A stretch of DNA of 64,000 bases from an uncultured Prevotellaceae bacterium (GTDB lineage: Bacteria; Bacteroidota; Bacteroidia; Bacteroidales; Bacteroidaceae): NCBI GenBank assembly GCA_902794405.1, contig CADBHI010000006.1, forward strand, positions 1 to 64,000, read 5' to 3'. Both the position numbers and the translations under genes were made by a program. Below the pieces are notes generated by a model. The model had not been told where the DNA came from, made no database searches, and saw only the letters and a program-made list of their open reading frames with translations. Positions 1 through 64,000 of the stretch are shown one piece after another. Each line of letters begins with the position of its first letter. Position 1 is the first letter of the stretch.

Positions 1-278
1 TAGTCGTGCAGCTCCTCAGGCTTGGCCTTCTTGGGGTCGATGCTGGCTTTCTTGCCGTCTTCTATCTTCTTGATGCTCTCAAGGATGGTCATCAAGGGCA
101 CGTCCTCGGTTTCGGTGAACATGGAGATGTCGGCTAATGAGGTAATACGGTCAGAGCCGAAGGCCGGCTGGCGGCGGTGGGTGGCATCGAGTGCCTCGAC
201 AATGAGGTTGTTCTTACCACGTGAAATCAGTTTGTAGAGGCCGGGCTTGCCGGCAATAGCTAAAATGGTTTGTTGCAT
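1..278 (-). CDS. DUF5606 domain protein, N-terminal part (cut by window edge)
   Basis: Reading the minus strand from the ATG at 276-278 gives a protein beginning MQQTILAIAGKPGLYKLIS that stays open to the window edge. The 'LAI(A/S)GKPGLYKL' opening and the later VEALD and FTETEDVPL segments match the small Bacteroidetes-specific DUF5606 family, whose function is unknown. The start lies inside the 3' end of coaE (19-base overlap), so it is the last visible gene of the nusB-yajC-YbbR-coaE operon. The C-terminus lies outside the window. Family assignment is from recalled motif similarity. Confidence 0.75.
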   Translation of the reverse strand, partial: MQQTILAIAGKPGLYKLISRGKNNLIVEALDATHRRQPAFGSDRITSLADISMFTETEDVPLMTILESIKKIEDGKKASIDPKKAKPEELHD

Positions 279-853
279 AATTGTTCTAATATAATGTTTA
301 ATTGTTTGTCAATATCTTGTTGGCCGTCGTTCACGATTTCGTAGTCGGCCAGGCGGCGTACCTTGCTTTGCGGCCATTGGCAGGCTATCCATTGCTGGGC
401 CTGTTCACGGCTGATGCCGTCGCGCTGCATGATGCGCTGTAGTCTCACCTCCTTAGGGGCGGTGACCACGATAACACGGTCGACATGACGGTTGGCACCC
501 GACTCGAACATGATGCCGCTTTCGAGCCATTGCAGGCCGCTCTCCTCAAAGTCGGCAAAGACGGCGGGATGGACAATGGCGTTGATGGCTTGCTGGTTCG
601 TAGGACTGGCCAGAAGGAAACGGCTGACGGCCGCTTTATTAAGTCGGCCAGGCCCATTAGCCCCATCACCCCCATCGCTCTCATAGCAGTCAGCCCCAAT
701 AAGGGCTGTGAGCTGCTCTCGCAACTGCGTCGAAGTGCGCATCAATCGCTTGGCGGCTGAGTCACAGTCGTAGACTTTGATGCCATGAAGCAAGAGCCGT
801 GCTGCCACATAGCTCTTTCCGCTGCCGATGCCTCCTGCTAACCCTATCTTCAT
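260..853 (-). CDS. coaE: Dephospho-CoA kinase
   Basis: CoaE catalyses the last step of coenzyme A synthesis, ATP-dependent phosphorylation of dephospho-CoA, in the cytoplasm. The protein is 197 residues, the usual family size. It opens with the P-loop GLAGGIGSGKS (residues 4-14), followed by the VYDCDSAAK segment expected for CoaE and the 'A.VSRFLL..P...QAINAIVHPAV' region. The start overlaps the stop of the YbbR-like gene as ATGA, which suggests translational coupling. One oddity: after the LIGADCYESDG segment there is a glycine/asparagine-rich stretch (GDGANGPG) that is not typical of the family, and it is encoded by the 9-bp repeat tract at 651-690. The P-loop and C-terminal half look intact, so the enzyme is probably active. 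Confidence 0.95.
   Translation of the reverse strand: MKIGLAGGIGSGKSYVAARLLLHGIKVYDCDSAAKRLMRTSTQLREQLTALIGADCYESDGGDGANGPGRLNKAAVSRFLLASPTNQQAINAIVHPAVFADFEESGLQWLESGIMFESGANRHVDRVIVVTAPKEVRLQRIMQRDGISREQAQQWIACQWPQSKVRRLADYEIVNDGQQDIDKQLNIILEQLCNKPF
651..690. repeat. 9-bp repeat tract A inside coaE
   Basis: About four to five degenerate 9-bp units (GGCCCATT, AGCCCCATC, ACCCCCATC, GCTCTCATA) lie in the coaE reading frame and encode an extra Gly/Asn/Asp-rich loop. They belong to the same family as the tracts at 11165, 40451, 50604, 52494, 52936 and 53711. Confidence 0.7.
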
Positions 854-1836
854 GGTGTGATGTCCTCAATCAGGTAGTCCACCTGCTTATGAACCAGTGT
901 GGCCCGAGTAATGCCTTGCGGCACCTGCTCCAGATAGAGTTTGCACTTCTCAGAGGGATGCTCGGCAATTTCGTTGTAGTCGGCAATGACCGTGAAGTCA
1001 GAGGCCGACAGCGTTCGGTAGACGTTGATACCGGTAACGAACTTGACGGTGACCTTGGCAGGGAACGTGCGCAGCACCTTGTTGGGAGGCATGTTGATGC
1101 CCTTTACTGGTATGTTTGATATGCTTTCTTCGGTCAGCACGTCGGTATAGAAGGTTATTTTTACATGGTCAGGTACTATCTTGACACCCTCAATGCGCTG
1201 GAACTTGCAGTCGGTAACCAGTGTGTCGCGGAAATTAACGTGGTTCAAGGGTTCGGTGTAGACCATGCGGACGCTGTCAAGGCGTTCCTCGGAAGCATAG
1301 ATAGTCACGCTGTCGGGCGAATAGCTAACATCGCTGAGGAAGTAGAACTGTTCGGGAATAACACGTCCCTTCCAGCGTATCGGTACTCGTTTGAAGGCTC
1401 CGGTGTTGTAGTAGAACAGTACCTTGTCGGGTTTGATATTGGTAATCTTGCCTGAGCTGGATAGGTGGCGCTGAATGAGCTTGCTCAGTTCGACAGAAGT
1501 GATACATCCGTTTCCATCGGTCTGATCGTAGTTCTTGAAGTTGGCCTCAATGTGTTGCAGGTCATCGCCGAACATATAGGATAAGAGCAGGAGTCCTCGG
1601 TCGCGGATGGTGACACGTACGGTGTCAACCTCGTCACTGGTGAGCATGACATCGGCAGGTATGTTGGTAATACGTACTGGGATGACAATCTCTTTCTCAT
1701 AGGTTTCGTTGAGCGTCATGAGTAACCAGAAGATGCCCGAAAGGATGAGAAAGAATAAGAAAATCAGAAACTCTCCATTCGTTCTGCTGAACAGAAAACT
1801 CCTGACTGTGACGATGACTCTGGGCAACTTGCTCAT
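850..1836 (-). CDS. YbbR-like domain protein, membrane anchored
   Basis: This 328-residue protein has one N-terminal transmembrane segment (about residues 22-42, FLIFLFFLILSGIFWLLM) followed by an extracytoplasmic region with YbbR-type beta repeats, for example the segments around VRVTIRDRG and KVTVKFVTG. YbbR/CdaR-like proteins in Firmicutes regulate diadenylate cyclase. In Bacteroidetes the family sits between yajC and coaE, exactly as here, and its role is not defined. It is separated from yajC by 6 bases and overlaps coaE by four, so it is co-transcribed. No cyclase gene is visible nearby, so a CdaR function should not be assumed. Confidence 0.85.
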   Translation of the reverse strand: MSKLPRVIVTVRSFLFSRTNGEFLIFLFFLILSGIFWLLMTLNETYEKEIVIPVRITNIPADVMLTSDEVDTVRVTIRDRGLLLLSYMFGDDLQHIEANFKNYDQTDGNGCITSVELSKLIQRHLSSSGKITNIKPDKVLFYYNTGAFKRVPIRWKGRVIPEQFYFLSDVSYSPDSVTIYASEERLDSVRMVYTEPLNHVNFRDTLVTDCKFQRIEGVKIVPDHVKITFYTDVLTEESISNIPVKGINMPPNKVLRTFPAKVTVKFVTGINVYRTLSASDFTVIADYNEIAEHPSEKCKLYLEQVPQGITRATLVHKQVDYLIEDITP

Positions 1837-1842
1837 GTATCT

Positions 1843-2166
1843 TTACTTCTGCTGAAGAGGAGCGTTAGCCATGTCCTTGAACACGTAACTCTTGTCAACG
1901 GTGACAACCACGTCACGGGCAATCTTCACCTCGACGGTGTTCTTGGCCAGATCAATGCTCTTGACGGTACCGTAGATGCCACCACCGGTAACTACCTGGG
2001 TGCCTTCAGTCAGCTCGTTCTGGAATTTCTGGATTTCCTTTTGCTTCTTCTGCTGTGGGCGGATCATAAAAAACCACATGATGGCAAAGATGGCCACCAT
2101 CATCAGGATCATAGACATTCCGCTACCTCCTTGTGCTGCCTGAGCAGCTAAAATAATCTGTGTCAT
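1843..2166 (-). CDS. yajC: Preprotein translocase accessory subunit YajC
   Basis: This is a 107-residue protein with a single N-terminal membrane helix (MSMILMMVAIFAIMWFFMI) followed at once by the RPQQKKQKE motif that defines YajC, and then the family's small beta domain (LTEGTQVVTGGGIYGTVKSID). YajC associates with SecDF-YidC at the Sec translocon in the inner membrane. Length and architecture are typical. It lies between nusB and the YbbR-like gene on the same strand. Confidence 0.95.
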   Translation of the reverse strand: MTQIILAAQAAQGGSGMSMILMMVAIFAIMWFFMIRPQQKKQKEIQKFQNELTEGTQVVTGGGIYGTVKSIDLAKNTVEVKIARDVVVTVDKSYVFKDMANAPLQQK

Positions 2167-2202
2167 TTTGTCTTGTTATTTGTTCAATGTTCAATCTCAA
2201 TG

Positions 2203-3144
2203 TTAAACGTTTCTCTTCTCCATGTGCTTCATCAGCCGTCCTGTTTTAATAAGGTGACGGGCAATGGAGTCGAGCATGCCGTTGATGTAGCTTCCGCTCT
2301 TGGCTGTGGAGTAGAGCTTGGCAATGTCAACAAACTCGTTGATAGTAACGCTGACGGGAATAGAGGGGAAGGTCATCAGTTCTGCAATGGCAATCTGCAT
2401 GATGACCACATCCATATATGCCAGTCGGGAAAAGTCCCAGTTGCGCGAAGCCTCACTCATGAAACGTTGGTACTCATCGCCGTTCAGGATAGCCGCACGG
2501 AACAGCTTGCGGGCGTAATCCTTGTCCTCGTCGTTGTCGTATTCGGGCAAAAGCTCCTGATGAGCCCCGTTCTGCTCGTCAAAGCGCTTGATGGTCTTCA
2601 GCACAAAGGTATCCACAATCTCCTTGTCGTCGTTCCAGTAGAGGCTCTGCTCCTCAAGCAGCGAGTCCAGTTCAGTATTCTCCTGTATGAGTGTACGGTA
2701 GATCTTACGCCACACCTCACGGTCGGCAGTGTAGTTGTCGGTCGGCGCATTCATATAGTCCTTATAGATCTGGCTCTGCTCAATCTGTTCGAAGAGCTTG
2801 CCGACGAACTCAGGATAGTCGGCCCATGTACGCTTCTGGGAACTGATAAAGTCGCACAACTGGTGGTTCTCAGCCAGCTGGAGCGTAAATCGGTTGTAGG
2901 CGAAGCGTGACGAGGGTATCTCCGTACCTTCGCGACGGGCCTTGGATTCAGAAATCTCTAACCGCCGTTTGGCTTCCTTGGCCACTGCTACCATCAGTGC
3001 CAACAGATAATTGTAAAGATCGTATGCCTTTGAAAGACTGAAGAACAGTTCTTTCTCGGCTGTATCAATGTTCTTGTTACCGTTTTGATAGTACGCATAG
3101 GTTAACTGAACAATCTTGATACGTATGATTTCGCGATTAATCAT
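2203..3144 (-). CDS. nusB: Transcription antitermination factor NusB (long Bacteroidetes form)
   Basis: NusB binds boxA RNA with S10 (NusE) and promotes rRNA antitermination. At 313 residues this is roughly twice the length of E. coli NusB, which is the normal form in Bacteroidetes. The canonical NusB helical domain is C-terminal (WDFSRLAYMDVVIMQIAIAE, then the 'PVSVTINEFVDIAKLYS' helix and the SYINGMLD motif). The N-terminal half is a helical extension. It is the first gene of the operon with yajC, the YbbR-like gene and coaE, and a Bacteroidetes promoter lies just upstream (3168-3199). Confidence 0.93.
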   Translation of the reverse strand: MINREIIRIKIVQLTYAYYQNGNKNIDTAEKELFFSLSKAYDLYNYLLALMVAVAKEAKRRLEISESKARREGTEIPSSRFAYNRFTLQLAENHQLCDFISSQKRTWADYPEFVGKLFEQIEQSQIYKDYMNAPTDNYTADREVWRKIYRTLIQENTELDSLLEEQSLYWNDDKEIVDTFVLKTIKRFDEQNGAHQELLPEYDNDEDKDYARKLFRAAILNGDEYQRFMSEASRNWDFSRLAYMDVVIMQIAIAELMTFPSIPVSVTINEFVDIAKLYSTAKSGSYINGMLDSIARHLIKTGRLMKHMEKRNV

Positions 3145-3167
3145 GTCGTTATGGTTTGTTTCGACTG

Positions 3168-3199
3168 CAAATATACTTCTTTTTCACCGATTACGCAAG
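3168..3199 (-). promoter_or_regulatory. Predicted promoter for nusB operon
   Basis: On the minus strand CTTG (one mismatch to TTTG) is followed after 20 bases by TATATTTG, a match to the Bacteroidetes -7 element TAnnTTTG. The -7 box ends 23 bases before the nusB ATG. Confidence 0.65.
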
Positions 3200-3260
3200 A
3201 AAAAAGCGTAAAAAACATAAATTTTTCACTTTTCACTATTCACTTTTCACTTTTTTATTG

Positions 3261-3268
3261 TACCTTTG
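3261..3268 (+). promoter_or_regulatory. Predicted -7 element upstream of rplY
   Basis: TACCTTTG matches TAnnTTTG and lies about 80 bases before the rplY start. No clear TTTG is seen 20 bases upstream. The 50 bases before it are a run of imperfect 'CTTTTCAC/CTATTCAC' repeats. Confidence 0.5.
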
Positions 3269-3348
3269 CACCCGCTTTCACAAAAAAGCACACCGTGTGA
3301 TGGTGAATTAACAACAAACAGTATTAATTTAGAGTAACACAAAAAGTT

Positions 3349-3951
3349 ATGAAAGAAATCAATGTGAGCGGTCAGACACGTACCGCAACTGGCAAGAAGG
3401 CTTCAAAGCTTCTGCGCAAGGAGGGAATGGTTCCCTGCAATCTGTATGGTGAGAAAAAGGGTGAGAACGGTCTGCCCGAGGCACTGGCTTTCCAGGCTTC
3501 GTTTGCTGAACTCCGCAAGGCTATCTACACCCCCCACGTTTATGTCGTCAACCTGAACATCGACGGTAAGGAGCACAAGGCTATCATGAAGGAATTGCAG
3601 TTCCACCCCACAACCGACGCACTGCTGCACGCCGACTTCTATGAGGTGAACGAGACGAAGGATATCACTGTTGGTATTCCTGTTAACCTCACTGGTCACG
3701 CTCAGGGTGTACGTGATGGTGGTCGTCTGAACCTCTCTATCCGTAAGATCGACGTTACCGCTCCTTATAAGAATATTCCTGAGAAGCTCGACATCGACGT
3801 TACCAACCTGCAGCTTGGCAAGGCCATCAAGGTGGGCACTCTGAACTTCGAGGGTCTGAAGATCGCTACTTCTCCCGAGGTGGTTGTCTGCTCTGTTAAG
3901 GCTACCCGTGCTTCTCGTTCGGCTGCTGCCGCTGCTGAAGCTGCTGAGTAA
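3349..3951 (+). CDS. rplY: 50S ribosomal protein L25/Ctc
   Basis: L25 binds 5S rRNA. The protein is 200 residues, the long Ctc form with an N-terminal 5S-binding domain ([29 protein letters not shown]) and a C-terminal beta domain ([26 protein letters not shown]). The tail is alanine-rich ([10 protein letters not shown]), common in Bacteroidetes L25. It is followed after five bases by pth, a common gene pair. Confidence 0.95.
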
Positions 3952-3956
3952 TCCCT

Positions 3957-4559
3957 ATGGACAAGTATCTCATTGTAGGCTTGGGAAATCCGGGCGACGA
4001 ATATGCCCAGACCCGCCACAACACAGGTTATATGGTATTGGACGCTTTTGCGAAGGCGTCCAATATCGTTTTTGAGGACAAACGCTATGGCTTCGTAGCC
4101 GAGACGTCGCTGAAAGGGCGCAAAGTAGTGCTGCTCAAGCCTACCACCTATATGAACCTCAGCGGCAATGCCGTGCGTTATTGGCTCAACAAGGAGAACA
4201 TTGATCAGCACCGCCTGCTCGTCGTCAGCGACGATGTGGCCCTGCCCATCGGTCAGTTCCGGTTGAAGGCTAATGGCTCCAATGGCGGCCATAATGGCTT
4301 AGGACATATCCAGCAGCTAATCGGTCAGGACTATCCCCGACTACGCATGGGCATTGGCAACGATTATCCACAAGGCGGGCAGATAGACTATGTGCTCGGA
4401 CGATTTACCTCCGAGGAACAAGACGTCCTGCAACCCTCTATCGATACGGCCGTAGAAATCATCAAGAGTTTTGTCTTGGCCGGCATCGACATCACGATGA
4501 ATCAGTTTAATAAGAGGGGGAAGGCCCACCCAAGCCCTCCCCAAGGGAGGGATGTCTAA
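3957..4559 (+). CDS. pth: Aminoacyl-tRNA (peptidyl-tRNA) hydrolase
   Basis: Pth releases peptides from prematurely dissociated peptidyl-tRNA. The family signatures are all present: [20 protein letters not shown] with the catalytic His near residue 21, [12 protein letters not shown], and the [10 protein letters not shown] segment. The main fold ends near residue 185 (MNQFNKRGK). The last dozen residues ([10 protein letters not shown]) and the stop context are encoded by the left arm of a REPIN-like inverted repeat (4524-4648), so the natural C-terminus has been replaced or extended. It overlaps the next gene by 8 bases if that gene starts at 4552. Confidence 0.95.
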
Positions 4560-4648
4560 ATACTTTTATACGATGACTGACAAGACCAATAAGAACAATA
4601 ATGGTAAGACTATTCAACATCCCTCCCTTGGGGAGGGCTTGGGTGGGC
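4524..4648. repeat. REPIN-like element: perfect 32-bp inverted repeat across the pth/S4 junction
   Basis: Bases 4524-4555 and 4617-4648 are perfect reverse complements (32 bp) separated by 61 bases. The arms have the core CCCTCCC-TTGG-GGAGGG typical of the other GC-rich elements at 5206-5388, 35968-36105 and 38688-38800. The left arm encodes the end of Pth, and the right arm encodes residues [11 protein letters not shown] of the S4 protein. Confidence 0.8.
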
Positions 4649-5067
4649 TTGCCCGTCTTGACAAATGGCTCTGGGCCTCGCGTATCTTCAAGACACGAAC
4701 CATTGCTGCCGACGCCTGTAAGAACGGGCGAATCATGGTGAATGGTGTCAACGTGAAACCCTCGCGAATGGTAAAGGTTGGCGACATCATTGCCGTTCGT
4801 AAGCCGCCCGTTACCTTTACCTTCCGTATTCTCAAGACCATCGAACAGCGCGTCGGTGCCAAGCTCTTGCCGGAAATCTATGAAAATATCACCACGCCCG
4901 ACCAGTACGAGCTGTTGGAGATGAACCGCATCAGCGGCTTTGTTGACCGTCAGCGTGGTACAGGACGTCCTACCAAGAAGGACCGTCGCCAGATGGACGC
5001 TTTTGTCACCCCAGCCCTTGAGGGTTTTGGCGACTGGGGAGCCTTTGATTTCGACGACGACGATTGA
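4552..5067 (+). CDS. S4-domain RNA-binding protein (Hsp15-like)
   Basis: The S4 domain begins at [19 protein letters not shown] and includes [25 protein letters not shown], the signature of the HslR/Hsp15 group that binds stalled 50S-peptidyl-tRNA complexes. This role fits its place next to pth. The C-terminus is basic then acidic (FDFDDDD). About 35 residues before the S4 domain are unusual and partly encoded by the right REPIN arm. The start could be 4552, overlapping pth, or the ATG at 4573. The first lies within the REPIN left arm, and neither has a convincing ribosome binding site at normal spacing. Confidence 0.88.
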
Positions 5068-5127
5068 CAGGATTCGCCGTATCGTATCATCGTATTACCC
5101 CATTTTTGTGTTTTTTCATACTTTTCC

Positions 5128-5159
5128 TGTGGTCAATTCGCAGAAAGTTCGTAATTTTG
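5128..5159 (+). promoter_or_regulatory. Predicted promoter for the lipoprotein-queF transcript
   Basis: TGTG (one mismatch to TTTG), 20 bases, then TAATTTTG. The transcript would begin near 5166 and carry the REPIN-like element at 5206-5388 in its 5' leader. A second -7-like box, TAACTTTG, lies at 5389-5396 at the element's edge. Confidence 0.5.
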
Positions 5160-5205
5160 CAGCGTGATTTTCGAACAAACGAAAACAGACATGAGAAAGA
5201 ACAAT

Positions 5206-5388
5206 ACAGACCCCACCCCCAGCCCCTCCCCTTGAAGGGAGGGGAGTACTGCAGAAAGCCCGCCGTCCCTCCCTTAAAGGGGAGTACTGCAGAAAGCCCG
5301 CCGTCCCTCCCTTAAAGGGGAGTACTGCAGAAAGCCCGCCGTCTCTCTCCCCTCCCTTCAAGGGGAGGGGCTGGGGGGGTGGGGTCTG
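5206..5388. repeat. Composite REPIN-like element with internal 38-bp tandem repeats
   Basis: This fills most of the 352-base gap between the S4 gene and the lipoprotein gene. The left arm (5206-5244) and right arm (5348-5388) are inverted copies of the same GC-rich sequence (cagaccccacccc...), differing by two C residues. Between them three copies of a 38-bp unit begin at 5245, 5283 and 5321 (AGTACTGCAGAAAGCCCGCC...). It could fold as one long hairpin in the leader RNA. Confidence 0.8.
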
Positions 5389-5419
5389 TAACTTTGTTAT
5401 AAATAAGCGCTAAAGAAGA

Positions 5420-6541
5420 ATGAAAATGAAGAAGATCATCAATCTGTTCGTTATACTGGCCGTGGCAGTGCAGCTGACGGCCTGCCTCAGTAGTGAGGAT
5501 CCTTACTATGCCGGCTTTTCGTTTGAAAAACCGACAAACGTGCGTAACGCTCTCTATGCCAATACCACGATGGACTCGGTGATTGTGCGGTGTCTCGGCC
5601 CTTGGCAGATTACTGCAGATTTGCCGAATATGGACTGGTGTTCCATCGACCGGATGAAAGGCTCAGGTAGTGCCATCTATTCCATGACCGTGAATTTCAC
5701 CTCCAATACGACGGGCATTTCAAGGTTGGCGCAATTCACCATTACTGATACTGAACGTCCAAGTGAGGCGCATGCTACCTGGCAGTATCTGCAGTATGCC
5801 ACCCGTGGCGACGGCTCCTTTGGCAATGCCGCTTTGGTCAAGACCATTACGTCGAGCGACCAGTGGAAAGTGAATATCAGCTACGACTCCAAGAGTCGCC
5901 CCGTTAGCCTGTCGATGACCGATCCTGACGGACACAGCGAGAACATCAGTATCGCTTATCACGAACCGTCTTCTCTCCTGACTGTCAAGATGAGTGACGG
6001 CACCCTGACGGGAACCATGGACAAGGGCTATCAGACGGAGAAACTCATAGGCAGCGGCGACACCATCGGCTACACATCACAGTATTATTCCAACGGTGTG
6101 CAGATGCCCGTCAGCTATGCCTTTAATTATTTCTCTTCGAAATCAAAGACCCGACAGGCTTATGCCTACCTGTTAGGTGGCAAGAGTGTGGAGCCCGACA
6201 GCCTGCATACCGCCGACAGCCTGACCTATTACAACCAGCGCAAGGTAGAGCCGAAGACTGTCACCATAGAACGCTATGGACTGGAGTATGGCTCATTCGA
6301 CAACCGTTACCAGACGGTCGATGTCAACCAGCTGATTCTTGGCATGGACGACTGTGAGCCTCTGCAGTTGCTGGCCATGTTCCGCTATTGCCGCAGCACC
6401 AGCATCGTGAAGCGGGCTGTGAGGGTAGGAGGGGGCGTCATCGACGTCACCACCGAGCTGAATGCCGACCGCAGCGTGCGCCGCATGGTGGTCAAGGATA
6501 GTCGGAAGGCAACAGAAGTCACTTACGATTTTGAGTATTGA
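5420..6541 (+). CDS. Lipoprotein of unknown function with BACON-like N-terminal region
   Basis: The 373-residue protein begins with a lipoprotein signal peptide (MKMKKIINLFVILAVAVQLTAC, lipobox LTAC). Residues about 45-125 resemble a BACON-type beta domain (GPWQITADLPNMDWCSI, then 'TGISRLAQFTITD'), a fold common on Bacteroidetes surface proteins. The C-terminal two thirds, with segments such as NQLILGMDDC, resemble nothing I recognise with confidence. It is three bases upstream of queF and probably co-transcribed, although a functional link is not evident. It is probably exported and anchored in the outer membrane. Confidence 0.75.
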   Translation: MKMKKIINLFVILAVAVQLTACLSSEDPYYAGFSFEKPTNVRNALYANTTMDSVIVRCLGPWQITADLPNMDWCSIDRMKGSGSAIYSMTVNFTSNTTGISRLAQFTITDTERPSEAHATWQYLQYATRGDGSFGNAALVKTITSSDQWKVNISYDSKSRPVSLSMTDPDGHSENISIAYHEPSSLLTVKMSDGTLTGTMDKGYQTEKLIGSGDTIGYTSQYYSNGVQMPVSYAFNYFSSKSKTRQAYAYLLGGKSVEPDSLHTADSLTYYNQRKVEPKTVTIERYGLEYGSFDNRYQTVDVNQLILGMDDCEPLQLLAMFRYCRSTSIVKRAVRVGGGVIDVTTELNADRSVRRMVVKDSRKATEVTYDFEY

Positions 6542-6544
6542 ACT

Positions 6545-7006
6545 ATGGATAGAAGTAAAGATCATCTGAAGGCATTGGGTCGTGAGACCGAGTATCTGAA
6601 CACCTATTCACCTGAGGTGTTGGAAACGTTTGAGAACAAACATCAGAGCAACGACTACTGGGTGCAGTTCAACTGCCCCGAGTTCACGTCGCTGTGTCCT
6701 ATTACCGGACAGCCCGACTTTGCTGAAATCAAGATTATGTATATTCCCGAGAAGCGGATGGTAGAGTCGAAGAGCCTGAAGCTTTACCTTTTCTCCTTCC
6801 GTAACAATGGCGACTTCCATGAGGACTGCGTCAACATTATTATGAAGGACTTGGTGAAGCTGATGGATCCTAAGTATATCGAGGTCATCGGTCTCTTTAC
6901 ACCTCGCGGTGGCATCAGCATTTATCCATACGCCAACTACGGACGTCCCGGCACGAAGTACGAACAGATGGCCGAGCAGCGTATGCTGAGCCATCAGGTC
7001 ATCTAA
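6545..7006 (+). CDS. queF: NADPH-dependent 7-cyano-7-deazaguanine reductase QueF
   Basis: QueF reduces preQ0 to preQ1 in queuosine synthesis for tRNA anticodon modification. The 153-residue length is that of the short, unimodular type. The active-site Cys is in [13 protein letters not shown], and the hallmark [15 protein letters not shown] (QueF motif E-S-K-S-L-K) follows. The catalytic Asp region is GDFHEDCVN. It is three bases after the lipoprotein gene and convergent with trmO, which also modifies tRNA. Confidence 0.96.
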
Positions 7007-7684
7007 TCACCTCTCACCCACAACGTAGACAGTATCTCCGTCGACCCTGAACTTCACGTCATGCCCACCGAAGGGCATGCCGTAGATGCGCTGTGGGTCG
7101 TCGTGGTATTGTGGTCGGGGGTCTTGTGCCAGCACTTCCTGAAGTCCTCGCAGTTCGTCAGCATCGAAGAGACGCGCCACTTGGTCGGGAATCTCCACCT
7201 TCAGTGGCTGCCACTCCCGCTCGTCAACGAATCCTGAGCGGGCCTCGGGGTGACTGTCGGCATAGGTAACATAAGGCTTGATGTCGTAAATGGGTGTACC
7301 GTCCATGAGGTCGGCGCCTGTCACATGAATAATCGGTCCTTCGTCGCCGTTCAGTTCCACCTTATTTATATGTACGCACGAGAGTCCTAATCGATTGGGA
7401 CGGAATGGCGAGCGCGAGGCAAAGACCCCGATGCGTTCGTTGCCACCAAGTCGTGGCGGTCGGACGGTGAGCTTGGCGGTACTGGCTGTGGAAGGCTGAA
7501 CGCTGAATTCCCAGATAATCCACAGATAGTCAAAGGCTTCCAGCCCACGAACAGCCTCCTGATGGCGGTAATCGGGGATGAACACGATGCGTCCCGGTAC
7601 GGCTGGTGCCAGTCCGCTTTGACGTGGGATTCCGAACTTCGAGGTCAGCGGAGAATGGAAAAATGCTATCGGTTCAATGTTCAT
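7007..7684 (-). CDS. trmO: tRNA (N6-threonylcarbamoyladenosine37-N6)-methyltransferase TrmO
   Basis: TrmO (YaeB/TsaA family) methylates t6A37 using SAM. The protein starts MNIEPIAFFHSPLTSKFGIPRQSG, the family's opening, and contains RIVFIPDYRHQEAVRGLEAFDYLWIIW and SPFRPNRLGLSCV. The DIKPYVTYADS segment is also typical. The start at 7684 is preferred over the farther upstream ATG because the predicted promoter ends only five bases before it. Family length is about 225-235 residues, which agrees. Confidence 0.93.
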   Translation of the reverse strand: MNIEPIAFFHSPLTSKFGIPRQSGLAPAVPGRIVFIPDYRHQEAVRGLEAFDYLWIIWEFSVQPSTASTAKLTVRPPRLGGNERIGVFASRSPFRPNRLGLSCVHINKVELNGDEGPIIHVTGADLMDGTPIYDIKPYVTYADSHPEARSGFVDEREWQPLKVEIPDQVARLFDADELRGLQEVLAQDPRPQYHDDPQRIYGMPFGGHDVKFRVDGDTVYVVGER

Positions 7685-7689
7685 GACTG

Positions 7690-7721
7690 CAAAAGTAATG
7701 AAAAAATTTGGAGAAAACAAA
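7690..7721 (-). promoter_or_regulatory. Predicted trmO promoter, overlapping the divergent kinase promoter
   Basis: On the minus strand TTTG, 20 bases, TACTTTTG. The -7 box ends five bases before the trmO ATG, so the transcript may be leaderless or nearly so. Confidence 0.75.
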
Positions 7722-7738
7722 ATATATTTGTATTTTTG
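7707..7738 (+). promoter_or_regulatory. Predicted promoter for the histidine kinase gene
   Basis: TTTG, exactly 20 bases, TATTTTTG. It shares 15 bases with the divergent trmO promoter. It places transcription start near 7745 and excludes the upstream in-frame ATG at 7677 as the start of the kinase. Confidence 0.8.
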
Positions 7739-7775
7739 CAGTCAAATAGGAATCCGAACTTTAGCCGCTATAGAT

Positions 7776-9515
7776 ATGAAACACCTAATGATCGTTGCGG
7801 TCATGCTTCTGTGCATCACTCCGATGTATGCCGATGACAGTTATAAAACGTCACCAGAGTACCTCGCTTTGCGTGACTCCATGCACCATGCTTTTAACAG
7901 TGGTGACAGCCTGAGATTCTACCCAGCACTGAAAAACCTGCAAGACTACCTGCTCGAACAGAACGACTTGCACGCCTACTATACCCAGCGATGCAATGAA
8001 ATCGTGTTCCAGATTAATCGGCAGCGCATCTTCGAGGCCTACAAACTGGCCAGTCAGCTCTCAAAGGAGTTGCGTGAGCGACAGCTCGACAGCGAGATGT
8101 ACATGGCCTACAACATGCTGGGCCACCTGAATCGCTACTGTGGCAACAAGGATGCGGCCAAGGACTGTTTCTATAAGGTGATTGATATGATGGAGAAGTA
8201 TGGCTACTATGAGAGCATGCCACCTATCTACATGAACCTGGTCAATGTGGAAATCGACGACGACCCCGCCGAAGCCGAGCGCTTGCTCGACAAAGCGGCC
8301 GAGATAGCTGCCCAGTATTCGCCCGAGAGGGTGTTTGATATTCAGACACGCAAGGCATTGAGCTATTTCAACGGAGGAGACATTCCCAAGTTCCTCGAAG
8401 CTTACAAGCAGTACCGCGAAGGTGTCAAACAGGGTAATAGTTCTGTCCATGGCCGTTCCATGGAGGTATATTACGAGGCATGCATGGGAAATGTCGACAA
8501 GGCGGTGGACATAGCTCGTAAGGAATTGGGTGACGATGGTCGTGATGCCATTACCATTATCTATGAACGGGCTGGGCGCTGGCAGGAGGCTTACAAGTCG
8601 CTGAAGGATGCAACGGCATCTGCCGACTCAGTCAATAACGTGCTTCTGAGCAACTCGATGCAGAACTACCGCGATGAGTTGCGGTTCTATAATATTGAGC
8701 GTGAGGCAGCCCGTATCCGTACCATTACGCTTGCTGCTATCATTGTGCTGTTGTTGTTGCTCGTACTGGCGTTGAGCTACATCGTCTTCAGCCGTCGCCG
8801 TCACATGCGTGAACTGAAGCAGGCCTATGAGCATGCCTTGGAGTCGGATAAGATGAAGACGGCCTTCATTCAGAACATGACCCATGAGGTGCGTACACCG
8901 CTCAACGTGATATCGGGGTTTGCCCAGGTACTGGCCAACCCAGAGTTAAGCAAGGATGAGTCGAGACGTAAGGAGATGGCTCAGCTGATGCTCAATAACA
9001 CCCGGATTATCACCAACCAGATAGAGGAGATACTGGAGTTGTCGGAAAACGAGGCTTCGGGACAGGCATCGCGAGAGGATCAGGTGAATGTCAACGACAT
9101 GCTGGCCAAGATGGTTCGCGACAACGAGACGTATGTCAGTCCCGGTGTGACCCTCCAGTTAGACAGTAGTCTGGTTTCCGACTTCACGATCATGACCAAT
9201 CGCAACATGCTGACACGTATGGTCAATGCATTGCTTGACAATGCCATCAAGAATACGCAGAAAGGGAGCATCAGCCTGCAAGCTTCAGCCGATGACAGCA
9301 ACCTGATACTCTCCGTGCAAGACAGCGGTAGCGGTATTCCTGCCGATCAGGCTGAACACATTTTCGAACGCTTCGTCAAGCTTGACACCTTCAAGTCGGG
9401 ACTGGGCCTCGGCCTGCCGCTGTGTCGGATTATTGCCAACCGTCTGTGTGGCTCTATCAGGCTCGATGCCGATTATAAGGATGGTGCCCGCTTTGTTGTA
9501 ACCTTGCCATTTTAA
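7776..9515 (+). CDS. Membrane sensor histidine kinase with periplasmic TPR-like sensor
   Basis: The start at 7776 gives a signal sequence (MKHLMIVAVMLLCITPMYA) and lies after the promoter. Residues about 25-310 are helical with TPR-like repeats (for example MYMAYNMLGHLNRYCGNKDA) and are probably periplasmic. One transmembrane helix follows (about 315-338, ITLAAIIVLLLLLVLALSYI). The cytoplasmic kinase has the H box NMTHEVRTPLNV with the phosphorylated His at residue 370, then N box NALLDNAIKN, G1 DSGSGIP and G2 GLGLGLPLC. No response regulator is adjacent, so the partner is encoded elsewhere. The ligand is unknown. Confidence 0.92.
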   Translation: MKHLMIVAVMLLCITPMYADDSYKTSPEYLALRDSMHHAFNSGDSLRFYPALKNLQDYLLEQNDLHAYYTQRCNEIVFQINRQRIFEAYKLASQLSKELRERQLDSEMYMAYNMLGHLNRYCGNKDAAKDCFYKVIDMMEKYGYYESMPPIYMNLVNVEIDDDPAEAERLLDKAAEIAAQYSPERVFDIQTRKALSYFNGGDIPKFLEAYKQYREGVKQGNSSVHGRSMEVYYEACMGNVDKAVDIARKELGDDGRDAITIIYERAGRWQEAYKSLKDATASADSVNNVLLSNSMQNYRDELRFYNIEREAARIRTITLAAIIVLLLLLVLALSYIVFSRRRHMRELKQAYEHALESDKMKTAFIQNMTHEVRTPLNVISGFAQVLANPELSKDESRRKEMAQLMLNNTRIITNQIEEILELSENEASGQASREDQVNVNDMLAKMVRDNETYVSPGVTLQLDSSLVSDFTIMTNRNMLTRMVNALLDNAIKNTQKGSISLQASADDSNLILSVQDSGSGIPADQAEHIFERFVKLDTFKSGLGLGLPLCRIIANRLCGSIRLDADYKDGARFVVTLPF

Positions 9516-9538
9516 AAGATAAGCATAATATTTGATAA

Positions 9539-10276
9539 ATGAAAAAGATTGTAATGACTATGATGGCGGCTCTAATGATGTGCTCAAACACAATCGCTGC
9601 CGAGAAAACTGACATTTTCACTACCAAGAATGGTAAAGAAGTAAAGATTACGTGCATCAAGCACGCCAGTATGCGAATCCAGTACGACGGTTTAGAGATA
9701 CAGGTAGACCCTGTTACCGATGGAGCGAAGCCAGTGACCGACTACACGGTCTATCCCAAGGCCAACATCATCCTCGTCACCCACGAGCATCACGACCATT
9801 TCGACCGTGAGGCCCTTACTATTCTGCGTACGGCAACTACCTGCACCTATACTACCCAGTATATTTACAACAATAACTTCCATAACAGCACGCCCTTGAA
9901 TAACGGCGACAGCATCATCTACCGTGATGACATTAAGATTGAGGCCGTGCCTGCTTACAATACGACCCCAGGTCGTGAGCAATTCCACCCCAAGGGACGT
10001 GGCAATGGCTATGTGCTGACACTCGACGGTCTGCGCATCTATATAGCCGGCGACACCGAGGACATTCCTGAGATGGCTAACCTGAAGGATATCGATATTG
10101 CCTTCCTGCCCTGCAACCAGCCTTATACCATGACCGTCGACCAGTTAGTGAATGCTGCCAAGGTCATCAAGCCCAAGGTGCTGTTCCCCTACCACTATTC
10201 GCAGACCCCCATTCAACAGGCGAGCCTGCGTCTTGCTGGAACGGGTATCAAGGTTTTGATTCGTGATTATCAGTAG
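9539..10276 (+). CDS. Secreted MBL-fold metallo-hydrolase (UlaG-like)
   Basis: A signal peptide (MKKIVMTMMAALMMCSNTIAA) is followed by a metallo-beta-lactamase fold of the YtkL/UlaG type: KHASMRIQYDGLEIQVDPV, then the metal-binding HEHHDHFD (near residues 82-89), and later YIAGDTEDIPEM and LFPYHYSQTP. The GDTE and FPYHY motifs support the hydrolase class, but the substrate cannot be predicted. It begins 23 bases after the kinase gene and may be co-transcribed. A terminator hairpin follows. Confidence 0.88.
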   Translation: MKKIVMTMMAALMMCSNTIAAEKTDIFTTKNGKEVKITCIKHASMRIQYDGLEIQVDPVTDGAKPVTDYTVYPKANIILVTHEHHDHFDREALTILRTATTCTYTTQYIYNNNFHNSTPLNNGDSIIYRDDIKIEAVPAYNTTPGREQFHPKGRGNGYVLTLDGLRIYIAGDTEDIPEMANLKDIDIAFLPCNQPYTMTVDQLVNAAKVIKPKVLFPYHYSQTPIQQASLRLAGTGIKVLIRDYQ

Positions 10277-10283
10277 CAGAATG

Positions 10284-10309
10284 CCCGTCTGCTACAGACG
10301 GGTTATTTC
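10284..10309. terminator. Terminator between convergent genes
   Basis: CCCGTCTG-CTAC-AGACGGG forms a 7-bp stem followed by TTATTT, just after the MBL gene stop. It overlaps the stop codon of the convergent DUF5106 gene and may terminate in both directions. Confidence 0.65.
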
Positions 10310-11199
10310 AGTGCTTCCATCACCTGGTGTATGCTGGCGTTCTTAAGCATTACCCGCTTGTCGGAAGCTAACAAATAAAGAACAGGTAACGTATTGAGGT
10401 CGTAGAGCGACTTCTCCGTGATAATGCCCCGGTCGTTGGCAATGAGCCACGACTGGGGCAGTTCTTCTTTGGCCTGTTGCCAGGCGGTCTCATCGTCGGC
10501 AGTATCGACGGCTAAGAGCGTCAGCCGTCCGTCGGCAATGGCGCTGTTGATGGCCGAGGAGTGGCGCAACCGGAACAGCAGGTCGCGGCATCGTTTGCAG
10601 TCGGGGTCGAAGAGCAATAGTAGCGTCAGTCGGTCGGTGGCCGTGGTGCTGAGGCACTGTTGACTACCGTCGGCAGTCACGAAGCTGAAGTCCGTTGCCA
10701 CATCGCCCACGCTGTTCTTTGCCATCAGTGTCAGCTGGAAATGGGCACGGCTCCTGATGGCCTCGTTCATCGTTGTCTCCTGGTCAATGTGCTGCAGCAG
10801 CAGCTCATAGAGCACAGGCGAGTAGAGGGGCGACTCCTCACTGTTTAGATAGCGAAAGGCCGTGTCAGTAAAGTACTGACAGGCCTTTTCACTTTGTGCC
10901 ATTCCGGCCGTCCATTGGCTCAGTGCCTCTTGCTGCCCATGGGTAGTGGCGTGAGTCAGCAGTCCCAAGAAGTCGGCCACCGCCTGCTCGGCATAGTCCT
11001 GCCGCAGCAAGGTTGTGTCGCTGTAGTTATACTGCTGCCAGAAGTGGGCCGTCGCATAGTCGGCCCGCCTCTCCGGCTCCAAGATGGAGTCCGGCACCGT
11101 GGGCAACGGGTATCCCTGTGCCCCCGCCCTCAGCAGTATGAGCAGCAATGCTCCAACCAGCGTCAGCCTCATTGGTCTCATTGGTCTTATTGGCCCCAT
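10303..11199 (-). CDS. DUF5106 protein with thioredoxin-like C-terminal domain
   Basis: The 298-residue protein has a signal peptide whose n-region (MGPIRPMRPMRL) is encoded by 9-bp repeat tract B, followed by TLVGALLLILLRAGAQG. Residues about 30-165 are helical (DUF5106-like). The C-terminal domain is thioredoxin-like, with FDPDCKRCRDLL carrying a CxxC motif and later NTLPVLYLLASD with the expected cis-Pro. Such proteins are predicted periplasmic or membrane-tethered redox or scaffold proteins in Bacteroidetes. An alternative start at the internal ATG 11172 would remove the repeat-encoded residues. The gene begins nine bases after the stop of the giant gene and may be co-transcribed with it. 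Confidence 0.8.
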   Translation of the reverse strand: MGPIRPMRPMRLTLVGALLLILLRAGAQGYPLPTVPDSILEPERRADYATAHFWQQYNYSDTTLLRQDYAEQAVADFLGLLTHATTHGQQEALSQWTAGMAQSEKACQYFTDTAFRYLNSEESPLYSPVLYELLLQHIDQETTMNEAIRSRAHFQLTLMAKNSVGDVATDFSFVTADGSQQCLSTTATDRLTLLLLFDPDCKRCRDLLFRLRHSSAINSAIADGRLTLLAVDTADDETAWQQAKEELPQSWLIANDRGIITEKSLYDLNTLPVLYLLASDKRVMLKNASIHQVMEALK

Positions 11200-11214
11200 A
11201 GGCCATATTAGTCC
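11165..11214. repeat. 9-bp repeat tract B across the giant-gene/DUF5106 junction
   Basis: Five units with exact 9-bp spacing (AGCCTCATT, GGTCTCATT, GGTCTTATT, GGCCCCATA, GGCCATATT). The stop codon of the giant gene (11208-11210) and the start codon of the DUF5106 gene (11197-11199) both lie inside the tract. Confidence 0.85.
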
Positions 11215-14200
11215 CCTTGCCCTTCTTGGCCGATGATGACTTCGGTGTCGCCTGTCACATCAGCCTGATTACCGCCGCCGTAGACGTTATCGCGGATATC
11301 GGCACCTACAACAGCCTTGGTGCGGTCAGTCTCTGAAGCCGTTTTCGGTGTCACAAATGTCGTTTGGCTTAGCGTACCAATCTTCACATGGGTGTTGCCA
11401 TCAACATTGGCAGCATTACCACCGCCGAAGATACGGTGGATGGCACCGATTCTCTTAACATCGTTCGTGCTGGGGGTATGGAGTGGCATGAATACATCTA
11501 CTGTGACATTCCTCGTCACCTTGTCGCCATTTCCGTCCAGTTCGAAGCCTCCGTCGGCTGTGCGCACATACTCTGTGAAGCTAATTTGCTTAATGGCATC
11601 GTTTGCATCAGTATGCGTATCTTCTCCATCATGGTCGCCCACACACTCATTGACATTGACGTAGGTGTCGCCCGTGACCACGGCTGTTTGACCGTAGCCG
11701 CCGCCATAAATTTCACCGATACTGGTGAACGAGCGGACGTTAATCGTCGGGCCTGGCTGTCTTTCTTCTGTCGAACCCGGCTCGAATGGAGCCGTATAGG
11801 CAGCCTGGTTGCCACCGCCGAAGAGTTGTCCAATAATGATGGGATGGCAGCCCGTCTCCTCGATGTTTACCGTGATGGTGCCGCTGATGGTGCCGCCGAC
11901 GTTGTTACCGCCGAACACGCGATCGTAGGTTCCACTCTGGATGGTCATATTGATGTCGCCATTGACGTTGGCATTCTTCGCGCCGCCATAGATGGTCTTC
12001 AGCTTCGTGATACATCCTAAGTCCACCTTCGTGCCGCCTTCCATGTAGGCCTCGTTACCGCCGCCATAGACTTCGTCAAGCAGCATGGGGCAACAGACAT
12101 TACCATTGCCATCCTTTTTCTCATCCAGATTCACATGGGCTTCCTCACGTACGATACCCCTTGTGTTTGAGCTGCCGAAGGCTTCGTGTACCACTCCACC
12201 AAACAGGTCGACGGTAGTTGTACCTAATCCGTAGGGAGTTGTTCCGTCGGACTTGTAGCCCACGTTGGCACCGGGGTTATTCTCGCCGGCGCCATAGCCT
12301 CCGCCGAACACGGTGCCAATCTCGTAGCAGCCGTTCACCGTGACGTGGGTGGCCGGTGCCGAGGCAGCATTACCGCCGCCGTACACCGTCTCGATGCTCG
12401 TCTGGTCGCAACCGTCGATAATGACATTCGCTACGCTTTTGGCGTCATCAGGTTCTTGAGGATTGTAGGCTGCCTGGTTACCGCCACCGAAGACGGCAGC
12501 CACCTCATAGGTCGTGTTGTTCTTAGTTCCTGATCTCTGGTGGTCAGTATCGTAGCCCACTGTTTTATACACATGCACGGTAACACCGCCCTTCGGCGAA
12601 CCGTTCATGTTGTTACAGCCAAAGATCTGACCCTTTACCTTACAGCCATCGTTAGCAACGGCCTCGTTCAGCTTCACCTCCACATCGCCATAGACCTCGG
12701 CTTCTGTTGTCGCGTTACCGTGTCCGCCTCCATAAACATTGCCGTCGATGGTACCGCCGGTCAGGTCGACGGTGGTCTTATAATAAGCAGACCCAGTATC
12801 ATGAGCCCACGTGGCTTGTTGACGATAATAAGTGTTGCTGGCAAAAGTCGTTTCGGAATCTTTGATTTTCGTGTATGTATAATTACCCTCTGTCCCTGTC
12901 CTTGCGTATAGGTCGGTAATACTTTCACCGTCGTTGAGTGCTGCTGCCAAGACATAGCCGTTCACATCCCAGTTGCCGAGGTTGGTGTCAGCCAAAGCAC
13001 CACCGCCATAGACATCCAGCTTTACTGTGCCGCCAATGATGTTAACATCCACGTGTCCCAAGGTAACGCCTCTCTGACCGCCGCCATAGACAGAGCCAAA
13101 GACGGAAGGTGTCCCCGAAGAAGGAGTGAAGCTCTCTGTCTTTGTCGATTCATTCCATGTTCTGGTACCGCCGATGGTTACATTTGGATGGCTGGTCAAG
13201 GCCAGCGTCTTAAGGAATGCAAGATAATCTGTCTCTGTTCTATAATACACCCAGACGAATTTGGTGCCTTCATAGTCTGAGGAATATGATTTATAATAAT
13301 CCCAGTCGGCACCTTCCGTACCTTTTGCACCGTTTTCTTCGGTCTGCATACTCTTGAAATTCTTATAATTATTTTGATTATAAGTAGATGTGACACCCTT
13401 GCAGGCACCAAAGACGTGGTGGTCTGTGCCGCTTGAGCCTATTTGGGCATTGTCTTGGATTGTGACGGTACAGTTTCCACCGGTTTCCGGTTTTGTCGGT
13501 AATCCTTTAACAACAGTAAATCTTCCCACCGATGCTATTTCACCACCGCCATAGACGCTGCCGCCAATCTGAGCAATACCCTGGACAGTGACTTCACTAT
13601 TGCCACGCAACAGAGCCGAGTAGCCATGTGTCTGTAAGCCGGCACCGGCACCGAATACGTCACCTTTGATATCGGGCTCACTTCCTTCTCCAGATCCTGC
13701 CGTTCCTATCGTCACCTTGCCGTCATCTTCCACGCGGCCTACCTGACCGCCGCCATAGACGTTGCCGTAGACCACTGTGCTGCCACTGACTTTGACATCC
13801 GTTGCGAACACTATGGCTTTCTCGCACCACCATGTTATTCCAGTACCTTTGCCGGCTCCGAACACGTTGCCGTGCTCTTGGCTGTCTACCCCACTGATAC
13901 CTATCGTACCACCAGTGATGATAACCTTGCAAATGCCAGTATTATTGCTCGTTCCAGTAATATTGTTATTCTCAGAGGTATTGGCAGTGGTGCCATCGGT
14001 TTGCTTCCAAGTATAATTATAATCAGCAGGTTTTGTAATCAAGCCCACATCGCCCAAGTTACCGCCACCATAGACATTGCCATACATGGTTCCGTTATTG
14101 ATAGTGACCCTGGTGTTCCCTTTCACCTTACCGGCTTCGGCAAATTCCTCAAGACCTCTTCCGCCGCCAAATACATTACCATACGAGGCGGTTGTGCCAA

Positions 14201-17200
14201 TGGTTCCATTATTAATAGTTACGTTAGTGTCATGCTGCACAAAACCGCTCTCACTGCCTCCAAAGACGGAACCCTTAACTTGAGCCGATTCGCCAATGGT
14301 TACAGAGGAATTAGTGGCTAAGGCCAGCGTCTGAAGGAACTCCAAATATAGCTCCTCAGCGGTTTTAACAACTTCATTAGTTACTTTATCTCTTTCATCC
14401 TCAAAAGCAACATAACTGCCGCCGTTAGCATCATTAACCATTCTGTCAGTCGTTCCCAGAGTAAAACTTGGCTTAACTCCCTTGCCTGCACCATAGACGT
14501 GACCAGCGTCAGCCGCAGCACCATTATATCCGATTTCAGCTTCGCCCTGAATGGTGACACTACATATTCCACCGCTCTGTTGTTTATACGGCATTCCATC
14601 AGGCAAATCATCTGGAGGTGTAGGTGCTCCCGGAATAGGTTTTTTTTGAGCATCTATATTATTAATATTTTTTACCCAATATCTGCCTGCCGTTGAATTC
14701 TCGCCACCGCCATAGACATTATGTCCCACTTTGGCACCGCCCTGAACGGTGACAGTACAATTACCACGCACCAAAGCCGAGTAGCCATGTGTCGCCAAGC
14801 CCTTACCGGCACCGTATACGTTGCCATAGATAATAGGCGCAAATGTGCCTTCTCCTTCTCCAATTCCGATCTTTACCTGCGTATTCCATTCCACGCGGCC
14901 AATCTCGCCGCCGCCGTAAACGTTGCCAGTGTTCTCTGCGAGTTGATTGTTCGTACCGAGTGTTCCTATCGTACCGTTACTAATGGTGACAATCGTGCCT
15001 TTATCTTTGTATTCATTATCACCAGGATTCGACACGTCTTTACCTTCGTCATTGACTCCCACCATGGCTTTGTCACACGTGAAATTATGATCTGAGCCTT
15101 TACCGCCACCAAAAACGTTCTTGGCAATGGCGCCGCCTTGGACATTCACCCTTGTGTTGGTATGCACATTACCGACCTCACCACCACCATAGACATTGCC
15201 ATTAATCTGTGTGGTAGAGGTTGAGCCACTGACGACCACATTTGTTTCTTTAACCAAAGCAAGGTTATTCTCTGTGGTAGTCTTATCACCACGGGCTGCA
15301 CCGAAGACATCTCCGTTCTTGTTGCCGTCGACACCCACAGTACCGCCGCTAACCGTGACATTAGTAGTACCGCCGCTGTGAATGGTAACGGCACCTGTGT
15401 TGTCTGTTGTCATTGTGCCCACCGAAGCCATGGAGCCGGCGCCATAGACATTGTGGCGCACCGTACCGCCGGTGACGTTCACAGTGGTAGTGCCGCGCAC
15501 GATACCTGCCATGGGGTTATAGGTGTCACCAGTGCCATCGTTATTGGTATCATATTTATCCGTACCGCAACCAGAGCCATAGACGTTGCCACATTCGTAG
15601 CTGTTGGTAGCAAAATTGTAACTGGTATAGCCGATAGTGCCGCCATTGACGGTGACTGTGGAATTCTCGCTGTTGTGGCCGTTCTCGCCACCGCCGTAGA
15701 CAGAGCCAGTGATGTAGGGACCTCCGGATGACGTGCCAATGGTGACGTTGGTGGTCTTGACCCAAGCCAGGCGGTCGACAATGGTGGTGCTGGGGTCGCC
15801 CTCACCGCCACGCGAAGCGCCGTTGACCATGCCGTTGTCCCAACCGGTGATGCCGATAGTGCCGCCAGTGATGGTGACAGTAGAGGTGCCACCAGCAGTC
15901 CAGCTGATGGGGGTGCCGACAGACACGTGGTTCACCTCATTGTCCGAGGAAGTGGCGAGACTGAAGGTACCCACCGAGCCAAGGGCGCCACCTCCATATA
16001 CATTATGGTATATCTTAGGCAATTGTTTACCGTCGGTATCTGTAGAACTTGAACTGATGGTGACATTAGTGTTGCCCTTGACAAGGCCTGAGATGACAGC
16101 GTTCTCGCTGCCCTTACCGCCGCCAAAGACATTGCCCATCGTGGCACCACCATACTTCACATAGTTAGGTATGGGGTCGGTTGAGCCTTGAACTTCTCCC
16201 TTGCCAATCTCTCCGCCGCTGATAGCCACCGTGGTATTGCCACCCACGCAGGCCATCTCGCCACCGCCGAAGACACTACCCCATACGTGGCCAGCAGTCA
16301 TGTTCACATTGGTGCTCTCCCACACAAGACCGGCAAGCGTGTTCACGTCGGTAATGTAAGTATCATTGACATCGGCCTCCGTACCATAGCCACCGCCATA
16401 GACGCTACCGAAGGTGTACTTCACCGCGCTGCCGTCCATCACCTCGGAGCCGATGGTGGTAGAAGTTCCTTGGATGATGACCTCGGTACCCATATTGATA
16501 TCATTGGTAGTATGATGTTCTTGCACGGCTCCTAACTCGCCACCGCCATAGACACAGCTCTTGATGGTGCCGCCCTTGATGGTCAGCGTGGTGCTCTTCA
16601 CATTACCAAGCTTATGCCAGTCAATGCCTGTATTCCCGACAGGTGCGGGGATAGGCGTCACGCCATCTAACTGCTCACGACGGCCCATGCCGCCGGCAAA
16701 GACGTTGCCGCCCTTGGTGTGCAGCAGCCTACCGTTGGATGTGTCAAACAGCGTCTTGGGCACATGGTTATATTCCTTCCATTGATCCCAATCACCGCCA
16801 GGAGTTGTAGACCAATTGCTAATGTTGGCAGGAAGGGTTGGTTCATTATTATTTGTCGGGCCGTTACTTGCACTGGGGACTTTGTATTCCCATTTATTGC
16901 CGATGGTCGGGCCTGTTCCATCGTCTTTACCAATCGTCATATAGACATAGCCGCGTGGGAAGTCTTCCGTAGTGCTACTACTGACACCTGCAAAACTCTC
17001 TGTCGTATCGTCGGGACGCATCTTACCATAGTAGTCAGTTACACTCGCATCGAAGAGACCATAGCCCACAGAACCGAGTCGGCCACCGCCGTAGATGGAG
17101 CCGAGCATTGTGCCGCCTTCAATCTTCATCGTGACGGTACCTGCTACGTTACCGGCAGTATAGGCATCGCCACCGAAACCACGACCACCGCCGAACACGT

Positions 17201-20200
17201 TACCATCGACGTAACTGGTGCCCCAGGTGCCGATGTACGGATACTGAATCTGCTCGTCACCCTCAGTCTTGGTCGGACCTGCCAAGATGTTCATCGTCAC
17301 ATTTTTCATGACGTGACCATCCTCACCACCACCGAAGATGGAACCGTAGATGCGGGCATCTTCAGAGATGTTGATAACGGCATTTCCTATGTTGGTCGAC
17401 TTGTTGAAGAACACGCGCTGGTCACCCTTACCAGCTCCGAATAGGTAACAGGTCACGGGGTGCTTTTCTATCTGCTTCAGGGTGCGGGGCACACCAATAG
17501 TGCCGCCAGTCATGGTTATAGTGCAGGTACCGCCTGACGTGAGCTTGAGTTTGTCGGTACCGTCATACGTACCCACGTCGGTCATCTCGTTACCGCCATA
17601 GACGCTGGTCAGGATATGTCCGCCAGAAATCGTCAGGTAGGTATTGCCATAGACGGCGCCGGCATCCTCAAACCATCTGCCCGGTTTATAAGGATAGTAG
17701 CCTGAGCCACCGGCAAACACGTTGCCGTAGAAGGTATGGCCATCGTCACCATCAGGTCTGCCTCCTTCGGTAGATTTTGTTCCACCTGCATCATAATAAC
17801 CAGTCGACAGAGCCTCTCTGTCGTATGGGGCATATCGGTTCGCTGCATTCGCAGCCTGACCATACGGCCAGCTGGCACATTCAGGTAGGGAAGATTTATA
17901 ATAAGTGTTAGCAACAGCATTTTTCAACTCATCACGGTCATTTGTAACATCCAAAGCCCCATTAGACCACTCTGTTGTTGTATATCGACGATTTACGCTG
18001 ACTTTCGTAGCCAAGTAATTTCCATCATCATCCATCTGCACATAGCCATTACCTATCTGGCCACCCGATATCGTTACATGGGTATCTTTCTGCACAAAAC
18101 CATTCTCGCTGCCGCCATAGACGGAACCCTTGATGAAGGGGTTTCCGCTGATGTCCACCACGGTCTGGGTGGCTAAGGCCAAGGACTTGATAAACTTAAC
18201 ATAGTCTGCGTCCAGTTCAGCATCAGGATCGTAAGCGTCATACCATGTCTGGGCATCATCCCATGATTTCCCGTCCCAAACATTATTGACCTTATGCTGT
18301 GTACCATTCATGTGGAAGGGCTGTGCATTAGCAGCAGTATACCCTTCGTATGGCAGGACTCCCTTACCGGCACCAAAGACGTGGCCTGCATCTGAGGGGC
18401 CGCCTTCCTTTGTCATCTCCATATCGTTGGGACCGATTTCGGCATTGCCACGGATGTAGACGTAGCAATATCCACTGTTGGGGTGTTCATTGTCGGGAGC
18501 CAATGCCACCGGCAGTCCGTTTTCGACTCTATATTTGCCCACCGAAGCCATCTCACCGCCGCCATAGACACTGCTTTCGACCTTGGAATCGGCCTGAACG
18601 GTGACTGTGCTATTGCCACGCACTAAGGCTGAGTAGCCATGAGTATTGACACCCTTGCCGGCTCCGAACACGTTGCCCTTGATAGTGGGCGCACTCGTTT
18701 TTCCTGTAGGCACATCAGCTGCATCGAGTCCTATCTTTACCGCCGTGTTATGTTCCACGCGGCCTACCTCGCCGCCGCCATAGACGTTGCCTCTGACAAA
18801 GCCGTTACCAATGTTGACATGCGTTCCGACATCGCCTTTCACCATGGCCTTTGCACACAAGAATGCTTCGCCCTCTGTTCCCTCTGTCGTCTTTGCCTCA
18901 CCCTTGCCGCCGCCAAACACGTTGCCACTGATGTAGGCACCTACAACTGTGTTTCCTGTGACTCCCGTCGACACCAAATCCACCGTCTGTAACGTGCCGA
19001 TATTGACCGTGGGGTCACCAATGACATCAGCGGCATTACCACCGCCGTAAACGGTGCCAATGATACCCAGATTGTTGGGGTTCTCTGAAGAAGTAAGTCC
19101 CTTCGCAGTCATGACGGCAGGAACGCCACTGGCTTTGCTACCCGGAATCATGTTGATGTTCACCTTCGGGTTACCGTAGAGCGAAGCACCTGTACCATAG
19201 CCGCCGCCGAACACCTGACCGATGTAGGTACAGGAAATGATGTTCAGTTCAGGCTGGCCGTAGGGCGCCTCTTTTCTAACAGTCATGCCTGCAATTTCTC
19301 CAATTGGACTTTTGAAGTCAGAACTTTCTGCGTCAGCCATCTCTGCTGTTCTCGGCTGATAGTTTGGAGCTTTAGTGGGATCTGTTTCGGCATTATAATA
19401 ACCATACTGAGAGTATGCAGCCTGGTTGCCACCGAGATAGAGCTCGTCTATTTCTATAGGAGTAGCGCAATCGCCAGTCTCCTCGATATTCAGCTTGATA
19501 TGCCCTAAGATATAACCGCCGGCATTATTACCGCCGAACACCTGGCCAAACTTTCCGCTGGTGATAGTCAGCTCTACGTTGCCATTCACGTGGGCATTGT
19601 CGGCGCCGGCATAAAGCACAGGTACCTTTGTGCCAGGCTTACAGCCCATCACCATGATCAAATCACCATTCACGTCAGCGTCCTTACCTGCTCCGACTAT
19701 CTTTGCTACGTCTAAGGTACAATTGTCGGGATTGGTATTTGCAACATCAATGAGAACTGTTCCAGTAATAGTTCCCTTCTTGTTGCTGGCGCCGTATGCC
19801 TCATGGACAGTACCACCATAGATCCAGGTCGTCGTCGGACCGTTGACGTTGGCACCGGGATTGTCCTGCCAACCATTATCGTTTTTGTATTTATCCTTGC
19901 CGTTACCACCGCCGAACACGCTGCCTATCTCGTAGCAGCTATATATATCCACTGCAGTCTCAGGAACGGGAGCGGCGTTGCCGCCACCATAGACCGTCTC
20001 GATACTGGTGTCGCTACAGCCGCGGATGATGACGTGCGTCTTCTTGCCAGACGTCGTAAATGGTGCCAGGTTTCCGCCACCATAGACTGCGGCCAGTTCG
20101 TATGAGTGGTCTGATTCTGTTTCACTCTTTCTCTTGTCTACTGGGCTTGATTCTGTTCTGTGCGTGTTGCCCGCCACGGTCTGATTCACCGTCACCGTTA

Positions 20201-21851
20201 CGTCGCCCTTCGGCGAGCCGTTCAGGTTGTTACAGCCGAACACGCGACCGCTCGTCACAACGTCGGTATAGCCTGTCTCATCGTAATAGTTGATATCGAA
20301 CTTTGTTCCATTCAAAGTTACATAGATATCACCCCACACCGTTGCTGCGATGTCGCTCGAAGCACCATTGAAGTCCGCCTTCTGTCCCAGGCCGCCGCCG
20401 TAGGCATCGCCCTTGATGTAACCGCCGGTCAGGTTGACGGTGGTGGTATTAATAGATGATTGTGCCGCTTTGGTATAATACGTCTTGCTTTCTACAGCCT
20501 TTGTATCTTCTGTTAATGTATATTCATCATCAATAAGCTCATACATTCCCGCTACATCCGTTTCGCCTTCAGTCACCGTAGCTATATCATATTTCTCAGC
20601 GGTTTGATTGCCTTTGTTCGTATCGGCCAGCGCACCACCGCCATAGACATCATCATATATGGTGCCGCCAGCGATGTTGACTGCTACAGTACCCAAGGTA
20701 ATACCTCTCTGCCCACCGCCAAAGACGGAACCGTTGACTGTAGGATTGCCCGAAGGAGTGACAGCTCCTGTCGTCTCATTCGCCAATATTCCACCGATGG
20801 TCACCACTGGATGACTGGCTAGAGCCAGTGTATTTAGGAATTCTTTGTAAGCGTCTAAAGTTTCATAATATACCCAATAATATTTATTATCAGAACCATC
20901 AACATAAGCCCAAGCGGTACCCTGTGTACCCTCGGGTGCTTTCTGTGCGACGGCCTGCATGCTCGTGTAGTTTGTATTATATGCAGTAAACTCTGATGAA
21001 GTAGGAGGTGTGACTCCCTGGCATGTACCATAGACGTTACCCTTATCTGTGATGTTGTTATCAGTATTCGTACCAATGATAGCAGTGCCTTGAACGTTAA
21101 CGATGCAGTCGCCACTGCCATCGTCCGCAGGTTCTGACGGTAGTCCTCCTTTGATTACGAATCTACCCACCGATGCTTTTTCACCGCCGCCATAGACGTT
21201 GAGCCCGATATGGGCATTGCCTTGTATGGTAACCTTTGTGTCGCCACGCAGCAGTGCCGAGTAGCCATGTGTCTTTAGGCCTGCACCGGCACCGAACACA
21301 TTGCCTATGATATTGGGTGCAACTGTATTGTTTGCAGGAGATTCCACTCCGATAATGACCGTTGCATCATTTTCCACGCGGCCTATCTGACCGCCGCCAT
21401 AGACAGTACCATTTACCGTGCCGGCATTAATGATTACATTCGTCTTGTATGCCATAGCCTTCTCACACCAATAGGTATCGGCCTCACCCTTGCCCGCTCC
21501 ATAGACATTACCATTAGCGAATGTTCCATCAGCGCTCATCGCAACACCTGTACCTATCGTGCCGCCAAAGATAGTGACATTACATGTGCCGGTGTTAGCT
21601 GTAAAAACAAAGGTCTTCATGTCTGAAGACGTGTCATATGTTCCCACTGAGCCCAAGTTTCCGCCGCCATAGACATTGCCGTCAATCTGTCCGTCACCGA
21701 TGTTCACGGTGGTATTGGTCTCCACGGCAGCATCGTTACCGCCGCCGAAGACGTGTCCATGAATGGTGACACCAGCCGAGGCGTTCATACTTGCCATTAA
21801 GGCTGTCAACAGCAATGTATATATCAGTCTGTATCTGTTCATATATGTCAT
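11208..21851 (-). CDS. Giant secreted GGG-repeat protein 1 (about 3550 residues)
   Basis: Starting at MTYMNRYRLIYTLLL the protein has a signal peptide ending near MNASA, then almost only glycine-rich repeats of about 20-30 residues. Their signature is '(G)(N/S)V[YF]GGGxxxxVxxxTxVxIxGG'; more than 40 [VI][YF]GGG motifs can be counted, plus 'VFGAGKG' variants. The pattern suggests a long beta-helix or solenoid exposed at the surface. A higher-order block containing THGYSAL(L/V)RG occurs four times (near 13.6, 14.8, 18.6 and 21.25 kb). No known enzymatic domain is seen. The C-terminus (TGDTEVIIGQEGQGD) has no T9SS sorting domain and ends inside 9-bp tract B. An upstream in-frame ATG at 21911 exists, but the codons between are a remnant copy of an ATPase gene tail, so 21851 (or 21842) is preferred. 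Function unknown; adhesin-like role is inference. Confidence 0.85.
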   Translation of the reverse strand: MTYMNRYRLIYTLLLTALMASMNASAGVTIHGHVFGGGNDAAVETNTTVNIGDGQIDGNVYGGGNLGSVGTYDTSSDMKTFVFTANTGTCNVTIFGGTIGTGVAMSADGTFANGNVYGAGKGEADTYWCEKAMAYKTNVIINAGTVNGTVYGGGQIGRVENDATVIIGVESPANNTVAPNIIGNVFGAGAGLKTHGYSALLRGDTKVTIQGNAHIGLNVYGGGEKASVGRFVIKGGLPSEPADDGSGDCIVNVQGTAIIGTNTDNNITDKGNVYGTCQGVTPPTSSEFTAYNTNYTSMQAVAQKAPEGTQGTAWAYVDGSDNKYYWVYYETLDAYKEFLNTLALASHPVVTIGGILANETTGAVTPSGNPTVNGSVFGGGQRGITLGTVAVNIAGGTIYDDVYGGGALADTNKGNQTAEKYDIATVTEGETDVAGMYELIDDEYTLTEDTKAVESKTYYTKAAQSSINTTTVNLTGGYIKGDAYGGGLGQKADFNGASSDIAATVWGDIYVTLNGTKFDINYYDETGYTDVVTSGRVFGCNNLNGSPKGDVTVTVNQTVAGNTHRTESSPVDKRKSETESDHSYELAAVYGGGNLAPFTTSGKKTHVIIRGCSDTSIETVYGGGNAAPVPETAVDIYSCYEIGSVFGGGNGKDKYKNDNGWQDNPGANVNGPTTTWIYGGTVHEAYGASNKKGTITGTVLIDVANTNPDNCTLDVAKIVGAGKDADVNGDLIMVMGCKPGTKVPVLYAGADNAHVNGNVELTITSGKFGQVFGGNNAGGYILGHIKLNIEETGDCATPIEIDELYLGGNQAAYSQYGYYNAETDPTKAPNYQPRTAEMADAESSDFKSPIGEIAGMTVRKEAPYGQPELNIISCTYIGQVFGGGYGTGASLYGNPKVNINMIPGSKASGVPAVMTAKGLTSSENPNNLGIIGTVYGGGNAADVIGDPTVNIGTLQTVDLVSTGVTGNTVVGAYISGNVFGGGKGEAKTTEGTEGEAFLCAKAMVKGDVGTHVNIGNGFVRGNVYGGGEVGRVEHNTAVKIGLDAADVPTGKTSAPTIKGNVFGAGKGVNTHGYSALVRGNSTVTVQADSKVESSVYGGGEMASVGKYRVENGLPVALAPDNEHPNSGYCYVYIRGNAEIGPNDMEMTKEGGPSDAGHVFGAGKGVLPYEGYTAANAQPFHMNGTQHKVNNVWDGKSWDDAQTWYDAYDPDAELDADYVKFIKSLALATQTVVDISGNPFIKGSVYGGSENGFVQKDTHVTISGGQIGNGYVQMDDDGNYLATKVSVNRRYTTTEWSNGALDVTNDRDELKNAVANTYYKSSLPECASWPYGQAANAANRYAPYDREALSTGYYDAGGTKSTEGGRPDGDDGHTFYGNVFAGGSGYYPYKPGRWFEDAGAVYGNTYLTISGGHILTSVYGGNEMTDVGTYDGTDKLKLTSGGTCTITMTGGTIGVPRTLKQIEKHPVTCYLFGAGKGDQRVFFNKSTNIGNAVINISEDARIYGSIFGGGEDGHVMKNVTMNILAGPTKTEGDEQIQYPYIGTWGTSYVDGNVFGGGRGFGGDAYTAGNVAGTVTMKIEGGTMLGSIYGGGRLGSVGYGLFDASVTDYYGKMRPDDTTESFAGVSSSTTEDFPRGYVYMTIGKDDGTGPTIGNKWEYKVPSASNGPTNNNEPTLPANISNWSTTPGGDWDQWKEYNHVPKTLFDTSNGRLLHTKGGNVFAGGMGRREQLDGVTPIPAPVGNTGIDWHKLGNVKSTTLTIKGGTIKSCVYGGGELGAVQEHHTTNDINMGTEVIIQGTSTTIGSEVMDGSAVKYTFGSVYGGGYGTEADVNDTYITDVNTLAGLVWESTNVNMTAGHVWGSVFGGGEMACVGGNTTVAISGGEIGKGEVQGSTDPIPNYVKYGGATMGNVFGGGKGSENAVISGLVKGNTNVTISSSSTDTDGKQLPKIYHNVYGGGALGSVGTFSLATSSDNEVNHVSVGTPISWTAGGTSTVTITGGTIGITGWDNGMVNGASRGGEGDPSTTIVDRLAWVKTTNVTIGTSSGGPYITGSVYGGGENGHNSENSTVTVNGGTIGYTSYNFATNSYECGNVYGSGCGTDKYDTNNDGTGDTYNPMAGIVRGTTTVNVTGGTVRHNVYGAGSMASVGTMTTDNTGAVTIHSGGTTNVTVSGGTVGVDGNKNGDVFGAARGDKTTTENNLALVKETNVVVSGSTSTTQINGNVYGGGEVGNVHTNTRVNVQGGAIAKNVFGGGKGSDHNFTCDKAMVGVNDEGKDVSNPGDNEYKDKGTIVTISNGTIGTLGTNNQLAENTGNVYGGGEIGRVEWNTQVKIGIGEGEGTFAPIIYGNVYGAGKGLATHGYSALVRGNCTVTVQGGAKVGHNVYGGGENSTAGRYWVKNINNIDAQKKPIPGAPTPPDDLPDGMPYKQQSGGICSVTIQGEAEIGYNGAAADAGHVYGAGKGVKPSFTLGTTDRMVNDANGGSYVAFEDERDKVTNEVVKTAEELYLEFLQTLALATNSSVTIGESAQVKGSVFGGSESGFVQHDTNVTINNGTIGTTASYGNVFGGGRGLEEFAEAGKVKGNTRVTINNGTMYGNVYGGGNLGDVGLITKPADYNYTWKQTDGTTANTSENNNITGTSNNTGICKVIITGGTIGISGVDSQEHGNVFGAGKGTGITWWCEKAIVFATDVKVSGSTVVYGNVYGGGQVGRVEDDGKVTIGTAGSGEGSEPDIKGDVFGAGAGLQTHGYSALLRGNSEVTVQGIAQIGGSVYGGGEIASVGRFTVVKGLPTKPETGGNCTVTIQDNAQIGSSGTDHHVFGACKGVTSTYNQNNYKNFKSMQTEENGAKGTEGADWDYYKSYSSDYEGTKFVWVYYRTETDYLAFLKTLALTSHPNVTIGGTRTWNESTKTESFTPSSGTPSVFGSVYGGGQRGVTLGHVDVNIIGGTVKLDVYGGGALADTNLGNWDVNGYVLAAALNDGESITDLYARTGTEGNYTYTKIKDSETTFASNTYYRQQATWAHDTGSAYYKTTVDLTGGTIDGNVYGGGHGNATTEAEVYGDVEVKLNEAVANDGCKVKGQIFGCNNMNGSPKGGVTVHVYKTVGYDTDHQRSGTKNNTTYEVAAVFGGGNQAAYNPQEPDDAKSVANVIIDGCDQTSIETVYGGGNAASAPATHVTVNGCYEIGTVFGGGYGAGENNPGANVGYKSDGTTPYGLGTTTVDLFGGVVHEAFGSSNTRGIVREEAHVNLDEKKDGNGNVCCPMLLDEVYGGGNEAYMEGGTKVDLGCITKLKTIYGGAKNANVNGDINMTIQSGTYDRVFGGNNVGGTISGTITVNIEETGCHPIIIGQLFGGGNQAAYTAPFEPGSTEERQPGPTINVRSFTSIGEIYGGGYGQTAVVTGDTYVNVNECVGDHDGEDTHTDANDAIKQISFTEYVRTADGGFELDGNGDKVTRNVTVDVFMPLHTPSTNDVKRIGAIHRIFGGGNAANVDGNTHVKIGTLSQTTFVTPKTASETDRTKAVVGADIRDNVYGGGNQADVTGDTEVIIGQEGQGD

Positions 21852-21903
21852 ATCTTTACGATTTATTGATTCTTTATATATTGCACTGATGTGTCTTGTC
21901 TTT
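21851..21903. repeat. 53-bp direct repeat, copy 1 (leader of giant gene 1)
   Basis: It matches 24801-24853 with two mismatches over 53 bases. In the frame of the 525-residue ATPase it would encode KDKTHQCNI then a stop, against KDKIHQCNIERINKS in the intact copy. This makes it a decayed tail of such an ATPase gene directly upstream of the giant gene. Confidence 0.85.
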
Positions 21904-21948
21904 ATCTTCATCTTACTTCTTACCTCTCACGATGTCACCATGATGTGT

Positions 21949-23559
21949 CTATAATGCCAGAATTTTGTAATCGTCAATGGTGCGACGGTCCTGGCTGATG
22001 TTCAGGCCTACGGCCACGACGGGGCGGGTATCGGTAGCAAAGCGCACGGCATAGTCCTTGCCAAGTATCTGGTTGATGGCATCATCGGCCGTCTTGCCAT
22101 ACTTGAGTTCAATGATGTAGATGGTGTCGGGCATTTTCAATGCAATGTCCATTCGTCCATCACTGGTCTGACTTTCTGCCTGCACATCGGCGCCCACTCC
22201 CACCAAGGCAGCGTAGATGAGTGACAGGTAGAGCTGCTCATTCTGATTTTTATCAGTGATACTATAAGGGATGCCCGCATACCAGCGACGGACAACCTCT
22301 ACGAACTGCTCAATGGTAATTTCCTTGCTGCGCAAGTCGTTATAGGCATTGCCAAGTGTGTCCTGACTGCCTACATAGTCCTCCATATAGTATTGATAGA
22401 GCGAATAGCCGAACCCCTCTCGTACCTCCTCATTGGGGAATCCCAACGCGTACTTGTTCGTAAGTGGATTGTAGTCCTTCAGCGTTAGGAATCCGCTCTG
22501 GAACAGAACGGGGATGGGGTCGGTGATACGCTCCGTCGGGGCATCGAAACGGCGCAGCGGATACTGGCATCCTTCCAACTGCTGCATGCTGATGTTGTGC
22601 TGTCGCATCACGTTGATAAGCATCGATGGCGTGCCTGTCGAGAACCAGTAGTTTTGAATGTCCCCCAACGTAAAGGCGTTAAGCAGGCTCCACGGACAGT
22701 AGATGTCGGTAAAATTGTTCGAGAAGTGATACCCGTCGTATGTCTTCTTCAGCTTCTCTAACACCTCGTCGTAGGTATAGTGAAGACCCCAGCGTCTGTA
22801 GAGCTTGTTCATCTTCTCGGTCAGCAGCTCAACGTCTGGTTTCAGCTCTGTAAGCAGTTCATCCTCGGTGATGCCGCAGATGGCCTCATAATTCGGGTCA
22901 AACGTCATCTGCTGCAAGTTGTTCAGTTCGCTGAACACCGACAGCTGCGAGAACTTGGAGATGCCGGTCAGGAATACGAAGCGCAGATACTGCGACTGCT
23001 CCTTCAGAGTGGAAAATAGCGAGCGGATGCGTTCGCGAATATAGTCCTGCAGGTCGCGGTTATTGATGCTGTCGAGCATAGGTGCGTCGTATTCGTCAAC
23101 AAGGAGGACTACTCGTTCGCCCGTCTGCTTATAGGCTTCCCGTATAATGGCCGTCAGGCGGGCATCGTAGTTGTATTCGTCCTTAATGCTCACTCGCCAA
23201 CGCTCCTCATGGTCGTGAAGAATACTGTCGAGCGTACCGTGGAGACGCTCTTTTTCATAGTACTTGCCACGCGACAGGTCAATTCTGATGACGGGATACT
23301 GCCGCCACTCCTTCTCCTTATCATATATATAAAGACCCTCGAACAGCTCTTTACGCCCCTCGAAGTAACAACGCAGCGTGTCAACCAGCAGCGACTTGCC
23401 GAACCGCCTCGGACGGCTCAGGAAGAAGTTTTTGGCATCGGCATTGACCATCTGCCATATATGCTTCGTCTTGTCAACATAGACCGAACCGCGTTCTCTG
23501 ATCCAGTCGAATGACTGCACGCCCACGGCGTAGCCTCTTCTTCTTATATTTTGCTCCAT
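21949..23559 (-). CDS. AAA-ATPase with PD-(D/E)XK nuclease-like C-terminus
   Basis: The 536-residue protein has the PF09820-type architecture (AAA-ATPase-like) with a PDDEXK_9-type C-terminal domain. It opens with GVQSFDWIRERGSVYVDKT. The P-loop variant is SRPRRFGKSLLVDTL and Walker B is VVLLVDEYDAPML. The C-terminal nuclease-like motif is GRMDIALK...YIIELKYGKTADDAINQI (Asp, Glu-x-Lys). The family is strongly expanded in Prevotella, Bacteroides and Porphyromonas. Its biological role is not established. Two paralogues lie at 24806 and 55813. This gene and the next one form the segment bounded by the 53-bp direct repeats. Confidence 0.88.
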   Translation of the reverse strand: MEQNIRRRGYAVGVQSFDWIRERGSVYVDKTKHIWQMVNADAKNFFLSRPRRFGKSLLVDTLRCYFEGRKELFEGLYIYDKEKEWRQYPVIRIDLSRGKYYEKERLHGTLDSILHDHEERWRVSIKDEYNYDARLTAIIREAYKQTGERVVLLVDEYDAPMLDSINNRDLQDYIRERIRSLFSTLKEQSQYLRFVFLTGISKFSQLSVFSELNNLQQMTFDPNYEAICGITEDELLTELKPDVELLTEKMNKLYRRWGLHYTYDEVLEKLKKTYDGYHFSNNFTDIYCPWSLLNAFTLGDIQNYWFSTGTPSMLINVMRQHNISMQQLEGCQYPLRRFDAPTERITDPIPVLFQSGFLTLKDYNPLTNKYALGFPNEEVREGFGYSLYQYYMEDYVGSQDTLGNAYNDLRSKEITIEQFVEVVRRWYAGIPYSITDKNQNEQLYLSLIYAALVGVGADVQAESQTSDGRMDIALKMPDTIYIIELKYGKTADDAINQILGKDYAVRFATDTRPVVAVGLNISQDRRTIDDYKILAL

Positions 23560-23577
23560 TGTCTTACTTCTTGCATA

Positions 23578-24702
23578 TTAATATTCCTGAGAAAACCAAA
23601 GCTGGTAGACTGGATCTACAAATCGCAATCTGCCCTTTCTCTCCTCGATAATGTCTTTATCCTTCAGCACTTTCTTGTTCTTGCTAATGGTGTTAGGATT
23701 ACCCATTGCATAAGATTTCTTCGTCTCTATCGATGACAGTTGCTGCACCCCGTCCTTAATGGCCCTGAGCATCTCTATCTGACTCGGAGCCAGCGACTCA
23801 GTATCGCTGAGGAACATAGGAGAATTGGTATTGACAACCTGTCGTAAACCATAGTGGTAGATGTCTTCAGTCACTTCATCTGTCGTTGCATTCCAGATGA
23901 AATAGCATAGCTGCTGAAGATACCATGAATGACATTCCACCGTATCGCATACCTGACTGGCAAAAGCCTCAGAGATATGCTTACCCGTCTTCTCGAACGA
24001 TGCCATGATAAACGGCATCCACTCCGACTTAGGTATCTTTTCAAGGAAAAGCATCTGGCCGAAGCGGTAAAAAGGCGAATTGGAATTGTTGAAGATGTCC
24101 ATCATCATGTGGCGCTTGCTGCCATACAGACAATATGTGACGTGCTGTTGCTGCTGCCAGGCTGACCGCATCTTACCTTCCATGTTCTTGTATTCCGGCA
24201 AGTTTGCCAGTTGCTGGAATTCGTCAATACAGACAACAACCCGGATTTTCTTTGCTGCGGCAAGCGTCTCAGGCAGACGTAGAATGTCCATCTTGTCTTG
24301 CTCACTGGGTGTAAACTTCACGTCGAAGGCCATGAAATTGGTGACATCGTCTTTGATGACGACCTGCGGGACAACTCCCGTCAGGAATTTCTTGGCATCC
24401 TGAATGCGCCGTTCCAACTTGGTCGATGCACATGCTATCACCTGGCTGGCAAAAGTCCTGTAGAACTCAGCTTCCGAACCTATGCTGAAGGCATCGATGA
24501 AGCAGACGCGTACGTCCTTTTCTTCGTTCTGGAGTTCTTCCGTTGCTACTTTCACGAGCGAAGACTTTCCCCAACGGCGTGGCGATATCAGCATAACGTT
24601 GATATGCGAAGAAAGGAAGCTCTTCAGCTGAGCCCTGTCTTCCACCCTGTCGACGAAATTCTCCTTAGTGGCAAGTGTCCCGTATTGAAATGGTGCATTC
24701 AT
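23578..24702 (-). CDS. AAA+ ATP-binding protein (archaeal-ATPase-like)
   Basis: Starting at MNAPFQYGTLATKENFVDR, the protein has a P-loop (LISPRRWGKSSLVKVA), Walker B VVVCIDEFQQL, and a C-terminal winged-helix-like region (MLRAIKDGVQQLSSIETKKS...VLKDKDIIEERKGRLRFVDP). This is the architecture of the STAND/'archaeal ATPase' group of unknown function that is common in Bacteroidales. The ATG at 24735 is possible but lies at the -7-like box (24733-24740), so 24702 is preferred. A pair of 14-bp palindromes lies upstream. It is 19 bases upstream of the 536-residue ATPase gene. Confidence 0.85.
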   Translation of the reverse strand: MNAPFQYGTLATKENFVDRVEDRAQLKSFLSSHINVMLISPRRWGKSSLVKVATEELQNEEKDVRVCFIDAFSIGSEAEFYRTFASQVIACASTKLERRIQDAKKFLTGVVPQVVIKDDVTNFMAFDVKFTPSEQDKMDILRLPETLAAAKKIRVVVCIDEFQQLANLPEYKNMEGKMRSAWQQQQHVTYCLYGSKRHMMMDIFNNSNSPFYRFGQMLFLEKIPKSEWMPFIMASFEKTGKHISEAFASQVCDTVECHSWYLQQLCYFIWNATTDEVTEDIYHYGLRQVVNTNSPMFLSDTESLAPSQIEMLRAIKDGVQQLSSIETKKSYAMGNPNTISKNKKVLKDKDIIEERKGRLRFVDPVYQLWFSQEY

Positions 24703-24747
24703 ATAGCTTCTTGCATTTATTGTTTGACGCCACAAAGATACAATATA

Positions 24748-24776
24748 TTACCCAAAGGTAAGTTACCCAAAGGTAA
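24748..24776. promoter_or_regulatory. Two tandem TTACCCAAAGGTAA palindromes (operator-like)
   Basis: Two identical 14-bp near-palindromes (24748-24761 and 24763-24776) are separated by one base. They lie just upstream of a TATCTTTG -7-like element (24733-24740, minus strand), where the -33 region would be. A DNA-binding regulator, possibly the ATPase's own winged helix, is an inference. Confidence 0.6.
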
Positions 24777-24800
24777 TTCCTTGTACCCGTTAACATCTTT

Positions 24801-24853
24801 TATCTTTACGATTTATTGATTCTTTCTATATTGCACTGATGTATCTTGTCTTT
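24801..24853. repeat. 53-bp direct repeat, copy 2 (3' end of the 525-residue ATPase gene)
   Basis: This is the intact coding copy of the repeat described at 21851-21903, offset exactly 2950 bases. It includes the stop codon of the ATPase gene at 24806. Confidence 0.85.
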
Positions 24854-26383
24854 TTTGTCATAATTGATTCCCACGAGGAGCAACTCGCCGCAATATTCAG
24901 CCACCTTCGCCGGATACTGCTTCCTGAGAATCTGGTCAATGGCTGTATCGGCATCCTGATTGTATTTCAACTCTATCACAATAGCCGGTCTGCAGACATT
25001 CTTTCGTGGTATCATCACCAAGTCGGCAAAGCCTTTTCCCGTAGCCAACTCGCGATGAATGACATAGTCATTATAAGCGTAATAATAGGCGAGGCTCAAC
25101 ACGCAAGCTAACGAGTTTTCATCGTTATAGCTGAGGATGCTTGTATGCTCGTCGTGAGCAGCATCCACACCACGGGCCACGGCCTCCTCATCACCACGAA
25201 GCGTTGCCTCAAGCAGTTGCTCCGAGGCTTCAAGAGCCTTCGCCACCTCTGTCCAGTTGTTGTCCTCGATAGCGTTCACCATCTCGCCTGCCACCTCTTT
25301 GTTGGGCATGTAGCATTCGCTCTTCTGCCAACTATAACTGAGGTAACCCAGATGGATGAGTACCGTCAGCACGTCATCCTTACTACGGATGATAGACATA
25401 TCGTTCTGGAACTTTGTGGGGTTCACCTTACAGCGTCCACCTGCCAGCATCTGGATGATATCATCCTTTAACCCCTCATAGTTCATCTGGATATAGTGCG
25501 CCACGGCATCATAGGCACCCGTAGAGGCCCAGAAACTGGTACAATAACCATTATCAATAGCCTGCATGACAGAGCTTGGGTTGAACATCGATGGCTCGTT
25601 GCCTATCTGGTAACCGTCATACCATTTCTCTAGTTCGTCAAAATCAGTCCCATGCTTCTCTGCGAGAGCCATTACCTCATCTTTTGTGAACCCGAAGAAA
25701 CCAGCCATCTTGCGAGGTGTCACCATCGAATACTCAATGAAGTTGTTCATTGCCGACTCTGTCTTATATTTCTTCACAGGTAGAATACCTGTCATATAGG
25801 CACAGGCGAACACCCTCATCGCATCTTGACTCTTGAACATTCGCCGCAACCAACCGACGTATGCATCCATTGCCTTCGTGCCAGGAGAGAACTCACGGCA
25901 GATAGCGTCCCACTCGTCGATGATAAAGACAAAATGCTCCGCTTTGGCTATACTGACACGCAGCAGATAGTCCATCAACCTGTCCTCTTCCTTTACCGGA
26001 ACATCAGGGTATGACAGACTTATATCTTCCAAAAGGGCGGCATCTATCTTAGCGACAATACCTTCATCATGGTAACAGGTTACAAACGATGTCATGTCAA
26101 GATAGATAGCCGGATACTTGTTCAGGTGCTTCTCGAATGAAGGATCATGGGAAATCTCCAGGTCTGCAAATAGGCTACGCGAGTCGCACGACTGGTCGTA
26201 ATAGGCATATAGCATCTTGGCCGCCATCGACTTACCGAACCGACGGCATCGAGTCACGCAACTGAAGCAGTTCTCGGTGAAGAGTGTACTATTCACCACT
26301 GCTATCAATCCAGATTTGTCCACGTACTCGCTATTCCTTGCACGCTGGAATCCTGCATTTCCTATGTTGATGTATGTTCCCAT
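24806..26383 (-). CDS. AAA-ATPase with PD-(D/E)XK nuclease-like C-terminus (525 residues)
   Basis: This is a divergent member of the PF09820/PDDEXK_9 family. It begins MGTYINIGNAGFQRARNSEY with the YVDKSGL motif, P-loop variant TRCRRFGKSMAAKML, and Walker B FVFIIDEWDAICRE. The C-terminal motif GFADLVMIP...AIVIELKYNQDADTAIDQIL keeps the Asp and Glu-x-Lys residues. It follows the second giant gene (26412) by 28 bases on the same strand and could be co-transcribed with it. The last 16 codons are part of the 53-bp direct repeat. Confidence 0.87.
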   Translation of the reverse strand: MGTYINIGNAGFQRARNSEYVDKSGLIAVVNSTLFTENCFSCVTRCRRFGKSMAAKMLYAYYDQSCDSRSLFADLEISHDPSFEKHLNKYPAIYLDMTSFVTCYHDEGIVAKIDAALLEDISLSYPDVPVKEEDRLMDYLLRVSIAKAEHFVFIIDEWDAICREFSPGTKAMDAYVGWLRRMFKSQDAMRVFACAYMTGILPVKKYKTESAMNNFIEYSMVTPRKMAGFFGFTKDEVMALAEKHGTDFDELEKWYDGYQIGNEPSMFNPSSVMQAIDNGYCTSFWASTGAYDAVAHYIQMNYEGLKDDIIQMLAGGRCKVNPTKFQNDMSIIRSKDDVLTVLIHLGYLSYSWQKSECYMPNKEVAGEMVNAIEDNNWTEVAKALEASEQLLEATLRGDEEAVARGVDAAHDEHTSILSYNDENSLACVLSLAYYYAYNDYVIHRELATGKGFADLVMIPRKNVCRPAIVIELKYNQDADTAIDQILRKQYPAKVAEYCGELLLVGINYDKKDKIHQCNIERINKS

Positions 26384-26411
26384 ATCCGTTTCGTTTCTTA
26401 CTTTTTACATA

Positions 26412-29400
26412 TTATGGTGTCGGCTCTGTGTACATGATGTTCACTTTCGTACTGCCTTCCACCTTACTTTGGTCACCACCGCCGAAGACATTGCCAAAAA
26501 CCTCAGAGTTTCCTTTGATGGAGAGTGTGACATCGCCGCTGACTGCGCCGAGGTTGTCAAGAGAAATCTCTGTGTAGAGGTAGTTCTTGCCGTCCACATT
26601 CAGTGCTGCAGGCGAACTCGTTGAGAGGTCGTTGCCACCCAACGATGTCTCGTGCGTCCAGTAATAAGTGGTAACATTTCCGCCTGACTGCGGTTTAATC
26701 ATACCCGTATAGATGTTGGCCGATGGAGGTGTCTTATCCGTGTGGATAGTGACTGTACCTGCCGATGCCGAGTAGCCAGCACCAAAGACGGAACCATGGA
26801 CTGTGCAGTCGGTAAGGGTGGAGGTGACGTTGCCATTGACGCCGCCGAGGAAGCCACCACCATAGAAGTTTTGCTCGATGGTACAGCCAGTCAATGTATT
26901 TGTGACGCTGCCGGTATTGGTAGTGGCGAACTGGGCGGAATAGTAGTAGCTACGGTTGATAACTCGTCCCGCTAAGTCACCAGTAGAGGTGTTGATAACC
27001 TCCATGTCGTAGTTGGCCTCGTAACCCTGATCCGTACTTTTGTATTGTTGAGGGTGATATTTGCCGCTGACGGTGGTTGACCAAGTTGAAGCATTGTAGG
27101 GACCCTTATCGGAATCGTCAGTTTTGTCGTACTGTATATAGGTAGTACCACCATTGCCAGCACCGTAGTATTCTCTGAAAGTGGTGTTGTTGGCACTGGT
27201 GGTGACAGTCTTGCCTGACACCATATCACCGAACTTGGGGCCGCCGCAGTATTTGCCGACGGTACTGTTGTTGATGACCACGTCAATACTGCCTTTCACT
27301 ATCTTATAAGTATCACCAGTAGCTTGCGACATAACACCGCCACCATAGAACTCGCCAATGAGAGCATGATTGATACGCCAGGTGACATCACCTGCGATAC
27401 CCTCCTTATAAGCAGCGGCTATGGTGCCAAAGCGACCACCATCGATATAACAGTGGGGGTTGTCTTCGTATGGCGCAATGGCCTCATTGTATCCACCAGT
27501 GAGATAGAAACTCTCGAAGTTACCGCCGAGGACGTTGACGGCACAATGGCGGGTTTTGTACAGGGCTCCGTTATTGACGTGTGCTCCTGGGGTGAATGAA
27601 GGCATAACAACATGGCCACCAAGGATAACGTAGTTGATATGTTGATTGGATTCACCATTACGGCCACGGCAGTACTGGTCGTAGATTCCGCCGTTGAGAA
27701 TGATAGGACCTTCGTCACGTGTGCCAAGTTCAAACTCAAACTGTCCGAAGCGGATAAAAGCGGTCTCTGTCACCTCGAAATGTCCTTTGGAGCGATAACA
27801 GCCAAGGGAGAAGAAATTAGTGGAATTATGCAGTTTGCTCGCGATACCTAACTCAACCACGGGGAGAAAATCAAAGCGTACAGGGGAGATAACCTGACGT
27901 CCCATACCATCACCGAGCTGCCATTCGAGACAGTAATCGGGTTCTTCGTCGAAGTCGAAGTCGGCACTCATAATGGTGAATCCACGTGTAGCATCAGTGG
28001 CAGTGACGATATCAGCGCCACCTACCGACTCCTGCAAGTTGCTCACCAGCACCAAGGCATAGTCATAGACGGTCTTCTTCGCATCGATGTTGGTTGTGGT
28101 CAGTGAGCCTGCTATCGTGGTGGTCTGGATGGTCTGTCCGTTGACATTATTGCCGCGAGAGCCGGCAGGGGCGAAATGTGTTCCAGTAGATTTTTCTGTG
28201 ATATTGACGCGGTCGTAGCTGGCTTCGGCATTCCTGACATAGATGGCCTTGCCCCAATAGGCCTCAATGGTGATCGCAGTTACGCCGTCAGGAACATAAT
28301 AATAGCCGCCCTGAGCGAAAACACGACCCGAAGTTTCGTAGAGATCCTTGTCAGTGCATTTGCGGTCAGCGAAGTTGTAACCGTCCTGCCAGTCGGCCTC
28401 AAAGTGATTCTCGCCCTCATGATTCACAGAGGTTACTTTCCAACCAGTGACCACCTGCTCTTTGTAGTTGCCAGCATATCGGATGTCCCAATCGTTAGAA
28501 CTCGGATCGCCGAAAACGGTGTTGTAGTAGGGTAATTGCACTTTGTGGTAACCGTAGTCGTGATTCTGGGGATCCATATTGGTAATGGGAATGGAGATGG
28601 TCTTGTCTGCGGCAGATGAGCCGCTACCTGACTGCACTGTCACTGAGAGTGAGTTGCCTGTTTGATTACCAGGGTTGTTAATGACGGAGTTATATTTTCC
28701 AAAAGGTTTCAATATCGGATAGGGGGCGAGATTGCGGTCAACGACCCATTTATACATGATGGAGGCATCCTTGGGAATAGCCTGCACATCGGTAGTGCTC
28801 ATTGTGCTGGGTGCCACGTCGGAGCCTACCCACCAGCCGCAGAGTTCGCGGTTACTGTTGAGCAGGCTACGATGAAACTCCACCTGGGTCAGGTAACGCT
28901 CTTCGGCAGGGAAAGAACAGTTGTATGCTGTTGGCTCACCTGATGTGGTAGTAAAGGTAGAGCCGCTTCTGTAGTAGTTGTAACTGCTGATGCCGGTAGT
29001 GGCGGCATTGGTAATCAGCTCGCCACCGTAAACGCCATACTGGTTGCTTCCCCCCGTGATGTTGCCGTAAAACATGCAGTTGACTACAGCTGTGCGGAGG
29101 TCAGCATACTTGCTATCGGTTACGAGAGCAGTGCTGGCATAGTTGTTGTAGCCCACAATGCCTGAAGCGGTGGTGGCAGCACTGACGTCGGCATAGCTGT
29201 AGCAGTTGATAACGCGAGAGTCTCCATCCAGCTTGCCCACAATACCTCCAGCACAGGTACCGGTAGTGGTTACCGTAGGATGTTCGCCCTCGGGGAAGTT
29301 GTTGCTGTTAGGCAGAATGCCACAGTTATAAATACGACTGTAGCCCTGAGCGATGCCAGCGATAGCACCTACATAATCATCCGAACTGCTGATGTTGACA

Positions 29401-32012
29401 TTCTTGAGGGTAACGTTCTTCACCACACCGTCCTCTACGATGCTGAAAAGTGGATGACTAAGATTGGTAATAGTGTGATTATTGCCATCGAAAATTCCTT
29501 TAAAGGCTTGGGTAATGGCTGTTGTGCCGCTAACAGAGAAATCGCCAGTGAGGCGATAGTTGGAATCCGCGTCTATATTATTATTTACCATAGTGGCAAA
29601 TATCTCGAAGTCACCCGCCGAGGCTATTTCATAATAGGTGCCGTCAGTGGCCAGGCCTTCATTTATTGTTAGTTCTGCAATTGCAGAGTCATCATATCCA
29701 TCGGCTATGGCTATAGCTCTGACAACAATGGGATAACTGGAAATGCTGACGGGTTCCGTGTACTCATCATCGTCTGCTGTCGGGTCGGCTGGTGTTGTAC
29801 TACCTGTAGTATAATAGATGTGAACACCTGATAACGGGAAGGCGCAACTGATGGAAAACTTTCCTCCCGTTTCACGTTTAATGACTGGTAGTGCACACGC
29901 CAGCCTAATCTGGCTACTCGTAAAGACTGCGGAGTGAATCCATCCTTCTTTGACAGCTATTGCCTTGATATACTTACCTCCCGCATTCTCTATGGGGCTA
30001 TTGTAGAGTGTGGATGCCGTTGTAGGATCTGCAGGTTCGGAATCGCCAATAGTGTAGTAGATTGTTGCACCCTCTATGGCACAGCTCAGCGTTACTTTTC
30101 CATCAGCGGATACAGAACTTATTACAGGAGATGGCACTATATCAATAGTTTTTGACTGCACTGCAGATTCGGCAAGGCCCTCCTTTATGGCTAAGGCTTT
30201 TATATAAGTCTTTGAACTGATGGGAAAGATAACAGGGCTGGAGCCATGAGCGACACCCTCGTCCACCGTTGGATCAGCAGGATCGGTCGAACCGTATGCG
30301 TAATAGATGGTGGAGCCAGTCTCAGAGGCAATGGTAACAGTGTTTGTTGTGTTATCAAAGGTGATTGTAGGCGTTGCACATGCAAATGCAAAAGATTCAG
30401 AACTAACGTCAGAATTAATCATGCCATCTTTCACAGCAATAGCCTTGATTGTAACACTGGCAGCGGTTATTGTCACTGGTTCTGTATATGGTGTTGACGA
30501 TGTGGTAGGTGTAGATCCGTCCGTAGTATAATATATAGTGGCACCATTTGTTGCTGAGGTAATAGAAATATCGCTTGCTTCAGTATTCACAATGGTTGGT
30601 GCTGCTACTTTGTTAATTATCTTAGTTGTCACCTCGGAATCCGTAAAGCCCGTTCTTGTGACAAAGGCCTTGATAGTAGTCTGCTCGGTTACTACAAAAG
30701 GTGCAGTATATGGCGTTCCATTAGAAGAAGATGGTTCTGCCTCATCTGTGGTATAGTAAATGGTAGAACGGGTTGTTGTGGTAGTGATGGATACTTTTCC
30801 CGTTGTGTTGGAGAATGTAATAGCCGGTTTGGCGCATATTGTCTGGAAATCAACACTCACAAAACTCCAATGGGTATCAGTGCTAAATCTGCTATTTTGT
30901 ATTTTAAGTGGTTGTCCTGTGCCTTTATTACTGCTAACACTATAAATGTATATATTATTGTTAGTTCTCTTCAATAATTTGGGAACAATATTGTAAAAGA
31001 TGGATGTAGTATTCCAAGTTTCATTTTCGACAGCACCACGTACAACAATAAATTGGAAACGGTCTTCTTCATCACCGGTTTCGCTGCCAGTATGGTTTGC
31101 TAATTGTATAGCATTATCCCCATTGTTCCTATATTTTAAATATTTTCCATCATTTGCAAGTCTGATGTAATAGTAAGTCATATAATCATCAGATGAGGCC
31201 TCTTCAAAATACCATATCATATCATCGTCCACAGTATTCGAAGTCCCTACGTAATTGGTACCTGGCTTTATGAAATAATTAGCATCTCTTCTACTTTTGA
31301 TTTTGTAATAATACGTATTACTTGGATCAGAAGGATTACTTGGATCAGAAGGACGAAAACAATCAGCTCTGAGTGTCCATTCATAATCTGTCATAGGAAT
31401 GATAACCCAGTTGGAGTTTTCATCATCCCAGCCGTTTGAGACCTGAACGCCATTTGTTCCAGCATTTCTTCCTTGTTTGTTCAAACAATACTTGTCGGCA
31501 TTACCATAGGGAATGATATTATAAGCATCCCACCCTTTAGTATTATTCTGGGCAATAGAGAATTTATAATGTTCTGTATCATTGTTATCAAGACTTTTCA
31601 ATTCCATCCATGTTCGACTACTCTGGCTACCAGATGGCTTTGAGAAATATAAATAATTCCCATCCTTGTCGCATATATAATAGTAGCCAATCTCGTCAGA
31701 ATTGAGGAAGTACCATTTCATGTCATCAGTCAGAATGTTCGACGTGCTGACAGCAGCATTAGTATTATTATTATTTGGACGCATGTAAAAGCCTGTATTA
31801 CCAAAACTCTGGAAGAGATAATAAACAGGATCGCTGGTGTCTGTAGTAGGTGTAATTTGTCCCCGCATTTCTCCGACTCCTAATGCCATCATAAGAAGAA
31901 AGAACATGCGTAGCAGTTGCCCGCAGAAACCATGGTGCCTGCGTGTCGTAAACACAATGGCTCTCATCTCGTTATTCCGTTTCATATCGTTGTGTTTCAT
32001 ATCTTGTGTCAT
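26412..32012 (-). CDS. Giant secreted multidomain protein 2 (1866 residues; CHB_HEX, GLUG-like and GGG repeats)
   Basis: A long n-region precedes a signal peptide (LLRMFFLLMMALGVGEMRGQ). Residues about 60-390 contain ricin- or lectin-like modules with repeated 'DDM(K/I)WYF' and 'YYYIxxxDGxYL' motifs. Residues about 390-785 carry at least five chitobiase/hexosaminidase C-terminal-type repeats ('ATIYYTTDGSTPTTSS', 'IKAIAVKDG'). A GLUG-like stretch follows (FDGNNHTITNLSHPLF, DDYVGAIAG). The last 350 or so residues have GGG motifs (GGGFLGGVNG, VFGNVFGGGDQSKV). No T9SS C-terminal domain is seen. The true start may be one of several ATG codons within the first 16 residues. The 5' end is duplicated upstream at 33129-33198. 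Probably a surface carbohydrate-binding or adhesive protein; this is inference. Confidence 0.85.
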   Translation of the reverse strand: MTQDMKHNDMKRNNEMRAIVFTTRRHHGFCGQLLRMFFLLMMALGVGEMRGQITPTTDTSDPVYYLFQSFGNTGFYMRPNNNNTNAAVSTSNILTDDMKWYFLNSDEIGYYYICDKDGNYLYFSKPSGSQSSRTWMELKSLDNNDTEHYKFSIAQNNTKGWDAYNIIPYGNADKYCLNKQGRNAGTNGVQVSNGWDDENSNWVIIPMTDYEWTLRADCFRPSDPSNPSDPSNTYYYKIKSRRDANYFIKPGTNYVGTSNTVDDDMIWYFEEASSDDYMTYYYIRLANDGKYLKYRNNGDNAIQLANHTGSETGDEEDRFQFIVVRGAVENETWNTTSIFYNIVPKLLKRTNNNIYIYSVSSNKGTGQPLKIQNSRFSTDTHWSFVSVDFQTICAKPAITFSNTTGKVSITTTTTRSTIYYTTDEAEPSSSNGTPYTAPFVVTEQTTIKAFVTRTGFTDSEVTTKIINKVAAPTIVNTEASDISITSATNGATIYYTTDGSTPTTSSTPYTEPVTITAASVTIKAIAVKDGMINSDVSSESFAFACATPTITFDNTTNTVTIASETGSTIYYAYGSTDPADPTVDEGVAHGSSPVIFPISSKTYIKALAIKEGLAESAVQSKTIDIVPSPVISSVSADGKVTLSCAIEGATIYYTIGDSEPADPTTASTLYNSPIENAGGKYIKAIAVKEGWIHSAVFTSSQIRLACALPVIKRETGGKFSISCAFPLSGVHIYYTTGSTTPADPTADDDEYTEPVSISSYPIVVRAIAIADGYDDSAIAELTINEGLATDGTYYEIASAGDFEIFATMVNNNIDADSNYRLTGDFSVSGTTAITQAFKGIFDGNNHTITNLSHPLFSIVEDGVVKNVTLKNVNISSSDDYVGAIAGIAQGYSRIYNCGILPNSNNFPEGEHPTVTTTGTCAGGIVGKLDGDSRVINCYSYADVSAATTASGIVGYNNYASTALVTDSKYADLRTAVVNCMFYGNITGGSNQYGVYGGELITNAATTGISSYNYYRSGSTFTTTSGEPTAYNCSFPAEERYLTQVEFHRSLLNSNRELCGWWVGSDVAPSTMSTTDVQAIPKDASIMYKWVVDRNLAPYPILKPFGKYNSVINNPGNQTGNSLSVTVQSGSGSSAADKTISIPITNMDPQNHDYGYHKVQLPYYNTVFGDPSSNDWDIRYAGNYKEQVVTGWKVTSVNHEGENHFEADWQDGYNFADRKCTDKDLYETSGRVFAQGGYYYVPDGVTAITIEAYWGKAIYVRNAEASYDRVNITEKSTGTHFAPAGSRGNNVNGQTIQTTTIAGSLTTTNIDAKKTVYDYALVLVSNLQESVGGADIVTATDATRGFTIMSADFDFDEEPDYCLEWQLGDGMGRQVISPVRFDFLPVVELGIASKLHNSTNFFSLGCYRSKGHFEVTETAFIRFGQFEFELGTRDEGPIILNGGIYDQYCRGRNGESNQHINYVILGGHVVMPSFTPGAHVNNGALYKTRHCAVNVLGGNFESFYLTGGYNEAIAPYEDNPHCYIDGGRFGTIAAAYKEGIAGDVTWRINHALIGEFYGGGVMSQATGDTYKIVKGSIDVVINNSTVGKYCGGPKFGDMVSGKTVTTSANNTTFREYYGAGNGGTTYIQYDKTDDSDKGPYNASTWSTTVSGKYHPQQYKSTDQGYEANYDMEVINTSTGDLAGRVINRSYYYSAQFATTNTGSVTNTLTGCTIEQNFYGGGFLGGVNGNVTSTLTDCTVHGSVFGAGYSASAGTVTIHTDKTPPSANIYTGMIKPQSGGNVTTYYWTHETSLGGNDLSTSSPAALNVDGKNYLYTEISLDNLGAVSGDVTLSIKGNSEVFGNVFGGGDQSKVEGSTKVNIMYTEPTP
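31941..32010. repeat. About 70-bp direct repeat, copy 1 (5' end of giant gene 2)
   Basis: It matches 33129-33198 at an offset of 1188 bases. The 50 bases at 31961-32010 differ from 33149-33198 at only two positions, and similarity fades before that. It encodes the MKHNDMKRNN start region of the giant protein. Confidence 0.85.
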
Positions 32013-32026
32013 AGTTGTTTATTTCT

Positions 32027-32198
32027 TCAATTTTGAATTTCTCTTATTAATTCATCAACTACATACATATCACTAAACGTATATAGGAGTGTTGACGGGT
32101 CATGCAGCCCGTTCAGGTGATATGCCAAGCTGCTCAGAAAGCAACGTGACAATTCGCCCGATTTTATTCCACATAAGTAAATCGCTCAACATAATCAT
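32027..32198 (-). pseudogene. Decayed third gene of the DUF3791/DUF3990 cassette
   Basis: Directly after the DUF3990 stop (TGA followed by ATG) a reading frame starts MIMLSDLLMWNKIGRIVTLL and runs SEQLGISPERAA then stop. Another frame at once continues LHDPSTLLYTFSDMY and DELIREIQN, with a stop at 32027. Together they look like the start and end of a small protein of the type that often accompanies DUF3990 (a short helical protein with 'ISPERAL' and 'TFSDxYVVDEL' segments). An out-of-frame internal deletion has joined them. Not a functional full-length gene as it stands. Confidence 0.65.
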
Positions 32199-32681
32199 TC
32201 AAATATTATATGATTCAATATACACCATACAAGTGTCAACTATCTTCTGATTCGTAATGCATAACTGATTATTCGGCTTATGCCTTGACAGTTCTCTGAG
32301 GGCTGTTTCCAGTGTCATCATATTGGCCATATAGGCTTCTACAGTGTCTATTACGCGGTCATTAGCCACGCCACCTTCTATCACATCATACTTCTCCACG
32401 TCTTTTTGTCCCATACGATTGGCTATAATAAATTGCAGCCAGGCATTATCGTAGTAGTCAAACTTATAGTATCGGTAGTGTTCCTTAATCTTTTTACAAT
32501 CCAATTCATAGACATTCACGACACCAACCTCTTCCCTGATTCGTTGCATACGCTCTGCCCAGGACTCGGCTTGCTGCCTGATGTCGGTGACATAGAATCC
32601 CTGACCAAAATCCAGTCTCTTTCTCCCTGCTGCCACCAAAGGCTGTTTTATGACAATTGTACTACCGTGAAATACCTCCAT
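32199..32681 (-). CDS. DUF3990 protein, putative ADP-ribosyltransferase-like toxin
   Basis: This 160-residue protein opens MEVFHGSTIVIKQPLV, followed by LDFGQGFYVTDIRQQAESWA, the DUF3990 signature (H-G-S, then 'DFGxGFYxT' and 'QA..WA'). I recall the family as belonging to the ADP-ribosyl superfamily. The 'FHGS' and 'GFYVT' elements resemble the H and Y motifs of such folds, but catalysis is inference. Its ATG overlaps the stop of the preceding DUF3791-like gene (TAATG), which indicates translational coupling, as in toxin-antitoxin pairs. The C-terminal LRELSRHKPNNQLCI segment also fits the family. Confidence 0.8.
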   Translation of the reverse strand: MEVFHGSTIVIKQPLVAAGRKRLDFGQGFYVTDIRQQAESWAERMQRIREEVGVVNVYELDCKKIKEHYRYYKFDYYDNAWLQFIIANRMGQKDVEKYDVIEGGVANDRVIDTVEAYMANMMTLETALRELSRHKPNNQLCITNQKIVDTCMVYIESYNI

Positions 32682-32956
32682 TATTTATTGTTTTTTAATT
32701 TAGACTCTCTGACGATCATCGCCTCTAAGATATCTTCTGTCGCAATTTCACGACTTTGGCTGTGCAAGGTCTCATAACATGGAAAGATAACGTCACGGAA
32801 CAGTTCAACGTTCTTCATCCGCCTATAGGCTTCTGTAGTAGAAACATGCATTTTACTTGCCACTGCCTCCACACATGACGATGCAAAAATATTCTTCTGC
32901 ATCTGCACTGATGGATAACTGTACCCATTATCAGACATCAGTCCTTTATAGTTCAT
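32681..32956 (-). CDS. DUF3791-like small protein, possible antitoxin
   Basis: The protein MNYKGLMSDNGYSYPSVQ... is about 91 residues. Its second half (VASKMHVSTTEAYRRMKNVELFRDVIFP, then CYETLHSQSREIATEDILEAM) has the helical arrangement of DUF3791 proteins, which occur next to DUF3990. The frame stays open upstream to 33121, but that part crosses the predicted promoter and intergenic repeats, so a start at 32956 (or 32977) is preferred. It is the first gene of the three-gene cassette. Confidence 0.75.
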   Translation of the reverse strand: MNYKGLMSDNGYSYPSVQMQKNIFASSCVEAVASKMHVSTTEAYRRMKNVELFRDVIFPCYETLHSQSREIATEDILEAMIVRESKLKNNK

Positions 32957-32985
32957 TTCATTATTCTCTATTCCCATATTCAATG

Positions 32986-33017
32986 CAAAAATACAACTTT
33001 TTATCGAAACCGCCAAA
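32986..33017 (-). promoter_or_regulatory. Predicted promoter of the DUF3791/DUF3990 cassette
   Basis: On the minus strand TTTG, 20 bases, TATTTTTG, followed by GCA. This is a full match to the Bacteroidetes consensus. Confidence 0.78.
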
Positions 33018-33032
33018 CAATCAGGCGAAAAT

Positions 33033-33188
33033 CTACAGGATTGCAAATCCTGATACTCGCTGATGTCGGATTGCAAATCCGCCAGAACAGGCAGAACGGG
33101 TTGCAAATCTGCCAGAAACATGACGCTTGCATGTCGCAGACATCGTGCCTCTCATCCCGTTATTTCGTTTCATATCGTTGTGTTTCAT
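33033..33188 (-). pseudogene. 5' stub homologous to the start of giant gene 2
   Basis: The minus-strand frame from the ATG at 33186-33188 reads MKHNDMKRNNGMRG, against MKHNDMKRNNEMRA in the giant protein. It then diverges and stops at 33033-33035 after about 51 codons. It is the duplicated 5' end of the giant gene on the far side of the DUF3791/DUF3990 cassette, cut off by unrelated sequence. Confidence 0.7.
33038..33110. repeat. Three GGATTGCAAATCC repeats
   Basis: Near-palindromic 13-mers at 33038, 33068 and (degenerate) 33098 are spaced about 30 bases, just upstream of the cassette promoter. A similar GATTGCAAATCC occurs inside the ORF6N gene near 57810. Confidence 0.6.
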
Positions 33189-33198
33189 ATCTTGTGTC
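33129..33198. repeat. About 70-bp direct repeat, copy 2
   Basis: Partner of 31941-32010. The two copies bracket the DUF3791/DUF3990 cassette and its promoter. Confidence 0.85.
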
Positions 33199-33214
33199 TT
33201 ATTTCGTTCATTTG

Positions 33215-34741
33215 TTATTCGTTTTTATCAGCGGGTGAACCGCTGAGCACCCGAGGGACGGGTGAACCGCAGGGCACGCTGTGAGCGGGTGAACCGCTGA
33301 GCACCCGAGGGGCGGGGTGTTTCCACCAGTCATCCTTTTGGCGGCATAGGGCCTGGGCTACGCAGTTCATCGCCTTACAGAAGGGGATGGTGAGCTGTTC
33401 GTTTTTGCCTCGGTATTGATACTGCCACGGGGTGACGATCAGCAGCTTGCCTTCCGCACAGCGGTCTATGCGTTCCATTGAGGGGTGATAGCGCTCGGGG
33501 AAACCGTTGTCAGCGATGATAATCACGGGGGAACCGTGATTCATCGCTTCGTTCATAATCTCCTGTTCGCCAGGGGCAATGCGTGCTGATACCAGAACGG
33601 TACCACGGGCGGCCTCTTCAAGGCAGCGGGCCTTCTGCTCATTAAATCGGGACTTGTCGCGATAGTGGCATGCTACGGGCAACAGGCGGCTGTTCAGTAG
33701 CTGGCGATTGCCGTAGGTGTCAAGGGCGATGAAGGGCTTGCTATTCCCAGCGGGTGAACCGTTGGACACCCGAGGGGCGGGTGAAACGCTGGGCACCCGA
33801 GGGACGGGTGAAACGCTGGGCACGCTGTGAGCGGGTGAAACGCTGGGCACGGTGGCTGCGAGGAGCAGGCGGCGCTCTATTTCGTTGAGGGCCTCGGGCG
33901 TGGCGTGCTTCGGCAGGCATTCGCGCTGTAAGTAACCACGAAGGGCAGATGGCGTCAGGGCTGAAACAAGGGCACCGCGACAGGGCATCAGCGTAGCACG
34001 CTGGCTGGTGCGTAGCAGACGGCTGCGCGGGTTGCCATTGATATAAGCACGCTGCGTGTTCAGCTGTTCTGCGGTAATGGGCATCACGTCGCAATAGCCG
34101 CCGGCAAACAGGGGGCGGCGACCGGTGGTGCCGTTAGAGGGGACGCGCTTTCTGACGGGTGAACCGTCAGACACCCGACCGTCAGACACCCGACCGTCAG
34201 ACACCCGACCGTCAGACACCCGGAGGGCGACGGGGGCGGTAGCAGGGGCGGCGGGTGCTGGGGCGGCAGCAGGGGTGGTTAGGGTGTCCAACGGTTCCCC
34301 CGTCGGGATGCCTTGCCCCGTCATGGCCCAGTAACGGCGGTTGCACCCTTTCTTAAAGCCGGCAATCACCTGCCCAAGATGGGTAGGCCGGCCATTGCAG
34401 CTGACGATAGGCTCCTTCACAATGAACAGTACATGCAGGTGTTCGGGCATGATGATGAACGCATCAATGACGACCATCGGATAGTGTGCGGTAATGCTGG
34501 TAACCAGTTCTTCGCGCACCATCTTTCCTATTGGTGTCAGCATGACATGCGGTCCACCAGGCGTGTTGTCAGGTTGTTCCAGCGAGCCTTCCACCTGTCC
34601 TAAGGGCTGTAAGGACTGACTTAGCCCCTCTGCCACATGCAATGTGATGTGGTAGATACCAGGCAGCGCATAGTTATGAGTCACCATGCGACGCTGCATA
34701 TTGTGGCAGACGCTCTTTTCCCTAAAGTTTTTCGCGTTCAT
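33215..34741 (-). CDS. REP-associated tyrosine transposase (RAYT, Y1 family) with extended C-terminus
   Basis: Starting at MNAKNFREKSV the 508-residue protein has the Y1_Tnp fold: ALPGIYHITLHVAEG, VMLTPIGKMV, and DAFIIMPEHLHVLFIV with the His-x-His metal motif. A candidate nucleophilic Tyr lies in FKKGCNRRYW. The FAGGYCDVMPITAEQL region follows. The C-terminal part (VLVSARIAPGEQEIMNEA, SPVIIIADNGFPERYHP, LLIVTPW) looks like a Rossmann/DprA-like domain found in Bacteroidetes members. In-frame low-complexity insertions (VSDGRVSDG, VPSVSPVPRVPS, VLSGSPA) come from small tandem repeats. A full-consensus promoter lies upstream. RAYTs mobilise REP/REPIN palindromes, and this window contains several candidates. 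Confidence 0.85.
   Translation of the reverse strand: MNAKNFREKSVCHNMQRRMVTHNYALPGIYHITLHVAEGLSQSLQPLGQVEGSLEQPDNTPGGPHVMLTPIGKMVREELVTSITAHYPMVVIDAFIIMPEHLHVLFIVKEPIVSCNGRPTHLGQVIAGFKKGCNRRYWAMTGQGIPTGEPLDTLTTPAAAPAPAAPATAPVALRVSDGRVSDGRVSDGRVSDGSPVRKRVPSNGTTGRRPLFAGGYCDVMPITAEQLNTQRAYINGNPRSRLLRTSQRATLMPCRGALVSALTPSALRGYLQRECLPKHATPEALNEIERRLLLAATVPSVSPAHSVPSVSPVPRVPSVSPAPRVSNGSPAGNSKPFIALDTYGNRQLLNSRLLPVACHYRDKSRFNEQKARCLEEAARGTVLVSARIAPGEQEIMNEAMNHGSPVIIIADNGFPERYHPSMERIDRCAEGKLLIVTPWQYQYRGKNEQLTIPFCKAMNCVAQALCRQKDDWWKHPAPRVLSGSPAHSVPCGSPVPRVLSGSPADKNE
33228..33312. repeat. CGGGTG...CACCCG hairpin repeats at the RAYT gene 3' end
   Basis: Several copies of a unit with the form CGGGTGAACCG(n)GCACCCGAG occur here and again at about 33750-33855. 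Each has a short inverted repeat CGGGTG/CACCCG. They encode the Ser-Gly-Ser-Pro-like linkers of the transposase. Confidence 0.7.
34166..34225. repeat. 15-bp tandem repeat, four copies, inside the RAYT gene
   Basis: GTCAGACACCCGACC is repeated at 34166, 34181, 34196 and 34211 (the last copy changed at the end) and encodes (RVSDG)n in frame. Confidence 0.85.
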
Positions 34742-34759
34742 ATTTAATAATACAACGTG

Positions 34760-34791
34760 CAAAAGTAAGGGATTTTGCCGAAACATGCAAA
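34760..34791 (-). promoter_or_regulatory. Predicted RAYT promoter
   Basis: On the minus strand TTTG, 20 bases, TACTTTTG. The -7 box ends 18 bases before the chosen ATG at 34741, which supports that start. Confidence 0.75.
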
Positions 34792-34841
34792 TTTTATTGA
34801 TACAAAATGCGAATAATGTGCGTTTTCTTGAAATAATTGTG

Positions 34842-34849
34842 TAATTTTG
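34842..34849 (+). promoter_or_regulatory. Predicted -7 element of the HU-like gene
   Basis: TAATTTTG followed by C, 28 bases before the HU-like ATG. No exact TTTG is seen 20 bases upstream. Confidence 0.5.
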
Positions 34850-34877
34850 CGGCTGGAAACTGTAAATATGAAGAGCT

Positions 34878-35498
34878 ATGCCAAGAAAGAAAACTGGATT
34901 CCTGTATGAGGTACACCCGACGCCTGCCAAGGGTAAGGACGGGGGAAACATTGTCTATGCCAAGCCTGCCAAGGGTAGGAAACTGAGCATCGAGGCTGTC
35001 GACGACTATTGCGCCCGCCACCACAGCCTGAGAAGCGGCGAACTGAAACTGGCGATGGAGGAGTTTGTGAAGGCTGCCGGTGCCCTGATGGCTCAGGGCT
35101 ATCGAATCGACACGCCTATCGGGTCGTTTGCCCCGAAGCTGACGCTGAAGAGGGAGGTGACGAACCCCGACGACGTGAAGGACAGCGACGTCGTGCTCGA
35201 CGGGGTGGAGTATATCCCCGGCAAGCATTGGGACGAGGCCATCCAGAAGTGGCTCTTCAACGGTTTCACCCGGGTGGAAAATCCCAATACCCAGGTGTTA
35301 GTGAACGACGCGGAACATCTGGAGCATGCTTTGAAAGAGTGTTTGAAGCGTGGCTACGTCACCCCCAAGCGTTTCGCCTTTTATGCCAATCTAACGCTGT
35401 ATTCGGCCCGTAAGCAGCTGGAAATCTGGACAAAAGGTGACAATCCGAAGCTGATGCGGACGAAGATGGGACAGTCGTATATCTATACAGAAATTTAA
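34878..35498 (+). CDS. HU-like DNA-binding protein (Bacteroidetes HU-HIG type)
   Basis: This is a 206-residue basic protein. The first 125 residues follow the HU-like pattern of Bacteroidetes: VDDYCARHHSLRSGELKLAMEEFVKAAGALMAQG, then PIGSFAPKLTL in place of the HU arm region. The C-terminal part (LKECLKRGYVTPKRFAFYANLT) looks like a helix-turn-helix. Such proteins commonly lie next to VirE_N/primase genes in Bacteroidetes, as here, but their exact role is not settled. The long repeat-rich gap downstream separates it from the VirE-like gene on the same strand. Confidence 0.85.
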   Translation: MPRKKTGFLYEVHPTPAKGKDGGNIVYAKPAKGRKLSIEAVDDYCARHHSLRSGELKLAMEEFVKAAGALMAQGYRIDTPIGSFAPKLTLKREVTNPDDVKDSDVVLDGVEYIPGKHWDEAIQKWLFNGFTRVENPNTQVLVNDAEHLEHALKECLKRGYVTPKRFAFYANLTLYSARKQLEIWTKGDNPKLMRTKMGQSYIYTEI

Positions 35499-35503
35499 AA
35501 AAC

Positions 35504-35611
35504 TGTGCCCCTCTGCCCCTATTTGCTTTAAATGTCTGTTAATTAAATATTTAGCAGGGGCACTTCTGTATAAAATAGGTGCCCCATAGTGCCCCTAAGG
35601 TGCCCCACAAT
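35504..35611. repeat. Cluster of (G)TGCCCC motifs downstream of the HU-like gene
   Basis: TGCCCC or its complement occurs repeatedly (near 35505, 35513, 35556, 35572, 35579, 35589 and 35601). A matching cluster lies after the VirE-like gene at 38530-38640, so the gene is bracketed by these motifs. Confidence 0.6.
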
Positions 35612-35625
35612 ATTTTTCAACAAAA

Positions 35626-35713
35626 GCGTTTGCGTATACCCAAACGGTTGTTTGGGCGTACGCGAACGGTTGTTTGGGTATACGCAAACAGTTGTTTGGG
35701 CATACGCAAACGG
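35626..35713. repeat. Four copies of an 18-bp near-palindrome, three as 22-bp tandem repeats
   Basis: Three direct 22-bp units at 35648, 35670 and 35692 share the core GTTTGGGTATACGCAAAC with small changes. A fourth copy lies inverted at 35626-35647. The core differs from its own reverse complement at two positions. The layout resembles iterons or a multi-site operator. Confidence 0.8.
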
Positions 35714-35967
35714 TAATAACTCGTAGCTTAACTCCCTGTTTCCTGCCGCTTTTGTCCCAGTTTGGCGGTACTTGTTCCTCAAGAACATCCTGTCAGCGAA
35801 GAAGTTCTTGCTTTGGCAAGCGGCAAAGCCGAGTCCTGACCCCGCCATTACCCCACCCCTAACCCCATTCTTTGCAAGCAAAGCGAACAAGTTCGAGCGC
35901 CCGAGCGGAGCTCGCCTACCCATAGCCTTTCCCCTCCCATCTTAGGGGAAAGGCTACTTTAACTTAA

Positions 35968-36290
35968 CCCCTCCCATGTAGGATACTTCCCACCGTTCTC
36001 CCCTCCCATCGTAGGATACTCTCCACCGTTCTCCCCTCCCATTGTAGGATACTCTCCACCGTTCTCCCCTCCCTTGTAGGGGAGGGGCTGGGGGTGGGGT
36101 CAGTATCAGTATCTACCTCTCTGACAGGTTATATCTACACTGTCCCAGCCTTACACCCCGCCCGGCCTTCACCCCACCCCGCCATCACCCCACCCCTAAC
36201 CCCTCCCCTAAGATGGGAGGGGAAAGGCCATGGGTGGGGAGTTGAGGGGAAAGGCCATGGGTGGGGTGTCGAGGGGAAAGGCGGGTTCTT
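35968..36290. repeat. REP-like GC-rich array upstream of the VirE-like gene
   Basis: CCCCTCCCAT-type units start at 35968, 36000, 36033 and 36066 (period 32-33 bases, each with 'GTAGGATACTyyCCACCGTTCT'). They end in a REP arm (GTAGGGGAGGGGCTGGGGG, 36076-36101). At 36180-36290 the complementary orientation follows, with tandem AAAGGCCATGGGTGGGG units. Together with 35626-35713 this fills the 928-base gap between the HU-like and VirE-like genes. No coding sequence is supported there. Confidence 0.78.
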
Positions 36291-36413
36291 GCCTTCTTGC
36301 TTTGGCAAGCGTCTCCTGTCGTCGCCGAGCGGCAAGCGACCTAAGGTCGAGCGGACGACTGTCATTTCAATTCTTTTAACTTAAAAACTATACGGGAATT
36401 GCGTAAATAATCG

Positions 36414-36421
36414 TAACTTTG
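36414..36421 (+). promoter_or_regulatory. Predicted -7 element of the VirE-like gene
   Basis: TAACTTTG followed by CAG, ending five bases before the ATG at 36427. The mRNA may be leaderless unless translation starts at the internal ATG (residue 10). Confidence 0.55.
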
Positions 36422-36426
36422 CAGAC

Positions 36427-38520
36427 ATGAAGATAACGAAGATAAAAACGACGATGGGGCAGTTCGGCAGCCCCATTGCAACCGAACTTAGCGACATCGT
36501 GGAACGGATGCGCTCGCCGAGAACCAAGGAAACTGCCGACCGCATAGCAGCCATCGCCCTCCACTCGCGCCTCGCCATGCAGCAGGGTGCACCGCGCTAC
36601 ATGCTGGCCGACGCAAACCGGCTGCCGTATCTGGCGTTCAGCGTCACCTTTGGCAACCGAAGTCTGAACAACCCTAACGCCCTCACGGGTCTGATCCTGC
36701 TGAACATCCCCTGTCCGCAGGGCACTACCCAGATCAGCGAGATGCGTCGGCGGGTCAGTCAGATACCCTACACGCTGCTCGCCTTTGCCGGCGTCAGCGG
36801 GGTGACGCTGAAGGTCGTCGTGAGGTGTGAGTGCAGCAACGTGAATAGCCCCGACGACTTCCTCGGCTTCCTGCGCGATGCCCATGAGAGTGCCGCCCGG
36901 CTCTACACGTCGTTGGCCATGTGCAACCTGCTTGTGGAAGAGCAGACGCTGACCCGAGGCTGCAGGATGAGCTACGACTCGCAGCTGTACTATAACCCAG
37001 AGGCACTGGCCATGCCGGTGGTGCGCGAGGTACACGACCCGTTGGAGGACTACGAGGGAACCGAGGTCAACGACGAGGGGGTGGTCGTCGTTTCTCCCGA
37101 CGACAATGTGTTTGAACGCATTGGGATGGCCTTCCAGACCTGTCTCTCGAAAGCCATCGACGATGCCGGCGGCGAACCCGAGGCCTGTCTGCAGACCCTT
37201 GCCGACTACTGTCACAAGGCCTGTCTGCCGGAGGAGGGTTGCACGGTACGCGCTGCGTGGAACGCCCGTTTCAAGACGTTGGGTACCGACCTTATCCGTA
37301 AGGTGTTCCGCAACGCCTACAAGAATCCTTACAACGGACGGCCCATCTCACAGATGAACGAGAAGGAGCGTGTCATGCGCAGCATCGAGGACTTCCTGTC
37401 TCGGCGTTACGAGTTGCGTTTCAACACCGTGAAGCAGACCACCGAGTTCCGCCCCAACGACCTGCGCTTCAGGGAGTGGCGCCCGTTGACCGACCGTGAG
37501 CTGAAGAGCATCGTGGTGGAGGAGATGAAGGAGGGCGGCGAGAGCTGGATCAACGACATGAGGACCTACATCGAGTCGGCCCACATCAAGGACTACAACC
37601 CCATCCACGAGTTCCTGGCCGGCTGCGGCAACTGGGACCGTAAGACCGACTACATCGGCGACTTCGCCCGCCGTCTGCCCACCAACTACGCCCGCTGGCC
37701 GCAGTACTTCCACCGCTGGTTCTTGGCGATGGTGGCCCAGGCCCTGGACCTGAACCGCGACTACGGCAACTCGATGGTGCCGCTGCTCATCGGCGAGCAG
37801 GGTTACCTGAAGACGCAGTTCTGCAACCACATACTACCCCCGTCCATGCGCGAATACTATATGAAGGACATCAAGATGGACAATGCCGAGCAGGTGGAGC
37901 GTGTGCTCGGCCGCATGTGGCTGGTCAACATCGATGAGTATGACTCGAAGACCCAGCGTGAGCAGGCCAAGATCAAGCGACTGCTCACCGAGAAGGAGGT
38001 GCAGGTGCGGAAAATGCGTTCCGACCAGTACACCATGACGCCGCGCCTCTGCTCGTTCATCGCCACCACCAACGACCCGACGCCGCTGCCCTCGGGCGAC
38101 GGCACCCGCCGCTACCTCTGTATCGAGGTGACGGGGCGTGTCAACATGTCGGGCGATATACCTTATAAGCAGATGTATGCACAAGCCGTTGCCGAGCTGC
38201 GCGACCCCGACTGCGTCTACTGGTTCACCAACGACGATGAGCGCGACATTCAGCAGCACAACTGCCTGTATCAGCAGGAGTCGGCCCCCGAGATGGTGCT
38301 CAAGCAGCTCTTTCAGCCTTCGAAGCTGCATAAGAAAGACTTTTTCTGGACCACTGCCGCCATTCAGCGGGAGCTCGGCAATCACCTGAAGGCTGCCGAC
38401 GTGCCCACCCTGGCCCAACTCAGTGCCACCATCAAGAGGCTGCGCTGGGAGCGAGTCAAGAACCGCGGCATTCGAGGCTATTATCTCGAGCTGAAAGGGG
38501 CTTCTAACAAACAAAAATAG
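36427..38520 (+). CDS. VirE_N / VapE-like (BT4734-type) primase-helicase protein
   Basis: The 697-residue protein has an N-terminal VirE_N/BT4734-like domain (about residues 45-190: YLAFSVTFGNRSLNN, QISEMRRRVSQIPYTLLAFAG). The C-terminal VapE-like superfamily 3-type helicase domain follows. Its Walker A is GEQGYLKTQF (about residue 455), Walker B VNIDEYDSKT (about residue 500), and a sensor/Arg region IATTNDPTPLPSGDGTRRYLCIE (about 555). Family members are associated with mobile elements and virulence-associated loci in Bacteroidetes; a replication-initiation role is inference. It is GC-rich compared with the surrounding intergenic AT tracts and is flanked on both sides by near-identical repeat arrays. 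Confidence 0.85.
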   Translation: MKITKIKTTMGQFGSPIATELSDIVERMRSPRTKETADRIAAIALHSRLAMQQGAPRYMLADANRLPYLAFSVTFGNRSLNNPNALTGLILLNIPCPQGTTQISEMRRRVSQIPYTLLAFAGVSGVTLKVVVRCECSNVNSPDDFLGFLRDAHESAARLYTSLAMCNLLVEEQTLTRGCRMSYDSQLYYNPEALAMPVVREVHDPLEDYEGTEVNDEGVVVVSPDDNVFERIGMAFQTCLSKAIDDAGGEPEACLQTLADYCHKACLPEEGCTVRAAWNARFKTLGTDLIRKVFRNAYKNPYNGRPISQMNEKERVMRSIEDFLSRRYELRFNTVKQTTEFRPNDLRFREWRPLTDRELKSIVVEEMKEGGESWINDMRTYIESAHIKDYNPIHEFLAGCGNWDRKTDYIGDFARRLPTNYARWPQYFHRWFLAMVAQALDLNRDYGNSMVPLLIGEQGYLKTQFCNHILPPSMREYYMKDIKMDNAEQVERVLGRMWLVNIDEYDSKTQREQAKIKRLLTEKEVQVRKMRSDQYTMTPRLCSFIATTNDPTPLPSGDGTRRYLCIEVTGRVNMSGDIPYKQMYAQAVAELRDPDCVYWFTNDDERDIQQHNCLYQQESAPEMVLKQLFQPSKLHKKDFFWTTAAIQRELGNHLKAADVPTLAQLSATIKRLRWERVKNRGIRGYYLELKGASNKQK

Positions 38521-38529
38521 CAAAAAGGG

Positions 38530-38800
38530 CCGAAAGGGGGCACCCAGGGGGCACCTTGGGGGCACACTTTTTGGCATACAGTGCCCCCCGCAACCCATTC
38601 ATTATCAATTCGATAATTGAAATAGGGGCACGGGGGCACACTTTTTTTGTTTTTTTTCTGCCGGAAGAGGAGTGAATTGTCACCTTTCCCCTCCCATCGT
38701 AGGATACTCCCCACCGTTCTCCCCTCCCATGTAGGATACTTCCCACCGTTCTCCCCTCCCATCGTAGGGGAGGGGCTGGGGGTGGGGTCAGGATCTTCTT
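38530..38800. repeat. TGCCCC cluster and REP-like array downstream of the VirE-like gene
   Basis: GGGGGCAC-type motifs (38535-38640) are followed by a T-rich run. CCCCTCCCAT units start at 38688, 38721 and 38753 (period 32-33), closing with GTAGGGGAGGGGCTGGGGG and 'GGGGTCAGGATC'. The array is almost the same as 35968-36105. From 38840 to 38940 the gap holds degenerate CCCCGCCC/GGGGCGGGG palindromes. No gene is supported between 38521 and 38960. Confidence 0.78.
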
Positions 38801-38960
38801 CGCTGACAGGGTATTAACCTCGGTTTTTACCTCTTCACCCCGCCTTCACCCCGCCCCCAACCCCGCCCCTTAGAGGGGTGGGGAGTCGTGGGGAAGGGCG
38901 GGGTGTAAGGCCGGGGGGGAGTCGTGGGGGCGGCGCCGTCAATCCACAGGGCTTGGCCCT

Positions 38961-41900
38961 TTACTTCACTGAAAGCTTCTTGGTGAAGCGAATCTCAGAA
39001 GGCTGGACGATGTAGACACCGGCATTGTAGATGCTGGTTTCAATGGTTTCGCCCGGCTTGATGGTGAAGCTCCTGACAACAATGCCGTTGGTGCTGACGA
39101 TGCGCACATCCTCAGTGTAGGGCAGTGTTGAGGTGACCACTATCTTGTGGCGGCCGGCAGTGATGGTGAGCGTGCCGTCAACGCTCTCCTTGCGCTTCTT
39201 CTCTGAGTTTTGAGACTCTGATTCCTCGTCATCGTTGATGAAGAGAATGCTGCGTACAACGCGGGCTCCGCTGTTGCCAGACGTGACGGTGAAGTACGGC
39301 CTGAAGGGCACGGCAGCGGTGCCACCGGTAGCCGTTGCGATATAGCGGTTGCCGTTGGTATTCATCATGTAACCTTCTATCTTCTTGCTCATGTAGTTGG
39401 GCGTAAAGGTGTAGCCGTTATGAGCCACCTCGCCAGAGGCCAGTTCATCGTCGCTGACGCCGATGGTGAGTGCGTCACCAGCTGCGGAAGGTGCGGCGGC
39501 GAAGGTGATGGTCTGCTGACCGAGCTTGACGGGTTTCGTGGCGGCCGTGGTCTTGGCCTCGAACTGTCCGCTGAGGTCAAACTCGTAGTAGGTCTTGCCG
39601 GGGAAGCCGATGATATAGGGCTTGCCGTTAGCCAGTCGCGGATAGCCTTTGAGTGTGCGGCTGGTGTCGTAGTACGTCAGCTGGTAGGTGTCGTCGTTGG
39701 CATCCTTCTCGTGGTGACCGGAGGCGTTGTCGGCACTGTAGTAGTAGTCCCAGAGGAAGGTGTTGGTCACCGTCTTGTCGGCCTCGTCATTGTTAATAGC
39801 AGCAGGATAGCGGAACAAGGCTTCAATCTCATCCTCACTGAGGGTGTTGGTGAGTGATTTGGAAATGTCCTGGTATTCGCGCAGCCAGTACTCATGGTTA
39901 ATCTTGGCAGGATTCGTGTTGTGACTGTTGGCGCTGCCACCGTAGAAGTGGGTGATTTCACCCTTCTGATTGGTGGTGACGAGGTCGGCGACGAAGGGCA
40001 ACGAGACATCGTCCCAGCCCTTGGTCATGTCAACATAGCGGTCGGGCCTGCGCTGGTACCACATGCGTTCGCCGGTAACAAACTGGTAGCTGATAGGACA
40101 GTTGAAGTCTTTCTTATCGATGAGCAGATGATCGCCGTCGGCCGTCAAGTCGCTCTGCACGAGGTGGCCATGTATGCCCATGAGCTTTGATGACTCTACA
40201 GCGGCAACCCGCTTGTATTCCGTGTGCTCGGCAGATGCCGATGGTTCGGTCTTGTCCTTGTAGTCGTCGTAGTCCGGTTCGGTGAAGTAGTCGTTGAGCA
40301 CGGTATAGGTCTTCAGGTTCCCGGCCTCTGACGGTGCATAAGCCAGCAGGTTGGGCGTCTCATCGCGGTTGTTGATGCTCTCCAGACCGTCGTCGTCGAG
40401 CAGCGGTGCGTAGAACTTTCCGCCCTGTAACCCCAGCTTATAGATTCCACTGGCCGCATTGGCCTCATGAGTCCCACTGGCCTCACTGTGGGTGTCGCCA
40501 TGCCCGGCAAAGTCGATAGCCGTCATGTTGGGGTAGGCCTCCTTCACATTCGGGTCGTTTTCATTCTGTCCCTTGGAGTAGGCCACCAGGTTGCACCACG
40601 GGTTGAAGTGGGCCACGTCCATGACTTTCGACTGGTAGTAGGCAGGTGCACGGTATACGCGGTTGCTCTGCTCGCTCTGTACCAGGCGGCCTTCGTTCTT
40701 GTAGAGGTGCGACGGCACGTCTTCGTGGGCCTTTGTCGTATAGTCGTAGGTCAGCATCTGTCCGAAGAAGAGGTAGTCATCGGGCCAGATGGGCGAGAAC
40801 CGGGTCTTACCCAGGTTGTCGGTGTACATTCGCTCCTCTACCTTCTCGGGTATCTTGCCGTCGGCATAGCGGAAGTCGCCGTCGGCATAGCGCTCCTCAA
40901 CGTACTTCAGCTTGCCGGCGTAGCCCGATGAGCAGTATTCGGGATGTGAGTCGTACTTACCGTCGTCATGGCGCGTCAGGGTGCCGCCTTCGTCGGTGAA
41001 GTAGCTGTACACTGTCGGGGTGCCGCTGTGCGTCACATGGTCGTTGTAGCGCTTGTAGAGGTAGAAACCGTTCAGGTTGTAGGCCACGGTACCATTGTAG
41101 AACGCCTTCTCGGGCATGGCCTTGGCGGGACCAGCCTTATAATAGTTGGCTAATGGTACTAACGGGCCTGACGGGTTTTCCGGGTCTTGGACTAACGGCG
41201 CCTCCGGGTAGTAGCAATTGACTACCTGATAGCCGCTTGAGGCCGTGGGATTACCGAAGACGGCCTTGACGGCAGCACTGCCGGTGGCGAATCCGCTGGT
41301 GGCGCTGGTCTTCACCCAGCAGTTTTCTACATAGCCCTCGCCGGTATTGACGATACCTGCTTCGGTGAACGAGCCCGTCACGCCGAGGTTATAGATACTA
41401 CCGCAGAGTTTCTCGAACAGTGAGTGGTCGAGGCCGTTGATGGAGTAGCCGTCGCCGTGGAGGTTGCCCTCGAAGCAGTGTGTGGCGTCGCCGATAGGTG
41501 TCCACGTGCCGGTATGGTTGACGTTGGTATGGAGTATGAACTCCAGGTCTGCGCCGCCTTTGACGTGCGACTCGAGCAGGGCGTGGCCCTTGAAGGGGCT
41601 GTCTGCATTCGTTGTCTTGTCAGTAGTGATGAGACCGTCCTCGTCGAGATTGACGGTGTTCTCATCGAGCAGACTGAGGTCGAAGAGCGACTTCAGCTCG
41701 GTGGCTCCGTCCTCGGGATTGGTGATGTAGATCTTGGAGTCGGACAGATTCCTGCGCTGCACTTCAGGCTCGTCCACGTAGTAGTGGTGGTCGGTATCGG
41801 CCAGGACCTTGGTCAGGTCGTGGTAGTTGGCCACGCTGACGGGCACGTGGTTGGAGTAGGTCTCACCGAGATAGGTCTTGGCGAAGTAAGCCACGTAGTA

Positions 41901-44900
41901 TCCGTTCTGATACCAGTAGAGCAAGTCGCGGTTGGGCGTGTAAGGTATGCCGTTGGTATGGCTTTCGGCATCGTCCAGGTTTCTGAACAGCTTCCATCCG
42001 CCGCCGGTCACCTCGTAGGCACCCGGTTTGACGTTAGGCTCATATAGTCCGATCTTGGTGCCGGGCAGCACTATCTGGGGTACCTGGATATCTTCAATCT
42101 CAGGAATACCGCTCTTGAACTCCACGTGGATGTTCACCACATGGCGTTCGCTGATAGGTGTCAGGTTAAGTCCCGACTCGTCAGTCTCCTCGTAGTCGTA
42201 TTGGTAGATGACGGTGATGATCTTCTCCGTGGAGAGGTCATAGATGTCAGAATTGCGGGCCACGTAGAGGGTGCTGATCTCGGTAGGAGCCACACCGTGG
42301 ATGGTGAAGTTCTTCTGCTTGTTGACAAGGTTCTTGTAAGTGCCTTCCACGCCATCAGCACCTTCTGCGATGACAACGCCAACGGGGACTGTTGCCCCGA
42401 CTGCATAAGTCTGATTGTTGTATGTAGTGATGGATTTTCCACTGCCGTTTTCGCCTATCGTATAGCTCTCGCGACAGTAGTAGAATTTCTTGTTGGCATC
42501 ATCGCTACTAAAGGTGAGGGCGGTAACCAGGTCTTTATTGGACAGTCCATTGTAAACCGAGGCTTCAATGGTCTGGCCTACAGCGTATGGCGTGTTACCC
42601 ACCACAAATGGGGTGTTGACTACATAATAGGTACCTGCAGCATCAACATCGATAGGCGTATAGTGGCGCTGCTCGTTGGGCAGCTTTTCGTATTGTATAC
42701 GCGTGTATGTCGTTCCGTTGGCCAGTGTAACGCCATTGTAGGTCGCGGTTTCACTACCATTATAGGTGGCCTGATAGTCGATGGGCTTTTTAACGGAGTA
42801 GCCTGCGGGGTTGCCCGTATTCACATCGTTGATATCATCTTCACTCGTGTAACTTGTTCCGTCGTACTGGTACTTCTTGCCTTCGGAATAAGCGCCTCCA
42901 GTAGTTGGGGTCAGATAGTCCTTGTCGATAAGCAGGTCGAAGGCATCGTAGTTGAACTCGAAGTTACTGCGGTCTGCAGGCGACATGGCGCTCCAGGCCT
43001 CCAGTCCACGATAGTTATGGCCTGCTTCATAGTAGTTGCCGCCATAGAAACCTTCCGTGGTGCAATAGTAGGCCGGTATCACGCTACTTCTGATAGTCGT
43101 TTCCAGCGACGGGAAGCGTTCCGCGTATTTGTCTATCTCAGCCTCCGTCATACAAGTGTTGAGATAGATGTACTCCGTATCAGAAAGCTTCATGGTGTTG
43201 GTACAGATGTAGGCAGGAGCCACGTAACCCGTCATGGATGCGGCAGCCGTCGCAGACACGGTCTTACCGGGGTACAGGTGCTGATCGCCGGCGATGTATT
43301 CTTTTGTTACGATGTAGGCGGGCTTAAACTGTGCCTGAGTAGTAGTGAGACCGGTTTTCGTCATGCTCTCATAGTTGTCATAGACAGTCTTTGAGATGAT
43401 GTTGCTCTCCTTGTATTCACGTTGTCCGTAGACACCTGACGCATTATTCTTAATGTGGTAGGTTGGACCGCCTTCGTAGCCAGTGCCACCCGTCTGGTTC
43501 TTCTCGCGCGCCTTGGTGACCGTTCCATCTCCGTCATGGTCATCAGCCACTTCTGTGTACCACTTGTTCCAGTCCGTGGGGTTGTTCACTTGGTAGGTCA
43601 GGATGTAGCCCGTGTCGTGGCTCATGTTGTTGGAGGAGCGGAAGAAGAAGTCGAAGTCTTTGTCGGTCTTCACTACACCGTTCTCCTCATAGGTGACGGT
43701 GGGGTCAGAATCCTTCAGACTATTATACTCGCTAGGCAGCATCACGGTACCGGCCGGATAGGGGGTATCGCCAATCTTACAGTCGGCAATGGTGACATAC
43801 GTCTCCTTGACGAACAGTTTCTTGTCTTTATCGCTCAGCGTGTACCAAGTCCAGTAGCTGATGGGGTCGTTCCGCTTGTAGGTCACGTCGTTGATGGTGA
43901 TGGTATGTTCACCTTCGAGCTCCACATTATTGGTCTCGCTGGCGTAAGACGAGTAGTAGGCATGGAGGTTGGGCTGCACGTTCAGCAGCTTCATGGTGCC
44001 GTGTGAGGCAGCCGTGATGGTCAGCGGAAGGTCTACCGTCTCGCTATAGGCATTCGGCGTACCGGTATAGGCCGAGATATACTGGTCGTAGACGTAGACG
44101 TCGCCCTTGATATACCAATAGTGGGCGGGTACGCCGTCGGCAGTCTTGTACCTGCCGCTGATATTGTAGCAGTCGTCGATGATGGTCTGTGTACTATGTA
44201 CGAAGTTGCCCGATGTCTGCCACACCTCCTTGTCGTCATCGACAGTGGCATAGCTGAACTGGGCCTTGGAGACGGCTCCTTGGTTCAAATTGGTCAGGGT
44301 GGTTTGTGTCTTACCCGTAGGGGTACGCTTACCGTGCTCGTTCTTGGCATAGACGAAGCCGCCACCGACGCCCGTCTGCACGTTGATGAGGTCGAGCTCG
44401 ACAACGCCCGTGATGAGGCCCCAGTCCTTCTGGTTAAGTTCTTTACCGGTGCTCTTTTCTGTGGTCAGCTCTAAGTAGACACCCGATGCCAAAGCCACCT
44501 GATTGGCGCTGTTGGCATTGTTGCGCTTGCGGTCGTTGGCGTGGGCTGCCTTCCATTGAGCGTAGGTGGCTGTATTGTAAGCATAGGTATTCCCGTTTAA
44601 CGTAACGCTGGCTTGGTATGTCGTTTTATCTTTATTGTCGCTGGTTCGTACGCCAGTATGGAAGTCGACGTCGCTGGTCAGGGCGCCAAGGAAGTTCACG
44701 GTGTTATAGATACCGAAGTAGTTGCCGTGGCCGTATTTCTGGTTGAGCGACACCTCACCGACACGGTTGATGGTGTACTGGGTGAAGTCAACAATCTCAG
44801 GTACACGGTCTTGGGCTCCCTGCAACACCATACGGCTGCCGAAGACGCCGCAGAAGTCGGCACGCTGGATGGTATTCATGATACGTCCGGCATAGCGCGA

Positions 44901-47900
44901 GAAGATACCGTTCTGAATCCAATAAGCGGAGTTCACCTCGCCGTTACTGTCGATGCTGGGCGTACCTGCGAAGAGGGTCAACAGCTGGTCCTGGCTGATG
45001 GTGGAGCCGGAAATATAGGTATTGCCAATCTTGTCTTGACAGTCTTGTATGCACTTGTATCGTATTTCGTAGTAGGCTTTCTCGCGTTCAAGCAGCGCAT
45101 CATAGTGGGCTTTATCAATATCCTGTTGGTCAAGACTGTAGTAGTCGGTACCATAGTTGGTGATGTTCAGCTCGCGGTAACCGTCGACGAAGGTCAGGTT
45201 GCCGTCACCGTAGAGACCGCCCACATGACCCGTACCTATCGTAATGAGGTCGCGGTTGGCAACGTCGTGGATGGTTGCTGTGGCGTTGCCGAACACCGTT
45301 GTGGTATTTGCATACACGGAGGATGAGCCCGACGACGTGTTACCACCGGCGAATACGGCATTGTGGATGATGATGCCAAAGATGTCCAGCTTACTCCATG
45401 TGTCTGCGGAAGCGGTCTTGTTGCCCAAGGCGTTGAGTTCGTTAATAGGGACGTAGTCGCCTTCGCTATGGGATCCTACCGTGCCCGACGTCACCTCGCA
45501 GTAGGGCTCAATAAGCACCTTGCAGTCCTCGGTGAGTATTTTCTCTGTACCCACTTTGTCCCATTGGCCGCCAGTATATTCACCATTGACATAGGAACCG
45601 CCATAGCATTTATAGTAGTAGCCTCCATCACCGTCTTCAGTTGACTTCTTTCCAACACGTAGAGAACCATTCTGCATATAGGCACTGTAGACGTAGCCGA
45701 TATCGCCGCCGCCGAAGACGTTGCCATAGCCATCGGTCACGCCTTCCTTTGTGCCAATCTCACCACCGTGGATGTGTACTTCGGTCTGTCCGAACACGTA
45801 TCCGTCAGTATATTTCAAACCGCCTTCACCCAGGTTGTTGTAGCCACGGCCGCCGCCGAATACGTTACGGTGTACATGGCCGCTGAACATCTCGACATGG
45901 GTAGAACCGGCCTTATAGATGCCTTGCAGCTCGCGCACCGAGTTCAGCACGCCGCTCTCATGCATCTTACCGCGCCCGATGGCGGCAATCTCGCCGCCGC
46001 CGAAGATGGCATTGCGTATATGGCCGCCGTACATCTTGACATTGGTGTTGTCGACGATGCTGGCATCCACATAACCGCCACCGAAGGCGCAGCCGCTGTT
46101 GTAAAGTCGGTTGGTGCCGTCGCCTTGCCAGGTCTCGTCGTGAATCTTCTCCTGGTAATAGCCGCCATTCTGATCCACGATAGTGGTCAGCGTCTGATCC
46201 GAGGGTGCGGAGTCGAAGTGGCGATAGCCAATGTAACCGTCGTAGATGGTCAGGTAGGTGGTACCCCAGACGGCACCGCCCTCGCCGCCGCCGTACACAT
46301 TACGCTCGATAGAAGGAAGACCATCGGTGAAGCTGGTGGCATTCTTCTTGCCCACCACGACATGGGTCTCTCCGTCGGTATCGGCGGCCATCGACCCGTC
46401 AACGTCGCCCGTATGATGGCCCACGGCGCCTTCCCAGCCGCCACCATAGGCGTTACGCACCTTGCCGCCCTTGATATAGGCGTTGCTGCTGGCGATGAAG
46501 TTCTTCTTTTTCATAATGTCCTCTACGGGACCACCTTCGCCAGCAGCATAGAGGTCCTGTCCCACGGTACCACCAAGCAGGGCGATGTAGGTAGTGCCTG
46601 CGATGACGGCATCTATACCCTTGCCGCCGCCATAGGCATAGCGGGTCACGGTTGCTCCTGGGTTAATAAGGACGTTGGTGTTGTATTTGTAGGTCTTGGT
46701 ATCGCGGTCGTCCATTTCTTCCGTCTTTACCAAGGGGTTGCTCAACGTGAACGGACTGCTGGTGTAAGTCGTGAAGTTGTCATCGGGGTTGTCATTGGGG
46801 GGATAGTATAGGCCAAAAGACCAAGCCTTTTTCCAGGCATCAGACCATTCTCCAGTGAAATCTGATGTCAGAATGTCTGAAGGCCTATTGGTCTTATATT
46901 CCTGCATATACGCCTGTACACTTTCTGCATTATAGACTTTTCCGCTTTCACCGCCGCCATAGACACGATAGACAGTGGCACCGTTTTTCAGGTTCACCTC
47001 GGTATATTCTGCCCAGGTGTCCTTACCGCAGCCGGCTCCAAATACTGTTCCTTGATAGCCGTTATTCTTATCTGACCATACCGTTGCCGAAACGTTCACC
47101 TTTGTAAAGACCGTCCTGCGCTTACTGTTGTTGCCGCCATAGATGGACGTCACCTGGGCATCACCGCTTTCGTAGTTCACGTTACTCTCGTAGACGTCGC
47201 AGGGCAAGAGCGTGGCGTTTCCGTATGCACCACCGAAAATTTTGTTGAGGCTGATGGTGGAGGAGGTGAGGGCACCGCTTACTGACGACCCTTTCTTCGG
47301 CACGTTCACCACGGTACGACGGGTAATACCCTCGTTGTAGCTGCCGCCATAGGCCGCATCAATCTCTCCGCGCATCAGGTCCACGACGGCAGAGTGATTG
47401 TCGAGAGCTGCCTGATAGTCATTGGCATTAGAGGGATTGGACGCCGGATTCACGACCGTTCTCATGCCTAAGCCGTCGTAAGCCCCCGCTCCGAACACCT
47501 CGGTGCTCGCAAACCGGCCCTTGCCAGGAGCTAAAAAGTCTACGAGCACGTAGCTGCGGTCCTGCGTGTCGTCACCATCGCGGTCACCACTGAATCCTTC
47601 TCCGGCACCGAATACCTTGGTGACACTGTTCTTGGCATTGTCATTGGGCTTGAAATTCACAAAAGCACTTTCCATGTAGGGCTTTTGGGCAACGCGTCCG
47701 GAATACAGGGCAAGGGCATAATCATAATCACCGAAGCAGCCGCCGAAGATATGTTCTACGCGCCCCTGGCTATACTCTATATAAGCCGAGGCCACAGGGC
47801 AGCTTGCATTATACACCATGTGAGCAACGGCTGTGCTGATTCTGTCAGTGAAATCGTAACTGCTCTTGACACGTCCGCCCAGGTCATTGCCGCCGTAGAT

Positions 47901-50678
47901 ATGGTCGCGAACCCAAGGGAAGCCCGCCTCACCGGCCATGTTACGGCCCACGTAGGTCTCGGTATGGCCTTCGATGTCGGCATTACATGAGCCGGCAAAC
48001 GAGTTGAAGATTCGGCCGTTGCCTAAGTAGATGTGCGTGCTACCCATAATATTTCCTTCGAAAGCACCGCCGTAGATAAACTCCACCTCGGCCATGTCGG
48101 CAGCATCGTCGGCAGACCCTCTGGCCACACCAGCGTCTCCCGATGCGTTGTTCAGGTTGATATAGGTGCTGTATTTTTCATCGCGGTAACTCTGCGCGGT
48201 AGCATCATTCGGGATATTGGCATCGTTCGGATTGCCGATGATGCCGGCCTCGCCACCGCCGAATACTTGGAAGACATAGCCCCTGTTCAGGTTGATGGTG
48301 GCGTTGCCCCATATCTCAGAGCCCACACCATAGCCGCCGCCGAACACGTTGAGGGCTGATCCCAGCACATCCATGCCTTGTTCGTCGAGTATGACACCGG
48401 AGTTGCGGGTTGTAATCGTATAAGCCTTCTCTTCGTACAGCTTCGGCTCGTAACCTGCTGGCCATGCTGCGCCACTGGGTTTAGTGGTTGTCACCACATC
48501 GAACACCTCGTTACGATTGACCAGTGGCTCATTGATGTTGATTTCCACGTTACCGTTCACGTAGCCCGAGGTATAGCAGCCACCGTAGATGTTGCCACCC
48601 AACAGACGGCGGTCTGTGTCATCACGGGTAGCAGCACCCGTCTCAGTCACATTAGGCACATTGTTGCCGGTGGAGGCACTGACGGTGTTCCACACCAGTC
48701 CTTGGCTCTTGTCGGCTTCATTTTTCCACCGCATGGGTTTTATCCTGATACCACCAAAATCATTCTCGTCCGGGTTGAAGTTCAGCACGAGCTTGTTGGG
48801 GTTCAGAGCTTCTTCTTCTGCTGTCAGCGCCGTCTTGATCCCTCCTTTGTAACTGGCATTGAGCTTGTTGGCATCTGTATGCTCTTCTGAACTCCATTGT
48901 TCGTCTATGTTGGCATTGTTACAGCCACCCACAATCTTGTTATATATAATAATAGGTTCGTGGAAGTTCATCGTGTTAGTACCGGAGTAGGTCATGCTAC
49001 CTCGGTTACCGCCCAGGAAGAGCGAGCCGATCATCGTCGAATAGACAGCATTGCTGATCGCATCGTCATAATCATCAACGGACAACTTCGGCATGTGGTC
49101 CATAGCCACGGCTTTCATGTATTCAGCGAACACGTCAGCATCGGTCAGGTCCATGGAGTTGAACTTTGTGTCATCGTCGGTCTTGTTGGTGCTCTTGAAG
49201 ATTCGCAGAACGTCGTCATCACTCTCGTTCTTCACCATGTCCTCACCGTTGTTGCCTAAGAACACATTCTCGGCGATGACATAGTCACCTAACTTCAGTT
49301 CAACAATGCCGTCTGCACCCACCTTTGTCTGGCTGGGATTCAACAGCGTGGCACTGTTGCCGCCCAGATAGATGGAGCCTCCGATGATGGTGGGGGAATC
49401 CTCAGAACCATCCACTCGGATGGACACCTGCTCAGAAACAGGGCGAACCAGGTTCAAGGCTGTCACGGACTTCATTTTTTCTGCGATTTCCGATATGCCA
49501 GCATTGCTCAGCACTGTCGTCTTGTCATAAAAGAAGTCGCTGTAGCGTGGCTCGGTTTTCAGTTTATCATTGTCGGTATAGGGATAGGAGCCGTTTCCAC
49601 CGCCGTAGATATTGCCGGTGATGCTGGTAAAGAGACCGATGGCATTGCCAAAGTAGACACGTCCCGACACATCGTTGCCGCCATAGATATTTGTGATGTT
49701 CCCGCTTCGGACTCGCACGCGGGCTGCGAAGTTGGCTGGGAACTGGTACCCATCAAGTCGGGGAACGCTGGAAGCAACGACGCCCGGACTGTTTTCGGGG
49801 CGTACGTCGGCCTTACGGCATCCGCCGAACACATTCGTGACCGTGATGTTGGAATTATCGCCGATCTCCAGCAGCAAGCCTTCAGGACACGTCATGGGGC
49901 CTTCGTTACCGCCGCTGTAAAGGTTCTCAATCTTACCGGCCATCAGATTCCACGTCGGACGGATGTGCATCTCGGCCTTGTTGTTGCCGCCGAAGACGCG
50001 TGAGAAGTTGTATACACCGGCCTGATTAAAATATTCGGTGTTGATACCCATGTACTGAAGCGTCGCGTCAGAAAGCAGGTCATCACCAGCATCACTGTCG
50101 TCGGCACCGTTGATGTCTAACGGGACGCTGGTGTTGTTGATGGAAATCTGGGCTGTAGAGGTCACCGTAGCTGCGTTACCGCCGGCATAGACATAGCCGA
50201 AGGTGCCGCTCTTGATGTTGACAGAGGCATTGCCGATCTCAGGCTTCTGTTTGTTGTAGTAGGGGTTATCCTGAGAGGTGGGCTCTCCTTCGCTGTCCAG
50301 GATCTTTTCATGCTCGTAGTCATAGTCGCCATTGCCGCCGCCGAAGAGCTGGCCTACGAATAGGTGTTTGCCGCCGTCGGTGGTGACGGTACTGCCACCG
50401 CTCACGGTACCGGCTATGTCGTTACCACCAAACACGCCTTTGATGGTAATCATCTTGCTGTCATCGAGGTCTGGGCCGCCATGAATCTTGACGGAAGAGG
50501 AACCATTGACACCAGCCTGGCGTGCTCCGCCAAACACATTGCCGCCAATAGTTATCTGAGCCACTCCACAGAGTGGTATCAGCAGGCATGCCACCAGGCA
50601 TGCCACCCTATAAGCCCCATAAGCCCTATTGGCCCCATTAGCCCCATTCTTCCTATAATTTCTTCTCTTCTCTGTCAT
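38961..50678 (-). CDS. Giant secreted GGG-repeat protein 3 (3905 residues) with T9SS sorting domain
   Basis: The signal peptide n-region (NGANGANRAYGAYRVA) is encoded by 9-bp tract D and is followed by CLVACLLIPLCGVAQ. Residues up to about 1830 are GGG-type repeats like those of the protein at 11208 ('VFGGxxxxGxV', 'VYGGGEGGAVWG'). A middle region (about 2270-2780) has at least six 40-50-residue modules starting like 'PAYxxT...Y..G'. A GLUG-like segment lies near residue 3070 (FEGNLHGDGYSINGLDHSLF). The last 75 residues match a type A T9SS C-terminal domain (VRIVSTNGIVVRS...NAGVYIVQ...KKLSVK), predicting export through the type IX system and surface attachment or release. The ATG lies right next to the stop of the upstream fimbrillin-like gene. 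Role unknown; a pilus-associated or adhesive role is inferred from context. Confidence 0.87.
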   Translation of the reverse strand: MTEKRRNYRKNGANGANRAYGAYRVACLVACLLIPLCGVAQITIGGNVFGGARQAGVNGSSSVKIHGGPDLDDSKMITIKGVFGGNDIAGTVSGGSTVTTDGGKHLFVGQLFGGGNGDYDYEHEKILDSEGEPTSQDNPYYNKQKPEIGNASVNIKSGTFGYVYAGGNAATVTSTAQISINNTSVPLDINGADDSDAGDDLLSDATLQYMGINTEYFNQAGVYNFSRVFGGNNKAEMHIRPTWNLMAGKIENLYSGGNEGPMTCPEGLLLEIGDNSNITVTNVFGGCRKADVRPENSPGVVASSVPRLDGYQFPANFAARVRVRSGNITNIYGGNDVSGRVYFGNAIGLFTSITGNIYGGGNGSYPYTDNDKLKTEPRYSDFFYDKTTVLSNAGISEIAEKMKSVTALNLVRPVSEQVSIRVDGSEDSPTIIGGSIYLGGNSATLLNPSQTKVGADGIVELKLGDYVIAENVFLGNNGEDMVKNESDDDVLRIFKSTNKTDDDTKFNSMDLTDADVFAEYMKAVAMDHMPKLSVDDYDDAISNAVYSTMIGSLFLGGNRGSMTYSGTNTMNFHEPIIIYNKIVGGCNNANIDEQWSSEEHTDANKLNASYKGGIKTALTAEEEALNPNKLVLNFNPDENDFGGIRIKPMRWKNEADKSQGLVWNTVSASTGNNVPNVTETGAATRDDTDRRLLGGNIYGGCYTSGYVNGNVEININEPLVNRNEVFDVVTTTKPSGAAWPAGYEPKLYEEKAYTITTRNSGVILDEQGMDVLGSALNVFGGGYGVGSEIWGNATINLNRGYVFQVFGGGEAGIIGNPNDANIPNDATAQSYRDEKYSTYINLNNASGDAGVARGSADDAADMAEVEFIYGGAFEGNIMGSTHIYLGNGRIFNSFAGSCNADIEGHTETYVGRNMAGEAGFPWVRDHIYGGNDLGGRVKSSYDFTDRISTAVAHMVYNASCPVASAYIEYSQGRVEHIFGGCFGDYDYALALYSGRVAQKPYMESAFVNFKPNDNAKNSVTKVFGAGEGFSGDRDGDDTQDRSYVLVDFLAPGKGRFASTEVFGAGAYDGLGMRTVVNPASNPSNANDYQAALDNHSAVVDLMRGEIDAAYGGSYNEGITRRTVVNVPKKGSSVSGALTSSTISLNKIFGGAYGNATLLPCDVYESNVNYESGDAQVTSIYGGNNSKRRTVFTKVNVSATVWSDKNNGYQGTVFGAGCGKDTWAEYTEVNLKNGATVYRVYGGGESGKVYNAESVQAYMQEYKTNRPSDILTSDFTGEWSDAWKKAWSFGLYYPPNDNPDDNFTTYTSSPFTLSNPLVKTEEMDDRDTKTYKYNTNVLINPGATVTRYAYGGGKGIDAVIAGTTYIALLGGTVGQDLYAAGEGGPVEDIMKKKNFIASSNAYIKGGKVRNAYGGGWEGAVGHHTGDVDGSMAADTDGETHVVVGKKNATSFTDGLPSIERNVYGGGEGGAVWGTTYLTIYDGYIGYRHFDSAPSDQTLTTIVDQNGGYYQEKIHDETWQGDGTNRLYNSGCAFGGGYVDASIVDNTNVKMYGGHIRNAIFGGGEIAAIGRGKMHESGVLNSVRELQGIYKAGSTHVEMFSGHVHRNVFGGGRGYNNLGEGGLKYTDGYVFGQTEVHIHGGEIGTKEGVTDGYGNVFGGGDIGYVYSAYMQNGSLRVGKKSTEDGDGGYYYKCYGGSYVNGEYTGGQWDKVGTEKILTEDCKVLIEPYCEVTSGTVGSHSEGDYVPINELNALGNKTASADTWSKLDIFGIIIHNAVFAGGNTSSGSSSVYANTTTVFGNATATIHDVANRDLITIGTGHVGGLYGDGNLTFVDGYRELNITNYGTDYYSLDQQDIDKAHYDALLEREKAYYEIRYKCIQDCQDKIGNTYISGSTISQDQLLTLFAGTPSIDSNGEVNSAYWIQNGIFSRYAGRIMNTIQRADFCGVFGSRMVLQGAQDRVPEIVDFTQYTINRVGEVSLNQKYGHGNYFGIYNTVNFLGALTSDVDFHTGVRTSDNKDKTTYQASVTLNGNTYAYNTATYAQWKAAHANDRKRNNANSANQVALASGVYLELTTEKSTGKELNQKDWGLITGVVELDLINVQTGVGGGFVYAKNEHGKRTPTGKTQTTLTNLNQGAVSKAQFSYATVDDDKEVWQTSGNFVHSTQTIIDDCYNISGRYKTADGVPAHYWYIKGDVYVYDQYISAYTGTPNAYSETVDLPLTITAASHGTMKLLNVQPNLHAYYSSYASETNNVELEGEHTITINDVTYKRNDPISYWTWYTLSDKDKKLFVKETYVTIADCKIGDTPYPAGTVMLPSEYNSLKDSDPTVTYEENGVVKTDKDFDFFFRSSNNMSHDTGYILTYQVNNPTDWNKWYTEVADDHDGDGTVTKAREKNQTGGTGYEGGPTYHIKNNASGVYGQREYKESNIISKTVYDNYESMTKTGLTTTQAQFKPAYIVTKEYIAGDQHLYPGKTVSATAAASMTGYVAPAYICTNTMKLSDTEYIYLNTCMTEAEIDKYAERFPSLETTIRSSVIPAYYCTTEGFYGGNYYEAGHNYRGLEAWSAMSPADRSNFEFNYDAFDLLIDKDYLTPTTGGAYSEGKKYQYDGTSYTSEDDINDVNTGNPAGYSVKKPIDYQATYNGSETATYNGVTLANGTTYTRIQYEKLPNEQRHYTPIDVDAAGTYYVVNTPFVVGNTPYAVGQTIEASVYNGLSNKDLVTALTFSSDDANKKFYYCRESYTIGENGSGKSITTYNNQTYAVGATVPVGVVIAEGADGVEGTYKNLVNKQKNFTIHGVAPTEISTLYVARNSDIYDLSTEKIITVIYQYDYEETDESGLNLTPISERHVVNIHVEFKSGIPEIEDIQVPQIVLPGTKIGLYEPNVKPGAYEVTGGGWKLFRNLDDAESHTNGIPYTPNRDLLYWYQNGYYVAYFAKTYLGETYSNHVPVSVANYHDLTKVLADTDHHYYVDEPEVQRRNLSDSKIYITNPEDGATELKSLFDLSLLDENTVNLDEDGLITTDKTTNADSPFKGHALLESHVKGGADLEFILHTNVNHTGTWTPIGDATHCFEGNLHGDGYSINGLDHSLFEKLCGSIYNLGVTGSFTEAGIVNTGEGYVENCWVKTSATSGFATGSAAVKAVFGNPTASSGYQVVNCYYPEAPLVQDPENPSGPLVPLANYYKAGPAKAMPEKAFYNGTVAYNLNGFYLYKRYNDHVTHSGTPTVYSYFTDEGGTLTRHDDGKYDSHPEYCSSGYAGKLKYVEERYADGDFRYADGKIPEKVEERMYTDNLGKTRFSPIWPDDYLFFGQMLTYDYTTKAHEDVPSHLYKNEGRLVQSEQSNRVYRAPAYYQSKVMDVAHFNPWCNLVAYSKGQNENDPNVKEAYPNMTAIDFAGHGDTHSEASGTHEANAASGIYKLGLQGGKFYAPLLDDDGLESINNRDETPNLLAYAPSEAGNLKTYTVLNDYFTEPDYDDYKDKTEPSASAEHTEYKRVAAVESSKLMGIHGHLVQSDLTADGDHLLIDKKDFNCPISYQFVTGERMWYQRRPDRYVDMTKGWDDVSLPFVADLVTTNQKGEITHFYGGSANSHNTNPAKINHEYWLREYQDISKSLTNTLSEDEIEALFRYPAAINNDEADKTVTNTFLWDYYYSADNASGHHEKDANDDTYQLTYYDTSRTLKGYPRLANGKPYIIGFPGKTYYEFDLSGQFEAKTTAATKPVKLGQQTITFAAAPSAAGDALTIGVSDDELASGEVAHNGYTFTPNYMSKKIEGYMMNTNGNRYIATATGGTAAVPFRPYFTVTSGNSGARVVRSILFINDDEESESQNSEKKRKESVDGTLTITAGRHKIVVTSTLPYTEDVRIVSTNGIVVRSFTIKPGETIETSIYNAGVYIVQPSEIRFTKKLSVK
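40451..40488. repeat. 9-bp repeat tract C inside giant gene 3
   Basis: Degenerate 9-bp units (GGCCTCATG, AGTCCCACT, GGCCTCACT) lie in frame and encode a His/Ser/Glu/Ala-rich segment (SEASGTHEANAASG). Confidence 0.55.
50604..50648. repeat. 9-bp repeat tract D in the signal-peptide n-region of giant gene 3
   Basis: Five exact-spacing units (CACCCTATA, AGCCCCATA, AGCCCTATT, GGCCCCATT, AGCCCCATT) encode NGANGANRAYGAYR. Beside them a 12-bp unit (AGGCATGCCACC) is duplicated and gives VACLVACL. Confidence 0.85.
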
Positions 50679-50679
50679 C

Positions 50680-51795
50680 TTATTCTATTACAAAACTCGG
50701 GTTGTCCAAGTCCTTGTCAGAAAGCGTATATAAGTATGTGGGTTGTATTTTCAAGTCAATCGTGTATATCTCGCCGGCGGCCAGCTCGGTATAGTCGGAG
50801 CCTAACAGCGCGGGCAGGTCTATACTGTTCTTCGCCCTACAGTCCTGACGTATCAGGTTGCCCTTCTTGTCGTAGATATCGTAGACGCTTTCCAGTTCAA
50901 ACTGGTTGCACTTGCCAGGGGCGAAGCAGCCGAGAACGCTCTCGGATGTCGAGACGGGTAAGGTGAATCCAGCGGAATTGTTATACAGATCCGTCGATGC
51001 CTTTTGCTGTGCGTTTGCGGTGATGTCAGTATAAGTTATCGAAGTGCAGGGGTCGGTATTGTCGTTGTTGGCCGACAGGGTGACCACCAAGTTGATTCTG
51101 TCATAAATCTCGTTGACAGTGGTCAGCGTGAGCCGCTTCACTTTGATGGAGCGCAGCTTGGCGTACTCGCTGTCGATATGCAGCTTGAAGTGCAGGCCTG
51201 CATAGAGATGTTTCAACAGCAGGTAGAGGTAGTTGTCTTCCGTTGCATGGCCAAGGAAGTTGAACTGCCCTAACTGGATGCCGACATCCTCAATGTTGGC
51301 GGGTTCTGTGCCACCCTTGACACCTACTACCGCACAGACGTCGGCAGGGGTCAGCACGTTCAGGTTATTGATGGTCATAATGGCACCGTTGGCATAGCTG
51401 CCACCATTTTTGGCAAGCGTCATGCCCGAGGCAAACCCATTGGGCATGAAACCGTAGATGTAGTAGGTGGCATCCTCAAGGTCAATGGTAGCAGTCCATT
51501 TGTTGTTGACATATCTGACGATGGAGTTCTCTTCATCCTCGTTGTCTCGTTTCAGCTTCAGACTGATGGTGGTGTGGTCAGGCGTGGTGGTGGGGTAGAG
51601 TTCGGAATAGCGCACGTAACCAGTTGGCAGCGCACGCGTCATCGGGTTGGTCTCGAAGAAAGAGGCACTATAGGGCAGTACCGTCACCAGCTGCCCTTCC
51701 TTCTCATCAGAGTCGTTGGTGCAGGCGGTAACCAGCAGCATGGCGGCTGCCAACAGGAATCTGCAGATATATCTTTGCTCTTGCTTCATTTGCAC
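50680..51795 (-). CDS. Fimbrillin-like lipoprotein (Mfa2/FimB-like), 371 residues
   Basis: A lipoprotein signal (RFLLAAAMLLVTAC, lipobox VTAC) is followed by an acidic linker and the motif PMTRALPTG about 30 residues after the lipid Cys. The body has the beta-rich pattern of Mfa-like anchors and minor fimbrillins (ATIDLEDATYYIYGFMP, YLYLLLKHLYAGLHFKLHID). The end is LAAGEIYTIDLKIQPTYLY. In type V pili such proteins are shaft, anchor or tip subunits at the outer membrane. It lies between another fimbrillin-like gene (15-base gap) and the 3905-residue giant gene (adjacent), so it is part of a tight operon. Confidence 0.82.
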   Translation of the reverse strand: MQMKQEQRYICRFLLAAAMLLVTACTNDSDEKEGQLVTVLPYSASFFETNPMTRALPTGYVRYSELYPTTTPDHTTISLKLKRDNEDEENSIVRYVNNKWTATIDLEDATYYIYGFMPNGFASGMTLAKNGGSYANGAIMTINNLNVLTPADVCAVVGVKGGTEPANIEDVGIQLGQFNFLGHATEDNYLYLLLKHLYAGLHFKLHIDSEYAKLRSIKVKRLTLTTVNEIYDRINLVVTLSANNDNTDPCTSITYTDITANAQQKASTDLYNNSAGFTLPVSTSESVLGCFAPGKCNQFELESVYDIYDKKGNLIRQDCRAKNSIDLPALLGSDYTELAAGEIYTIDLKIQPTYLYTLSDKDLDNPSFVIE

Positions 51796-51810
51796 TCAAT
51801 CATGTTTTAC

Positions 51811-53037
51811 TTACCAGTTATATAATGGATGTTCTGCGGAACCCTTGGAAGTCCATTTGTTGATGCCTACCTGGATGTTGTCGAGTACCACGCCGCCGCT
51901 TTCAAGGATCTTGAAACGGTAGGTGTACTCATAGCCAGGTGCCCACGTCATGTATTCTGCAGGAACCACCGCCGTCTTGGGTTCACCGCCGTTAGCAATG
52001 ACCTGCAGGGTATAGGTGCCCTGATTGGCAATGGGCAGCACGGCATACCAGTGTTGCGGACTATTGTCGTACTCCTCGGGGTCGCTGCTGTTTTGTGGGG
52101 TGTAGTCGACATCGGCCTCGTAGTAGTCGATGGTGAAGTCTTCCAAGAATGTCGAATAGTCAGGGGTACTGGTCCACGACTCCCTGGTCTTGGTGCCAGT
52201 CAGCGGGTACCTAATGGTGACAGACCCTTTTGTGGCTATCGACTTGGTGTTGTCGGTCGGTCCGAAGTGGATACCGGAGAGGGCACTCCGCCCGAACTCG
52301 AGTCCTTCTACGAAGGTGAACATAAAGCGCACCCGCGCATAGGGCTTTATAAACTCCAGCTTCACCGGCTGGCCGAACTGCTTGTCGGCATAGTCTGCAA
52401 GGCTGCCGGTGCTGAACCACAACTTCGAGTAGTAGGTCGTAGCGTCAAGGCTGCTCGGGTTTGAAGCATCAACCCCCAGCGTCAGCGTTGCGTAAGTCCC
52501 ATAATCCCCATTGGCCCCGTTGGGCTCATAGGACCCATAAGTCCAACCCGTACTCTTGCTTCCCGTTACTCCGAAGAAGCGGTAGGCCTTGGCCGACCAG
52601 TCCCAGTATTTGATGGTTTGGTCGTCGGGGGTGGAGCCTTGTCCCACGTACTCCCAGCCGTCGGTGTTAGACGTGGTGGTCCTGGCTGAGTTCTCTATCC
52701 AGTTCACGGTGAATTCAGACATCACGGTTTGGTAGTCGGTGTAGTCGACGGTGCTGTTGTCCTCAGTGACGGCGGTGTTCTTAAAGCCCCAGACATAGAA
52801 TGTATGTGTTTCGTCTTTCAGGGGAGTGGTGGCACGTGTCGTTGATTCATTGTCATTCACGTCGTCTGCCACCCTGCTGCTAAAGCTGATGGGTGTCACG
52901 TCACCCCTCACTGATGACGACTCCTCGTCAGAGTTACACCCCATTAGCCCTATAAGTCCTATTGGCCCTATAAGCCCCATAAGCCCTATGGGCCTCATAG
53001 GCCCTATCAGCCCCATCAGCTTCTTCAGCCCTCTCAT
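51811..53037 (-). CDS. Fimbrillin family lipoprotein (Mfa_like_1), 408 residues, repeat-encoded signal peptide
   Basis: The N-terminus MRGLKKLMGLIGPMRPIGLM... is a lipoprotein signal whose hydrophobic part is a run of Met/Ile/Gly/Leu/Pro triplets encoded by nine 9-bp units. It ends in the lipobox LMGC. The mature part has STTRATTPL, then the Mfa_like_1 features NTDGWEYVGQGS, QTIKYWDWSAKAYRFFG and KPYARVRFMF, and C-terminal TWAPGYEYTYRFKI. The start overlaps the four-helix-bundle gene stop by four bases. Fimbrillins of this class are exported as lipoproteins and assembled at the surface after proteolytic processing. Confidence 0.85.
   Translation of the reverse strand: MRGLKKLMGLIGPMRPIGLMGLIGPIGLIGLMGCNSDEESSSVRGDVTPISFSSRVADDVNDNESTTRATTPLKDETHTFYVWGFKNTAVTEDNSTVDYTDYQTVMSEFTVNWIENSARTTTSNTDGWEYVGQGSTPDDQTIKYWDWSAKAYRFFGVTGSKSTGWTYGSYEPNGANGDYGTYATLTLGVDASNPSSLDATTYYSKLWFSTGSLADYADKQFGQPVKLEFIKPYARVRFMFTFVEGLEFGRSALSGIHFGPTDNTKSIATKGSVTIRYPLTGTKTRESWTSTPDYSTFLEDFTIDYYEADVDYTPQNSSDPEEYDNSPQHWYAVLPIANQGTYTLQVIANGGEPKTAVVPAEYMTWAPGYEYTYRFKILESGGVVLDNIQVGINKWTSKGSAEHPLYNW
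52494..52547. repeat. 9-bp repeat tract E inside the 408-residue fimbrillin gene
   Basis: Six units with 9-bp spacing (AAGTCCCAT, AATCCCCAT, TGGCCCCGT, TGGGCTCAT, AGGACCCAT, AAGTCCAAC) encode GSYEPNGANGDYGTY in the mature protein. Confidence 0.75.
52936..53016. repeat. 9-bp repeat tract F encoding the lipoprotein signal peptide core
   Basis: Nine consecutive units of 9 bp (consensus AAGCCCCAT/AGGCCCTAT) run without a break, immediately before the lipobox codons. Changes in unit number would alter the signal peptide by three residues each without a frameshift. Confidence 0.9.
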
Positions 53038-53690
53038 CGCCTCCCTCCCTTCTGGGCCAGCAGACCCTCTAATTCTGCTATCCGCGCTTTTAGAGCAGCG
53101 TTCTTGGATTCCAGCTCCGCGATGCGAGCCTTCTGGTCGTTGCGGTAGCCTAAGCGGGCGGCCGTCATCCGCTCACGGATGCCGCCTTCTTCCACGAAGT
53201 CCTTCTGGATTCGGTCCAGCAGGCGCCCCATCATCACATCATACTGACAAATCAGCGTGATGGCGATGTTACACAGAGCTTCGGGAGACCGTTGTTCAAT
53301 GCCGGTGGTGTAGTCCTTTGGCCGGTTATGCTTCTTGCTGTACTCCTGTATCTGCTGTACTCGCGGGTCGTTGACCGACCATTCCTCCAACTTCCTGGTG
53401 CGCAGGTAGTCCTTGTAGTCCTCCAGCGTCTCCTTCATCGAGGCACGGGCTACGCCTAGCAGCTTAAGCTCCGTCTCAGCCGAGGTGGAGGCGGCGGAAC
53501 AGCCTTCGGCGATGTTCTGCTTACCGGAACGGGCAGCCTGCACCACCTGGTCGATGGTGCGGTCCTTGCGCTCCACAAAGTAGTGGTGCGCAAAGAAGTA
53601 GGTGATATCGTAGATGCACTCCGCCTTCTGGTAGACCAGGAGTCCACGATAGTTTCCCTTCTTCGGGAGGAATGGCTGCGGTTCTTCCAT
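53034..53690 (-). CDS. Four-helix-bundle protein (S23/IVP family) with C-terminal coiled coil
   Basis: The 218-residue cytoplasmic protein opens with FLPKKGNYRGLLVYQKAECIYDIT. It contains DRTIDQVVQAARSGKQNIAEG, the S23/four-helix-bundle signature, and 'LGVARASMKETLEDYKDYLR'. The C-terminal 35 residues are a leucine-rich coiled coil with a duplicated ARIAELE. Members of this family occur beside rRNA intervening sequences, and related ones as accessory (Avd) proteins of diversity-generating retroelements. Neither context is seen here, and no reverse transcriptase is present. It overlaps the next fimbrillin gene by four bases, so it is the first gene of that operon; tract G precedes it. Confidence 0.82.
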   Translation of the reverse strand: MEEPQPFLPKKGNYRGLLVYQKAECIYDITYFFAHHYFVERKDRTIDQVVQAARSGKQNIAEGCSAASTSAETELKLLGVARASMKETLEDYKDYLRTRKLEEWSVNDPRVQQIQEYSKKHNRPKDYTTGIEQRSPEALCNIAITLICQYDVMMGRLLDRIQKDFVEEGGIRERMTAARLGYRNDQKARIAELESKNAALKARIAELEGLLAQKGGRR

Positions 53691-53710
53691 TTTTTTCTTT
53701 CTTTTTTATT

Positions 53711-53764
53711 GGCCCTATTAGCCTCATTGGCCTCATTGGCCTCATAGGCCCAATCAGTCTCATT
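53711..53764. repeat. 9-bp repeat tract G in the leader of the four-helix-bundle gene
   Basis: Six exact-spacing units (GGCCCTATT, AGCCTCATT, GGCCTCATT, GGCCTCATA, GGCCCAATC, AGTCTCATT) end about 20 bases upstream of the ATG. A GC-rich palindrome (GGGCTCCGAGCCC, 53773-53785) follows. Confidence 0.85.
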
Positions 53765-53832
53765 CCCGCGCTGGGCTCCGAGCCCTCACGCGCGTTCCTT
53801 ATTATTTAACTACGAACATTACTTTTCGTTTA

Positions 53833-53900
53833 TTGTAGCCCAGCGGGGAGTCGCGCTCGAGCTTGTTCGCTTCGCTCTGCGAAGCCCCCCGCCAGGCTTA
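53833..53900 (-). repeat. About 68-base cloverleaf-like repeat, copy 1, after fimbrillin 621
   Basis: On the minus strand an outer stem (AGCCTGGCGGGG with CCCCGCTGGGCT) encloses a hairpin CTTCGC-AGA-GCGAAG and a second short hairpin around CAAGCTCGAGC. It lies 20 bases after the fimbrillin stop codon. Related copies follow the 714-residue fimbrillin gene (58257-58394). Confidence 0.7.
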
Positions 53901-53919
53901 ACCTTTGTCCAAGAGAGGG

Positions 53920-55785
53920 TTATTGCGTTACGTATTTGACCTTAATAACCTTATAGACCTTATCATAGCTACCAGTCCAAGCTGAAGATGCTTTGTACTC
54001 AATAGCGTAGTAAGTATCTGCGTTACCTTGTATCTTGACGCCTTGGAGTCGGAGAGCATGGGTTCCTGTGATGTCTACGCCGTCCTCACCTGGGACTGTT
54101 GTAACAGCATCAGGTAAAGCACTGAAGTAAGTTGAGTAATTCTCACTTGTGATTAATGTTGCAGTCACCACATTGCCCGAGGGATTAGCTACAGATTCAG
54201 CAACGGATGCTTCAGTAATCTTAGTGGCATCAGCTGCAGTCACATAATATACCTTGACATTTTGTTCATCTCCTGTCGTAGCCGGAGTCTTCAATGTTGA
54301 ACCTTCCATGAAGGCAGCATAGATATTACTTTCTGCAGGATAATCATCACCCTCTGTGACATAGACAGTCTTTCCACTGACAATATGAGTACCGAACGTT
54401 GTAATGCTTGGCTCGCTGACAGTGGTGATGTACTCTGCCTTACCGTCCTCAGCAACAACTTCAACAGCATCGAAGGTGATGGGATAGAGTCCTGCGGGAT
54501 CAGTACCTGGCGTACCAGATGAACCATTAGTGTTATCGCTAATCTTAAAAAGATAGGTGTACTTGTAGTTCGGCTTCCACTGTAGGTATTGGGCAGGAAC
54601 TTCTGCTGTAGCACTCTCAACGGTGATGGTCTCCTTGGTAACCTTGTTCCACAGTGTGTAGTTACACTTCAGTTTCAGATTGTCGGCATTCTCAATCTGA
54701 GGCATGACCTCAGTAAAGGCACCTCCTGATTGATCCCATGTCGGTGCTGTAGCTGTCTTGCCTAATTGTTTGTCTGTAGCGTCAGAGATAGTACTCATAT
54801 TAGTACCCAAAATAAGATTCGAGGCAGGTGTACCAGATGCGGTTACCTTCGGCTGATTCACTACTGCTCCAGATTCATAATATGTAACAGTAAGTGTTCC
54901 CTCATAGTTGGTCGTTGAGATGTTGGGGCATACAGCACCAAAAGCATTTACAGAAGAAACCTGAGCAAGTTGTGTTTGAGTGGGAGAACCACCAGTAGTA
55001 TTAACATAGAATGAAATAGCAGTGATGTCATAACCAGGAATTGTCTCATAGACACCAGCGCGGATTTGAGAGACGAAGTTGCGAAACTGCATTGTGACAT
55101 TGCCACCATAGGCATTTGTTGCGTCACGATCTGTGCCAGCGCTTTTTGTAATCACCTTACGGTCAGCAATGAACAACTTATTTACAGTGGGATATATATC
55201 AGGGCTACCTGTGGTTTTTGCCAATGTAATGGTATAACCCTTCTGATAAACATTTTCATCTCCTGTCGTGTTCTTCTGTATAACAACACGGCCGTTTTCA
55301 ATGTCTTCCTTCATTGCGGACACGGCTGTAAATGTATAGGTATCTGCGCCGTAGTCCCAATACTTGATGGTCTGGGGATCAGCTGTCACTGCAGTTGTTT
55401 CACTTTTGTCATACATCTTCACGTTAGAGGTGGAGATAGGAGTTACACCTACATATTCCCAGTTCTTGGTGTTGGATGTCGTGGTGTAAGCGGTATTAGC
55501 TGTGTAATGCACAGTGTAGTTGGGGAATACAAGGTTACCAGCAGAATATTTATCCTTTGATGTCTCACCCTTCTCACCATAAATAAGGAAATAGTTTCCA
55601 AGATCTCCTGCAGCATCAGATCCTTCTTTATTTGCTCTCGTAACACCTGCAGTGTTTAGGTTGAAGCTAATAGCCCCCTCCGATCCATTCGCCTCCTGTT
55701 GGCTCTGTTCACCAACGAAGGAATCTTCTGTGCAGCTCGCCATCGCTGTGAGAGCAATTGCTGCGAATAATAGTTTCTTTTTCAT
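53920..55785 (-). CDS. Fimbrillin family lipoprotein, 621 residues
   Basis: The signal is MKKKLLFAAIALTAMASC (lipobox MASC), followed by TAGVTRANKEG about 30 residues later. The Mfa_like_1-type body has NTKNWEYVGVTP, QTIKYWDYGADTYTF, PGYDITAISFYVN and KYTYLFKISDNTNG...GLYPITFDAVEV. The C-terminal 170 residues form a further beta domain with repeated Thr/Val-rich segments. It is paralogous to the proteins at 58403 and 60591. These are probable surface pilin subunits or accessory tips. Confidence 0.88.
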   Translation of the reverse strand: MKKKLLFAAIALTAMASCTEDSFVGEQSQQEANGSEGAISFNLNTAGVTRANKEGSDAAGDLGNYFLIYGEKGETSKDKYSAGNLVFPNYTVHYTANTAYTTTSNTKNWEYVGVTPISTSNVKMYDKSETTAVTADPQTIKYWDYGADTYTFTAVSAMKEDIENGRVVIQKNTTGDENVYQKGYTITLAKTTGSPDIYPTVNKLFIADRKVITKSAGTDRDATNAYGGNVTMQFRNFVSQIRAGVYETIPGYDITAISFYVNTTGGSPTQTQLAQVSSVNAFGAVCPNISTTNYEGTLTVTYYESGAVVNQPKVTASGTPASNLILGTNMSTISDATDKQLGKTATAPTWDQSGGAFTEVMPQIENADNLKLKCNYTLWNKVTKETITVESATAEVPAQYLQWKPNYKYTYLFKISDNTNGSSGTPGTDPAGLYPITFDAVEVVAEDGKAEYITTVSEPSITTFGTHIVSGKTVYVTEGDDYPAESNIYAAFMEGSTLKTPATTGDEQNVKVYYVTAADATKITEASVAESVANPSGNVVTATLITSENYSTYFSALPDAVTTVPGEDGVDITGTHALRLQGVKIQGNADTYYAIEYKASSAWTGSYDKVYKVIKVKYVTQ

Positions 55786-55812
55786 AATCTTTATTTTTTA
55801 AGTTATTATTAA

Positions 55813-57393
55813 TTATTCATTCTTGATTTCCTCCCACTCTTCGATAGTGCCGGTCTTGCTGGAGAAACTGGCTCCGATCATATATACAGGGCGAGTATCG
55901 GCTTCGTAGGCCTTGGCATAGCCGCGGTCGCGTATCTGCTGCAGGGCTTCGGCTGCGGTGCCGTCGAGCTTGAACTCGAAGACATAGACGTACTTAGGCG
56001 TCTCCACGATGCAGTCGGCACGGCCCTCGCTGAGCTGCTTCTCCGTATAGACGGTGTAGCAGCTGATGAGGCGCATCAGCAGGTAGAACGTATAGTGGAA
56101 ATATAATTCCCTATCCTTCTGGTCCTTCTTTGGCCGCATGCTATAGGGCGTCTCGGCCAGGAAAGCGGTGAAGAGTTTCCTTACGAGCTCCAGGTCGCCG
56201 TCACGCATGGCACGGACAATCTTCTGCATCCATGAGGCGGCTTGTCCATTCAGTTGCAGATAGTCGTTTGCCAAGAGGGTGATGACACCTTGCCTTACCT
56301 CATTGTTAGGGAAGTCGAGCTGATACATCTCAAATTCGGGGTCGTAGCCCTTGACGGTGAGGTAGCCTGCCTGGAAAATCATGGGCAATGGCTTGGCAAC
56401 GTCAGCCTTGTAGTTAAGGAATTCGTCGATCGTATGCTCACCGTTAGTGTATGTCATAATGTCTTCCTGGCTATGTCCGAGCAGGCGTACCAGATAGGTT
56501 GGCGTGCCGGAAGTGAACCAGTAGTCCCTCATGTCGAGCTTGGCAAAGGTGTTAAGGATGCTGAAGGGGTTATAGACATCCTTCATCCGCTTGCTGAAGT
56601 GGTAGCCGTCGTAACGCTTCTTCAGCAGTTCCTTCGTCTCTTCCTCGCTTGTTTCCAGTTCCTCTGCCAACTCGCGTATGGGTTCTTCGAATACTGTGTA
56701 CAGCTCTTCTTCGGTGATACCAAGTAAGGTGTCATAGCGGTTGCCTAATGAGATGTCATCTGGTTGATTGAAGCCGCTGAACATCGACACCTGCGAGAAT
56801 TTTGTGATGCCCGTGAGCAGGACGAAGCGCAGATGGTCATCGGTGGCCTTGAAGATGGAGAAGAAGGCTTTCAGCAGTTCGCGGTTGTTGATGAGCCGCT
56901 GTTCGTCATCTGGGGTGCCTGTGTCCAAGAGGTCGAGCAATGGCTTGTCATACTCGTCGATGAGCACCACCACCTGCTGGCCCGTCTTCTCATGTATGGC
57001 GGGTAGCAGCCGACGGAAGCGGAGGCCCAGGTCGTTGGTGTCCTCGGGAGTGATGTCGTATTTTCTCTCTGCTTCTTTTATCTGACTGAAGAGGTAGTTG
57101 CGTAAGGGGGTCTCTTCTTCTTTGATGAGTCCGTTGAAGTCGAAGCTGATGACGGGGTACTTCTTCCAGTCCTGCTCTAAGTCCATAATTTTCAGGCCCT
57201 CGAACAGTTCGCGTCGGCCCTCGAAGTAGCAGCGCAGCGTATCCACGAGTAGACTCTTGCCGAAGCGGCGCGGACGGGCGAGAAAGTAGACGTGCCCCTG
57301 AGCCAACCTGTATATCAAGTCGGTCTTGTCCACATAGACGTATCCACCCTTGCGGATTGTCTCAAAGCTCTGTATGCCTATCGGATATTTCAT
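55813..57393 (-). CDS. AAA-ATPase with PD-(D/E)XK nuclease-like C-terminus (526 residues)
   Basis: It opens MKYPIGIQSFETIRKGGYVYVDKTD. P-loop ARPRRFGKSLLVDTL and Walker B QVVVLIDEYDKPLL are followed by the nuclease-like motif GRADCIVET...YVFEFKLDGTAAEALQQI (Asp, Glu-x-Lys). It is most similar by eye to the 536-residue paralogue at 21949. It lies within the fimbrillin cluster, 27 bases from the 621-residue fimbrillin gene, which is unusual for a pilus operon. Function not established. Confidence 0.88.
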   Translation of the reverse strand: MKYPIGIQSFETIRKGGYVYVDKTDLIYRLAQGHVYFLARPRRFGKSLLVDTLRCYFEGRRELFEGLKIMDLEQDWKKYPVISFDFNGLIKEEETPLRNYLFSQIKEAERKYDITPEDTNDLGLRFRRLLPAIHEKTGQQVVVLIDEYDKPLLDLLDTGTPDDEQRLINNRELLKAFFSIFKATDDHLRFVLLTGITKFSQVSMFSGFNQPDDISLGNRYDTLLGITEEELYTVFEEPIRELAEELETSEEETKELLKKRYDGYHFSKRMKDVYNPFSILNTFAKLDMRDYWFTSGTPTYLVRLLGHSQEDIMTYTNGEHTIDEFLNYKADVAKPLPMIFQAGYLTVKGYDPEFEMYQLDFPNNEVRQGVITLLANDYLQLNGQAASWMQKIVRAMRDGDLELVRKLFTAFLAETPYSMRPKKDQKDRELYFHYTFYLLMRLISCYTVYTEKQLSEGRADCIVETPKYVYVFEFKLDGTAAEALQQIRDRGYAKAYEADTRPVYMIGASFSSKTGTIEEWEEIKNE

Positions 57394-57424
57394 TCCTTTT
57401 TATTTATTCTCTCTTATCGCTTCT

Positions 57425-57455
57425 GAGGCCCGGCCTCTTTATGCGCGTACATTAT
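57425..57455. repeat. 31-bp direct repeat, left copy, flanking the ORF6N gene
   Basis: GAGGCCCGGCCTCTTTAT followed by [G/A]CGCGTACATTAT. The copy at 58097-58127 differs at one base. The pair brackets the ORF6N gene. Confidence 0.85.
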
Positions 57456-57462
57456 GTTATAT

Positions 57463-58077
57463 TCACTTCTTCCGTTTAATCTTATGCTTCAACTTCAGAA
57501 CGGCAAAATTCAATTCTATCTCTGTTTCGGTCTCGCTGGTAGCAAGCGCATCACCAAAGATGTCTTCCACAATTTCGCCACTCTTCTTCATCAGCGACTT
57601 TTGCTCTGCCTCACTGGGAGCTTGAGTCATAGCGCCAATAGTACGCTGCAACTCGTGGAGCTTAGCAAAGGTGTCCACTATAGTAATAGTTGTATCAATC
57701 GCTTGGTCGCCCGTCAGGATGGTCGCAAGCATATAAATGCCGCGCTCAGTGAAAGCCTTAGGCATGACACGACTCTTCGCGCTGGGAAGGTTTGCGGTCA
57801 AAATCTTTGATTGCAAATCCTCATCATCTTGATTATCAGCGACATTTGCGGTGAAAAATTTGCACCGCAAATCTTCGAGCTCCTGTTTATCCAACTCAAA
57901 GACCCAACCATCAGGGAACTTTCGAGGATTGTTCTTGACCGCTCTATTAATCTCTTTTGTCTCCACACCATAGAGCTCAGCCACCGCGAAATCAAGGATG
58001 ACCTTTTTCCCTCGGATGGTGACGATGCGGTCGCGCACGTCCTCAAACCTGACGATATTTCTTTTCTTTTTTACCAT
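57463..58077 (-). CDS. ORF6N domain DNA-binding-type protein
   Basis: The 204-residue protein has an ORF6N domain at residues about 10-100 (FEDVRDRIVTIRGKKVILDF, AVAELYGVETKEINRAVKNN, FPDGWVFELDKQELEDL). KilA-N/ORF6N proteins are phage- and element-associated and thought to bind DNA. The middle carries two similar segments (LRCKFFTANVADN and LQSKILTANLPSA). The helical C-terminus has the typical ITIVDTFAKLHELQRTI. It is bracketed by 31-bp direct repeats, which suggests that it arrived as a small cassette. Confidence 0.87.
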   Translation of the reverse strand: MVKKKRNIVRFEDVRDRIVTIRGKKVILDFAVAELYGVETKEINRAVKNNPRKFPDGWVFELDKQELEDLRCKFFTANVADNQDDEDLQSKILTANLPSAKSRVMPKAFTERGIYMLATILTGDQAIDTTITIVDTFAKLHELQRTIGAMTQAPSEAEQKSLMKKSGEIVEDIFGDALATSETETEIELNFAVLKLKHKIKRKK

Positions 58078-58096
58078 TCTCTGTTTTAAGCCGCGC

Positions 58097-58127
58097 GAGG
58101 CCCGGCCTCTTTATACGCGTACATTAT
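58097..58127. repeat. 31-bp direct repeat, right copy, flanking the ORF6N gene
   Basis: Partner of 57425-57455 (30 of 31 bases identical). From here to 58256 the 325-base gap between the ORF6N and fimbrillin genes shows no gene; the rest holds the cloverleaf-like repeats. Confidence 0.85.
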
Positions 58128-58256
58128 TTGTTATTATATCACTCTGACTATCCTGACTCCCCTTTAACTCCCTTTTGTGATGGGAACCTTCGTAGGGGGG
58201 TGTCAGTAAGTTAAAGAGCGAAGTCCGGCATTATCGCACGAACTCTTGTTTTTTCT

Positions 58257-58394
58257 TGTAGCCCGCCGGGGAGTCGAACCCCGTGCGGGCTTGCTCGCTT
58301 TGCTCTGCAAAGAGCCTTACTCAGCTTTGTAACTGGGTGGGGAGTCGCGCTCGAGCTTGCTCGCTTCGCTCTGCGAAGAACCCCACTCAGCTTA
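58257..58394 (-). repeat. Two cloverleaf-like repeats after fimbrillin 714, one containing a tRNA-like minihelix
   Basis: Two adjacent copies (58257-58326 and 58328-58394) of the element at 53833-53900 lie here. Both contain CTTyGCAGAGCrAAGCGAGCAAGC. The distal one ends in AGCCCGC-A-CGGGG-TTCGACT-CCCCG-GCGGGCT. This is a 7-bp plus 5-bp stem with a 7-base TTCGACT loop, identical in layout to a tRNA acceptor/T-arm. No anticodon or D arm is present, so it is not a tRNA gene. Confidence 0.7.
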
Positions 58395-58402
58395 TTGAGA
58401 GA

Positions 58403-60547
58403 TTAGTCCTCTACCTTGATAACCTTCACAGCGTATGCACCGTTGTTCTGGTTGTAAACATCGAAGTAGAAATAACTAGCATTGTAAGATGAAGTACCCT
58501 TACTTGAAGGAATAGAAGCCTCATAAAGACCTTCTACATCATCATTAACCTTTGTCTGCTTGAAGGTCCAAGACACCAATGCGCCAGTTTCATCAACGTT
58601 TTTGACGAAATAAACCTTACCAGCTGCAGCTTTAGCATTAGCAGCACAAGCTGTTGTGGCAATATCAGTAGCCTTAACCTCATAGTAGTTTGCAGCTGTT
58701 TCTGCGCTAGTCACACCGGCAGCAACATGGTAAATCGCCTCGTCAGCCGTAGGTGCTGTAGAAACATATACATAAGCGAATGTGCCTGTAAGATTTGCAA
58801 GATTAATCTCAGCGAGATCACCTGAAGTAAAGCCTGTGATTGGCTGATTGTCAACACCATTAACGATAGATGTTGCAGTATTGTTAATCACCCCAGTACT
58901 ACCTTGAGTTTGAGCTGTAAGAGTGATACCGTTGCGACCAGCTGGGTCTGCTGCATCTTTATTATTAGTACGGTTCTGGAGAGCGTCCATTACAGTAGCC
59001 TCAGAAATGGTTGTACCAGTTGTCTCAACCCGGAAGAAGAGTGAATTAGTAGAACTCAAACCTGTTATAGGAGTGCTACCGTTCATAACCCTAACATACA
59101 ACTTAGCACCATCATTATCATACTCGTTAGGAACAGTGAATGCCCCGTCAGTTCCCGTATTATGATTCTGCTGATAAGTGGTGATACTCGGAGTTGCAAC
59201 AGTGGTAACAGTTGTCTGCTCTGCATTAGCATCTACAAAACTTGTCACCACTGCATCGAAGGTGATGGGAATCAAACCCTGTTTTGTCATATCGGTATTT
59301 GTCCAACCATTGGAGTTGTCACTAATCTTGAAGATATAGGTATAAGCGTAGTTAGGCAGCCATTTGGTATAAGTGGAAGGAACCACAGCCTTTGCGCCAT
59401 AAATCTTGATATTCTCACCAGAACCGTCTGTTGATTCGAGCGTATAGTTAACGCGGAGAGTCAGAACTTTGCCGTCCGTATTAGGAATAACAGCCTGATA
59501 GTAGTCGTCAGCTGCTGCACCTGCGAAGGTAGCAGTAGGCAAAGTTTCACCAATGGCAGAAGCAGGCAAAGTACTGAAAGTCTGCTTAGTAGATGTAGAA
59601 GAACCAGGAGATACCGATACACTTGCTTTGTTGTAATCCTCAGGCTGAGGAGAATCATCACGACTGGTTGTACCGATACGGGGGTAAATTACAGTTACAG
59701 TACCACTCTGCGGGAGAACATCAGAACCCGTTGTGTAGAGGGTTGCAGGATTACTCGAAATACTAGTGGTGAGAGTAGTAGTTTCATCTTGGTAGAACTC
59801 GATATTCTTTACAGAATAACCAGGTACAGTCTCATAAAAAGCAACGCGAACCTTAGCAGCCATGTTTCTGAATGTCAGAGTTACAGGTGCACCGTAATTA
59901 GCCTTCAGTACCTTAGTGATATCTGTATAGTAACACTGCTTGAGGTTATCAGCATTTACTGCAGTCATAGAGAAGCCGTTTGTTTTAAGTGTAGTTCCAG
60001 TGTTGATACGTGTAACCTTCACCTTACCAGCCTCAGCGGTACCAGTAATAGCCTCGCAAGTACCTGTTGACCAAGCGATGAAGTCATACTGATCTTGAGA
60101 ATAATCCCAGTACTTAACAGATTGGGCCGTAACTTGATTCGCACCAGAAGGGTGGAGGGCAGTCCAAGTTGTACCTTCCAACTTACCTGTGATACCACTG
60201 TGCAAACCAACATACTCCCAGTTGCGGGTGTTAGACTCTGTTGTACCGGCGGTATTGGCTGTATAACCAACGAGGTAGTTGTCGAATACGACGGTTGTAG
60301 AAGGTGAGTTCTCCTGTTCCGAACCTTTGGTTCCTTCTACTACGAACATTCCACCGAGCTTTTCGGCAGCAGTAGCGCCTACTAATTCACCTGCACGGGT
60401 GGTGTTCTGAACATTGAGGCCGAACTGAATTTCGTCAGCGGCATTCTCTTGTTGTGTCGTCGGGCTGTTGTCACCGATGAACTCATTGTCTGAGCAGCTG
60501 GCAAGTGCTACGAGTGCCACGGCTGCGAAGAATAATTTCTTTTTCAT
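58403..60547 (-). CDS. Fimbrillin family lipoprotein, 714 residues
   Basis: The signal is MKKKLFFAAVALVALASC (lipobox LASC). NVQNTTRAGELVG lies about 30 residues later. The body has NTRNWEYVGLHSG, QSVKYWDYSQDQYDFIAWST, PGYSVKNIEFYQDE and YAYTYIFKISDNSNG...GLIPITFDAVVT. The extra C-terminal 220 residues are Thr/Ala-rich with segments shared with the 801-residue paralogue (ATVMDALQNR). Its 3' end abuts the cloverleaf-like repeats. Confidence 0.88.
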   Translation of the reverse strand: MKKKLFFAAVALVALASCSDNEFIGDNSPTTQQENAADEIQFGLNVQNTTRAGELVGATAAEKLGGMFVVEGTKGSEQENSPSTTVVFDNYLVGYTANTAGTTESNTRNWEYVGLHSGITGKLEGTTWTALHPSGANQVTAQSVKYWDYSQDQYDFIAWSTGTCEAITGTAEAGKVKVTRINTGTTLKTNGFSMTAVNADNLKQCYYTDITKVLKANYGAPVTLTFRNMAAKVRVAFYETVPGYSVKNIEFYQDETTTLTTSISSNPATLYTTGSDVLPQSGTVTVIYPRIGTTSRDDSPQPEDYNKASVSVSPGSSTSTKQTFSTLPASAIGETLPTATFAGAAADDYYQAVIPNTDGKVLTLRVNYTLESTDGSGENIKIYGAKAVVPSTYTKWLPNYAYTYIFKISDNSNGWTNTDMTKQGLIPITFDAVVTSFVDANAEQTTVTTVATPSITTYQQNHNTGTDGAFTVPNEYDNDGAKLYVRVMNGSTPITGLSSTNSLFFRVETTGTTISEATVMDALQNRTNNKDAADPAGRNGITLTAQTQGSTGVINNTATSIVNGVDNQPITGFTSGDLAEINLANLTGTFAYVYVSTAPTADEAIYHVAAGVTSAETAANYYEVKATDIATTACAANAKAAAGKVYFVKNVDETGALVSWTFKQTKVNDDVEGLYEASIPSSKGTSSYNASYFYFDVYNQNNGAYAVKVIKVED

Positions 60548-60590
60548 AATTCTATAACTTTATTTGTTAATAATTTGGATAATTCTTTTG

Positions 60591-62996
60591 TTATTGTACT
60601 TTGATAACCTTTGCGTAGTATACACCGTTGTTCTTGGTGAACATGTCGAAGTAGGTCATGCCAGCGACGGCAACGTCGGTGCTGGTGCATTTCACCTTAG
60701 TTGCTTCGTTGATGACATAGAGACCGGTGGTCTGCTGGGGCAGGATCACGCAGTATTTGCCATTCGCGTCGTAGTAGGCTTGACCGTCCTGAGGCTTGGT
60801 CTCAGTCTTGGGAATCGTGCAATCAACATCCTTATAGAGGGTGGTACTTGCGAAGCTTTCGTAACTGACATTGGTAGCAGCCTGATAGCTCATACCGTGG
60901 TCGGTCGTATAATAATAGGTGGTACCCGTAACGGCATAGCCGCTGGCAATGGTGTTGCCAGCATTGTCAAGATAGAGGTTGCTGACGCTCTGTCCGAGGA
61001 AGGCATTGATAGATGCTGCAGAGGCATTGTTGTTGTTGAAGTAGGTGACGCCCTTCTGCACATCACTACCAGTTGGGGCAGCGACCAGGGCGAAGCGGTA
61101 GAGACCATTAACGGAGGCACCGGCAGTCTTGGTGACAGGCTGGTACATATCCGTATTGTTGGCAGGATTTGCCTGTTGCTTAGTGTAGACAAAAGCGTAG
61201 GTCCTAACAGTCTCAGAACTGGCAGGTGCGGTCGGGGTGAACTTGGCGGCCTTCTTCTCAGATCCCTCAGCAGGAATCTCGATGGCGTTGCCGTCAACAC
61301 CATAATTCACGGTGTTGGTCAGCGTCAAGGTCTGTGTGGTCAGCACCACTCCGTTACGGCCCTTGATGGTGCCTGATGCATTATCGTCGTCCTGCATCTG
61401 GAGGGCATCGACGACCTCAGCCTCGGTCTTGCCGTTGGGGATGGTATAGAGGGCAACCTTGTCGGTCAAATCCTGAAGGGCGCCGCTGGCCAGGACGGAT
61501 GTGGGTGTGCCGTCGTTAACGGTGACATAGATGTCGCCGGTTGAAGCCAGGTACTCATCGTTGTTCACAACAGTAGAGCCTTTCTGATAGGTGGTGATGC
61601 TCGGCGTAGAGACGAGGGTGATGGTCTCCTGTGTCTTGTCATTGTCCTCAGCATTCACAACTACTGCGTCGAAGGTGATGGGGTAGAGACCGGCGGGGTC
61701 GCTGCTGGTGGTTGTGCCATCAGGATCCGTGGGGTCGTAGACACCTGTATGGCCGTTGGTCTTGTCGCTGATCTTGAATAAATAGGTATAGGCGAAGCCC
61801 GACTTCCACTGGGTGTAGATGCTGGGCACCTGGGCCGTGGCTCCTCTCACCAGAATGGTCTCGCCCGAGCCATCGATTGACTCAAGGGTGTAGTCTACGC
61901 GGAGGTTCAGGTTCGTGCCGCTCTCGTTAGGCAGGTACTGTGTGTAGTAGTTGCCCTCGGCCTCACCGGCCATCGAAGCGGTGTTCGACGAACGTCCGAG
62001 GAACACCTTGCCAGGTGTCTTCTCGCCGTCCTCGGCAATGGTGTAGTCCAGATTGCCAAACACGACATTCGTCTCCTGGGTGCCAATGCCTTCGAAATAA
62101 ACGTGGGCCTGGTTGTTGTCCTCATTGCCCTGAGTGTCAACGGTGGGGTAGTAGATGGTGTATTTACCCTTTGTGTAGATCTGGTTCGCAGTCGTGGTGA
62201 ACAAACGCGGCGTGAAAGGGTCGGTAGTCAGCACGTCGGGCAGTTCTGTATTGGCTGCGTGATAGAACTTCACGTCCCTGACGGAGTAGCCGGGGATGGT
62301 CTCATAGATACCGATGCGCACCTTGGAACCGAGGCTGCGGAACTTGATGGTGACAGGGTCGGAGCCGTACTGAGCCTTCTTGACTGTCACCATGTCTGCT
62401 ATGTAGCAGTCGTTTAGGTCTTTGGCGAGACCCTGCATGGTGAAGGCGTGGGCCGTCTCTTTAGGTCCAACAGCTGTGTTAGGTGTGATGGCTGATACCA
62501 GCACCTCACCTTCATCAGGAGTACCTTCGTAGATGGCCGTCTTGGGACCGGTAGACCAGGCAATGAAGTCGTACTGGGGCTTGGTGTAGTCCCAGTATTT
62601 GGTCGACTGGCGGGTGATGCCGTTGTCGATGGCATGCTTGATGCGGTCTTGGCCAACGTATTCCCAGTTGTGGGTGTTCGACTCGGTGGTATAGGCCGTG
62701 TTCTCGTAGTATTTTACGATATAGTTGTCAAAGACAATGCCTCCCTCTTCCACGGTTTTACTCTTTTCGCCTTTATAACCACTGACCACAAACTTGTAGT
62801 CAAGATATTTGGCGGCTTCCGCACCGGTAAACTCGGCACGGGTGGTTCCTCTGGATAAAGATCCAAACATAATAGGAATTTCCAGCGTGTCCTGCTGGGC
62901 AGGTGTCACGACAGGAGGTGACTCGACCAATTCGTCGCTACATGCGGCAAGGGTTAGTGTGGTCACCGCTGCGATGAATAACTTCTTGTACGTCAT
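60591..62996 (-). CDS. Fimbrillin family lipoprotein, 801 residues
   Basis: The signal is MTYKKLFIAAVTTLTLAAC (lipobox LAAC). RGTTRAEFTGAEA lies about 30 residues later. The body keeps the family segments NTHNWEYVGQD, QSTKYWDYTKPQYDFIAWSTG, PGYSVRDVKFYHA and FAYTYLFKISDKTNG...GLYPITFDAVVV. The C-terminus is longer than in the paralogues, with several 'TGxTYY' and 'KxGxTYFNN' segments. It is 43 bases upstream of the 714-residue paralogue and 40 bases downstream of the DUF5119 gene. Confidence 0.88.
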   Translation of the reverse strand: MTYKKLFIAAVTTLTLAACSDELVESPPVVTPAQQDTLEIPIMFGSLSRGTTRAEFTGAEAAKYLDYKFVVSGYKGEKSKTVEEGGIVFDNYIVKYYENTAYTTESNTHNWEYVGQDRIKHAIDNGITRQSTKYWDYTKPQYDFIAWSTGPKTAIYEGTPDEGEVLVSAITPNTAVGPKETAHAFTMQGLAKDLNDCYIADMVTVKKAQYGSDPVTIKFRSLGSKVRIGIYETIPGYSVRDVKFYHAANTELPDVLTTDPFTPRLFTTTANQIYTKGKYTIYYPTVDTQGNEDNNQAHVYFEGIGTQETNVVFGNLDYTIAEDGEKTPGKVFLGRSSNTASMAGEAEGNYYTQYLPNESGTNLNLRVDYTLESIDGSGETILVRGATAQVPSIYTQWKSGFAYTYLFKISDKTNGHTGVYDPTDPDGTTTSSDPAGLYPITFDAVVVNAEDNDKTQETITLVSTPSITTYQKGSTVVNNDEYLASTGDIYVTVNDGTPTSVLASGALQDLTDKVALYTIPNGKTEAEVVDALQMQDDDNASGTIKGRNGVVLTTQTLTLTNTVNYGVDGNAIEIPAEGSEKKAAKFTPTAPASSETVRTYAFVYTKQQANPANNTDMYQPVTKTAGASVNGLYRFALVAAPTGSDVQKGVTYFNNNNASAASINAFLGQSVSNLYLDNAGNTIASGYAVTGTTYYYTTDHGMSYQAATNVSYESFASTTLYKDVDCTIPKTETKPQDGQAYYDANGKYCVILPQQTTGLYVINEATKVKCTSTDVAVAGMTYFDMFTKNNGVYYAKVIKVQ

Positions 62997-63036
62997 GTTA
63001 AATGCAATTTTTTAAGTTTATTTATTAGGTATTTGT

Positions 63037-64000
63037 TTATAAATCGAATTCGTGGGTGCCTCCGTCTTCGAAGTCTTTCACGATAGCATTGAAGGCAGAG
63101 CCTCCGCTGCGAGAGGGGATACGCACGGTATCCATGTCCAGTTCGACGGTGATGACCCCGCCTTTCCAGCGGCGGCGCACTTGTTCGGTCACGTCGAACA
63201 CAAAGGTAGAGTCCATACCATTATTAAACAGCATTGTCAGGTCAAGGTAATGCTGGTTGGTATCTTCCACGTCTTCACGCTTCTTGATACGGTTGGCATT
63301 CTGTCCACAGATACCAAAAGTCATCAGTCGGCCGCCTGCTATGTCCACCGCCTCGCCATTCTTGTCGCAATTGGTCTTGAAGCGGGTGTTGTAGTAAACG
63401 GTGATGACGTCATCGTCAGTGATACCGGTGTTGACCACCGTTGACCGGCCAAAGCCTGAGAGATTGGCAGTACCGTCGACGCCGACGATCTTGCTGTGGT
63501 TGTTATGCAGGATGACCTGCGTCAGATAGATATAGGTGATAGGCTCGAGCACCATACTCAGCTTCCTGACATACACGTTGTTCTCCGCATCGTACTCAAA
63601 CCCTCTGAGGTCACGGTTAATGTCAATAGCCTGCTCGTAGGCCGAGAACAAGTCCTCAGGCTGGTAGAAAGCGTGGGTGTAACGGGGAGCCTGGTACCGG
63701 GTTGTCATCATCGATTGGTTGGTGTAGGCCCTCACGTACTCCAATGATGTCTGCTCGTCGAAGTTCAGGCTCTGCACACCGTCGGGCGTGGTCACGTCGT
63801 TCCATACCAGGATGTCCCAGAATCCCCAGTTGTAGCGTCCTCTGAACGTGTTGCCTCTGATGCTGTTGGAGAGCACACTGGTATGAGTGCCCATCGGTTC
63901 TGAGCCGGTGTAGTAGCGGCGCAACAGGTAGATGTCGGGCTCATTGTAGCCGATATTGCCGAAAAGCCGCTGGTCGGCTTCGTCCCAACCGTAGTACCAT
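63037..64000 (-). CDS. DUF5119-like protein of the fimbrillin cluster (5' end outside the window)
   Basis: The frame is open to the edge. The first visible residues include WYYGWDEADQRLFGNIGYNE and PDIYLLRRYY, so the ATG at 63924 is internal and the true start lies beyond 64000. The segments DLFSAYEQAIDINRD, FEYDAENNVY, LEPITYIYLTQVILHNN and the C-terminal STFVFDVTEQVRRRWKGG agree with DUF5119-type proteins that occur beside fimbrillin genes in Bacteroidetes. It is probably a lipoprotein, but the signal is outside the window. Family name is given with moderate confidence. Confidence 0.72.
   Translation of the reverse strand, partial: WYYGWDEADQRLFGNIGYNEPDIYLLRRYYTGSEPMGTHTSVLSNSIRGNTFRGRYNWGFWDILVWNDVTTPDGVQSLNFDEQTSLEYVRAYTNQSMMTTRYQAPRYTHAFYQPEDLFSAYEQAIDINRDLRGFEYDAENNVYVRKLSMVLEPITYIYLTQVILHNNHSKIVGVDGTANLSGFGRSTVVNTGITDDDVITVYYNTRFKTNCDKNGEAVDIAGGRLMTFGICGQNANRIKKREDVEDTNQHYLDLTMLFNNGMDSTFVFDVTEQVRRRWKGGVITVELDMDTVRIPSRSGGSAFNAIVKDFEDGGTHEFDL

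Follow-up and report, generated by a model that had tools for sequence, protein, structure and literature searches.

In the 64-kb stretch of DNA analysed here (the window), nine 9-bp units encode the predicted signal-peptide h-region of a fimbrillin-like ORF. We conclude, with a probability of roughly two in three, that this tract is the downstream one of two arrays flanking an S23-type (TIGR04258) gene, whose product, as we predict, recognises the repeat belonging to it and is likely what drives or sustains array spread. The most likely reading is a system that pairs S23 four-helix proteins with repeats in the manner of REPtrons, the signal peptide being a by-product. Under this model, each four-helix protein would bind its own short, dyad-symmetric unit, as DNA or RNA and probably as an oligomer; arrays would spread in trans by some copying step, as REPs are thought to do with their cognate TnpA-REP; and the downstream array would be a captured one whose reading in frame supplies the neighbouring gene with its predicted signal peptide. 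As nine is divisible by three, copies would survive in signal peptides, loops and termini, where slippage could then alter length by three residues. The gene of the short S23-type relatives could lie in the loop of a hairpin with array stems. We infer binding, the copying step, propagation and any host benefit.

The 9-bp tract and its copies in the genome

Read on the minus strand from 53037 to 52936, the DNA gives ATG AGA GGG CTG AAG AAG, nine 9-mers and TGT (Cys). The units (52939..53019, minus strand) follow one another as CTGATGGGG CTGATAGGG CCTATGAGG CCCATAGGG CTTATGGGG and then CTTATAGGG CCAATAGGA CTTATAGGG CTAATGGGG, and the N-terminus of the ORF, a 408-aa entry of the ORF list (51811..53037, minus strand), translates as MRGLKK-LMGLIGPMRPIGLMGLIGPIGLIGLMG-C. 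The array was picked up by TRF; a 3-unit pattern gave 11 matches in the window against none in 100 dinucleotide shuffles, and the 160-bp stretch containing the tract had a period-9 score of 31.4, compared with a maximum of 13.4 in 2000 shuffles. The initial annotation, in which a hydrophobic core written in 9-bp repeats lay between MRGLKK and the cysteine, was thus correct on this point; its list of residues (Met, Ile, Gly, Leu and Pro) covers most of the tract, which also contains one Arg (PMR). The assignment to the fimbrillin family is tentative: some homologs have PF13149 and one (P0113) is so named, and Pfam and NCBIfam profile searches gave no match for the ORF itself. Its ATG shares bases with the stop codon of the ORF upstream (ATGA, 53034-53037). 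Additional Met codons at residues 8, 14, 20 and 32 may serve as internal starts; of these, M32, which lies two residues ahead of the Cys, is the sole one from which translation would skip almost all of the tract. A weak second array within the ORF (52506..52538, minus strand; SYEPNGANGDYGTY; TRF score 31) had a period-9 score of 12.2, inside the shuffle range, and the 3-unit pattern does not match there. The segment CNSDEESS, beginning at the Cys after the tract, resembles SDDDD, which PMC5080379 proposes as the consensus signal for surface export in B. fragilis.

The four places with the highest period-9 scores in the window, namely the tract and positions 53701, 50601 and 11161, belong to one unit family. 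The other three, all on the minus strand, correspond to the upstream flanking array of the four-helix gene (53708..53764, TRF and pattern), an array in the N-terminus of the 3905-aa ORF 38961..50678 (50606..50648, NGANGANRAYGAYR frame, TRF and pattern) and an array at the start of ORF 10303..11199 (11167..11202, MGPIRPMRPMRLTLVGALLLILL, 3-unit pattern). When the genome as a whole was searched (164 contigs totalling 3.82 Mb, 89% complete), the 3-unit pattern was found at 23 forward places in ten arrays, against a single place for the reversed pattern. Besides the four arrays just described, there is one in a sensor-like ORF (L020), where it encodes a segment resembling a signal peptide, one at the N-terminus of a HAD phosphatase, one each in the interior of an M24 peptidase, of a U32 peptidase and of an ORF of alpha-2-macroglobulin type, and one in an intergenic site before asnS, these gene names being read from translations and not from database assignments. 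Their reading frames differ (MGLIGP, NGANGANRAY, HEPYRP, SPISPIGP), and the tract is not signal-peptide specific. At two sites (window 53690-53713 and L016 3000-3042), the array is followed, in the direction of the gene, by a similar A-rich stretch (ATAAAAAAGAA-GAAAAA) that stands immediately ahead of the next ATG.

Three of these arrays were compared with aligned relatives. The position of LDEAYGANGTHGGYETE in the M24 peptidase is taken, in the 14 relatives aligned with it, by loops that are shorter and unrelated to it; the 80% identical protein of G013, a genome with no unit-1 arrays in the pattern scan and no TIGR04258 gene in the family search, reads LQPYIGKPEISS--LTE, and others read LRPAVEAGG-----QTE. 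In the HAD protein, aligned with 14 relatives, the array makes up the N-terminus, and the HAD protein of G014 (L147), a genome with unit-1 arrays, carries a unit-like run, DRTYKTYKTYM, at the corresponding place in another frame. For U32, the array falls within a linker whose sequence and length vary across 18 other aligned sequences. The arrays therefore occupy tolerant stretches, and exact empty sites are unreadable for all three because these stretches are variable. The M24 peptidases of G001 and G008 (L182, L183) contain repeat-like insertions (QCTMHNAQCTM; TVNCELCTMNC) at a different loop, which suggests another repeat family.

The length of the tract is variable. P0001 (98% identical, 411 aa, protein sequence only) reads MRGLKKLMGLIGPMRPIGLMGLIGSIGLIGLIGLMGC, exactly one triplet more, so that the repeat number is not constant and changes in three-residue steps, as had been proposed. 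Five loci in other genomes, with four-helix proteins 78-83% identical, keep the order four-helix to fimbrillin-like; at this locus in other species, repeat-built predicted signal peptides of very different lengths occur in L066, L067 and L070, and L068 has almost none. In L069 the four-helix and fimbrillin-like ORFs are fused, as they also are in P0056, P0108 and P0119, and in these fusions the array forms a linker between the two parts. At least three uninterrupted repeat-type triplets near the N-terminus were found in 37 of the 120 listed homologs (1319 found; 0 of 200 shuffles), and many others listed have ordinary signal peptides. The best 12-residue hydropathy was 1.97 in the window ORF, 2.25 in P0001 and 1.93 in an ordinary homologous signal peptide.

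The additional triplet of P0001, the wide variation in units among homologs and the two further window ORFs with N-terminal arrays are what a contingency locus would produce, in which gain or loss of units tunes the export of a surface subunit. Retention of the hydrophobic stretch in the compared sequences argues that tolerance is enough to account for this variation, and the unit is not confined to signal peptides. The idea that the repeat exists to tune or switch export, put forward in the initial annotation, was not upheld: the unit is found in several frames, in enzyme-like genes, in an intergenic site and beyond the four-helix gene, and many homologs manage with an ordinary signal peptide. 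We consequently set the contingency locus aside as the main account because the unit occurs in several frames and gene types, and consider it very improbable.

The four-helix-bundle gene and its flanking arrays

Between the upstream (53708-53764) and downstream (52939-53019) arrays lies a 218-aa ORF (53034..53690, minus strand) that profile matches assign to the four-helix-bundle TIGR04258 suffix type, a probable member of the S23/IVP superfamily. It scored 73.8 bits with TIGR04258 (cut-off 40) and 31.5 bits with TIGR02436 (cut-off 24); PF05635 (23S rRNA IVP), at 29.4 bits, fell below its cut-off of 33.8. An AF2 model (pLDDT 85.5) was submitted to Foldseek, which listed 2gsc as the best match, and also 2rld, with probability up to 1.00 and a target TM of 0.76, the E values exceeding 0.1 (best 2gsc, E 0.19) despite the probability of 1.00. 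2gsc was the only PDB sequence match, and the profile and fold searches revealed no catalytic domain and no HuH family in the protein. The C-terminal tail of the suffix proteins (L025, L036, L037, window 53034-53136) resembles a coiled coil, is of variable length and, in some members, is encoded by tandem repeats of 21 or 24 bp. Four further suffix proteins (L046, L049, L050, L051) end in a CPxCGKPMIKR... segment, which we take to resemble a topoisomerase-type zinc finger; 8-bp CGAAATAA-type arrays lie near L050 and L051. Among the open-access papers searched, none mentions TIGR04258 or "four helix bundle suffix"; a phage table in PMC5524665 includes a four helix bundle gene without tying it to repeats.

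TIGR04258 was detected in 17 of 40 genomes, our own included, and many of the 30 loci fetched from them adjoin 8-10 bp tandem arrays whose unit is gene-specific and, where an array stands on each side, often common to the two. Flank statistics were computed on the best 80 of 544 confirmed TIGR04258-type loci. In this set, 39 of the 77 flanks on the upstream side had an array, against 4 of 73 control windows placed 1.4 kb away; downstream, the figures were 47 of 75 against 8 of 68. Of the 86 flanking arrays, 72 had period 9. The upstream and downstream arrays of the same gene scored 25.6 on average against 12.6 for permuted pairs, a value reached in none of 10,000 permutations; 27 of 73 own pairs scored at least 25, against 0 of 61 control pairs, and the own partner ranked first in 22 of 73. 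Furthermore, across the 62 array-bearing loci of these 80 (18 having no array by this criterion), the unit co-varied with the protein (r was 0.458 overall and 0.279 for identities below 65%, neither value being reached in 5,000 permutations), which is an association and not proof of recognition because gene and flank are inherited together. The units were dyad-symmetric beyond column shuffles (mean z 1.45), 31 of 70 arrays, which are not independent of one another, reaching p of 0.05 or less. At suffix loci, the direct orientation of the flanking arrays was the better one in 21 of 27, the units being near-symmetric.

Short, suffix-less TIGR02436-only genes had been chosen as a negative control. 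TIGR02436 matches occur in 31 of 40 genomes, suffix genes included, and 26 of 27 loci of the short type were usable: L318 was dropped for having no ORF, L320-L322 were left out as suffix genes, and at L297 and L317 the ORF picked was longer than the matched frame, so that flanks may be misplaced. Arrays were found at 16 upstream and 14 downstream flanks of these 26 loci, 29 of the 30 with period 7 or 8. Own pairs again shared their unit (0 of 10,000 permutations); a score of at least 25 was obtained for 14 of 26 pairs, 13 of which were inverted, and for none of 24 control pairs. Restriction of the system to suffix (TIGR04258) genes was rejected, TIGR02436-only genes being positive too, with 7-8 bp periods, and windows away from the genes served as the working control.

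Dispersed arrays and ORF-less hairpins

Three units (unit 1, TCRGA and CTAGA) were scanned in the 40 genomes, unit 1 being fully listed for four. Arrays were present in 4/4, 5/5 and 7/7 genomes with a gene carrying the respective unit, against 3/36, 3/35 and 2/33 of the others (Fisher 3.8e-4, 8.5e-5 and 1.9e-6); outside the gene's own locus, the counts were 4/4 vs 3/36, 3/5 vs 3/35 and 3/7 vs 2/33 (3.8e-4, 0.018 and 0.03), all these p-values being optimistic because the searches had already been run when units were assigned by eye, and because the genomes are relatives of one another. For CTAGA, G007 was counted as gene-positive though its flank reads CTAGT, and G008 (10-bp CCTAGAACC) and G015 (ACTAGGGAT), with other CTAG-cored units, were not; counting both gives 7/9 vs 2/31. 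CTAGA dispersal in G009 was deduced from the count (192 per strand). The reversed-pattern control scores in G002 because the reversed unit-1 pattern happens to match the TCRGA unit.

The association has exceptions. G003 (99% complete), G010 (99%) and G022 (81%) showed no four-helix suffix gene by family or alignment search and nonetheless carry unit-1 or CTAGA arrays; G023 (56% complete) has unit-1 arrays and no gene flanked by unit 1; and G008, G018 and G033 have a few TCRGA matches without a gene of that unit. Matches were listed only at the gene's own locus for TCRGA in G000, for G019, and for CTAGA in G001, G005, G006 and G014. Among 60 dispersed arrays, picked from listings and not at random, 35 overlap an ORF of at least 120 aa (22 interior, 9 near N-termini and 4 near C-termini) and 25 lie in none. 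Arrays also stand at draft-genome contig ends (L254 and L255, the ends of C61 and C71 of G002); such arrays may break assemblies and be under-counted.

From two short-type loci, L302 (G006) and L299 (G009), we predicted before the scan that G006 and G009 would be rich in AGGAGT arrays; a single AGGAGT-type array of G006 was already known at that point. These two loci resemble each other in their neighbours, have a tRNA close by and probably represent a single inherited locus. The scan gave 88 arrays in G006 and 166 in G009, against 1 to 7 in six other genomes and 0 in 32; the reversed control gave 6 in G009 and 0 in the other genomes. Twenty AGGAGT sites were then fetched, seven of them chosen because both strands were listed close together, and 8 of the 20 contained an inverted pair, always oriented as around the gene. 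Six of the 8 ORF-less pairs have AGAC...GTCT inner borders on both sides, with arrays 60-67 bp apart and a total of 116-164 bp; L323 is without the 3' border, and L326, read in part only, has a gap of 304 bp. The inner borders of the gene-bearing copies match those of their own genome (AGACATTACC...TATTGTCTGA in L299, AGACAATAG...TTTGTCTTC in L302). Judged from these borders, the ORF-less hairpins look like a non-autonomous derivative, and the border identity between ORF-less and gene-bearing hairpins looks like copying. As seen in L323-L330 and L339 (G006, G009), the ORF-less hairpins measure about 120-160 bp and combine array stems and AGAC...GTCT borders with a variable interior. Rfam returned no family for the hairpins, finding two tRNAs only, and no rRNA in L029, L299 or L302.

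Two alternatives bear on these distributions. Neutral minisatellites, expanding by slippage in tolerant places with the four-helix gene as a bystander, would explain the arrays without a gene in G003, G010 and G022 and the location of arrays in variable stretches; we consider this improbable, in view of the unit shared by both sides of the gene, its co-variation with the protein, the outcome of the AGGAGT prediction and the control windows away from the gene. Alternatively, the arrays could be regulator sites and not propagating cargo, bound by the protein at its own gene (autoregulation) and elsewhere, and shaped by local slippage and selection. Arrays on both sides of the gene, dyad-symmetric units and the genomes that keep arrays at the gene only are consistent with such sites, whereas the overlap of 35/60 dispersed arrays with ORFs, 22 of them interior, and the ORF-less hairpins that carry the inner borders of the gene-bearing element, which looks like copying, render them rather unlikely.

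Relation to known repeat systems and implications

Our preferred reading, a protein paired with its own propagating repeat, is closest to REPtrons, which PMC8266576 presents as TnpA-REP/RAYT genes with cognate REPs. In both, a gene stands beside its own short symmetric repeat, with dispersed copies and inverted pairs; gene presence tracks repeat abundance, and repeat and protein co-vary, with G003, G010, G022 and G023 as exceptions here. Unlike the HuH tyrosine transposase of REPtrons, the protein here is an S23-type four-helix bundle with no known catalytic activity; the repeats are 7-10 bp tandem units and not 20-50 nt REP palindromes with a GTAG tag; and many copies lie inside ORFs (35/60 dispersed arrays overlap one), whereas REPs are mostly intergenic. 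The second relative is the rRNA intervening sequence, described in PMC4990558 as an S23-family ORF bordered by complementary sequence in 23S rRNA. Around the short S23-type relatives the borders are inverted arrays (13 of 14 strong pairs); at suffix loci direct arrays prevail (21 of 27), with near-symmetric units. Unlike those sequences, the loci studied here lie in protein-gene neighbourhoods (the window neighbours of the four-helix gene are protein ORFs, not an rRNA gene), their borders are tandem arrays, ORF-less copies are dispersed, and the window gene has direct, near-symmetric arrays.

Two other types of repeat found in protein genes invite comparison. Rickettsia palindromic elements are longer single repeats that lie in frame inside protein genes and are not known to have a partner gene; the in-frame position is shared, whereas 9-bp arrays and a partner gene are found here. 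With phase-variable simple sequence repeats, a surface protein has a coding tract in which units are gained or lost; variation in repeat number is present here too (one triplet in P0001), but nine-base units keep the frame and give no on/off frameshift. Because our tests place the system in neither REPtrons nor rRNA intervening sequences, we regard it as a new kind, which can be likened to REPtrons in the way it would work though it is not a member. We propose tentatively, at somewhat less than even odds, that S23-type proteins drive a new class of bacterial propagating repeats. In this class a protein would recognise its own 7-10 bp unit, the copies that bear the gene would lie between arrays or in hairpins with array stems, and from them ORF-less hairpins and in-frame arrays would spread, adding new peptide segments, among them signal peptides, to host genes.

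According to PMC4990558, proteins of the S23 (IVP) type are without known function. Their pairing with repeats of their own provides a concrete candidate function, the recognition of 7-10 bp arrays, and, if this is true, the S23 ORF of the rRNA intervening sequences would gain a function as well. REPtron-like systems would then acquire a protein class unrelated to HuH transposases, and the dispersed short tandem repeats of these bacteria would have a likely source. Moreover, repeats would be seen to give rise directly to new signal peptides and loops of surface proteins.
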